Assembly (NCBI GenBank): GCA_016285265.1
Contig: JAEEQL010000014.1
Coordinates: forward strand, 1-35,220
Reading direction: 5' to 3'
Source: Lachnospiraceae bacterium
Lineage (GTDB): Bacteria > Bacillota > Clostridia > Lachnospirales > Lachnospiraceae
DNA length: 35,220 nucleotides
Positions 1 through 35,220 of the stretch are shown here, piece by piece (the first letter of the stretch is position 1; every line of letters begins with the position of its first letter). The translations under genes were made by a program, and so were the position numbers. Below the pieces are notes generated by a model. It did not search any database and was not told the origin of the DNA. It was given only the letters and a program-made list of their open reading frames with translations.

Positions 1-32
1 GGGGATAGCATATAAGAATTTACTATGATTTT

Positions 33-701
33 TTATGCTTTTCTGGCTTCATAATCGCTCTCGATATCGGCCTTCCAGGCACCTCCGGTAAATGCTGCCG
101 CCATGGAAGCTCCCTTGCACTTTCTCGCCTTTGATACAACCTTTCCGAGGACATCGTAATTAAGTGCTATTCCGGCTTCATCGCAGCAGTAATCCGCAGC
201 CATCTCACGTGAGATACCCATATTCCCCGCGGTCTCGATCGCATCGATATTGGCGCCCAGGAATATGAACTCCCAGTGATCCTTCTCCTTCTTCTGCTCG
301 ACCAGGCGCTTGATATCCTTAAAGCTGTAACGTCTGCTGGCATTTTCAAGGCCGTCGGTGGTGATGATGAAGAGGGTCTTTTCCGGACGGTCCTCTTCGC
401 GCGCATACTTGTGGATATTTGATATGCGGTCTATCGTCTCGCCCACGGCATCGAGGAGCGCGGTGCAGCCTCTTACAAAATACTCTTCATCTGTGAGCTT
501 ACCCACTTTCTTAAGCTCGACTCTGTCATGGATGGTCTCGACCTTATCATCAAACAGCACGGTTGATACGTATGCCTCTCCGTCCTCCTTTTTCTGCTTG
601 GAGATCATGGAATTGAATCCGCCTATGGTGTCGCTTTCAAGTCCGCCCATCGATCCGCTTCTGTCAAGAATGAATACAAGCTCGGTTAAATTTTCTCTCA
701 T
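33..701 (-). CDS. von Willebrand factor A domain protein
   Basis: This 222-residue protein is essentially one vWA domain. The metal-ion-dependent adhesion site is complete: the DxSxS motif is D13-R-S-G-S17, a conserved Thr lies in GCTALLD near residue 80, and an Asp lies in TTDG near residue 115. It has no signal peptide or membrane segment, so it should act in the cytoplasm as a Mg-dependent protein-binding module. The start is supported by an AGAGGT ribosome site a few bases upstream. It lies downstream of an HTH-protein gene (869-1666) in the same direction, but a hairpin with a T-rich tail (802-843) separates them, so it may have its own promoter. The domain call is firm; the partner and pathway are unknown. 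Confidence 0.9.
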   Translation of the reverse strand: MRENLTELVFILDRSGSMGGLESDTIGGFNSMISKQKKEDGEAYVSTVLFDDKVETIHDRVELKKVGKLTDEEYFVRGCTALLDAVGETIDRISNIHKYAREEDRPEKTLFIITTDGLENASRRYSFKDIKRLVEQKKEKDHWEFIFLGANIDAIETAGNMGISREMAADYCCDEAGIALNYDVLGKVVSKARKCKGASMAAAFTGGAWKADIESDYEARKA

Positions 702-789
702 AGTATTTACCTCTTTTCCACCGCCTGAACGGCTTTAATTAATTGTGCTTTCCGGTTTTGTCCGGCGTTTTATTGTTTCTGAGGTAATA

Positions 790-843
790 CTAATAAAATA
801 AGGACCCGGGTTGGTCTACCGTCAGGCGACATTTTCCGGGTCC
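790..843 (-). terminator. Likely terminator after the HTH-protein gene
   Basis: Inverted repeat GGACCCGG (802-809) and CCGGGTCC (836-843) forms an 8-bp GC-rich stem with a 26-base loop. On the minus strand it is followed by the T-rich tail TTATTTTATT. It lies just past the stop of the 869-1666 gene. Confidence 0.6.
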
Positions 844-868
844 GAAAAGAAATACTTATTATGCGGTT

Positions 869-1666
869 TTAATGCGATCCGAGAGGCGGCTCTCCGTATT
901 CGTCCAGCGTATAATTTATGACGAACATGTCATAACTTTCCTTCTCTATGAAGTAACGGACTATCAGATCCTGTTTGCTGCAGGGTGAAAGAGCAAGTCC
1001 TGCCCTTGAAAGAAGATCCTTCGTATCATCGAGACTCAGCTCCAGTGCGATCGCGATCGCAAGCGCCGTGGATTTACTCGGATTCTTGGTGGTTCCGCAT
1101 TTAAGCTTTGAATACGCCTTTCTGTCTATGCCTGCTTTCTTCTGAAGCTCGGGCTCGGTGATGCCCTTCCTGTCGGCAAATTCCCAGACAAGCTCCATGA
1201 ACGACTTATCCAGATCACCGATGACATCCTCAAGTTTTCTGTCAGCCTTGGGCTCCGGAGCAGAAGCCTGCGGAGCCATCATTGCAAAAGCCATCGGCTT
1301 CATATCAGAAGCAGACATCTGCATAGCGTTCGCGGATCCGGAAATTTTCGCCGCTGCGCCCATAAAGGCTTCATCTGATGCGGCAGGAGCGGATTCCTTA
1401 GCGGCACCGGTCTTTCTTGCTGCGAACAGACCGGGCTTTTTTCTTTTCTTCCGGGGAGTCTCTTCAACATCAAATGATACGCATTCTTTGTCAGCCGCTT
1501 CAAAAGCTTCTTCCGTGTATGCGTCCTCTTCAAGAGTGATCCCATCGGGTTCAGGACAGGCACCATGCAATAACTCTTCCGGTTCTTCGTAGTACTTTTC
1601 CAGATAGAGCCTTACTTCATCAAGTATCTGCGCCGAAACGCATGGAACTTTTCTTTCACCGGACAT
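869..1666 (-). CDS. HTH-domain protein with Lys- and Ala/Met-rich middle region
   Basis: The protein has 265 residues in three parts. Residues 1-80 are strongly acidic. Residues 90-140 are low complexity, with a basic patch (KKRKK) and then Ala/Met/Ser-rich sequence. Residues 146-265 form a compact domain with a Cro/XRE-like helical pattern (LQKKAGIDRKAYSKL) and a C-terminal tail containing NYTLDEYGEPPLG. I recall similar C-terminal domains in Firmicutes proteins annotated as HTH regulators, but this is recognition by eye. The start has a strong GGGGAGG ribosome site. It follows the ABC exporter genes by 24 bp and is probably in their operon, with the vWA gene downstream. DNA binding is an inference; the long flexible middle suggests a scaffold role is also possible. 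Confidence 0.7.
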   Translation of the reverse strand: MSGERKVPCVSAQILDEVRLYLEKYYEEPEELLHGACPEPDGITLEEDAYTEEAFEAADKECVSFDVEETPRKKRKKPGLFAARKTGAAKESAPAASDEAFMGAAAKISGSANAMQMSASDMKPMAFAMMAPQASAPEPKADRKLEDVIGDLDKSFMELVWEFADRKGITEPELQKKAGIDRKAYSKLKCGTTKNPSKSTALAIAIALELSLDDTKDLLSRAGLALSPCSKQDLIVRYFIEKESYDMFVINYTLDEYGEPPLGSH

Positions 1667-1690
1667 ATCTGCCTCCCCTCGGTCTGTGCA

Positions 1691-3490
1691 TCAGACAGCT
1701 TTGATATCCGCGCCTTCGTACCTTCCGGCCTGAACCTTCCACATTCCGGCGTATTTTCCGCCGAGTGCAAGGAGGCTTTCATGAGTGCCTTCCTCAACTA
1801 TGCGTCCGTTTTCGAGCATTATGATACGGTCCGCATCCCTCGTGGTCGAAAGTCTGTGGGATATATAGAACACGGTCTTGCCCTCTGCGGCGGATTCCAT
1901 CGCTTTATTGAGTTCATACTCCGCGATCGGATCGAGTGCCGAACTGGGCTCATCCATTATCAGTATATCAGCATCCTTGAAAAATGCGCGTGAAATTGCA
2001 ATTTTCTGACTTTCGCCACCGGAGAAGTTCACACCGTCTTCATCAAACTCAGCGGTAACCTGCGTATCGAGTCCCTTCGGAAGCTTCTTCAGACGTCTGG
2101 CAAATCCCGCCTTTTCCAGAGCGGAGAGTATCATCTCCCTGTCCTTAGACTCATCGCTCATAACGACGTTCTCGGCAAGTGAAGCTCCGTACATCTGGTA
2201 ATCCTGGAATACAACTCCGATCCTTCTTCTGTAATCGTAAGGGCTGTAATCCCTGATATCCCTTCCGTGATAGGTTATCTTTCCGGCTGTCGGATCGTAC
2301 AGTCTCATAAGCAGTTTGATGAGCGTTGTCTTACCCGCTCCGTTATATCCGACGATCGCTATCTTTTCTCCGGGTGATACCTTGAGCGATATGCCCTTGA
2401 GGGTTTCTCCCGCCTTTTCTTCGTACGCAAAGCTTACATTATCAATGACAAGCTCACCGTTTCCTTTCGGAACCTTCTCACCTTCGAACGGCTTGATCAC
2501 GGGCTCGTAATCGAGGAATGCCCTGATCTTGTCGATGTAGAGACTGTTTTCCTGGGCCTGGGGGAATATCTCCGCTATGCCTGCCATACCTCTTCTCAAG
2601 CTTCCCGTTCTGTTAAAAAGAACGACGGCATTACTGTAATCGATGGTATGAAGCACGGCTGCCTGAAACACAAGGTATGTGATGTAGAGACCGTCCATGA
2701 TGAAGTCACCTATCACATAATCTCTTGTAAAGGTAAGGAAGGATCTCTTTCCTCCGACCTTCTCCTGCTCTTTTACTATATCGTCGTTGGCTTCGTCGAA
2801 TTCCTTTTCGAGGGAATCGCCTACAGCGGGGTGAAGCCTTAATTCCTTCGCATAATCATTCAGATAGAAAACCCTGCTGACGTAATTTCTCTTTCTTTCG
2901 AGAGGATTGACCTTGAGCCTTACATCGTAGTTGAGTTTGTTGATCTTCTTGGCGACGATGAAGCGAAGTATCAGCGATGCCGTTACGAAGAGAATACCGG
3001 TCGCATTGGTCACCAGGTAGAAAACTCCTGTCGTAAAGACGATCGTGAGTGCCTCCATAATGCTCTTGCACATCGCAAGGAATCTGTCTATCGAGCTTTC
3101 CGCCTCGGCAACCGCAAGCACGAAGTCATTGTAGTATTCGGGGTCATCGTAGCAGGAAAGATCTATCTCTGCAGCCTTCGCATACATCTGTTCCTTCAGT
3201 GCGCGGTAAAGCTTAGGCTTGCATCTGAAGCTCCATCCGTGGATGAAGAATCCGTCGGGAACGATCTGGATCATATTGATCACAAGGATGATGCCGATGA
3301 AAAGGAGCGCCTTCCAGAACGGCTCATTATACTCCGCACAGTGAAGCACGTAACGTATTCCCAGAACATGCTCGAGGAAGATTATTCCCTGATACCTGAA
3401 TCCGTCGTAAAGGAAATAGATCATGTATCCGGGACATGTCTTAAAGCACAGGTTCCATAAGAAGAGCTGGTTCTTCCATACTTTCTTCAT
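1691..3490 (-). CDS. ABC exporter half-transporter (TMD-NBD), subunit 2
   Basis: This 599-residue half-transporter has an N-terminal membrane domain (about residues 1-320) fused to an ATPase domain. The nucleotide-binding motifs are complete: Walker A GYNGAGKTT (381-389), Q-loop FQD (428-430), signature FSGGE (489-493), Walker B ILIMDEP with the catalytic Glu (509-515), and the switch His in SHR (about 545). Its ATG overlaps the stop of the upstream exporter gene by 4 bp (ATGA at 3487-3490), so the two are translationally coupled and probably form a heterodimer. No substrate gene is nearby, so the cargo (peptide, drug or lipid) is unknown. The type IV exporter architecture is clear. Confidence 0.92.
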   Translation of the reverse strand: MKKVWKNQLFLWNLCFKTCPGYMIYFLYDGFRYQGIIFLEHVLGIRYVLHCAEYNEPFWKALLFIGIILVINMIQIVPDGFFIHGWSFRCKPKLYRALKEQMYAKAAEIDLSCYDDPEYYNDFVLAVAEAESSIDRFLAMCKSIMEALTIVFTTGVFYLVTNATGILFVTASLILRFIVAKKINKLNYDVRLKVNPLERKRNYVSRVFYLNDYAKELRLHPAVGDSLEKEFDEANDDIVKEQEKVGGKRSFLTFTRDYVIGDFIMDGLYITYLVFQAAVLHTIDYSNAVVLFNRTGSLRRGMAGIAEIFPQAQENSLYIDKIRAFLDYEPVIKPFEGEKVPKGNGELVIDNVSFAYEEKAGETLKGISLKVSPGEKIAIVGYNGAGKTTLIKLLMRLYDPTAGKITYHGRDIRDYSPYDYRRRIGVVFQDYQMYGASLAENVVMSDESKDREMILSALEKAGFARRLKKLPKGLDTQVTAEFDEDGVNFSGGESQKIAISRAFFKDADILIMDEPSSALDPIAEYELNKAMESAAEGKTVFYISHRLSTTRDADRIIMLENGRIVEEGTHESLLALGGKYAGMWKVQAGRYEGADIKAV

Positions 3491-5352
3491 ACGGCTTCAC
3501 CTCCTTCCGCAGATTCTTCGGAACTTTCGCCGGAGCTGAGCGCAAGGTAATTGACCGCCTGCTTTCTGTACATATCGGCATAGATACCGTTCATATCCAT
3601 CAGCATCCTGTGAGACCCCGCCTCGGCAACGGTCTTGCCTGAGAGCAGGTATACCCAGTCGGCATTCTGTACCGAAGATAATCTGTGTGATATGAATATG
3701 AGCGTGTTATCCCTGCACGATTCGTATATGTTGTCGAAAAGCTCGGATTCAGCGATCGGGTCAAGTGCGGAGCTGGGCTCGTCGAATATCTTGATGGGGC
3801 ATTCCTTCACAAACGCTCTTGCAACAACGATCTTCTGGAATTCACCTCCCGAAAGCACGGCACCTTCATCGTCGAACTCATGTGTGAGTATGGTGTGTGG
3901 TCCCTTCGAAAGTGACATTACCTTGTCATATGCACCTGAAAGCTTAAGGGCCTCGGTTACCTTTTCTTCCTTTTCGGAAGGATCGATATTCTCACCCATC
4001 ACGACATTGTCTATGACCGACATCGAGAACATTCTGTGATCCTGGAACGCAGTCGCAAAAAGTGCACGGTATTTATGCAGGTCATATTCCCTGATGTCGC
4101 GTCCGTTCAAAAGGATCACTCCTTCCGTAGGATCGTAGAACCTGAGCAGGAGCTTTATGAGCGTGGTCTTGCCCGCACCGTTATGTCCGACAAGTGCGTA
4201 GGTCTTGCCTCCGCGGAATTCCATGTTCAGATGGGAGAGAACTTCCTTGTCCTTGTATGAGAATGAAACATCCTTAAACTCTATGCTTTTGATCTCCGTT
4301 CCGGGATCGTCGCCTGCGGTATCCTCGGGAATCCTTTCCTTATACTCAAGGAAGCTTCTCAGATACTCAACAAACAGACCGTTCTGGAAAAGAGCGGTAA
4401 GTGATTCCGTAAATCCGATCAGTATCCATGTGGTGGAGACCATCATGCTCGTGATGACGGAGAGCTGTGCCAGAGTCATCGTATGGCTTACAACAGTCCT
4501 GTATGCTCCGTAGATAAGAAGTCCTTCGAAGATGAATGTGAATGTGAACATGACCGTCATCCAGTGAAGGAATACAGCCTTCTTCGTATACTTCTTAGTT
4601 ACATCGGCAAGGCCGGTTATCGCTTCGTTGTACTGTCTCTTCATCAGCCTGAAGACATCGGTAAGTCTCATCTCCTTCGCATACTCGGTCAGATACATTA
4701 CACGGTTGATATATGCGATCCTTCTGTTATGAGGCGCCATATCCTTGTTTCTCGCATAATCAAGATGCGAGTTCATTCTTTTGAATACGAAGTTTCCGAT
4801 TATCGGGAAAAGAATGAAAAGGACGGATATCTTGTCCACCTGGTACATAAAGGCGAATGCAAATACGCTGGCGATCGCACCGAACACCGTTCCGAATACC
4901 ACCTCCACGGTCTGTATCAGTCTCTCGTCGGCCTTCTCCATCGCAAGAGTATATTTATTGTAGAATTCGCTGTCCTCGAAGCATTCAAGCTCCACATTTC
5001 TGGACTTTCTGAAAAGCTTACGGTAGACGCCCTTGTTTATCACGGCCCTGGCCACGGGGATGATCTTTCCGTTCAGTACCGCGTTGTAAAGACTCATCGA
5101 ACCGAATACAACGGTGACCACGATGATGAAGATCATGATCCTCGAAAATTCCTGCCCGGTTTCAAGTGCGTTGATGACAAAGCGCATAAAAAATGCACTG
5201 TAAAACAGCCATTCAAAATATCCGAGGAATCTGCTGATTGCCTTATGCACTACAAACCTCGGACAAATGCGCATCACAAGACGACAGGCAAAGATATTGT
5301 TCTCTAATGCCCTGCCCCTTCCGATCTCTCTTTTTTTCTTTTTGTCGCTCAT
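3487..5352 (-). CDS. ABC exporter half-transporter (TMD-NBD), subunit 1
   Basis: This 621-residue half-transporter is the first gene of its operon. The membrane domain covers about residues 1-340. The ATPase domain has Walker A GHNGAGKTT (389-397), Q-loop FQD, signature LSGGE (500-504), Walker B IKIFDEP with catalytic Glu, and SHR (about 555). Both subunits therefore keep apparently intact ATP sites, unlike many heterodimeric exporters in which one site is degenerate. The N-terminus is very basic (KKKKR) before the first membrane helix, and the C-terminus is Ser/Glu-rich. The start has an AAGGATGG ribosome site and a good sigma-A type promoter upstream (5385-5413). The downstream gene overlaps by 4 bp. 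Confidence 0.92.
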   Translation of the reverse strand: MSDKKKKREIGRGRALENNIFACRLVMRICPRFVVHKAISRFLGYFEWLFYSAFFMRFVINALETGQEFSRIMIFIIVVTVVFGSMSLYNAVLNGKIIPVARAVINKGVYRKLFRKSRNVELECFEDSEFYNKYTLAMEKADERLIQTVEVVFGTVFGAIASVFAFAFMYQVDKISVLFILFPIIGNFVFKRMNSHLDYARNKDMAPHNRRIAYINRVMYLTEYAKEMRLTDVFRLMKRQYNEAITGLADVTKKYTKKAVFLHWMTVMFTFTFIFEGLLIYGAYRTVVSHTMTLAQLSVITSMMVSTTWILIGFTESLTALFQNGLFVEYLRSFLEYKERIPEDTAGDDPGTEIKSIEFKDVSFSYKDKEVLSHLNMEFRGGKTYALVGHNGAGKTTLIKLLLRFYDPTEGVILLNGRDIREYDLHKYRALFATAFQDHRMFSMSVIDNVVMGENIDPSEKEEKVTEALKLSGAYDKVMSLSKGPHTILTHEFDDEGAVLSGGEFQKIVVARAFVKECPIKIFDEPSSALDPIAESELFDNIYESCRDNTLIFISHRLSSVQNADWVYLLSGKTVAEAGSHRMLMDMNGIYADMYRKQAVNYLALSSGESSEESAEGGEAV

Positions 5353-5384
5353 GGGTCCATCCTTACAGAAAACGTATTTCGTTT

Positions 5385-5413
5385 ATTGTATATGCTGCAG
5401 CTTACTTTGTCAT
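5385..5413 (-). promoter_or_regulatory. Sigma-A type promoter for the ABC exporter operon
   Basis: On the minus strand, -35 ATGACA (5408-5413) and -10 TACAAT (5385-5390) are separated by exactly 17 bp. Each box has one mismatch to consensus. It lies about 35 bp upstream of the first exporter gene. Confidence 0.65.
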
Positions 5414-5454
5414 TTAAGTTTTAGTTAAATTTTTATACTTATAGTGTAATATGG

Positions 5455-5460
5455 TATAAT
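5455..5460 (+). promoter_or_regulatory. -10 box directly ahead of the zinc-ribbon gene
   Basis: A perfect TATAAT ends 10 bases before the ATG at 5471, and no convincing -35 is seen. If it is used, transcription would begin about 4 bases before the start codon, giving an almost leaderless mRNA. Confidence 0.45.
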
Positions 5461-5470
5461 TCGGGTTGAT

Positions 5471-6106
5471 ATGGTTAAGTGCAGTTTTTGTGACAACTTA
5501 ATGAGTGAGACAGATCTGAACTGTCCCTTTTGCGGAACACCTCACGATCCGATAAAAAGGGGTCCTTCCGGTGTTCCCCGTACGATCAGTGAACTGAAAA
5601 AATTCGTGGATACGACAGGCATTTCGCTTGCAAGACTTCATTTTCACATAGATGAGGATTACAGAGGCAGCAGAGCGTTCGGAATTTACAGAGATCCCAA
5701 AACGGGAAATTTTGTCGTATATAAAAATAAAGATACCGGGGAGCGTGCGATAAGATACGAAGGTCCCGATGAAGCGCATGCAGTTTATGAGATATATCAG
5801 AAATTAAAAGAAAGAATGACAATGTATCGGAACAATCCGATGAACCGGCATACCGATCTGTATAAAGATCCGAAACCGGATCTGCTCAATATGGGTTCCA
5901 CGAAGACCGGAATCATTATAGTGGTCATTGTAACCGTCTTTATAATACTTTTATATATGCTGAGTTATAGCATCGGGTATATTCCGAATTCCGGGGGCGG
6001 AGGCAGCAGCACACGGTATGAGTCGAGTTATGACAACGATTCGGACTACTCCTATTCGGATTGGGGATCGGATTCGGATTATGATGACTGGAGCTCCGAC
6101 TGGTGA
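5471..6106 (+). CDS. Zinc-ribbon, single-pass membrane protein with acidic Ser/Tyr-rich tail
   Basis: The 211-residue product opens with a treble-clef/zinc-ribbon motif using Cys4, Cys7, Cys18 and Cys21. A soluble region of about 120 residues follows, then a strongly hydrophobic segment near residues 146-170. The last 40 residues are Gly/Ser/Tyr/Asp-rich low-complexity sequence. The ATG at 5471 must be the start, because a later Met would delete the first Cys pair. There is only a weak ribosome site, and a TATAAT lies 10 bases upstream. It is divergent from the ABC exporter operon and convergent with the DUF3737 gene, with abutting stop codons. It resembles the many uncharacterised Firmicutes zinc-ribbon membrane proteins; the function is unknown. 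It is one of only two plus-strand genes here. Confidence 0.85.
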   Translation: MVKCSFCDNLMSETDLNCPFCGTPHDPIKRGPSGVPRTISELKKFVDTTGISLARLHFHIDEDYRGSRAFGIYRDPKTGNFVVYKNKDTGERAIRYEGPDEAHAVYEIYQKLKERMTMYRNNPMNRHTDLYKDPKPDLLNMGSTKTGIIIVVIVTVFIILLYMLSYSIGYIPNSGGGGSSTRYESSYDNDSDYSYSDWGSDSDYDDWSSDW

Positions 6107-6943
6107 TCAGCCGGTTATCTCTATCTCACACATTGCAGACGGATCATCTGAGATGATCTCGGAGACTCCCTTTACGCGGATTATACCGCTCTTAGGATTC
6201 TTGATGCTGATAACGCTGCTCACGATATCAGCTTCGACTTCGGATTTTTCAAATGAAAGATCCGCTTCTTCCATAACACAGTTTATCAGTTTCAGCCCCT
6301 TGCAATAGCACAGGGGCTGTGTTCCTGTTATTCTGCAGTTTTCAAATGTGACATTCTCGCAATACCACGCAAGATATTCTCCCTTGATCACGCAGTCTTT
6401 GACATAGACATTCTTCGCATGCCAGAAGGAATCCTTGGTATCGAAATTACAGTTTGTGAATGTCGAATCTTCAATATACTGAAAGGAATACTTTCCCTTC
6501 AGCGACACATTATTGAAGGTTAGCTTATCGGAGCGCATCATGAAGTACTCACTCTCGGCAGATGAATTTTTCATGTTCAGGCCGTGAACGGACCAACCGA
6601 ACTCGGGCGAAATTATGCTCGAGTTTTCTATGGTGACGTCACTGCACTCACGAAGAGCCTTGATCCCGTGAAGCTTTGAATCGGATATTCTTATATCGTT
6701 CGAATACCAGAGTGCGGCGCGGCATTTATCGGTCATCTCACAGGAGTTTATCTCCAGGTGATCGTCATGCCAGAATGGATAACGGAGATTGAAATACGAA
6801 TCGGAAACCTTAATGTTCCTGCTTTCCTTAAGCGCACTCTCACCGTCCGCAGGTCCGTCGAACCTGCAGCCCGTAACCTCTATACCGTCACTTCCGTACA
6901 GAGCTCTTTCCTGATCAAATGTTTCACCTGAAATAATGTTCAT
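6107..6943 (-). CDS. DUF3737 family protein (beta-helix)
   Basis: The 278-residue product starts with the typical DUF3737 N-terminus (MNIISGETFDQERALYG) and continues as short repeats of the form 'I.NS.....' and 'F.NC.I.G', the signature of a right-handed parallel beta-helix. There is no signal peptide, so it is probably cytoplasmic. The reading frame extends 4 codons further upstream to a TTG at 6955, but family proteins begin at the Met used here; no strong ribosome site decides it. Family members are widespread in Firmicutes and Bacteroidetes without an established biochemical role. The fold resembles pectate-lyase-like proteins, but no catalytic site can be assigned. Confidence 0.88.
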   Translation of the reverse strand: MNIISGETFDQERALYGSDGIEVTGCRFDGPADGESALKESRNIKVSDSYFNLRYPFWHDDHLEINSCEMTDKCRAALWYSNDIRISDSKLHGIKALRECSDVTIENSSIISPEFGWSVHGLNMKNSSAESEYFMMRSDKLTFNNVSLKGKYSFQYIEDSTFTNCNFDTKDSFWHAKNVYVKDCVIKGEYLAWYCENVTFENCRITGTQPLCYCKGLKLINCVMEEADLSFEKSEVEADIVSSVISIKNPKSGIIRVKGVSEIISDDPSAMCEIEITG

Positions 6944-7072
6944 ACTCATAACCAAAGCTTAGCTTCCATAATCTGAACAGGTACATGCTTATACTACCAT
7001 CGGACACAGAAGCATTCTTCAAAATAATTGCCATCAATTATCAGTTTTTTGTCATCGGTGGACTGTACTTCA

Positions 7073-8002
7073 TTACTTGAAACAGTCTTCGATCACATCC
7101 TCAGGGCAAAGGCCGGCTGCCTGGGGCGAAATTCCGCAAGCAAGGGAGAAGTAGTTACCGAATTCCGCAATGTACCACTTATCGTCATAGCATACACAGG
7201 TCATAAACAGAATATAATCATCTCCGTCTATTTCCAGTTCCATGCATATGTTTTCGATATCGCCGCCCCAGGACTTCTTTTTGTACTTATTATAATCCTT
7301 AAGGGCTTTACCGAAATCGAAATCAAAATCGGACTTATCCAGAAAATCCCCGATCTCAATATTTTCAACTTTCGGATCGGAATTCAGAAATTCCATAAGT
7401 GTTTCAAGATCGTCATCATCATCTATTATAAACGTTATGCCTGACGTTAAGGTTGATGCCAGTTCCTCATCATCAACCTCAGCAGCCATCGGTACGATCA
7501 TCTGTCTGAAAACACTTGAGGAAATATATGCACGCCTGTTCTCAAGATTTACGGACGATGTAAGAACAGAATCATTTCCGAGCATCACAAGCTGCTGCCC
7601 GCTGGTGGCAATTCCCGGTGAAAACGCACGTATTCTGTCATAGAATTCCTCAACACTGTAGTTTTCTTCAAAACTCTCCATGGCGAAAGTTGAAAGAATT
7701 CCTTCGAAATCTCCGGCCTTCAGATACTCTGCATAAGCCGTGACCGCCTCTTCCGGAGTATCGTATCCATCTCCTTCAAGCCTGGCGGTTTTGCCAAGGC
7801 TGCCCCTCATCTGCAGAACCGCCATGAGAAGCACTGCCGTTGCACAGACACCTAGTGCAAGACCGATCATGAAAAAGACAAACTTTCCCGAACTCTTTTT
7901 ACGCGGTTCAGGTGCGGGAGTCACAGGCACAGGGTTCCCACCGGCCTGTGCATTTTCGGGTGTGGGTGTTACGGGTGTTGCATTCATATTGTTAGCATCC
8001 AT
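7073..8002 (-). CDS. Membrane-anchored protein with Pro-rich N-terminus
   Basis: This product of about 309 residues has a cytoplasmic Asn/Pro/Thr-rich N-terminus, a basic stretch (RKKSSGK), one membrane helix (about residues 38-62) and an extracytoplasmic region of about 240 residues. The region after the helix (YDTPEEAVTAYAEYLKAGDF) looks like the small alpha-beta domains related to DUF4878/NTF2-like proteins, but I cannot confirm it. An Asp run (IDDDDD) lies near residue 195. GGAGG sits 8 bases before the ATG at 8002, which favours it over the GTG at 8008. It follows the PTS permease gene by 28 bp and may be in its operon. Function unknown. Confidence 0.8.
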   Translation of the reverse strand: MDANNMNATPVTPTPENAQAGGNPVPVTPAPEPRKKSSGKFVFFMIGLALGVCATAVLLMAVLQMRGSLGKTARLEGDGYDTPEEAVTAYAEYLKAGDFEGILSTFAMESFEENYSVEEFYDRIRAFSPGIATSGQQLVMLGNDSVLTSSVNLENRRAYISSSVFRQMIVPMAAEVDDEELASTLTSGITFIIDDDDDLETLMEFLNSDPKVENIEIGDFLDKSDFDFDFGKALKDYNKYKKKSWGGDIENICMELEIDGDDYILFMTCVCYDDKWYIAEFGNYFSLACGISPQAAGLCPEDVIEDCFK

Positions 8003-8030
8003 GTTCACATCCTCCGTTCAATTGAAAAAG

Positions 8031-9149
8031 TTAACTGAGCTTGAGATCTCCGGGCTTAACCCATCCGAGCTTTACTACGATCTTATGTATGATAAGTGAA
8101 AAAACAGCGGGAAGCACAAAGCATATAAGAACGAGACCGAGCCAGTCGAACCATGTGATCGCTGCTTTGGCGCCTTCCGAAACATCCTTGACCCATCCGG
8201 TATAGACTCCGATAGGACCTACAAGTCCGCAGGTTCCCATACCGGATGAAATGGCAGTTCCGTTCATCTTCAACCGGAATACACAGGTTGCGATCGGACC
8301 TGTGATGGCCGATGCAAGTGTCGGTGCGATCCATATTCTGGGGTTCTTGACGATATTTCCCATCTGGAGCATTGATGTTCCGAGGCCCTGTGAAACCAGT
8401 CCGCCGACTTTATTTTCCTTGAATGAGATGACTGCAAATCCGACCATCTGTGCACAGCATCCCGCAACCGCGGCACCGCCCGCAAGCCCCGTAAGAAGAA
8501 GGGCACCGCAGATGGCTGCTGAGGAAATGGGAAGTGTAAGGGCCATACCCACGATGACGGAAACCAGTATTCCCATAAGGAAGGGCTGAAGATCGGTTGC
8601 CCACATAATGAGACTTCCGATCGATGAAGCAGCTTTTCCGAGTGCGGGAGCTATAAGCCATGAAAAGAACATTCCGACCGAGATCGTGACAAACGGTGTG
8701 ACCAGTATGTCGATCTTGGTCTCCTTTGATACCATCTTACCTATCTCTGCAGCGATTATCGCAACAAAGAGTACCGCAAGAGGTCCGCCGGCACCGCCCA
8801 GGGCATTGGATGAAAAGCCCACGGTTATAAGCGAAAAGAGAACAAGCGGCGGACACTTGAGTGCATATCCTATGGCAACAGCCATAGCCGGTCCGCTCAT
8901 TGCCTTAGCCATGCCTCCTACGGTGTATTCAACCGGTCCGATCGTGGCAATGGGCTGTGTGAGAAAATCAATCTGAAACTGTGTTCCGATGGTATCGATG
9001 ATCGTTCCGATAAGGAGCGAACAGAAAAGTCCCTGTGCCATAGCACCGAGTGCATCGATAGCGTATCTCTTAAGTGAGATCTCAATATCCTTTTTCTTCA
9101 GAAATTCTTTGAATGAAGTCTTTTTATTTTCTTTCAATCTTCTTCCCAT
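8031..9149 (-). CDS. PTS transporter subunit IIC-like membrane protein (EIIC_2 type)
   Basis: The 372-residue protein is almost wholly hydrophobic, with about 8-10 membrane helices rich in Gly and Ala (TVGGMAKAMSGPAMAVAIGY, SSNALGGAGGPLA). It matches my recollection of the PTS_EIIC_2 family of stand-alone IIC-like permeases in Firmicutes. No IIA or IIB gene or domain is nearby, so it would have to borrow them or work without phosphorylation. The start overlaps the end of the upstream YbaK-type gene by 16 bp. The ATG has AAAGG immediately before it with no spacer, so a TTG at 9137 preceded by GGGAAG is an alternative. The substrate cannot be told. Confidence 0.82.
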   Translation of the reverse strand: MGRRLKENKKTSFKEFLKKKDIEISLKRYAIDALGAMAQGLFCSLLIGTIIDTIGTQFQIDFLTQPIATIGPVEYTVGGMAKAMSGPAMAVAIGYALKCPPLVLFSLITVGFSSNALGGAGGPLAVLFVAIIAAEIGKMVSKETKIDILVTPFVTISVGMFFSWLIAPALGKAASSIGSLIMWATDLQPFLMGILVSVIVGMALTLPISSAAICGALLLTGLAGGAAVAGCCAQMVGFAVISFKENKVGGLVSQGLGTSMLQMGNIVKNPRIWIAPTLASAITGPIATCVFRLKMNGTAISSGMGTCGLVGPIGVYTGWVKDVSEGAKAAITWFDWLGLVLICFVLPAVFSLIIHKIVVKLGWVKPGDLKLS

Positions 9150-9610
9150 CCTTTACAAACATCGCACCAGCCTGCGAAATCGGTAGCCTTCTCAAGTTCC
9201 GCGGGTGTAAGTGTCACAGAGACAAATTCATTTCCTCCCGCAGGATGTATGTATTCAAACCGCTTCATTGATATATCAAGCCACACCGGAATATCCGACG
9301 GAACCCCGAACGGACAAACACCGCCCGGCAGGAACCCCGTAAGTTCCTCAACCCTGTCCCTCGGTATCATGCTCGGTTTGGTATGGAACAGTGCCTTGAA
9401 CTTGGAACTGTTTACCCTTACGTCACCCGCCATCACAATTATGACAGGCTTGTCATCTACGATAAAGGAAAGAGTCTTTGCGATTTCCGCTTCGCTGCAG
9501 CCTATCTGCTGTGCGGCATGCTCCACGGTATCAATGGTCTCGGAATGAACCGTTATCCTGTCTCCGAAGCCCCTTGCATCAAGCCATGACTTAACAGCTT
9601 CACTCCCCAT
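9134..9610 (-). CDS. YbaK/EbsC family (aminoacyl-tRNA deacylase-like) protein
   Basis: The 158-residue product has the YbaK/ProX fold pattern: TLSFIVDDKPVIIVMAGD, the VNSSKFK strand, and the conserved G-G-V-C-P-F-G motif in place of YbaK's GGCSPIG. Proteins of this family hydrolyse mischarged aminoacyl-tRNA (for example Cys- or Ala-tRNA-Pro). This sequence belongs to the divergent ProX-like group rather than classical YbaK. The frame is open to 9658, but a GGAGGAGAG ribosome site lies about 8-10 bases ahead of the ATG at 9610, so I use that start. It then overlaps the UPF0340 gene by 11 bp, suggesting coupling. A second YbaK-type gene lies at 24012-24491. Confidence 0.88.
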   Translation of the reverse strand: MGSEAVKSWLDARGFGDRITVHSETIDTVEHAAQQIGCSEAEIAKTLSFIVDDKPVIIVMAGDVRVNSSKFKALFHTKPSMIPRDRVEELTGFLPGGVCPFGVPSDIPVWLDISMKRFEYIHPAGGNEFVSVTLTPAELEKATDFAGWCDVCKGWEED

Positions 9611-10139
9611 ATCTGGCTCTCTCTCCTCCGATGTATTTATAGCGGCTTCTTCCGGCAAGGATTATCGCTTCACCGATATGCTTATGCTCAAGCTTTAAAG
9701 GAACCACAACCGGTCTCATATGCATTCCGATCATTACGCCGCCTATGTCTATTCCGAGAACAGCCTTCGACTTTATATCCTCCACGGCAACGGGCTCGGA
9801 AAGAGAACCGTAATGCTTTGTCGCAAAAGCGCCGCCCGCTTTTCTGTGGGGAACTACATTGACGATGGTAAGATCATACTTTTCCGCAACTTTCTTTTCT
9901 ACTATCAGTGCCCTGTTCAGATGCTCACAGCACTGAACGGCAATATCGTATTTTCCGCCGAACACATCGGTGAGTGCTCTGTACAATTCGTCTGCGATAT
10001 CCTCGCTGGAATTGGTTCCGGGCATATCTCCCTGTACTGTACTGGTTGAACAGCCCACAACGAGCAGATCTCCCTGCGAAGGATCAGCGTTTCCGAGAAC
10101 CTCGGTAAATACCTCTTTTGCCTGATCGTAAATTCCCAT
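9600..10139 (-). CDS. ywlG: UPF0340/DUF436 (YwlG-like) protein
   Basis: The 179-residue product matches the TIGR01440/DUF436 family typified by Bacillus subtilis YwlG. Recognisable stretches are GDLLVVGCSTSTVQG, the CCEHLNRAL segment, VVPHRKAGGAFAT, GIDIGGVMIGMH and the end YIGGERARYGE. Length fits the family. It is cytoplasmic and of unknown activity; the conserved Cys, His and Glu suggest an enzyme. It is the first gene of a run toward the YbaK-type gene (11 bp overlap) and the PTS permease. A GGGAG ribosome site lies about 10 bases upstream. Confidence 0.9.
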   Translation of the reverse strand: MGIYDQAKEVFTEVLGNADPSQGDLLVVGCSTSTVQGDMPGTNSSEDIADELYRALTDVFGGKYDIAVQCCEHLNRALIVEKKVAEKYDLTIVNVVPHRKAGGAFATKHYGSLSEPVAVEDIKSKAVLGIDIGGVMIGMHMRPVVVPLKLEHKHIGEAIILAGRSRYKYIGGERARYGE

Positions 10140-10218
10140 CTTTAATCATCTCCCGTCAGATTAATAATAGAACTGCAAACACTGTGATTTTATCATATTT
10201 TGAGGAAACATTCAGAAA

Positions 10219-10254
10219 TAAAACAAATAGGGCGAGGATGTTATCCTCGCCCTA
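10219..10254 (-). terminator. Rho-independent terminator of the HU gene
   Basis: Perfect 12-bp inverted repeat (10228-10239 with 10243-10254) around a 3-base loop. On the minus strand it is followed by a T-rich tail (TTTGTTTTA). It lies about 20 bp past the HU stop codon. Confidence 0.88.
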
Positions 10255-10274
10255 AATCCTGTGAACCGATTGAA

Positions 10275-10559
10275 TTACTTCTTAGCGCCGTTTACAAGAT
10301 CCTTGAGAGCCTTACCAGCCTTGAACTTAGGAACGGTAGCTGCGGGAATCTTGATAGCCTCTCCGGTCTGAGGGTTCTTGCCCTTACGAGCTGCTCTCTT
10401 GGAGGTCTCGAAGGTTCCGAAGCCTACAAGCTGAACCTTTCCCTTCTTCTTAAGCTCCTTGGATACTGCGCCGGTGAAAGCCTTGAGTGCCTTATCAGCG
10501 TCAACCTTGGTAAGTCCTGCTTCCTTTGCGATTGCATCAACTAATTCTGCTCTGTTCAT
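10275..10559 (-). CDS. hup: HU family DNA-binding protein
   Basis: The 94-residue product is a canonical HU: N-terminal helical dimerisation region MNRAELVDAIAKEAGLTK, the GFGTFE loop, the arm sequence R-x-G-x-NPQTGE-x-I-x-IPA and a C-terminal helix. It bends and compacts DNA as a dimer. The frame continues 19 codons upstream, but the HU N-terminus and a GAGAGG ribosome site fix the start at 10559; the upstream region contains the promoter instead. It has its own promoter (10607-10635) and terminator (10228-10254), so it is monocistronic. Codon use is strongly biased (AAG for Lys, CTT for Leu), as expected of a highly expressed gene. Confidence 0.97.
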   Translation of the reverse strand: MNRAELVDAIAKEAGLTKVDADKALKAFTGAVSKELKKKGKVQLVGFGTFETSKRAARKGKNPQTGEAIKIPAATVPKFKAGKALKDLVNGAKK

Positions 10560-10606
10560 TGATTTTATCCTCTCAATATATTGGGGTTGTTTATTGGAAC
10601 ACTGAA

Positions 10607-10635
10607 AATATACCACAATATAGGCTTTAATTCAA
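10607..10635 (-). promoter_or_regulatory. Sigma-A type promoter of the HU gene
   Basis: On the minus strand, -35 TTGAAT (10630-10635) and -10 TATATT (10607-10612) are separated by 17 bp, and the TSS would be about 40 bases before the HU start codon. This also rules out the longer reading frame as the start. Confidence 0.75.
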
Positions 10636-10647
10636 TAGTTTTTTGGC

Positions 10648-11286
10648 TTAAAACCGTATCTTGTGCTCGATTTTTACGCTTTTTTTGACATTTTCCTCGA
10701 AAATCTGCCCGTCAGAAGGGCTTCCGACGCCCGTTCCGTAGTGTACGGGGATGGCAATCTCAGGTTCCAGTTCATCCACTAAACCTGCCGCTGCCTTGGC
10801 ATCCATGGTATATGTACCGCCGATCGGAACCAGTGCAATGTCGCATTTTACGGCCTTTGCTTCCTTCGTGGCATCGGTATCACCCGCGATATATATGCGT
10901 TTTCCGCCTGTTTTAAGGATATATCCCACCCATCCGGCACTCTTTGGATGGAACGGTTTCAATATATTGTAGGCAGGCACCGTTTCAAATTCCAGTCCGC
11001 TGACCTCATATGAAGCTCCGGGTTTTACCGTAATGATCTCAGTAAACCTGTCCGCGATCTCTTTTACCTTATCTTCCATCTTTTCCGGAATGACAAGGAT
11101 CGTATTCTTTCCTATTACTTTATCTATATCTTCCGGTGAGAAGTGATCGTAGTGATCGTGCGTGAGAATAATAATATCCGCATCGTTAGGTGTGATCTGC
11201 ATTCTGAACGGATCAATATATACAGATCTGTCTCCGTACTTCACGCGTATACTGTTCTGTCCGAATACATCAATGTTCTCAGTCAT
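10648..11286 (-). CDS. Metallo-beta-lactamase fold hydrolase (UPF0173/UlaG-like)
   Basis: The 212-residue product carries the HxHxDH zinc motif (THDHYDHF, about residues 42-48), the second metal-ligand regions (YIAGDTD, residues 130-137) and a late His (IPVHYGT). N-terminal FGQNSIRVKYGD is typical of the compact UlaG-like/UPF0173 family. Such proteins bind two metals and hydrolyse phosphodiester or lactone bonds; the substrate here is unknown. A GGGGGA ribosome site lies 6-7 bases upstream. It is the last gene of the run that starts with the two-component pair, 31 bp after the lipoprotein gene, and no clear terminator follows. Confidence 0.9.
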   Translation of the reverse strand: MTENIDVFGQNSIRVKYGDRSVYIDPFRMQITPNDADIIILTHDHYDHFSPEDIDKVIGKNTILVIPEKMEDKVKEIADRFTEIITVKPGASYEVSGLEFETVPAYNILKPFHPKSAGWVGYILKTGGKRIYIAGDTDATKEAKAVKCDIALVPIGGTYTMDAKAAAGLVDELEPEIAIPVHYGTGVGSPSDGQIFEENVKKSVKIEHKIRF

Positions 11287-11317
11287 ATTCTGTCCCCCAT
11301 CTTAACAGGCAAAGCCT

Positions 11318-12310
11318 TCACTTAACCCCGAATATTTCAAAATCCTCAAACAGGCCCCAATTAGAATCTGCCTCGCATTCGTAGCAAACGATCACATAGT
11401 CAAAAGACGAAACATCCACCTGTGCTGCATGTTCCCATTTGCTTTCAACCGCATATGCACCGTCTGTTTCAAACAGGGTCCTATCAAACAGTTCAACTCC
11501 GCTCACAATGCAGGTTACTTCCCTGTCTGTGTACGCCTCGATTATGAATTGCGGCCAAGGCTGGCTCCACGTAGTAAGTATGTTGGGATATATTTCAAAA
11601 TCCTTTTTTTGAAATGCTTCTTCGTCTTTATATATATATGCTGTATAGGCTTTCCTCGTTCCCACCGAATACTTCAAACAGATATTATTTAATCGGTCAA
11701 ACAGTTCATCAAGTTTTTCGTAATCGGATGAACAGATGAAAATGTCCAGGCCTTCGGAATTTCCCACATCCGGATATAGATAATATTCATCAAACGTCTC
11801 ATCCAGAACAGCGGCGAATTCATCACGGATCACATTCCCGGATTTGTTGTCAGGATAATCACTCCAATATACGGCATCATTTATTGAAGACGTCGCACCC
11901 TCATCCGTATTGTAATAAACAATGTAACCATCACTGTATTCTGCGTTTCCCCGCACATCACCGTTTTCTACGATCATTTTATAATAATGTCCGTTCTCAA
12001 CATTCGTATACGCTACCGGCGAATTGTCCATTGCCCATACTATCGGAGCTCTCAGATCTTCGGTTTCGGTTATCCGGACATCAACCTCATCACCGGTCTC
12101 CTTATAGATCATATCCCTGACATATTCGATCACTTCTTCCTCGGAAAGAGGATGATATGCCTCGGCGGAAGATTTCCAGTCTCCTGTTGTGCATCCCGAA
12201 AAAACAAAAAGAAAAAGCACAGGAAGAACAGAGGTAATGATTTTTTTCATAGTCCGCCGTATTTGCTTACGGATTCCCTTTTCTTCCATTGCTTCGATAT
12301 TCTCCGTCAT
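11318..12310 (-). CDS. Putative lipoprotein, unknown function
   Basis: The product of about 330 residues has a lipoprotein signal: basic residues, a hydrophobic core (ITSVLPVLFLFV) and lipobox FSGC. The mature part is acidic and shows no family I recognise. The start is taken as the ATG at 12310, one base after the preceding stop codon, with GAAGAGAG as ribosome site; this places about 20 extra residues (many charged) ahead of the signal. A Met at 12250 immediately before the hydrophobic core gives a more typical lipoprotein N-terminus but lacks a clear ribosome site. Downstream of the kinase gene, it is probably a surface component of that locus. Confidence 0.75.
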   Translation of the reverse strand: MTENIEAMEEKGIRKQIRRTMKKIITSVLPVLFLFVFSGCTTGDWKSSAEAYHPLSEEEVIEYVRDMIYKETGDEVDVRITETEDLRAPIVWAMDNSPVAYTNVENGHYYKMIVENGDVRGNAEYSDGYIVYYNTDEGATSSINDAVYWSDYPDNKSGNVIRDEFAAVLDETFDEYYLYPDVGNSEGLDIFICSSDYEKLDELFDRLNNICLKYSVGTRKAYTAYIYKDEEAFQKKDFEIYPNILTTWSQPWPQFIIEAYTDREVTCIVSGVELFDRTLFETDGAYAVESKWEHAAQVDVSSFDYVIVCYECEADSNWGLFEDFEIFGVK

Positions 12311-12311
12311 A

Positions 12312-12848
12312 TCATTTACTCTCTTCAGCTTTATCAAGAGCACGTTTTTCGTTCACGACAAAGCTGATCCCCAGGATGACACCGGGTGCATTGTTTGTGA
12401 TATACAGGATCAGATTATTTATCATACGAAAGTTCGAGCCGAAAAGCAGATCATCAAAGAATCCGGGTTTACCGGCGGCATTCGCAAACCCCTTCAGATA
12501 AGAATACATATAGAAAAATGCAATGAGTCCTGCGATAGCCAGGGATATATCGGGAACGTAGCATTTGTATCTGTAACCCATCACTCTTGCAATGGCAAAT
12601 ACCGCAATATAGGGAACCAGCACATCAAGTGCGCACCTCACTCCGCCCAGGAAAGCGTAGGATACCGAGAAAGTATCCAAATTAACGAAGACCACCGAAT
12701 AGTCAAGAACAAAGCTGACTATCATTGCTGCAGCTGCGACTGCCACAGCTTTGATCAGAGATTTTTTGGATATTTCCTTTTTCCTGAATTTCCAAAGAAA
12801 GATCAGTGTGGCATAAACAATAAGCACTCTGAAAATAAAAACGATCAT
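12312..12848 (-). CDS. Integral membrane protein, unknown function
   Basis: The 178-residue product has about five membrane helices (for example MIVFIFRVLIVYATLIFLW at the start, AVAVAAAAMIVSFVLDYSVVF, VLVPYIAVFAIARVM, ISLAIAGLIAFFYMYSYL, LYITNNAPGVILGISFVV) and a charged C-terminus. A GGAGA ribosome site lies 5 bases before the ATG. It sits between a DUF3784-like small membrane gene and a lipoprotein gene downstream of a histidine kinase; the next gene starts one base after its stop. No family recognised. Possible roles are an accessory protein for sensing or an immunity-type protein, but the sequence does not decide. Confidence 0.75.
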   Translation of the reverse strand: MIVFIFRVLIVYATLIFLWKFRKKEISKKSLIKAVAVAAAAMIVSFVLDYSVVFVNLDTFSVSYAFLGGVRCALDVLVPYIAVFAIARVMGYRYKCYVPDISLAIAGLIAFFYMYSYLKGFANAAGKPGFFDDLLFGSNFRMINNLILYITNNAPGVILGISFVVNEKRALDKAEESK

Positions 12849-12888
12849 ATCAGTCTCCTGTCATACACGCCGGCATTTATTTTCGTAT

Positions 12889-13206
12889 TCACTTCCGGTA
12901 TCTGGCGAGTATAAAAGTATAAGCGACACCCAATCCTATGGAAATGAACACAACGCCCAGTATGGAAACGATGAATCCGGCAGAATTCTGTTTCAATAAC
13001 AGCAGAGGAAGTCCAAACAGTTCAAGCAGGATCGCATATACGATCCACAATGTTCCCACCGAGCGGTTATATTTTTCCACATCATTAACTTCGGGAGGAT
13101 TCACACCGGCAAAAAAGCCGGAAGGCTTCTTTGATCTCCCCGCAATAATTCCTATCACGGCAATGGCGATCGCGATCGCAGTCCAGACAATAAAGCCGAT
13201 CATCAT
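12889..13206 (-). CDS. Small membrane protein, DUF3784-like
   Basis: The 105-residue product has three membrane helices (residues 2-21, about 50-68 and 75-98) and between the first two the segment FFAGVNPPEVNDVEKYNRS. That pattern of helix, 'AG-[FYV]-N-x-x-x-x-x-E-x-x-x-Y' loop and two helices fits the DUF3784 group found in Clostridia near signalling and transporter genes. The start has a GTGAGG ribosome site. The gene is 55 bp downstream of the GHKL kinase gene and in the same direction. Function unknown. Confidence 0.75.
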   Translation of the reverse strand: MMIGFIVWTAIAIAIAVIGIIAGRSKKPSGFFAGVNPPEVNDVEKYNRSVGTLWIVYAILLELFGLPLLLLKQNSAGFIVSILGVVFISIGLGVAYTFILARYRK

Positions 13207-13261
13207 GTTATGCGCCTCACTTTCTCATGTGTCACGCAGCATAAGCCACTTGGTTAAAAGA

Positions 13262-14572
13262 TCATTTCTCTTTATCATAAGGGATGAGTATGGAGAATGA
13301 AAAATCCACATCATCATAGGTGATCGAACAGGTACCGCCGTATTTAGCCACCGACTCTTTGATGTTCCTGATCCCGAATCCGTGACCGCCTTCATCTTCC
13401 TTGGTGGAAACAAAGTCATTGAGGTTCTTTTTGATCTCTCCGTTATACGAATTCTTAACTGATATGACGATATCGTTATCCTCTTTGACTATCTTCATCT
13501 TGACAATCTTCTTCTCGGACTTTTCACATGCTTCGATCGCATTGTTCAGAAGATTGGATAAAATGACAACAATGTCATCATCTTCTATCGGAAGATCCTT
13601 GAGCTCAGTCAGAACAAGAACGCAGAGAATACCTTTTTCTTCCATCTCCTTATATTTCGTATTGATGATGGCATCCACCAATGCATTGTTGGTACGTATG
13701 CAGCTTCTCTCGCCGCTGAGCTTTCCGCTTATATTGTCGATATACTTTTCAAGTTCATCGTACTGTTTCTTTTTAAGAAGCCCTTCCATGCACATGACCT
13801 GATTCTTATACTCATGCGCTTTTCTTCGCTGCTTCTCGTAGTTGGTATAAAGTGCCTTATACAGTTCCGTCTGGTTCCTTACTTTGGTCCTATACATATC
13901 GTCTTCCCTGATCCTGCGTTCCCTCCTCAGGATGTCGCAGACCAGATAAAAGACTATGATGTTTATCGCCACCAGTCCGAAAGCGATCAGGAAATCGACA
14001 TTTCCGACCTTGACATTATCCGAGCCTCCGGACGTCCACAGCATCGCGCACAGAACAACGATCGTAAACAAAGGGAATGCTATGAACCTAAACCACTCTG
14101 CTCCCTTGAGGATATCCTCAGCATCACCTCTCGCAATCTTGGTCTTAAGAAACAGCACCGTCATAAACAGAGTGAGCTTAGCCAATGCGTCAGACAGATC
14201 CCGGCTGAATTCATAGCCCGACAGATACAGACTGAACCTTTCATTCATGAAGAGATAGTATAGATAGAAAACATAATCCACAGCCATAAGAAGGCTTTGG
14301 AACAAAAGAGCGATACAGAAGGATTTCCACAGTTTTATCTCGGCATACATGAACATTATCAGACCCGTGATAAGGATTATCAGGATCTGATTCACAAGCT
14401 TATTGTCACCGGTAAAAAATGTCAGCATAAAATTCATGCCGGACAGAAGAATGATGAACAGATAATCATTAAGCCTGTCTTCATTTCTCTTTTTGGCGAA
14501 AGCCTCGTAAAAGAGTTTGCAACAGACCGTCTCCAAGATTATGACAGATATACTTTCGAGATAACCCAGCAC
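13262..14572 (-). CDS. AgrC-like GHKL sensor histidine kinase
   Basis: The 436-residue protein has about six membrane helices in residues 1-215, a coiled-coil linker, the phosphoacceptor region with His253 in HEYKNQ (compare HDYKHH of AgrC-type kinases) and a GHKL ATPase domain. In the latter the N-box is LSNLLNNAIEAC (about 338-349) and the G-box GGHGFGIRNI (395-404). The start is a GTG with GGAG 12 bases upstream, 4 bases after the stop of the regulator gene, so the two are co-translated. Kinases of this layout respond to peptides or membrane stress. No AgrB/AgrD genes are seen, so the signal is unknown. Confidence 0.92.
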   Translation of the reverse strand: MLGYLESISVIILETVCCKLFYEAFAKKRNEDRLNDYLFIILLSGMNFMLTFFTGDNKLVNQILIILITGLIMFMYAEIKLWKSFCIALLFQSLLMAVDYVFYLYYLFMNERFSLYLSGYEFSRDLSDALAKLTLFMTVLFLKTKIARGDAEDILKGAEWFRFIAFPLFTIVVLCAMLWTSGGSDNVKVGNVDFLIAFGLVAINIIVFYLVCDILRRERRIREDDMYRTKVRNQTELYKALYTNYEKQRRKAHEYKNQVMCMEGLLKKKQYDELEKYIDNISGKLSGERSCIRTNNALVDAIINTKYKEMEEKGILCVLVLTELKDLPIEDDDIVVILSNLLNNAIEACEKSEKKIVKMKIVKEDNDIVISVKNSYNGEIKKNLNDFVSTKEDEGGHGFGIRNIKESVAKYGGTCSITYDDVDFSFSILIPYDKEK

Positions 14573-14576
14573 TGTT

Positions 14577-15302
14577 TCAGATTGCTCCTTTGTATTCAGC
14601 GATCAGTTTCTGAACATCATTGTATCTGGCCCTCGGAATGCTGAGCTGAGTACCGTTATCGAGGAACAGACAGTATCTTGAAATGCTGTTTACATGCCTT
14701 ACATTGACCAGATAACTCTGATGGATGCGGATGAACCCCTTGCCATCAAGCTCCTTCTCCATTTCGTCCAGAGTCTTATATACCGTGTACCTGTTCAGTG
14801 AATCTTCCATGATATGGAAGATAAGTCTGTGGAGATTGCTTTCGACAAATAAGATACGCTCAAGCGAAACCGTCTTTTTCCCTTCGGAAAAATCGAACTC
14901 CTTCTGCTCGACCTCATAGGCCATTCTTTCCCTGATGGAATCGAGACATTCCTTTACGCTTCCTTCGAGCATGTTGTTGTTTTTGAGAATGTACCTGAAG
15001 GCATCTACCTTATACCCTTCGATGGTGTAATCGATATATGCCGTAACAAATACGATAAAGATGTCCTTGCTTTTTTCACGGATCTTCCTGGCCACATCAA
15101 TTCCATCCATTTGATCCATATTAATATCCAGAAATACAATATCGTATTTCTGCACTTCAATACCCAGATCCGTGAGTTCTTCGCCGGACGCGAAATCATC
15201 GATGGAACAAACGATCCCTTCGGCTCCAAGATATTTTTCCAGGATACCCCTTATCTCATTCCTGAAATACTTTTCGTCGTCGCAGATTGCAATGTTCAGC
15301 AT
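14577..15302 (-). CDS. AgrA/LytR-type response regulator (REC-LytTR)
   Basis: The 241-residue product has an N-terminal receiver domain (IAICDDE acidic pocket, phosphoacceptor Asp59 in VFLDINM, Thr in FVTAY, Lys in YILK) and a C-terminal LytTR DNA-binding domain with FIRIHQSYLVN and IPRARYNDVQKL. It should bind paired direct repeats, and such a pair lies at 15491-15526. The start chosen is the ATG at 15302, matching the usual M-L-x-I-A-I-C-D-D-E. A GTG at 15329 with a GGGGGG ribosome site 10 bases upstream would add nine residues and cannot be excluded. It is followed immediately by its kinase. Confidence 0.93.
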   Translation of the reverse strand: MLNIAICDDEKYFRNEIRGILEKYLGAEGIVCSIDDFASGEELTDLGIEVQKYDIVFLDINMDQMDGIDVARKIREKSKDIFIVFVTAYIDYTIEGYKVDAFRYILKNNNMLEGSVKECLDSIRERMAYEVEQKEFDFSEGKKTVSLERILFVESNLHRLIFHIMEDSLNRYTVYKTLDEMEKELDGKGFIRIHQSYLVNVRHVNSISRYCLFLDNGTQLSIPRARYNDVQKLIAEYKGAI

Positions 15303-15353
15303 AAAGCCGGATGCCTTTCGTGAAAGCACAACGATAACATCCCCCCACGCTTT

Positions 15354-15381
15354 ATTATATACAATCTCCCCTCATATACAA
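15354..15381 (-). promoter_or_regulatory. Possible proximal promoter of the two-component operon
   Basis: On the minus strand, -35 TTGTAT (15376-15381) and -10 TATAAT (15354-15359) are separated by 16 bp. The TSS would fall just before the GGGGGG element (15341-15346). Confidence 0.5.
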
Positions 15382-15384
15382 CAA

Positions 15385-15432
15385 AATGCCGCCCATATAT
15401 TTCTCAGGGGGGGTGAGAAAAAGAGCGGCATT
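15385..15432. other. Nested inverted repeats with a G/C homopolymer loop
   Basis: The outer arms AATGCCGC (15385-15392) and GCGGCATT (15425-15432) enclose inner arms TTTCTCA (15400-15406) and TGAGAAA (15414-15420) around a run of seven G. No T-run follows on either strand, so it is not a simple terminator. If transcription starts further upstream it would form a leader hairpin with a C7 loop; otherwise it may be an operator. Confidence 0.6.
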
Positions 15433-15490
15433 CATCTGATACACTGATCGTTATATTTGTATTTGATTTTGGGAGTTTCCGCAATAGCCA

Positions 15491-15526
15491 TTGCAGAAAA
15501 CGACAATATTTTGCAGAAAATGACAA
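15491..15526 (-). promoter_or_regulatory. Direct repeat with LytTR binding-site geometry
   Basis: TTGCAGAAAACGACAA (15491-15506) is repeated as TTGCAGAAAATGACAA (15511-15526), 15 of 16 bases identical, with a 20-bp period (about two helical turns). LytTR regulators bind such paired direct repeats. The pair lies about 190 bp upstream of the LytTR regulator gene and about 35 bp upstream of a possible -10 (TATAAC, minus strand, 15450-15455) that has no good -35, as expected for an activated promoter. Autoregulation is inferred. Confidence 0.6.
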
Positions 15527-15532
15527 AAATCC

Positions 15533-16069
15533 TTATGTCTCGTCACAATAATCCTTATATTTTCCGAGATCCACTCCCTCTATCTGTTCTTTGCCGGCGA
15601 TAGCAAGAATGACCTTCGGATACACAACAGCAGGCTCTGAATCCGTCCAAAACAGTCCCCGTCTTTCCGAGTGATATTCGCAATCAGTATAGACAGCATC
15701 ATTATCCGGATCAATGATCAGACCAAGCGGCGTAACTTTGGAGTTATCATGATACCAGCACACAAAGAAATAGACATGATCATCCAATGGGTACTCATCA
15801 AGAAGTTCTTCAAATCCCGGAAGTTCCTTCACATTCGTAAAAACGTCTGCCAGTTTTTCCAGCTCTTCTTCATTTTCCACCACGTAAAAATCACTGCCGA
15901 CAGATCCGCTGAAGTTGAAATCATATGCTTCCATATAGATATCTTCTGTGGATAATCTGTACGCAGATGATTCCGTACCGACATAAGTCTCATCGGAATC
16001 GTGATGATATGATATCCATAATACGCCCAGAAGCATTATTACCGCTATGATCGCCAATATCTTCTTCAT
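15533..16069 (-). CDS. Exported or membrane-anchored small protein
   Basis: The 178-residue product has an N-terminal hydrophobic helix (residues 4-20, KKILAIIAVIMLLGVLWIS) with no lipobox, so it is an uncleaved anchor or a secretory signal. The mature part is acidic and rich in Asp, Glu and Tyr (DEYPLDDHVYFFVCWYHD). I recognise no family. It begins 14 bases after the stop of the large lipoprotein gene and is presumably co-transcribed with it. Its stop lies seven bases from the LytTR-like direct repeat, and no terminator separates it from the two-component genes. Confidence 0.75.
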   Translation of the reverse strand: MKKILAIIAVIMLLGVLWISYHHDSDETYVGTESSAYRLSTEDIYMEAYDFNFSGSVGSDFYVVENEEELEKLADVFTNVKELPGFEELLDEYPLDDHVYFFVCWYHDNSKVTPLGLIIDPDNDAVYTDCEYHSERRGLFWTDSEPAVVYPKVILAIAGKEQIEGVDLGKYKDYCDET

Positions 16070-16083
16070 GAAATAACTATTCC

Positions 16084-17532
16084 CTATAATTCATACTCTA
16101 TTATATTACTTACCCTTACATACATGCCGTCGATCCAGGCGGTAAGATAAATGGTATGAACGCCCTCTTTTCCGTGGAGCCACTGATACTCCGAATCAAG
16201 CATCGTCTCACTTTCAGCGTTTCTGTCCAATACCTGCACACCGTCCAGTTCTATATGCCATCCCAAACTTTCGAAACCATCGTGCTCATCTCTGACGATC
16301 AGATAATCGCATTCTTCATATAAAGTCAGGGTAAAAGTTTCAACCACTTCAATCTCATCAAGCATTTTCTGTCTGTATGAAAGGAAATCCTCTTCTACTC
16401 CGTTAAACAAAAAGGCAGCACTGCAGTTTCTAAAGGTTATCGATCCTTCTCTGCCGATGATTCCTCCGTAATCATCATCTCCGCCTTCAACCACCCCCGT
16501 TGCGTGAACATTTTCCCATACATTTGTCCACAATATCTCACCGCCGACAATTCCCGTACCGGAGGTTCCGCTGACATATGCATCCTCAAAATTTATATTA
16601 CGGACTATGACATCAATTCCGCGTCCGATAAACCCGCATTCATCATATCCAAGGCGTATACTCATTCCTTTTATGGTATGCCCCTGTCCGTCTATCGTTC
16701 CGCAAAAAGCATGAGAATTTCCGTTTTTATACCATCCCATCGGCATCCATGTAAAGCCGGTCAAATCAATATCTGAAATCAGCGTCACGCTTACTTCTTC
16801 CCATTCATCAGGACGGGAATTGACGTAATAAACGACCGAAGCAAGTTCCTCAGGGGTGGAAACACAGAAATTCGGAGCGTTATCATATGCCCAGTTTTTA
16901 TCGGCAAGTTCCATTATGCTGCCTGTATTGTATTGTCTTTCCCAATCCGATACAAACAGAGTCATATCCATATCATACTCATATTCAGATGCATCTATTC
17001 CCCAGACTGTATACCATTGATATGCATCCACCAAAAGATATACTCCCTCTTTCTTTATAGGTGCAGTAATCGTATTTGCCTCGGTATCGCAAACGCATTT
17101 ATTTACGGTTTTGTAAAACATGGATTTTTCATCATAACGAAGCATGATCAGATTGCTCTCGGGGATTCCGCGAAGTTCATCTTCATCATATACAAATGTC
17201 AGTTCCACATCATCCACATCCGAAAAGGATACATCAACCGGAACACCTACCAGTCCGACCACCCCGCTATGCATCACATTCATCCCGTACAGATCAAAAA
17301 TGCTTACTTTTTTGCCGATCTTACCCTTGCACTCTCCGGATAAGATCACCTTTACCACTTCGGGTTTATCGGGGTTATATATATCCACCTCGTAGGATTT
17401 TCTGTTGTCCTCTTCAGGCGAAACTTCCGATTCGGTATTTTCCTGAGTTTCTTCAACCGGATCATTATCAAATGCGCATCCGGTAAAAAGAATACTTATA
17501 GATAAAAAAATTATGATCAGATATTTTTTCAT
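16084..17532 (-). CDS. Large lipoprotein with GLUG-like repeat region
   Basis: The product of about 482 residues has a clear lipoprotein signal (MKKYLIIIFLSISILFTGC, lipobox FTGC) followed by a Glu/Asn/Ser-rich linker. Residues about 250-390 contain 'F.G.IDGQGHTIKGM', 'GFIGRG..VIVRNINF.DAYVSG' and 'GGIIGREGSITFRNC', the spacing of GLUG/beta-helix repeats found in surface adhesins and peptidases. The frame extends 8 codons to 17556, but the signal sequence and promoter position favour 17532. A promoter (17582-17610) lies 50 bp upstream. It is exported and anchored in the outer leaflet; binding to a surface ligand is a guess. Confidence 0.82.
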   Translation of the reverse strand: MKKYLIIIFLSISILFTGCAFDNDPVEETQENTESEVSPEEDNRKSYEVDIYNPDKPEVVKVILSGECKGKIGKKVSIFDLYGMNVMHSGVVGLVGVPVDVSFSDVDDVELTFVYDEDELRGIPESNLIMLRYDEKSMFYKTVNKCVCDTEANTITAPIKKEGVYLLVDAYQWYTVWGIDASEYEYDMDMTLFVSDWERQYNTGSIMELADKNWAYDNAPNFCVSTPEELASVVYYVNSRPDEWEEVSVTLISDIDLTGFTWMPMGWYKNGNSHAFCGTIDGQGHTIKGMSIRLGYDECGFIGRGIDVIVRNINFEDAYVSGTSGTGIVGGEILWTNVWENVHATGVVEGGDDDYGGIIGREGSITFRNCSAAFLFNGVEEDFLSYRQKMLDEIEVVETFTLTLYEECDYLIVRDEHDGFESLGWHIELDGVQVLDRNAESETMLDSEYQWLHGKEGVHTIYLTAWIDGMYVRVSNIIEYEL

Positions 17533-17581
17533 GTTTTGTCCATGTCCCATTATCATTCAGAGAACGTGTCATTTCATTTTC

Positions 17582-17610
17582 AACATACAAGTTTTATTCC
17601 TATTTATCAA
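17582..17610 (-). promoter_or_regulatory. Promoter of the lipoprotein / two-component region
   Basis: On the minus strand, -35 TTGATA (17605-17610) and -10 TATGTT (17582-17587) are separated by 17 bp, about 50 bp before the lipoprotein start codon and just past the terminator of the hflX unit. Confidence 0.6.
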
Positions 17611-17641
17611 TCAGATATCAGTAAACAGCAATAATATGCAG

Positions 17642-17676
17642 AAAAAAGCAGCAATCCCATAATAAGAGATTGCTGC
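17642..17676 (-). terminator. Rho-independent terminator of the hflX unit
   Basis: Stem GCAGCAATC/GATTGCTGC (17648-17656 with 17668-17676), 11-base loop, followed on the minus strand by six T (17642-17647). It lies about 30 bp past the stop of the UlaG-like remnant. Confidence 0.9.
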
Positions 17677-17706
17677 AGCCAAAGCCGATCACAATATCAA
17701 CTTTAT

Positions 17707-17910
17707 TTACAGGGCGAGTTCTTCCATTACTTTGGGAAGGATGCACTTTGGTCCGTAAGGATATTTAACGGATATGTAGTCAGCGAATTTCATCGGATCC
17801 TCACTGTTGTCCGCGAACATATCCCAGTGACCCGGAATAACGAATGAAGATCCCATCTGACCGAGCCACCAAAGAAGTGTCCTGTTTTCATCACTCAGCT
17901 TTATCGCCAT
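17707..17910 (-). pseudogene. C-terminal remnant of a UlaG-like metallo-hydrolase
   Basis: The frame encodes 67 residues that look like the C-terminal end of an L-ascorbate-6-phosphate lactonase-like (UlaG family) protein: a late metal-ligand His in VIPGHWDMFADNSEDPMKFA and a KYP segment. The expected N-terminal HxHxDH region is absent; upstream sequence is the end of hflX. The ATG at 17910 overlaps the hflX stop by 20 bp, so the fragment is still in a position to be translated. It is probably a decayed or partly deleted gene, with a domesticated small protein as the alternative. It is followed by a strong terminator. Confidence 0.6.
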
Positions 17911-19210
17911 ATCTGTCCTCTATGTAATCGGCAAGATATTCCGGACACAGTGCCCTGATATGCACTCCGTCCTCCTCATAGTTTTCGGATTCGACTTCAG
18001 CTTCTTCATGGAAGCGGTTTATTATCTGCCCGTCCGCAAAAGGAATGACTTTCTCCACGATGCGGTTTCCTTTTCGAAAAATGCTCTGAAGCTCATCGAG
18101 AAGGTCATCAACTCCGTATCCGGTCTTGGCGGAGATATAGAACCTGTCACTTCCCGGAGTGTTCTTTATGTTCATATCCGCATCACGAAGGTCGGACTTA
18201 TTATAAACATAGATCCTGGGGATCCCGAGCACATCCATATCCTTCAGGATATCTTCCGTGACCTTCTTGTGATCGTCGTGATGGGGATCCGAGGAATCCA
18301 TTACGATAAGGAGCACATCCGCGTATTTCAGCTCCGAAAGAGTGGAGCGGAATGCCTTGATAAGATCGTGCGGAATGTTCTCGATGAAGCCTACGGTATC
18401 GGAAAGAAGGAAGGGCTTTCTTCCCGGAAGATCGATCTTCCTGATCGAAGTATCGAGAGTCGCAAAGAGCATATTCTTCTCGAACACCTTCTTGCCCGCC
18501 GTCTTATCCGGAGTGGGGTCTCCGCGTTCCACAAGATAGTTCATAAGCGAAGACTTGCCGGCATTCGTATATCCAACAAGAGCAACGTGTGGATAGCCTC
18601 CGCGGTTTCTTCCCTCTCTCTGGACATCGCGCGTCCTTTCCATCACGGTCAGTTCTCTCTTAAGTTCACTGATGCGTCTTGAGATCTGACGTCTGTCGAG
18701 CTCTATCTGTGTTTCACCGATACCCTTGTTCGCACGGCTTCCTCCGCCGCCTCCCTGTCTTCCGAGATGCTGCCACATTCCGGTAAGGCGGGGCATCATG
18801 TACTGAAGATATGCGGTCTCGACCTGAAGTCTTGCTTCTCCGGTTCTCGCCCTTCTCGAGAAGATCTCGAGTATGAGATTCGTCCTGTCCCACACGGGAA
18901 CGCCTATTATCTTCTGCAGGTTCTTCATCTGCGCAGGGGAAAGATTTCCCAGGCATACAACGAATTCGGCACGGTTGGCCTCTACGTGCATTTTAAGTTC
19001 TTCGGCCTTACCCGAACCTATCCAGGTCGCGTTATCGGGTGCAGGCAGTGACTGGGTGAGTTCATAAGCAACATCCAGATCGCATGCTTCGCAAAGGCTT
19101 ACAAGTTCCTTCATCGAATAGTCGAACTCATCATCGCTTTCGTTCGTGCGAAGTCCCATTACAACTACGGTTGTCAGTTCATTATTTTCTTTTTCAAATT
19201 CATGTGTCAT
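17891..19210 (-). CDS. hflX: GTPase HflX
   Basis: The product of about 439 residues is a standard HflX: an N-terminal ATP/ribosome-binding domain (DVAYELTQSLPAPDNATWIGSGK), a coiled linker (QTE-like ETQIELDRRQ, GGSRANKGIG) and a GTPase domain with G1 GYTNAGKSS, G3 DTVGFI and G4 NKSD. HflX binds the 50S subunit and can split stalled ribosomes under stress. The frame stays open to 19279, but that stretch contains a -10-like TATACT (19256-19261) and does not look like HflX; I start at the Met of MTHEFEKE. A Met at 19246 with a nearby AGGG is an alternative. It overlaps the next small frame by 20 bp. Confidence 0.95.
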   Translation of the reverse strand: MTHEFEKENNELTTVVVMGLRTNESDDEFDYSMKELVSLCEACDLDVAYELTQSLPAPDNATWIGSGKAEELKMHVEANRAEFVVCLGNLSPAQMKNLQKIIGVPVWDRTNLILEIFSRRARTGEARLQVETAYLQYMMPRLTGMWQHLGRQGGGGGSRANKGIGETQIELDRRQISRRISELKRELTVMERTRDVQREGRNRGGYPHVALVGYTNAGKSSLMNYLVERGDPTPDKTAGKKVFEKNMLFATLDTSIRKIDLPGRKPFLLSDTVGFIENIPHDLIKAFRSTLSELKYADVLLIVMDSSDPHHDDHKKVTEDILKDMDVLGIPRIYVYNKSDLRDADMNIKNTPGSDRFYISAKTGYGVDDLLDELQSIFRKGNRIVEKVIPFADGQIINRFHEEAEVESENYEEDGVHIRALCPEYLADYIEDRYGDKAE

Positions 19211-19300
19211 AAACACATTATCGCCCCAAGCCGCGAAAAAGTACATACTACCCTGAGTATAAAGAGTGCAGCCCGCCACAGGTCCGCTTCATGATCCGGC

Positions 19301-19336
19301 AAAAAAAGTACAGCCCGCCCGCAGGACAGACTGTAC
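19301..19336 (-). terminator. Rho-independent terminator after the epimerase gene
   Basis: Stem GTACAG/CTGTAC extended by G-U pairs (19308-19336), followed on the minus strand by seven T (19301-19307). It lies eight bases past the epimerase stop and closes the reductase-dehydrogenase-epimerase unit ahead of hflX. Confidence 0.88.
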
Positions 19337-19343
19337 CAAAAAA

Positions 19344-20159
19344 TCAGAATAATATCTTCTTCAGATAATCCATATACTTGAAATAGTCTTCATCATTGCT
19401 CAGATGCTCAAGGATGACCGGCATATCCGGATCGATAGCGCTCATCTTTTCCGCGTAATACTTAAGGGGAAATTCACCTTCACCCGGTGCGCACTCTTCG
19501 AGCCTGAGCGTATATCTGCCGTCAAGATGCACATCCTTGATGTGGCAGCTTCTGATCTTATCTCCAAGGAGTTCCGCACATTCATCGACGAATTCTTCGG
19601 GGTGGAAATATCTGTCCGCGGAATTGGTCATGTTGATGATATCCATATGGACCGCAAACCTGTCCCTGTCCACATCCTCGAGAAGCTTTATATATTCCTT
19701 CGGTCCTGTCGGGATCATCCACGGCATCGGCTCCAGGGTGAAATACGTATTCTTCACACCGGCCCTGTCTATTACCTCACGAACCATCGATACAGTCTTC
19801 TTCCAAGCCTCTTCGGAATAATTCTCCCTGTATCCGCCGTCCCATACCGGCCCCATGGATCCTGCAACGTTTACGGCACATCTCGCTCCGACAAAATCCG
19901 CAAGGCGAAGCTGCTCTACGGTGTAATCCATATTTGCTTTACGCTCATCCGGATCGGATGATAGAGCATTTCTCCATATCCCGACTTCCGCGATCACAAG
20001 TCCTGCTTTTTCCGCAGCTTCCTTGTACGCGATGATCTTCGATTCCGGTTCACTGCTCTGAACAGGAAAGACCACTGCGCCACAGCCGAGGTTCACCTGT
20101 GTTTGCGCCCATTGCTCGGGAGAATCATATGCAAGAGGTGACGATGTTCCGAGTCTCAT
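19344..20159 (-). CDS. Sugar phosphate isomerase/epimerase (xylose isomerase-like TIM barrel)
   Basis: The 271-residue product fits the AP endonuclease 2/xylose isomerase-like barrel: N-terminal LGTSSPLAYDSPEQWA, metal-ligand Glu in TLEPMPW, Asp/His in VHMDIINM, His in SCHIKDVHLD and Glu in VILEHLSND. Such enzymes epimerise or isomerise keto-sugars or inositol derivatives with a divalent metal; the substrate is unknown. It has an AAAGGAGAG ribosome site. It lies 19 bp after the FMN dehydrogenase gene and just before a strong terminator, so it is the last gene of a three-gene unit. Cytoplasmic. Confidence 0.88.
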   Translation of the reverse strand: MRLGTSSPLAYDSPEQWAQTQVNLGCGAVVFPVQSSEPESKIIAYKEAAEKAGLVIAEVGIWRNALSSDPDERKANMDYTVEQLRLADFVGARCAVNVAGSMGPVWDGGYRENYSEEAWKKTVSMVREVIDRAGVKNTYFTLEPMPWMIPTGPKEYIKLLEDVDRDRFAVHMDIINMTNSADRYFHPEEFVDECAELLGDKIRSCHIKDVHLDGRYTLRLEECAPGEGEFPLKYYAEKMSAIDPDMPVILEHLSNDEDYFKYMDYLKKILF

Positions 20160-20178
20160 ATCAGATTCTCTCCTTTGC

Positions 20179-21087
20179 TCAGATCAGGTTTCCGGTGAAA
20201 TGAAGGACGGAAGGGTCTATGCTCTTTACATCTGCCGAGCCGGTAAAGCTCATGACATACCTGAGCTCGCCATTCGTCTTCGTAATGAAGTTCTTAACTC
20301 CGCTTACGCCGTCCTTTTCGAGTGCGGGCATCATAGATCTTCCGACAGCGGCCGCATCAGCACCGAGAGCAAGAGCCTTGAAAACATCGGCGCCGCTTGC
20401 TATTCCGCAATCGACTATGATCTTAACATCCTTCCCCTTTAATGCTTCCTTTATCTTCGGAAGTATCATCATGGGAGGAACCGCAAAGGGAAGACGTCCG
20501 TGATGATGGCTTACGATGATCGCCTTTGCACCGATATCCGCGCACTTTACCGCATCGGATACGCTGAGGACTCCCTTTACGACAAAAGGAAGCTTTGTAA
20601 GTTCAACATAGGATCTGAGCATATCGGCAGTCTGTTCCGCCATCAGCTCGCCCACACAGACATCAAGTCCGTTCTCACCGAAGATATGGTCAATGTCCAT
20701 ACCTATGCCGAAAGCACCGACGCTTTCCGCAAACTGCATCTGATCCTTTACCTTGGCATTGTCGGCATAGGGCTTTACTATCCTGACTGTCTTAGCGCCG
20801 GTATCTGCGATCTTCTTAAACAGATCGTTTTCCATCATGCCGCAGAAATTGAGAATATTTAATTCCTTCGCCGCTACAGAGTATTCTTCAAGTCCGGTCA
20901 TATCCCTTCCGTTATACTGTCCCAGATGGGAAAACGCGGGAGTCATTATCGGAGAATCAAATCTTTCTCCGAAGAATTCTATCGACGTATCCGCGACGAC
21001 CGAATCGATGAGACGCTCTTCGATCAGGATCGAATCCATATATTTCTCGGTGATCACATTTGCATCGGATATTCTTTCGTAGCTCAT
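20179..21087 (-). CDS. FMN-dependent alpha-hydroxy-acid oxidase/dehydrogenase-like protein
   Basis: The product of about 302 residues is a TIM-barrel flavoprotein of the glycolate/lactate oxidase family. Visible are the catalytic-site Lys strand LPFVVKGV, the active-site region IIVSHHHGRLP (family: VSNHGARQLD), and the FMN-phosphate loop IIVDCGIASGADVFKAL followed by ALGADAAAVGRSMM. At 302 residues it is short against the usual 350-400. The frame runs to 21162, but the preceding gene ends at 21098 and an AAGGGGAAG ribosome site precedes the ATG at 21087. It would oxidise a 2-hydroxy acid, and a partner reductase gene lies directly upstream. Confidence 0.88.
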   Translation of the reverse strand: MSYERISDANVITEKYMDSILIEERLIDSVVADTSIEFFGERFDSPIMTPAFSHLGQYNGRDMTGLEEYSVAAKELNILNFCGMMENDLFKKIADTGAKTVRIVKPYADNAKVKDQMQFAESVGAFGIGMDIDHIFGENGLDVCVGELMAEQTADMLRSYVELTKLPFVVKGVLSVSDAVKCADIGAKAIIVSHHHGRLPFAVPPMMILPKIKEALKGKDVKIIVDCGIASGADVFKALALGADAAAVGRSMMPALEKDGVSGVKNFITKTNGELRYVMSFTGSADVKSIDPSVLHFTGNLI

Positions 21088-21097
21088 ATTCTTCCCC

Positions 21098-21727
21098 TTA
21101 TCTGGTGAAATTGGTCCATACGCGGGGTTCGGTATCGGGAAGGCCGATCTCCTGTTTTCCAAGCTTAATGCTCTTCATCAGGAATACCATGTTCCTTGCA
21201 AGCACTCTCATTACCTGCATTCCTTCATCATCAACCTTGCCTTCACCGGGCTCCCATCCGTATATGTTGTTCCAGTACTGACTGGTCGCAACGGGCATAT
21301 TGGAAAGAGTGAAGAACTTGTTCAGTTCGTCGAATGTTGCGGTGCATCCGGAACGTCTCGCACTGACCACGCTCGCACCGACTTTAAGGCTCTTGTCAAA
21401 ATGAGTGCTGTAGAACATTCTCTGAAGCGCGGACATAAGTGTTCCGTTGGCGGATCCGTAATATACCGGCGATCCGATAACAAGTCCGTCGGCCTCTTCA
21501 AACTTTGCCGAAAGCTCATTTACTATATCGTTAAAAACGCACTTGCCGTTCTTCCTGCAGGTCTCGCAAGCGATGCATCCTCTTATATCGGTCCTTCCGA
21601 GAAGGATGTTCTCATATTCGACACCGTTCTCCTCAAAAACCTTCTCCATCTCATGAAAAGCCAGAGCGATGTTTCCGCTTTCCCTGGGGCTTCCGTTCAG
21701 CATAAGTACTTTAATTACGTCTCCCAT
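21098..21727 (-). CDS. Flavodoxin-fold NAD(P)H-dependent FMN reductase
   Basis: The 209-residue product has the FMN phosphate-binding start VLMLNGSPRESGN and the SPVYYGSANGTLMSALQRM segment of the iron-sulfur-flavoprotein/NADPH-dependent FMN reductase family. A Cys cluster (GCIACETC-x5-C) lies near residues 50-62 and could bind an Fe-S cluster or be redox active. A strong AAAGGAG ribosome site lies 6 bases upstream. It ends 10 bp before the FMN hydroxy-acid dehydrogenase gene, so electron transfer between the two is plausible but inferred. Confidence 0.9.
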   Translation of the reverse strand: MGDVIKVLMLNGSPRESGNIALAFHEMEKVFEENGVEYENILLGRTDIRGCIACETCRKNGKCVFNDIVNELSAKFEEADGLVIGSPVYYGSANGTLMSALQRMFYSTHFDKSLKVGASVVSARRSGCTATFDELNKFFTLSNMPVATSQYWNNIYGWEPGEGKVDDEGMQVMRVLARNMVFLMKSIKLGKQEIGLPDTEPRVWTNFTR

Positions 21728-21838
21728 AGCTGCTCCTTTACATGCATAGTTATCAGCATCATTTACATTTTATGTCGGGAGGCAGGTTTTTGCATCCGAT
21801 TTTCTGTTATGGAATCTTTCAATTTTTGTTCGGACACT

Positions 21839-23224
21839 TTACCCGATCTGTATCTGATTGGTAACTTCCCTTCCGTTCCAGGTATCTCCGTCCGAGCGGT
21901 GGTATTCGGTAATGACCGATCCGTCCTTCATGGTATAGACGAGCTTAAACACCTGTCCGGCCTCAACTCTTACAGGATAGTTGTCGTACGGAAGAACATT
22001 GTCCGTGGTCGGAACATCCTTAAGATCCTCATATGCATCCTCTATCCTCCATACTTCACGGGTGGAATAATCGGGCAGCATAGCCGAAAGATCCGTTGAA
22101 CCGAAATAGCTTGCCGTGTATTCTTTTCCGTTCAGAACTATTGTTTCCGATGAAAGAGGTCCGGCTTCATACTTCAGGTCCAGAAGTGATTCGCATATAA
22201 CCGTCCCTCCGTAGAAATCATTCAGTCTGTTTGCCATACAGGGAACCTTTCCGGTCTTATAATCCATGCCGTCCGGGATGGTATGCGCACTTCCGTATAT
22301 TCCCATGATATCCCTGCCGAATATCCTCTCATATTCGGTGATGAAATTCTGGGCCATCATGTTTTCCCTGTAAACCTCATCCCCCGACCGCTGATAATAC
22401 GATCCCTGGTCCATGTTCTCAACCGCAGTCACATACTCATAGGAGCTTTCATCATATCCGTTTTCGAGAAGATATGAAATGTATCTTTGTCCGGTAGTCG
22501 CATGCTGGTGTCCCACATCGGTTCCGTGGAATACGGTCTCCGGACATTCATCCTTGATCTTCTTCAAAAACTCAAGAAAGCTTTCGGTATGAACCTGCGT
22601 TCCGTCAATATCATCATAGACTTCATAAAGGATGTCATCATTATCCGACTGCATCCATACGTTAAGATACTCCGCCGTAAAGTAGGGAAGCTCCATGAAC
22701 AGATCCCTCATGCCGTCATTATGGTAGTATGAATCCCACAGCTCGAATTCACCATCTATGATGGCGGTGTTTCCGTGTTCTTCACCGTACAGATATATAT
22801 TCCCCGCATCTTTCGGAAGCTGCGGAGTCGATATGGTATAAAAGCTTCCCAGAAATCCTTCGGTCCTTATCGTTATGACCGCTCTTCCGTATACCGGAAA
22901 AAAGTAAGTTCCGTTCGTTATGCCTTCCTTTTCGAATACGATCATATTGCCGCACTTTACGGTCACGTTAAGACCGTGTTCGCTTCCGGATGCGCTCTTT
23001 ACATCAAAGCCCATATAATCCGCTTTCGGAAAAACAGCCTTCTGAAGGGTTCCCGAAAAATCCGCATAAGAAGCGGTCCATTCATACATATTATATTTAT
23101 CCCTGAGATTGCTGAAGGACCCGATCCTGGTCCTGGCAAATCCGAGATACCGGGCGGCCCCGAATGCGATGAGCGCGATCACCAGTATGATGAGCGTGGA
23201 TAAAGCTTTCTTTTTGATCTTCAT
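21839..23224 (-). CDS. Membrane-anchored TraB/TIKI-like (EreA/ChaN-fold) protein
   Basis: The 461-residue product has an N-terminal membrane helix (residues 9-30) and a large outside region. Residues about 155-360 show the pattern of the EreA/ChaN/TIKI superfamily: a GEEHGN motif near its start, ELPYF, FHGTDVGHQH, AVENMD, and a second GIYGSAHT motif. In the family these Glu and His residues form a metal-dependent hydrolase site (esterase or peptidase). The regions before and after are not recognised. Ribosome site AGAGG is 6-7 bases upstream. It is the last gene of the PadR operon. The superfamily assignment is by motif recognition only. Confidence 0.68.
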   Translation of the reverse strand: MKIKKKALSTLIILVIALIAFGAARYLGFARTRIGSFSNLRDKYNMYEWTASYADFSGTLQKAVFPKADYMGFDVKSASGSEHGLNVTVKCGNMIVFEKEGITNGTYFFPVYGRAVITIRTEGFLGSFYTISTPQLPKDAGNIYLYGEEHGNTAIIDGEFELWDSYYHNDGMRDLFMELPYFTAEYLNVWMQSDNDDILYEVYDDIDGTQVHTESFLEFLKKIKDECPETVFHGTDVGHQHATTGQRYISYLLENGYDESSYEYVTAVENMDQGSYYQRSGDEVYRENMMAQNFITEYERIFGRDIMGIYGSAHTIPDGMDYKTGKVPCMANRLNDFYGGTVICESLLDLKYEAGPLSSETIVLNGKEYTASYFGSTDLSAMLPDYSTREVWRIEDAYEDLKDVPTTDNVLPYDNYPVRVEAGQVFKLVYTMKDGSVITEYHRSDGDTWNGREVTNQIQIG

Positions 23225-23238
23225 TTATTTCCTCTTTT

Positions 23239-23576
23239 CTATCCTTCAACCAGTGAAGACAATTTCTTCATTTTCAGATGATCGATCAGATACACGATGC
23301 ATACGAAAAGGAAAACCGCAGCGGCTGCAAACCATCCCCACATCTTCGTAAACAGACCCAGAGCCGCAAAGAGCAGGAACAGCAGCAGGTAGGGCATCAT
23401 CAGTTTTCTGTAGAACAGCGCCCTGTCTTCATATGTCGTGTGAAGTTCAAACGGCTTTCCGTCGTTTTCCTTCTCGACGATGAGGAGAGCCCTGTCCATT
23501 GCCGTTGCCCTGTCAGCAAAGAAATCACCTTTGTCTGCAGATTTATGAGTCCGCTGTAGAATCTTATCTTCTTCAT
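23239..23576 (-). CDS. PadR-coupled membrane protein, probably frameshifted
   Basis: The ATG at 23576 overlaps the PadR stop (ATGA) and would begin MKKIRFYSGLINLQTK, a typical coupled start. That frame then loses coding character and stops. The rest of the protein continues in another frame of the same strand, from about 23530: FFADRATAMDRALLIVEKEN, then FYRKLMMPYLLLFLLFAALG and two membrane helices. The combined span is 338 bp, one base short of a whole number of codons, so a one-base loss or sequencing error near 23530 would explain it. Alternative: a shorter protein from the Met at 23499. It could be an interaction partner or target of PadR control; no domain is named. Confidence 0.55.
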
Positions 23577-23896
23577 GATCTTTCTCCCATCGTATCCGAT
23601 GCGAAATCCACAAGCTTCCTGAGTCTTGCAAGCTCCGTCTTCGCAGCCTTCTTTCCTTCCGGAGTAATGACATATTTTTTCTGCCTTCCGTTTACGTCAC
23701 CGTAGGGTTTGATCCATCCCTTTTCGAGAAGGGAATTTATGGCACCGTACAATGTACCCGCGCCAAGGGAAAGTCGCCCTTCCGTCATCTCCTCTATGAA
23801 CTGCATGATCGCATAACCGTGCTTGGGCTCATAAAGAGAAAGCAATATGAAAAATGTAACTTCCGTCAGTGCTCCGCCTTTTACATTGTCACGCAT
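23573..23896 (-). CDS. PadR family transcriptional regulator
   Basis: The 107-residue product is a stand-alone PadR winged helix: TFFILLSLYEPKHGYAIMQFIEE, the recognition region LSLGAGTLYGAINSLLEKGWI, then the wing and YVITPEGKKAAKTEL. PadR dimers usually repress their own promoter and neighbouring transport or stress genes. A palindrome (23913-23946) overlaps its promoter. The next gene starts inside its stop codon (ATGA), and the TraB/TIKI-like gene follows. Repression of this operon is inferred. Confidence 0.95.
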   Translation of the reverse strand: MRDNVKGGALTEVTFFILLSLYEPKHGYAIMQFIEEMTEGRLSLGAGTLYGAINSLLEKGWIKPYGDVNGRQKKYVITPEGKKAAKTELARLRKLVDFASDTMGERS

Positions 23897-23912
23897 GTTC
23901 CCCCGCTCCTTT

Positions 23913-23946
23913 ATTACGTTTACCGTAATATATCACTAAACGTAAT
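23913..23946. promoter_or_regulatory. Palindromic operator over the PadR promoter
   Basis: Perfect inverted repeat ATTACGTTTA (23913-23922) and TAAACGTAAT (23937-23946) with a 14-base spacer. The -10 lies inside the spacer and the -35 just outside, the placement expected of a repressor site. PadR is the likely ligand. Confidence 0.72.
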
Positions 23947-23955
23947 AGTCGTCAA
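23927..23955 (-). promoter_or_regulatory. Promoter of the PadR operon
   Basis: On the minus strand, -35 TTGACG (23950-23955) and -10 TATATT (23927-23932) are separated by 17 bp. The -35 abuts the T-tract of the upstream ybaK terminator. Confidence 0.78.
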
Positions 23956-23956
23956 C

Positions 23957-23990
23957 AAAAAATGCAGCCTGCCTTTTCAGACAAGCTGCA
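23957..23990 (-). terminator. Rho-independent terminator of the ybaK operon
   Basis: Stem TGCAGC/GCTGCA extended to 11 pairs with two G-U (23963-23990), followed on the minus strand by six T (23957-23962), about 22 bp past the ybaK stop. Confidence 0.88.
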
Positions 23991-24011
23991 CTTTATCATG
24001 TTATCTTCGGA

Positions 24012-24491
24012 TTATCCGCAGATTATATCCGCGGTCCTGCATCTTACTACGGAGATAAGATCTGCCGGAGAAAGTTCTATCTGAAGTCCCACCTTTCCGG
24101 CACTTACGAATATCTTCTCAAAGCCGGTCGCGGTTTCATGGATGAATGTGGGGAACTGCTTTTTCATTCCGATGGGAGAGCAGCCTCCGTGTACATATCC
24201 CGTAAGCGGAAGAAGATCCTTCTGCTTTATCATGTCAATGGACTTTTCGCCCGATGCCTTCGCTGCTTTTTTAAGATCAAGCTCTTCAGCTACAGGAACG
24301 ACGAACACATAATAACCGCCGCTCTTTCCCTGTGTGACAAGAGTCTTGAAGACCTTAGAGGTATCTTCGCCGAGTATGGCGGCTATCTGTTCACCCGTCA
24401 GGCCTGCATCGGGTTCATATGCGTGTGTCTCATATGGGATCTTCTTTCCGTCGAGAACACGGCATACATTTGTCTTATCTTCCTTTTTCAT
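24012..24491 (-). CDS. ybaK: Cys-tRNA(Pro)/Cys-tRNA(Cys) deacylase YbaK
   Basis: The 159-residue product has the classical YbaK sequence: VFKTLVTQG with the catalytic-site Lys, the YYVFVVPVAEELDLKKAAKA segment, and the GYVHGGCSPIGMKKQFP motif that marks bacterial YbaK. It clears Cys-tRNA-Pro produced by prolyl-tRNA synthetase. It is the last gene of the oxidoreductase/MFS operon, 15 bp after the aldo/keto reductase gene. This is the orthodox copy; the gene at 9134-9610 belongs to a different branch. Confidence 0.93.
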   Translation of the reverse strand: MKKEDKTNVCRVLDGKKIPYETHAYEPDAGLTGEQIAAILGEDTSKVFKTLVTQGKSGGYYVFVVPVAEELDLKKAAKASGEKSIDMIKQKDLLPLTGYVHGGCSPIGMKKQFPTFIHETATGFEKIFVSAGKVGLQIELSPADLISVVRCRTADIICG

Positions 24492-24506
24492 CCTGCTTAT
24501 CTGTCC

Positions 24507-25628
24507 TTACTTTCCGAGCACTTCAGCCGCTTCCTTCATCAGGTCGATGATGGGCAGATGCTGGGGACATACCCTTTCGCACTGACCGCATCCGATACAA
24601 TCCGAAGCCTTGCCGTATCTCTGAATGAGTCCGTTGTAGAAATTCTTGGATCTCCAGTCATCGGGATAACGGCGAAGGGTATTCATGGTCCTGAAGACAT
24701 CGGGAATGCTTATCCTCATCGGGCATCCGTCGCAGCAGTACTTGCAGGCGGTACATCCGATCTGGGGGATAGCCATCAGCTCATTCGTAACTTCATCTAC
24801 GATCGCGATCTCGTCTTCGGTCATAGGTTCGAAGTTCGTAAATGTTCCTATATTGTCATCCATCTGTTCTTCGTTGGACATTCCCGACAGAACTGTCATG
24901 ACTCCGGGAAGGGAAGCGACAAAGCGCAGTGCCCATGATGCGACCGACTTATCCGGCCTGCGAGCCTTGAACTTTGCATCGATCTCGGGAGAAAAGCCTG
25001 CGAGCATTCCACCCCTTACGGGTTCCATTACGATGATGGGAATATTTCTTTCGTGAAGTATATCATACAGCTCCTGCGAGCGCACGACAGGATTTGTCCT
25101 GTCGAGATAGTTGAGCTGGATCTGCACGAATTCAACTTCGGGATGATCGTCAAGGATCTTCACCAAAAGCTCGGGACTTCCGTGGAAGGAGAATCCGAAA
25201 TGGGTGATCTTGCCCTCTTCCTTCTTCTTAAGTCCCCAGCTGAAGCAGTCATACTTTTCGTAGACATCGTAGTTATTGCCTTCTTCGATCGAATGGAGAA
25301 GATAGAAATCGAAATGATCCACGCCGGCTCTTTCGCACTGTTCGTTAAAGATCCTCTCGATGTCCTCTTCCTTCCTGATCTCCCATGCGGGAAGCTTGGT
25401 CGCTATCATGAAGCTGTCCCTGGGGTATCTCTTTACGAGTGCCTCTCTTGCAGCCACCTCGGACTTTCCTCCGTGATAGACATATGCGGTATCGAAATAG
25501 TTCATTCCCGCTTTCATATACTTATCAACCATGTTGCAGACCTGCTCATGATCGATTACTCCGTCCTTTTCGGGAAGACGCATAAGTCCGAATCCGAGCT
25601 TGGGCATTTTGTTAAGATCGATACTCAT
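24507..25628 (-). CDS. Aldo/keto reductase with C-terminal 4Fe-4S ferredoxin-like region
   Basis: The 373-residue product starts with an AKR barrel (GFGLMRLPEKDG, NYFDTAYVYHGGKSE with catalytic Asp and Tyr, ATKLPAW with Lys, FYLLHS with His) and ends with two Cys clusters, CTACKYCCDGCP and CIGCGQCERVCP, enough for one or two 4Fe-4S clusters. This fusion class is common in anaerobic Firmicutes and is predicted to link AKR chemistry to ferredoxin-type electron transfer. AGGAAAGGAG is a strong ribosome site. The start overlaps the MFS gene by 17 bp. Confidence 0.95.
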   Translation of the reverse strand: MSIDLNKMPKLGFGLMRLPEKDGVIDHEQVCNMVDKYMKAGMNYFDTAYVYHGGKSEVAAREALVKRYPRDSFMIATKLPAWEIRKEEDIERIFNEQCERAGVDHFDFYLLHSIEEGNNYDVYEKYDCFSWGLKKKEEGKITHFGFSFHGSPELLVKILDDHPEVEFVQIQLNYLDRTNPVVRSQELYDILHERNIPIIVMEPVRGGMLAGFSPEIDAKFKARRPDKSVASWALRFVASLPGVMTVLSGMSNEEQMDDNIGTFTNFEPMTEDEIAIVDEVTNELMAIPQIGCTACKYCCDGCPMRISIPDVFRTMNTLRRYPDDWRSKNFYNGLIQRYGKASDCIGCGQCERVCPQHLPIIDLMKEAAEVLGK

Positions 25629-26832
25629 AAGGCTGATCTCCTTTCCTGTCCGGGCTCCTCAGAGCCGCAAATGAAATTAACACTCCCACAAAACAAACCG
25701 CCGTGCCGGTTATCAGCATCGGTCTCATTCCGAGATTATCCAGGATGACTCCGCTGATAAGATTTGAAAAAACTCCGCCTATGGTGATGGCACTCGTCAC
25801 ATAGGCCTGACCCTTTACCTGATCGTTTTCAGCCATGGTATGACTGACATAATACGCTCCCGCGGGAATGAACACCGCATATGCAAAGAGCTGGAACGAC
25901 TGGCTTACGAACATCCAGACCATATTACGTGCGAAGATGAGGATAAGTATCTTGACGAAAAACGCAGCCCCCGAAAAGACGAGCAGCTTCGCCGGTGAAA
26001 CCTTCCTGAGCACAAATCCTATCAGTGCCATAACGGGAAGTTCCAGAATGGCCTGAAGGAAATTGGAATATCCGAGCTCCGTCTCGCCTCCGCCCAGGGC
26101 CCTTATGATCTGGATCATAAAATCATTGATCATATTGTGGGCGAAAAAGAAACATATCGATGCAATGACAAAAAGAAAAAATGCGGGATATTCGCGGAAG
26201 AAATCCGTAACCTTGCCGTGGGTTTCTTCTGTTCCTGCGGTTCCTTCCGCCGGTTCTCCGGCTTCCGCTTCGCCTGCCGGTCTGTAGAAAAAGACGGCTG
26301 CTGCAGATACCGCCATTATGATCACGGTCACCGCAGGCAGCAGATCCGCTCCCTTTGCCTCCACCGCCCTTCCGATAAATGCGGATGTAACGGCAAAGCC
26401 TGCCGAACCGAGACCTCTTGCAAGTCCGTACACAATGTCGCAACCCTTCTTCCGGTATTCAAAGCAGAGCGCGGTCATGACGGGCTGGTACGCAAACTGG
26501 ATCATATAGATAAGCGCATAGATTATGAAGATCACCGGCTTTGAGTCCGTAATGAAACGCAGAAGCACGGACCCTGTGAGGATCACGATACAGGAGATCA
26601 GTATGAATCTTCTGTTGGTCAGCCATCCTTTTTTATCTATCACATCGGCTATGAACGGCTGGAACAGAGCCGAGGTGATATTGGCAGTCGCAAGCAGGAT
26701 ACCTACCTCTGTATTTGAAAAGCCCCTGGACATCAGGAAAACCGCAGCGCATGCATGGACCGTACAGAATGCGGCAAAGTAAGCGATGTTCAGGAAAGCA
26801 TAACCGGTTGTCCAAAGTGCTTTTTTATTCAT
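25612..26832 (-). CDS. MFS transporter (MFS_1-like, 12 TM)
   Basis: The 406-residue product is a 12-helix major facilitator. The first loop contains F-S-N-T-E-V-G and FIADVIDKKG, followed by NRRFIL (MFS motif A region). It resembles the LacY/nucleoside-symporter-like MFS group (MFS_1_like) rather than drug exporters. It sits between a Gfo/Idh/MocA dehydrogenase and an aldo/keto reductase, both enzymes of sugar or polyol metabolism, so uptake of a sugar or a related compound is inferred. Its end overlaps the AKR gene by 17 bp. The substrate cannot be read from sequence. Confidence 0.9.
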   Translation of the reverse strand: MNKKALWTTGYAFLNIAYFAAFCTVHACAAVFLMSRGFSNTEVGILLATANITSALFQPFIADVIDKKGWLTNRRFILISCIVILTGSVLLRFITDSKPVIFIIYALIYMIQFAYQPVMTALCFEYRKKGCDIVYGLARGLGSAGFAVTSAFIGRAVEAKGADLLPAVTVIIMAVSAAAVFFYRPAGEAEAGEPAEGTAGTEETHGKVTDFFREYPAFFLFVIASICFFFAHNMINDFMIQIIRALGGGETELGYSNFLQAILELPVMALIGFVLRKVSPAKLLVFSGAAFFVKILILIFARNMVWMFVSQSFQLFAYAVFIPAGAYYVSHTMAENDQVKGQAYVTSAITIGGVFSNLISGVILDNLGMRPMLITGTAVCFVGVLISFAALRSPDRKGDQPYEYRS

Positions 26833-26862
26833 GTCTCCGGGATATTAATCTTATCCGTCCCC

Positions 26863-27834
26863 TCAATATCCTATTTTATCAAATATCTCGTCGAGCAGTC
26901 TTGCATTCTTTATCGAAAACTCCGCACTGATGTGAGGTTCCTCTCCGTTTTCGATGCAGCGGGAAAGCTGCTCGGCCTCAAGCGTGTAGTTCTGCTTAAC
27001 ATAGAGCTTGCGCTTTATCTCCTTGCCATCCGCGATAACGCAGTACGAAAGATCGCCGGACTGATTGTATTCCACATCCGAAACTATAACACCCTTGCTT
27101 CCGTGAATGTAGAGCTTATCCTTTCTGGAATTACAGCCGGGAGTAAAATTCATTCCCACGTTGAAGGATGCCCTGATCTTCTTATCTATCTTGAGAAGTG
27201 CGGATGCGAACACATCAACATCCGTCTCTCCGAATTCCGCGTCTGCAAATACAAGCTCGATGTCACCGTCAAAAAGTCTCCTGATCATCGTGGTGCAATA
27301 GCATCCGAGATCGTAGACCGCTCCGCCGCCCAGTTCCTTGTGAAGACGGAAGTCCTCGATATATCCCTGTGTAAGGAATTCGGTCTCCATATAATCGACT
27401 TCTCCGATGATGCCGCTTTCAAGGTCAAGCTTAAGCGAATCGATGTAAGGACTGTGAAGATAAGCATAGGCCTCCATCAGGATCTTTCCTTCTTCCTTTG
27501 CGACAGCGAACATCTCCTCCGCTTCCCCGGCATTCATCGCAAGGGGCTTTTCGCAGAGAACATTCTTTCCGGCTCTGAGTGCCTTGATGACCCACTCCTT
27601 GTGGATGTTGTTGGGAAGAGGAATATAAACAGCCTGCACATCGGGATCTTCGAGAAGCTTGTCGTATCCGACATATCCCTTTACAAAACCGAATTCCTGC
27701 TTGTAGCTTTCCACCTTCTTCGGATCTCTTCCGGCGATGGCATAAAGCTCGCAGTTCTCACCTTCCTTTATACCCGGAATGGTGCAGTGTTTTGCAATAT
27801 TAGCGGTTCCGAGGATTCCCCATTTGACAGCCAT
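26863..27834 (-). CDS. Gfo/Idh/MocA family oxidoreductase
   Basis: The product of about 323 residues starts with the NAD(P) Rossmann motif WGILGTANIA, contains the strongly conserved EKP motif in VLCEKPLAMN with the catalytic-domain Lys, and continues with the family's beta-sheet domain (GGAVYDLGCYCTT, where the Asp and the second-shell residues are expected). It should oxidise or reduce a sugar or inositol-type substrate. The frame runs to 27855, but GGAG precedes the ATG at 27834. It is first in the operon with the MFS, AKR and YbaK genes. Confidence 0.93.
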   Translation of the reverse strand: MAVKWGILGTANIAKHCTIPGIKEGENCELYAIAGRDPKKVESYKQEFGFVKGYVGYDKLLEDPDVQAVYIPLPNNIHKEWVIKALRAGKNVLCEKPLAMNAGEAEEMFAVAKEEGKILMEAYAYLHSPYIDSLKLDLESGIIGEVDYMETEFLTQGYIEDFRLHKELGGGAVYDLGCYCTTMIRRLFDGDIELVFADAEFGETDVDVFASALLKIDKKIRASFNVGMNFTPGCNSRKDKLYIHGSKGVIVSDVEYNQSGDLSYCVIADGKEIKRKLYVKQNYTLEAEQLSRCIENGEEPHISAEFSIKNARLLDEIFDKIGY

Positions 27835-27855
27835 ATCATTCTCCTTTACTCGCAT

Positions 27856-27869
27856 AGGTCCCGAGACCT
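27856..27869. promoter_or_regulatory. Small palindrome ahead of the Gfo/Idh/MocA gene
   Basis: AGGTC (27856-27860) and GACCT (27865-27869) flank four bases; another copy of AGGTC follows directly on the minus strand. It lies between a possible promoter (TAGAAT, minus strand) and the ribosome site of the operon, a place suited to a repressor. Confidence 0.35.
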
Positions 27870-27938
27870 GACCTGTCTTTATATATCATTCTACAAAGTA
27901 TGGCCGGCAGATACACATGATTTTTGGCAGAAAAATCA

Positions 27939-29570
27939 TCATTTTTTGTCATTGACCGGGCCGACGATCTCCTCATAAAGATCGAGTCCGAAGCTGGTAA
28001 GCTCGGGTGCGTGGGGGATCATGCGGAATGTCCTGCGCCCGTCCTCTTTTCTCTCGGCGGAAAGGAACTGCACTCCGGATTCCGGACGCCCCTGCGTCTC
28101 ATCATGCATTCGCCTCGCAAAGGAAAGAAGATGCGTGACCGTAAGTATCTTAACGCCCGATTCCCTGAGCGCCCTGATTATGTCGTATGCAATGACGGAG
28201 CCTTCCTTTTCCGTCGTGGTTGCGAAGGATTCGTTCAAAAGGACAAGCGATCCGTCACCGATCCGGTCGATGATACCGCTCATTCGTTTCAGCTCTTCAT
28301 CGAGCCTTCCGCTGTTCATCTCGCTGTCTTCCCTGCGGGTGAAGTGAACGAAGAGATTCGGGAATATCCCGCTTGAGAATGATTTCGCCATTACGGGAAG
28401 TCCGCACTGCATCATGACCTGTGCGATACCTATACTCCTTAAGAAGGTTGATTTGCCTCCCTGGTTGGCTCCGGTGATGATAACAAGATCCTTACCCGCA
28501 AGGGACATCGTGTTTCCGACAACCGTGACATGATGCTGCATCGACATCACGAGTTCCCTGAGTTCTTCAAACTTCAGATCATTCCGGTCGCAGACCCCGG
28601 GATAGCACCACTCTCCGCCGACTCTTTCCATCTGCTCTTTGAGCTGTACCGCTGCCAGATAGAATGCGCTCTGGAACCTCAGCCTGTCAAAGAAAGTACG
28701 GAACTCTTCAAGCTCGCTCTTAAGCTCCTCCGTGATATAGCTTACTATTCCAAATTCAAGCTGCTGTACCTGCTCGTCGATATTCTGGTCTCCCACCGTG
28801 GAAAACGAATCCGGTGTCAGGGAGTTTTTGAATTCACGGATCTTGTACTTGGCACTTCCGCGCTTATAGAATTTCTCGCTTCGGGATGATACTTCCTCAA
28901 GCTTAAGAGAGCTGAATTTCAGTCCGTCCTCAAGTCCGCTCTCCATCACGATCCTCGGTCTTACGACCTGCTCTCGCCCCTCATCCTCTTCATCCGATCC
29001 GTCCGTGTAAAAGGAAATATCTCCGAGAACACTCTTCACAAATTCTTCGCGTTCCGCGGAATATGTCTTCAGAAACTCTGTTTTGAAAGCACCCAGTCCG
29101 GCGGAACTTAAGTCATCACGCTCCGACAAAAGCGTTCTTATCGCCGAGAGCGAATCGATGAACAGATGCAGAACCTTTATATCTTCCGTAAGTCTTGTAA
29201 CGGGATTGCTCTGCTGAAGTTTTTCCCTTCCGCCTCTTCCGAGCGTGTTCCACTTGCGGATCACATCACTGCAGATCTCGTACAGAGAACGTATAAGTTC
29301 CTCGTGTGAGATGCAGTCCTTAATTATCTCCTGACGGAACTTTATCTCACCTGCGGACTCAAGCGGGATCATCATGACATTCCTGAGAGTCTCCATCAGA
29401 TAAGTGTCTTCTTTTTCGACGCTCTTAAGCTTTCCGTTTTCGAATACAAGCCTCTTGGCTGCGGAAAGGATGAGCGTCTTTAATCCGAGGTCGCCGATTA
29501 TGCTCTCGGTATCATAATATTTTTCTCTCTCAGACCTTTCGCGGTCCTTATATAACAGGCATACCTTCAT
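27939..29570 (-). CDS. MutS-like ATPase (second of tandem pair)
   Basis: The 543-residue product has the core lever/clamp helices and ATPase of the MutS family but no N-terminal mismatch-binding or connector domain. Walker A is TGANQGGKST (366-375), Walker B SLVLLNESFATT (441-452), and the His loop TVTH (477-480). The first 350 residues are helical and charged. It is longer than the ATPase core alone but much shorter than MutS (about 850) and lacks the Smr domain of MutS2. Its ATG overlaps the stop of the neighbouring MutS-like gene by 4 bp, so the two are translationally coupled and probably form a heterodimer. The role is unknown; branched-DNA or nucleoprotein remodelling is a guess. Confidence 0.88.
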   Translation of the reverse strand: MKVCLLYKDRERSEREKYYDTESIIGDLGLKTLILSAAKRLVFENGKLKSVEKEDTYLMETLRNVMMIPLESAGEIKFRQEIIKDCISHEELIRSLYEICSDVIRKWNTLGRGGREKLQQSNPVTRLTEDIKVLHLFIDSLSAIRTLLSERDDLSSAGLGAFKTEFLKTYSAEREEFVKSVLGDISFYTDGSDEEDEGREQVVRPRIVMESGLEDGLKFSSLKLEEVSSRSEKFYKRGSAKYKIREFKNSLTPDSFSTVGDQNIDEQVQQLEFGIVSYITEELKSELEEFRTFFDRLRFQSAFYLAAVQLKEQMERVGGEWCYPGVCDRNDLKFEELRELVMSMQHHVTVVGNTMSLAGKDLVIITGANQGGKSTFLRSIGIAQVMMQCGLPVMAKSFSSGIFPNLFVHFTRREDSEMNSGRLDEELKRMSGIIDRIGDGSLVLLNESFATTTEKEGSVIAYDIIRALRESGVKILTVTHLLSFARRMHDETQGRPESGVQFLSAERKEDGRRTFRMIPHAPELTSFGLDLYEEIVGPVNDKK

Positions 29571-31096
29571 AAGCGCTCCTTCAGCTGCTCGTATGTCAGC
29601 CTGTATTTATTCACGACATTTTCCGCACATGCGGTATCATCCGCTTCGCCCCTTACGATCCTGTAGGTCTGAACCCTGTGATCATCCAGCGTTGCCTTGA
29701 GGCTTACAACGCCTTCGCCCGCAGAACAGAGTTCGCGAAGATGCGTGACATAGATGCCCATGCATCCAAGGGCCATAAAATGCTCCAGCACGTTCCTTCC
29801 CATGATCTCCGCATCATAGCTCGCCGCAGTCGTGAAGAGTTCGTTGATGACCACGAAGGTTCCATACTTTTGCTGTTCCATCATCGGAGCGAGCCTCACA
29901 AGCTCCTCTTTAAGTTTTCCGCGTCCCGTCTCAACACTTTCCTCTACGGAAAAGTGCGTCTGAATATCCGGGAAGAAAGGAACGTTTGCGGACTCAGCCG
30001 GAACATCGAATCCCATCTGCGCAAGGTAAACGAGCTGCCCGAGACTTCTTGCAAATGTCGTCTTGCCGCCCTGATTGGGACCCGTAAGCACAAAGAACTT
30101 CTCACCGGCTTCATATCCGAAATCATTCGGAACGACTTCTTTGTCCTTGGCCCTGTTGGCAAGCGCAAGGGCCATATCGTATAGTCCCTTTGCTTCCATT
30201 CTCTTACCCTCATCCGTCTCCGGCTCGGTGAACTTAAAGCCCGACTCTTCCATGTCGATCTGAAGCGATCGGTAGGACAGATAGAAGATAACTTCCCTTT
30301 CGAATCTGTGCAGTACTTCCTTTTCATACCCTTCGGACATCTCTGCGGTCTGTTCGATCAGTGCAAAGATCCCGGGCTTTTTCTTCTGTATGATCTCCAG
30401 ACAGGATTTTTCGATCTCTGTAAGCGTGGGATCCGCGATGAAAGGATTCCGGAGGCTTCTTACTTCCCCGCCTCTCTTTTCCCTGAGCATCTTACCGTAG
30501 CTTCCTTCATCCGGTAATTCTTTCAGTTCCACGCTCATCCTGTCCCTGTCATATGTGATCACAAAGCGGAGCGCCCTTATCTCTTCAAGCGTCTTTTCTA
30601 TCTGCTCCCGCAGTCTTCGGTATTCAACGCTTTCGAGTATCTCCTTCAGAGCGGAAAGGAAACCCTTCATTCCGCCTGAAGTAAGCCCTGCGGATTCCAG
30701 CGACTTTGCAAGCTCTTCATAGACATCACAATACGATCCGACCTCCCTTATCTGCCAGACGTATCTTTGCAGAGGGATGCGGACCTTTTCTTTTTCCCTG
30801 CGGATGTTTTCGATTTTCTCAAGATCTTCGGTGAATTTTACGAGCGCCGCATATACTTCATCCTTCCTGATGTCCCTGTATACGGCACGGCGATAAGAAA
30901 CTTCCTCCGGAGACTGAGGAATATACCTGAAATACTTTTTGACGTCCCTGCCCCATTTGACGGTGAGTCTGTCTATCACCTGATCCAGATTCAGATCCCG
31001 GAAAAATGGTGCGGACTCCAGGGGCTCGAATTCCCTTGAATCGGGGTTCAGTATACTGAACCCCGCCGTGTTGTCACTTGATGCTCTGTTCCCCAT
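29567..31096 (-). CDS. MutS-like ATPase (first of tandem pair)
   Basis: The product of about 509 residues resembles its partner in layout but not closely in sequence. Walker A is TGPNQGGKTT (338-347), Walker B GTFVVINELFTTA (about 412-424) and the His loop YVTHLREL. The N-terminal 330 residues are helical with coiled-coil character and no mismatch-recognition domain. The frame runs to 31129, but a -10 (TAGAAT at 31128-31133) overlaps that ATG, and GAGGG lies 6 bases before the ATG at 31096. It is co-transcribed with the partner. Neither MutL nor other repair genes lie nearby. Confidence 0.88.
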   Translation of the reverse strand: MGNRASSDNTAGFSILNPDSREFEPLESAPFFRDLNLDQVIDRLTVKWGRDVKKYFRYIPQSPEEVSYRRAVYRDIRKDEVYAALVKFTEDLEKIENIRREKEKVRIPLQRYVWQIREVGSYCDVYEELAKSLESAGLTSGGMKGFLSALKEILESVEYRRLREQIEKTLEEIRALRFVITYDRDRMSVELKELPDEGSYGKMLREKRGGEVRSLRNPFIADPTLTEIEKSCLEIIQKKKPGIFALIEQTAEMSEGYEKEVLHRFEREVIFYLSYRSLQIDMEESGFKFTEPETDEGKRMEAKGLYDMALALANRAKDKEVVPNDFGYEAGEKFFVLTGPNQGGKTTFARSLGQLVYLAQMGFDVPAESANVPFFPDIQTHFSVEESVETGRGKLKEELVRLAPMMEQQKYGTFVVINELFTTAASYDAEIMGRNVLEHFMALGCMGIYVTHLRELCSAGEGVVSLKATLDDHRVQTYRIVRGEADDTACAENVVNKYRLTYEQLKERL

Positions 31097-31127
31097 GAAA
31101 TACCCTCTGTTTCTCCCCCGTATTTTC

Positions 31128-31155
31128 ATTCTAACAGATTAAGCGGGTATTTCAA
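31128..31155 (-). promoter_or_regulatory. Promoter of the MutS-like pair
   Basis: On the minus strand, -35 TTGAAA (31150-31155) and -10 TAGAAT (31128-31133) are separated by 16 bp. The TSS is about 25 bases before the chosen start codon. Confidence 0.68.
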
Positions 31156-31163
31156 TTATGTAA

Positions 31164-31958
31164 TCAGCTTGCGAGGTCGCGCTTATTGTAGTAAAAGAAG
31201 GCGAAGAACACGCCGCATATCATGACTGCCACAGCCAGACAGATCGCACCGGTCGGAGTATCGGCATCGGTGAAGATCTCGGCCGCATTGACGTACGAAT
31301 AAGGACCAACAAAGAGGTAATCCTTAAGATCCGGGACAACTCTTCCGATAACATCGTAGAAATAGAAGAACATTGCGAGTGCGATTCCCATTCCCATACG
31401 GTTCTTCCATGACAGAGCCGAGATACCGAAGCAGATTCCGGCAACCTCGAAATTCATGAGCATCTGTCTTCCCATGAATGTCATAAACTGCGCCGTGGGA
31501 AGTTCCTCTCCGAGTGCGGCAAATCCGATGGCATAGAAAATTCCGCAGATGAGAGTAAAGAAAACCAGGTAAACCGCAACGCATAACCCCTTGGCGATGA
31601 GCACCTTGGTTCTGGATACCGGAAGCGAGAAAAGGAATTCGCCGGAGTGACCTTCTTCTTCCTTTGATATGATGCCGATAGCAAGTATCGCTGCGAACAT
31701 TCCTCCGCCCAGACCGTGAACCGTTCCCACCTCCGTTGCGAAGTAGCCTTTCAGGGTCGCGATGCTGAGAGTGCTCATTCCGAAGGCGTCGGAGAATGCG
31801 CCCATATTGGAGAACGCATCAGCCATATCCTTCATCTCTCCCTGCATGCTCGAATAGAGAAGAATGCAAGCGAGTCCAAGAAGGCCAACGGACAGGCTCC
31901 ATATAAGGAAGCTCTTAAGATTCAGTTTTAATTCTTTTGCCAGTATGTGTTTCATCAC
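31164..31958 (-). CDS. ABC-2 type transporter permease
   Basis: The 264-residue product has about six membrane helices (for example residues 19-36, 80-98, 115-140, 180-200, 236-256) and an amphipathic N-terminus (MKHILAKELKLNLKSFLIW), as in ABC-2 permeases. It overlaps the ATP-binding subunit gene by 4 bp (ATGA at 31955-31958) and would pair with it. Permeases of this group often give resistance to antimicrobial peptides or export peptides and lipids. The LytTR-DUF3021 genes lie upstream, but a terminator stands between them and this pair. Confidence 0.9.
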   Translation of the reverse strand: MMKHILAKELKLNLKSFLIWSLSVGLLGLACILLYSSMQGEMKDMADAFSNMGAFSDAFGMSTLSIATLKGYFATEVGTVHGLGGGMFAAILAIGIISKEEEGHSGEFLFSLPVSRTKVLIAKGLCVAVYLVFFTLICGIFYAIGFAALGEELPTAQFMTFMGRQMLMNFEVAGICFGISALSWKNRMGMGIALAMFFYFYDVIGRVVPDLKDYLFVGPYSYVNAAEIFTDADTPTGAICLAVAVMICGVFFAFFYYNKRDLAS

Positions 31959-32650
31959 TTTTCCTCCTCATCTTCGTAGAAGGCAAGAAATGTATCATCA
32001 TCGATCTTCGGTGAATCAAGCATTGTCAGCCTGCCGTCGCGCATTATCGCAGCGGTTTTGCAATACCTGTTGACCTCCGAAAGAACATGCGTCGAAAGAA
32101 GACAGGTCGCTCCCTTTTCCACATATTCGTTAATAAGTTCGAAAAAGTGCTTCTGCACCAGCGGATCGAGTCCGGAGGTCGGTTCGTCGAATATAAAGAG
32201 CTTCGGCTTATGCTGCATCGCACAGACGATGCTGACCTTTTTTCTGTTTCCGAGGGAAAGCTCCTTGATACGTTTGTCGGTATTTACTTTCAGCTTTTCA
32301 CAGATCTTGCCCGCTTCCTCGGAGCAGTCAAGCTCCCTTACATCGGCGGCATATTTTATAACGTCGGACACCTTCATGGTGTTGTAGAACCAAGCCTCGG
32401 AAGGCATGTAGCCTACCTCCTTCAGGATCTTCTCGTGATCTGTTACGGAATCCATACCGAGAATCTTGATGCTTCCCTCATTGAATTTCAGGAATCCGAG
32501 CATGGAACGGATCGTTGTGGACTTACCGGCACCGTTGGGACCGAGGAATCCGAAGATATCTCCTTTCTTTACGTCCAGTGATACATCGATGACGCCCCTG
32601 TTCTTGCCGTAGCTTTTGGTCAGATTTCTGATCTCGATGACGTTTTCCAT
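31955..32650 (-). CDS. ABC transporter ATP-binding protein
   Basis: The 231-residue ATPase has Walker A GPNGAGKST (about 38-46), a degenerate signature LSLGNRKK in place of LSGGQ (about 136-143), Walker B LFIFDEPTSGLD and H-loop THV. The LSLGN form is usual in BcrA/YtrB-like ATPases that partner ABC-2 permeases. The start has an AAAGGAG ribosome site, and the permease follows with a 4-bp overlap. A weak promoter is visible at 32675-32703. Confidence 0.95.
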   Translation of the reverse strand: MENVIEIRNLTKSYGKNRGVIDVSLDVKKGDIFGFLGPNGAGKSTTIRSMLGFLKFNEGSIKILGMDSVTDHEKILKEVGYMPSEAWFYNTMKVSDVIKYAADVRELDCSEEAGKICEKLKVNTDKRIKELSLGNRKKVSIVCAMQHKPKLFIFDEPTSGLDPLVQKHFFELINEYVEKGATCLLSTHVLSEVNRYCKTAAIMRDGRLTMLDSPKIDDDTFLAFYEDEEEK

Positions 32651-32674
32651 ATGCTGCTCCTTTCTGTGATTCTA

Positions 32675-32703
32675 TTATTAGCAGCAAAATAATACGGGAA
32701 CAA
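32675..32703 (-). promoter_or_regulatory. Possible promoter for the ABC-2 transporter genes
   Basis: On the minus strand, -35 TTGTTC (32698-32703) and -10 TAATAA (32675-32680) are separated by 17 bp. The -35 lies within the terminator stem of the upstream operon. Confidence 0.4.
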
Positions 32704-32717
32704 TGCCTGTTCCCGTA
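32681..32717 (-). terminator. Terminator of the LytTR-DUF3021 operon
   Basis: Perfect 10-bp stem TACGGGAACA/TGTTCCCGTA (32693-32702 with 32708-32717), 5-base loop, then TTATTTTG on the minus strand. It lies eight bases past the DUF3021 stop. Confidence 0.75.
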
Positions 32718-32725
32718 AGATGCAC

Positions 32726-33205
32726 TTATTTGCCTTCATCAGGCACTTTTTTATGCTTTGTCTGGAAAAGCCTCAGCTCTTCGTTCAGCTGCTTGTCGTC
32801 TATCCGGCGCTTTGACCTGTATATCAGGAACACGCAGAAATATGTCACGAGCAGGTACGCGGCAAGTCCTGCGGTGACCGGGATGCTCTTATCAAACCAG
32901 CTTCCGAAATATGAAACCAGACAGTAAATGCAGGTGCAAACGATGATGCCCGCGATCTCTTTTCCGCCGAGCTTATCGGCTTCGTCAAAATTCGCAAAGA
33001 GGTAAACCTGTATGTATCCGATCACATAACAGGTAAGGATCATCTCGGCAAGATGCAGGATCTGCGCATCGTAAAGACCGCTGCATACCCTGTACACACA
33101 GTAGAAGAACAGTATCGCAAAGAAATAAAGGCATGCCTTGAACTCTATACCTATTTCCCTGGTCAGGTATTTTTCCCACAATGAAAGCTTTTTATCATTT
33201 TTCAT
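32726..33205 (-). CDS. DUF3021 family membrane protein
   Basis: The 159-residue product has four membrane helices (about residues 25-42, 50-70, 83-102, 109-130) and a charged C-terminal tail rich in Lys and Glu. It directly follows a LytTR-domain protein gene with 5 bp between, which is the known context of DUF3021, where the membrane protein is thought to hold or inhibit the LytTR regulator. Sequestration of the regulator here is inferred. The start has no standard ribosome site that I can see, so coupling to the LytTR gene is likely. Confidence 0.8.
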   Translation of the reverse strand: MKNDKKLSLWEKYLTREIGIEFKACLYFFAILFFYCVYRVCSGLYDAQILHLAEMILTCYVIGYIQVYLFANFDEADKLGGKEIAGIIVCTCIYCLVSYFGSWFDKSIPVTAGLAAYLLVTYFCVFLIYRSKRRIDDKQLNEELRLFQTKHKKVPDEGK

Positions 33206-33210
33206 CCTGT

Positions 33211-33648
33211 TTATACCCCCCTGAGAAGTTTTCTGAAATCCGAAGCAAAGCGCCTTGAGATCATGATGTGCTCACCGTTTTCAAGTGTTGCATCTATCCT
33301 GTTCGATGAAAGACTCTTAAGTGCCGACACGTGATTTAAGTTAATGATCATCGACTTGCTGCATCTGAAAAAGGAATCATCGCTCACCTCACTCATGAAC
33401 GAACTGAGCGATCCCTCGATCCTCACGACCTTATCACCGGTGTAGACAAACAGCTTGTCATCCACCGTTTCGAGGTAAAGGATCTCGTCCAAAGAAACGG
33501 AGCAGTTTTCGCCGTCGGATTTACCCCACAGTTTATTGTCACCGTTATTCAGTATTCCTATGATCCTGGTCAGGTTCGGAGTCAGTTCCCGGTACCGGAT
33601 AACTATGCTCTCTTCGCCCTCGGATATCTGTTTAATGTCAATGTTCAA
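33211..33648 (-). CDS. LytTR DNA-binding protein (no receiver domain)
   Basis: The 145-residue product is a stand-alone LytTR domain (about residues 40-145: VSLDEILYLETVDDKLFVYT, SSFMSEVSDDSFFRCSKSMI, NHVSALKSL, ISRRFASDFRKLL) with a short N-terminal extension. Proteins with this architecture pair with DUF3021, as here. The start is a TTG with GGAG 8 bases upstream, overlapping the preceding gene by 11 bp; no ATG in frame would preserve the domain start. It probably regulates this operon and the ABC-2 transporter genes, but I saw no convincing paired repeat for it. Confidence 0.9.
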   Translation of the reverse strand: MNIDIKQISEGEESIVIRYRELTPNLTRIIGILNNGDNKLWGKSDGENCSVSLDEILYLETVDDKLFVYTGDKVVRIEGSLSSFMSEVSDDSFFRCSKSMIINLNHVSALKSLSSNRIDATLENGEHIMISRRFASDFRKLLRGV

Positions 33649-34432
33649 ATAGTTTTCTCCAAAAACTTTTCTTCACAGGATTCTTATGTTGTTCAAGATG
33701 CTGCTTTACCAGCTCCGCGGCTTCCTTATAAACCTCAAGCTCTTTATAACCTTTTTGCAGCCTTATTGTCTTCCCTGTTCCGTATATGGCAAGGGAGTAA
33801 CTGTTGTCACCCCGAAGAATCTCTCCCACTTCCCTGTCTCCCAGAAGAATATCGCACGGTGCGATCGGTCCGAATCCGTAATCACATATGCACCTGTTAT
33901 ATCCGTAGCAATCAGGACAGAGGAATACTGTGTTGGTGGCAGAGCGGGAAAAATAGGTCTTTCCGCAGAACTTGCATTTATTATGTACATCACGGCCGCC
34001 ACAGTTAACCTTCGTAAACCATGCGGTAACCTCCAATTCCGTCACGGGTACTGTTTGATCCGGATCACCTTCATTAAGTTTACCCGTGATCTTCAAAAGC
34101 AGGGACTTATCTTTACGTTCAAGAACCTCGAGTCTGTTATCGTATGTGGGGTGATGATCCCCGCAAAAGAGATCGGATTCCGACTCCTTTTTGGATTCAG
34201 GCAGGGAAGATACAAACCCGGGCTGAAGATAACTGTCAAAGAGCTCAACCTCAGGAAAAGAGATCTCCCAGGCGACGGAATCGCATTCAATCCTGAGGCA
34301 AATGAGATACGGCACATCTTCACGGATATCCCCGTCCTCGATACACCATTTTGCGGAGGCAACGGAATACTTTTGCTCGCGATCAGGGCCCTTCATTATC
34401 AAAGTTTTTGCCGGATTATCGGAACCTAACAT
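33638..34432 (-). CDS. Zinc-ribbon protein of unknown function
   Basis: The 264-residue product has a beta-rich N-terminal region (residues 20-140), then CKFC (153-156) and CPDC (172-175), a four-Cys zinc ribbon, plus Cys181, Cys183 and Cys193. The C-terminus is basic with a helical region (YKEAAELVKQHLEQHKNPVKKSFWRK). There is no signal peptide. GGAGGTGATT is a near-perfect ribosome site, 7-8 bases before the ATG, and the next gene begins within its last codons. The tight coupling to a LytTR regulator suggests a related role, but no function can be assigned. Confidence 0.78.
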   Translation of the reverse strand: MLGSDNPAKTLIMKGPDREQKYSVASAKWCIEDGDIREDVPYLICLRIECDSVAWEISFPEVELFDSYLQPGFVSSLPESKKESESDLFCGDHHPTYDNRLEVLERKDKSLLLKITGKLNEGDPDQTVPVTELEVTAWFTKVNCGGRDVHNKCKFCGKTYFSRSATNTVFLCPDCYGYNRCICDYGFGPIAPCDILLGDREVGEILRGDNSYSLAIYGTGKTIRLQKGYKELEVYKEAAELVKQHLEQHKNPVKKSFWRKLFEH

Positions 34433-34494
34433 TTTGGGGAATCACCTCCGAGCTTTTTCCCGCGGGGACTCATGAAAGCAACTTTATTGATGTC

Positions 34495-34500
34495 ATTATA
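34495..34500 (-). promoter_or_regulatory. -10 box for the zinc-ribbon/LytTR operon
   Basis: TATAAT on the minus strand about 60 bp upstream of the zinc-ribbon start codon. The -35 region is AT-rich without a clear hexamer. Confidence 0.45.
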
Positions 34501-34618
34501 TCTTATTATCGTGCCAATAAAAATCCGCAATAATTTCCTGTTTAAATTCTTCCGCTCTTGTAATATTATACAGGAGAAGTTACAAAACAAACCAATGCTA
34601 CAGGAGCGAGGGGTTTTT

Positions 34619-34960
34619 ATGGAAGTATCACTTACAGGCGGTTATGTTACGGATTATGATGATTTTTATCTCTGGGTAGAGAGCTTCGAGGAAGATGCGG
34701 ACGCAAGCGTCATCGCCAAGGATGAAAACGGAGAAGCTGTTACCGTAACAAAAGCAAGAGTCGGTATGGTCGTATCCCATTCCGAATACGACAGCGAAGA
34801 CGATTACGATGCTGCAGTGGATGATCTGCTCAGCGAAGACTATGATACCTTTGCGGAATTCGTTACTGATGACGGCATTTACTATATCGGAGTAGAGCAT
34901 CTTGATGAAGGACAGAGAGTTGAATCCTTCGAGATCGAAGACGATGTATATTATTGCTGA
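34619..34960 (+). CDS. Small acidic protein of unknown function
   Basis: The 113-residue product is very rich in Asp, Glu, Val and Tyr (for example AAVDDLLSEDYDTFAEF) and has no Lys-rich or hydrophobic segment. It ends YYC. The frame is open to 34472, but CAGGAGCGAGG lies 8-12 bases before the ATG at 34619, so I use this start. It is divergent from the zinc-ribbon/LytTR operon. A bidirectional hairpin (35008-35034) follows. It may be a cytoplasmic inhibitor or DNA-mimic-like protein by charge alone; that is speculation. Confidence 0.78.
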   Translation: MEVSLTGGYVTDYDDFYLWVESFEEDADASVIAKDENGEAVTVTKARVGMVVSHSEYDSEDDYDAAVDDLLSEDYDTFAEFVTDDGIYYIGVEHLDEGQRVESFEIEDDVYYC

Positions 34961-35007
34961 TAAATAAAAGCCCCTCTGTTCATAAGAGGAGCCTGATGCG
35001 AAAAACA

Positions 35008-35034
35008 AGCGTAGCAGCTTAAGGCTGCTACGCT
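35008..35034. terminator. Bidirectional terminator
   Basis: Perfect 11-bp stem AGCGTAGCAGC/GCTGCTACGCT with a 5-base loop. On plus it is followed by ATTTTCTT; on minus by TTGTTTTT. It separates the acidic protein gene from the convergent LuxR-type gene, whose stop codon lies within the stem. Confidence 0.82.
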
Positions 35035-35212
35035 ATTTTCTTCCCGTAAGATAATACACCGCAAGGGCAGTCCTGTGTGTAAGTCCTTCTTTGCTCAGGA
35101 TGCCGGAGATATAGTTCTTGACCGTACCCTCGGAAATAAAAAGCTTTTCCGCGATCTCCTTATTGGAAAGGCCGTCGGCCACAGCCTCGATGATCTCCAG
35201 TTCACGGGGTGA
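35033..35212 (-). CDS. LuxR-type HTH response regulator, C-terminal fragment
   Basis: The minus strand from 35212 encodes SPRELEIIEAVADGLSN, KEIAEKLFISEGTVKNYISG and ILSKEGLTHRTALAVYYL, an almost complete NarL/LuxR DNA-binding domain ending at a TAG (35033-35035). The receiver domain would lie past the window edge. An in-frame TAG (35213-35215) directly precedes the usual L-S/T-P-R-E motif, where a Leu codon is expected. Either the gene is broken or the last few bases of the window are unreliable. The neighbouring histidine kinase is not visible. Confidence 0.7.
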   Translation of the reverse strand, partial: SPRELEIIEAVADGLSNKEIAEKLFISEGTVKNYISGILSKEGLTHRTALAVYYLTGRK

Positions 35213-35220
35213 CTAACCCG

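Follow-up and report, generated by a model that had tools for sequence, protein, structure and literature searches.

What do two adjacent MutS-type ATPase genes do when neither encodes the part of MutS that recognizes mismatched DNA? The question is raised by a 35,220-nucleotide stretch of a Lachnospiraceae genome (JAEEQL010000014.1, assembly GCA_016285265.1; hereafter the window), in which two such genes, A and B, lie in tandem with A upstream (Table 1). Coordinates and translations confirm the first-pass annotation of two neighbouring genes, their ATGA overlap and both Walker A motifs. The signature loop reads ETGRGKLKEEL in A and SEMNSGRLDEEL in B.

Table 1. Positions of the A and B genes and their motifs in the window
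Feature	Position	Strand	Remark
Gene A	29567..31129	minus	MutS-core ATPase, 520 aa; MutS_V over Pfam cut-off
Gene B	27939..29570	minus	MutS-core ATPase, 543 aa; MutS_V over Pfam cut-off
ATGA, A stop / B start overlap	29567..29570	minus	4-nt overlap recurs in relatives
AAGGAG, Shine-Dalgarno-like site for B	29576..29581	minus	within last codons of A
Walker A of A, TGPNQGGKTT	30056..30085	minus	Walker-A K in 66/66 rows
Walker A of B, TGANQGGKST	28446..28475	minus	Walker-A K in 64/64 rows

The ATG at 31096 (MGNRAS...), from which A had earlier been read, is an internal codon of the open reading frame beginning at 31129. It is nevertheless a plausible start, and the likelier of the two, giving a protein of 509 aa: GAGGG lies directly before it, and a sister gene 83% identical to A begins at the equivalent position. 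An ABC-2 permease gene on the same strand ends 67 bp before A if translation starts at 31096, or 34 bp if it starts at 31129. The proposal that A and B share one promoter gained no support: a promoter-like site lies at 31155-31128, but such sites occur just as often in shuffled sequences (5 found, against a mean of 5.0 in shuffles). The exact 4-nt overlap between A and B recurs in 58 of 79 relatives, and in 57 of these 58 an SD-like motif occurs in the 20 nt preceding B, compared with 332 of 1600 positions picked at random inside A. From the overlap and its embedded ribosome site, we infer that translation of A and B is probably coupled, producing the two proteins in near-equal amounts.

Both proteins contain PF00488 (MutS_V) over the gathering score and no other Pfam family above cut-off, in agreement with the earlier statement that neither has a mismatch-binding or Smr domain. 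In the predicted models, residues 34-520 of A and 12-531 of B match MutS domains III-V. Both models start at the MutS core, at about residue 260 of E. coli MutS, with no Pfam match to domain I or II, and show the core-lever-clamp-ATPase layout that MutS2 also has without domains I-II. The clamp appears reduced to a hairpin, which is about 12 residues long in A and 33 in B. Structural matches include the ribosome-bound MutS2 7qv3; the match list does not by itself rule out other families. Clamp charge (B +2.4, A -2.7) was considered as a clue to DNA binding and discarded: it did not separate families, and with values near zero in the single MutS1 protein and the single MutS2 protein used as controls it is uninformative.

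The ATPase motifs are altered. Column counts, with 65 and 63 relatives of the best 80 species-level loci in alignments A4 and A5, show that Walker B is NE rather than DE in both proteins, and that the trans loop is G-K/R-L rather than STF-type, with a constant difference between GKL in A and GRL in B. The PF00488 score, Walker A motif and fold are thus those of the MutS superfamily, whereas the DE and STF-type motifs are absent. Because fold and family score agree, we consider A and B to be MutS relatives despite NE and G-K/R-L.

Within the superfamily, A, B and a single-gene sister family branch apart from MutS1, MutS2 and KamC, and this branch is marked by Walker-B NE and the G-K/R-L loop. 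(The tree omits L229, A and B of L221, L089_B, a membrane MutS-like row, 14 of the 22 single-gene rows, and a Rubrobacter plasmid A gene annotated in two pieces.) Membership in MutS1 was rejected, since A and B score 57-67 bits against cut-offs of 480 and 641.7 and lack domains I and II; on the same models the MutS1 of the host reaches 1068 and 997. MutS2 was rejected as well (82.9 and 59.5 bits against a cut-off of 400, no Smr match), and the host also carries a true MutS2, scoring 916. KamC, the lysine 5,6-aminomutase reactivase ATPase, consists of a MutS core of about 510 aa and is among the best NCBIfam matches of A and B. Their scores of 80.9 and 74.3 bits lie far below the cut-off of 300 (NF052383), on which a true KamC (L233) scores 636; the motifs and the separate branch also argue against membership. 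No KamC over cut-off was found in the window's own genome, and no lysine 5,6-aminomutase among the 10 neighbouring ORFs scanned. MutS2 has Smr, an STF loop and DE, and is a homodimer; KamC has DE and STF/SSF; A and B, in contrast, are a pair with NE and G-K/R-L and without Smr. The likeness to KamC and MutS2 is loose, because both keep the STF-type loop and DE. On the question of subfamily posed earlier, score and tree place A and B outside MutS1, MutS2 and KamC, the three families that the comparison covered.

Do A and B belong together? In 299 same-family genomes, 20 of the 21 strong A loci have B as the adjoining gene, and so do 79 of the best 80 A loci in a species-level collection; in each survey the single exception is a contig end. 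No intact lone A or B was found in either set. Strong A is present in 16 of the 299 genomes, five of which have two copies, and the window's own genome contains a second A-B pair. A and B form separate clades over the sampled species, and a natural tandem fusion occurs in the single-gene sister family. These results strongly support the pairing behind the obligate heterodimer proposed earlier, the two genes being nearly always together, and from them we infer a physical A-B complex, which is well supported at the level of sequence. It is conceivable instead that A and B are two homodimers that form no complex and are joined by the operon alone. Operon linkage by itself can hold genes together, and the related single-gene proteins must either form homomers or pair with a protein encoded elsewhere. 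We consider this highly improbable, however, given that intact lone genes were never found, that A and B constantly differ (GKL versus GRL; and, in the fluoride-branch pairs inspected, His is absent from A and present in B), and that the sister family contains the fusion.

The strongest functional clue, unforeseen by the earlier annotation, comes from relatives. In other Bacillota, Actinomycetota and Proteobacteria, the pair is often preceded by a fluoride riboswitch and has genes for enolase, CrcB or pyrophosphatase nearby. In records from Bacillota, Rhizobiales, Burkholderia and Mycobacterium, RF01734 immediately precedes A homologues, and wherever this was checked B follows. On an Enterobacter plasmid, ppaC, uspA, eno, gpmA, crcB and cation ATPase genes adjoin A and B; the same kinds of gene make up the fluoride operon described for Enterobacter cloacae FRM (PMC5533749), in whose text 'mutS' occurs 0 times. 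In the tree, the 12 A and 13 B rows of the fluoride group and the window rows are sister branches inside the same A and B clades. The riboswitch is absent near 2 of 16 A loci (G612, G515), and six genomes whose A or S kin are weaker (G603, G739, G840, G811, G912, G510) lack it altogether; the riboswitch model R1 is close to a sequence model because it kept just 6 base pairs.

A 'mutS' taken as a DNA repair gene is listed under the crcB motif in passages of Weinberg et al. (2010; PMC2864571), which mention a single 'mutS' and describe no pair. The A-B pair is apparently this gene. Literature searches on the pair, or on fluoride plus MutS, returned no paper on the function of the crcB-motif 'mutS' and no description of it as a pair; the one paper they yielded on the riboswitch link was PMC2864571. 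Our analysis indicates that the crcB-motif 'mutS' is an obligate unequal MutS-core pair with altered ATPase motifs rather than a MutS of mismatch repair. The gene has been on record since 2010, and its role in fluoride resistance is now directly testable.

Does the pair act on DNA? In eukaryotic MSH4-MSH5, too, the two MutS cores are unequal and have no mismatch domain, and A-B could be a DNA clamp in the sense of MSH4-MSH5 or MutS2, holding branched recombination or replication intermediates and linked to fluoride through DNA damage. The predicted fold in its entirety corresponds to the part of MutS that clamps DNA, the passages of Weinberg et al. (2010) suggest DNA-damaging stress for the crcB motif, and MutS2 binds junctions according to passages of PMC12292046, which also note MutS domain composition including that of MSH4-MSH5. 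Beyond B in L189 there is an Exo_endo_phos gene, and in L250 a nuclease-related gene lies near the pair. However, no MutL or other recognised repair gene is present in nine plasmid stretches or among the 25 commonest families listed around six chromosomal loci, LexA boxes are not enriched ahead of A (8/102, controls 42/600), and the clamps are reduced in both models. A Pfam scan of 10 ORFs near the pair in the window likewise found no MutL, nuclease or Smr family, as had been noted before. The likeness to MSH4-MSH5 holds in principle only; the genomic setting is different, and nothing was found in support of the comparison. The same is true of the DNA targets considered earlier (recombination intermediates, replication forks, invading DNA), and the fluoride genes beside relatives point elsewhere. 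We therefore regard a DNA clamp as possible but unlikely.

The window's gut branch is set apart by its regulation. No RF01734 was found in the window or its own genome (91.8% complete), and no CrcB or CLC in that genome; all three were also absent from the sister genome G116 (99% complete). Within the branch, 98 of 100 sources scanned gave no riboswitch match. These results indicate that the pair has no fluoride control in one branch of gut bacteria, and because of this the fluoride clue comes from the sister branch. Ahead of A, CIRCE, CtsR, PerR, Rex and CcpA boxes were not clearly more frequent than in upstream regions used as controls. An all-against-all comparison of 741 neighbour genes at 110 gut-branch loci gave no conserved neighbour, the shared families being mainly abundant ones such as ABC transporters. 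Nor was there a constant partner at 26 single-gene loci, where abundant families again predominate.

Based on these observations, we suggest, tentatively and with confidence just short of even, that A and B are unequal subunits of one obligate MutS-core ATPase that remodels a fluoride-trapped target, and that the gut copy is under another trigger. Each subunit would have kept the MutS core, levers, reduced clamp and ATPase domain and lost mismatch recognition and Smr. With A and B made in near-equal amounts, the ATPase domains would pair, the G-K-L loop of A completing the B site and the G-R-L loop of B completing the A site. ATP binding would close the levers round a bulky target, forming an unequal ATP-gated clamp, and hydrolysis, probably slow because the Walker-B Asp is Asn, would release it. 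The target is more likely a protein or ribonucleoprotein than mismatched DNA. Since many non-gut relatives have the pair behind a fluoride riboswitch, the complex would most likely work like KamC or MutS2, rescuing or remodelling something trapped by fluoride stress, such as a ribonucleoprotein or an enzyme with bound nucleotide or phosphate. The window copy would probably act on the same kind of target. A fluoride-damage reactivase may also be envisaged, in which NE and the Lys/Arg loop of the heterodimer are tuned to tolerate magnesium-fluoride, and ATP is used to force open enzymes or GTPases that fluoride or metal-fluoride transition-state mimics have trapped; the gut branch, freed from fluoride control, would do the same for another trapped state. 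We think it unlikely that this reactivase reading applies. If it does, the MutS fold would be a protein-remodelling machine here, not a DNA reader.

A ribonucleoprotein target could be the ribosome itself. Metal-fluoride would trap translation GTPases and cause collisions, and the ATPase would split the ribosomes as in Bacillus subtilis MutS2. The match to 7qv3 is consistent with this, and RNB-domain (RNase R-like) and SmpB genes are among the neighbours listed at six fluoride-branch loci, though this place is also a common integration site. MutS2, with the same core fold, splits collided ribosomes, but passages of the same source state that it is recruited by Smr and KOW (PMC12292046). A and B have neither Smr nor another extra Pfam domain, and the host already has its own MutS2, making ribosome rescue improbable.

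Finally, the pair could be a defence or mobile-element module. Its spread among the family genomes is patchy, with two copies in some; it is plasmid-borne in 46 records, and one 7.7-kb clone is labelled as phage. PADLOC mad3 is matched by 6 of 132 immediate neighbours (131 of 146 non-redundant ones plus one window gene that replaced a spurious ORF; no control set). On the other hand, A and B themselves gave only weak PADLOC matches (best E 0.00045), no other defence family among the best 25 listed is matched by more than 2 of these neighbours, again with no control set, a viral scan with B gave 78 pattern matches and no relative, and the plasmid copies inspected sit in fluoride clusters. We give this explanation hardly any weight.

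For the remodelling ATPase that we favour, a substrate hypothesis outside DNA and a two-gene deletion test follow from the pair. The family also provides a bacterial example of a single MutS core, an unequal pair and a tandem fusion side by side. In the window's own genome both pairs lie behind an ABC transporter gene, an arrangement that does not recur as a rule elsewhere.

A and B each encode a MutS core (domains III-V) free of mismatch domains and Smr. The first-pass annotation described two adjacent MutS-type ATPase genes overlapping by ATGA; the coordinates bear this out, and the MutS ATPase domain is the sole Pfam match above cut-off in each protein. The ATG at 31096, taken there as the start of A, is an internal ATG; it is preceded by a ribosome site and is the start used in the sister gene, 83% identical to A. 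An exact 4-nt overlap is present in 58 of 79 pairs, and 57 of these 58 carry a Shine-Dalgarno-like motif inside A, at most 20 nt before B, compared with 332 of 1600 random places within A. In the window the motif is supplied by codons of the LKERL ending of A. From the overlap and the motif within A, it is natural to infer that translation of the two genes would be coupled. A promoter-like site lies immediately before A, but such sites are no more frequent than in shuffled sequence; the pair may have a promoter of its own or be transcribed from the ABC genes upstream. Among the ten nearby ORFs scanned, an ABC-2 permease, an ABC ATPase, a LytTR regulator and an ORF scoring just below the DUF3021 cut-off lie upstream on the same strand, and an oxidoreductase, an MFS transporter and an aldo/keto reductase lie downstream.

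A-B pairs of the window and of the rest of its genome
Feature	Coordinates	Strand	Remark
Gene A	29567..31129	minus	precedes B
Gene B	27939..29570	minus	ATGA common to A
Second A-B pair	L008:1918-3414 and 3411-5033 (contig C67)		own genome; 4-nt overlap again

The window's own assembly (2.7 Mb, 91.8% complete) contains seven MutS_V matches. Two are a true MutS1 and a true MutS2, one is a MutS-like protein carrying hydrophobic stretches, and the other four make up the window pair and a second pair, which has an ABC exporter gene before it and a GGDEF gene after it. Between the pairs, A is 41% identical to A and B 44% identical to B, and A and B are about 24% identical to each other. Judged by these identities, A and B are two old families, each present twice in this genome as part of a pair. 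The hydrophobic, probably membrane-spanning stretches of the MutS-like protein (L009:13666-15114, on the MutS1 contig) are in its N-terminal half; many genomes of the family have a MutS_V match in a frame of similar length.

A and B had been proposed as an obligate heterodimer, an idea on which their co-occurrence bears. Among 299 same-family genomes, strong A matches (at least 184 bits) fall at 21 places spread over 16 genomes; strong B matches (at least 171 bits) occur in the same 16 and in G288, where B begins at a contig end. B adjoins A at 20 of the 21 places, the remaining one being a contig end; at L092 the order is reversed, B then A. In a species-level collection, which partly shares genomes with the same-family set, B directly follows A in 79 of the best 80 A loci of 359 relatives (a few B genes are partly cut by a contig end), and in the 80th A itself runs off the contig. 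Across 391 class genomes the strongest A and B matches coincide except in G612, where A abuts a contig end, and G380 (L245:5253-6317), where a B stump lies between a fluoride riboswitch and what by eye appears to be an IS30-like transposase. Plasmid records number 46 for A and 50 for B. Going by coordinates, a B row adjoins 44 of the 46 A rows (one of these A truncated), and for one more the annotation places B, in two frames, beside A; the four B without an A row comprise three partial matches (20-45% of B) and a Rhodococcus B shortened at its start. No intact orphan A or B was found among the loci looked at. We hold the pairing itself with high confidence.

Several copies may be decayed or misread. 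The A of a Rubrobacter plasmid (L251:6255-7890) and the B of a Burkholderia plasmid (L269:7533-9081) are annotated in two pieces each, and in G503 (L217:6803-9483), with a riboswitch upstream, both A (~383 aa) and B (~377 aa) are shortened, possibly through decay. A 21-base Illumina adapter match lies within a B gene (L082 near 8504, also L246 near 1504), where it replaces the Walker-B region; this probably reflects a fault in the assembly of that genome.

In two trees, A, B and their single-gene sister family S split from MutS1, MutS2 and KamC with branch supports of 99 and 100, the root being placed on that branch by our choice. A and B therefore fall outside these characterised subfamilies, the other point on which their novelty had been made to depend. 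The trees disagree on the order within this group, one grouping A with B as closest relatives and the other placing S in between, and a divergent pair, L229, forms long branches beyond the main A and B clades. A natural S-family fusion in a genome of the window's class (L225:4038-7388) joins two complete MutS-core units in tandem in 1116 aa, and in another genome two S-like genes lie side by side (L218). S genes (L096-L109) divide at Walker B into DE and NE types, an internal control for the effect of the Walker-B Asn. No constant neighbours were found for S genes or for the window's own gut branch of A-B pairs.

The fluoride riboswitch (RF01734, crcB motif) was sought in 39 genomes bearing A-B or kin. 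According to Weinberg 2010 (PMC2864571), this motif precedes genes including mutS. Sixteen A loci with profile E <= 1e-100 lie outside the family, and 12 of them have the riboswitch on the same strand, at most 410 bp upstream of A; the one in G339 overlaps A as read at its longest, and those of G339 and G796 score just below gathering. At two loci (G909, G764) it is 1.6-1.7 kb upstream, and at two none is near (G612, with A at a contig end, and G515, an S-like pair); no match came from six genomes whose A or S kin are weaker. B adjoins A at eight of these 14 riboswitch loci, those looked at. All 12 fluoride A rows tested fall in one branch of the tree and all 13 B rows in one branch; these branches also contain L092 and L094, both without a riboswitch nearby.

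The gut branch differs. Same-family genomes with A or B number 17, and in none does a riboswitch exceed gathering, two having weak matches away from the pair; an Rfam scan of the window gave no match, and across 100 sources including the window the riboswitch model matched only contigs L187 and L189. CrcB is encoded in 5 of the 17, versus 10 of 13 riboswitch genomes (one below cut-off), and is absent from the window's genome, at 91.8% completeness, and from the sister genome; CLC channels are absent in all seven genomes tested. The window pair is thus a family member, yet without sign of a fluoride regulon.

Plasmid searches with A returned Klebsiella, Rhodococcus, Enterobacter, Citrobacter, Burkholderia, Salmonella, Caballeronia, Rubrobacter, Alicyclobacillus and Mycobacterium. 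RF01734 is present in all seven stretches scanned with Rfam of the nine read: immediately before A in L250, L266 and L267 (as in contigs L189 and L187), while L247 and L248 have it heading an antiporter-Usp-A-B run, and L249 and L251 at another place in the cluster. The nine stretches encode a universal stress protein (6/9), eno (5/9), and crcB, pyrophosphatase, DUF190 and a cation:proton antiporter (3/9 each), with P-type ATPase, NUDIX, dynamin and phosphoglycerate mutase genes also present. L189, with A-B and two divergent fluoride riboswitches, comes from a MAG labelled Rhizobiales; either horizontal transfer or an error of binning would account for this. A 7.7-kb clone (L252, MT837116.1) was deposited under Bacteriophage sp. 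and is perhaps bacterial DNA. The A query matches it as two pieces across 2.8 kb, and it has no Rfam match, RF01734 included.

Most genes of the clusters read are for exporters, pH control or additional copies of enzymes that fluoride inhibits, the make-up also given for the E. cloacae FRM operon (PMC5533749). A clamp on DNA junctions would fit an Exo_endo_phos gene beyond B in L189 and a nuclease-related gene in L250, but neither MutL nor another recognised repair gene was seen in these clusters, and we consider it less likely. The substrate of a MutS core can be something other than DNA: ribosomes are split by MutS2 (PMC12292046), and KamC is labelled a reactivase by NCBI. Given the cluster make-up, the lack of repair genes and these precedents, we tentatively favour an unequal, ATP-gated A-B clamp that would remodel a trapped protein or ribonucleoprotein. 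A dynamin-family gene lies near A-B on a chromosome of the window's class (L215:10053-11861) and on two Burkholderia plasmids (L266:12092-14209, L269:9126-11231), and may likewise belong to the fluoride response.
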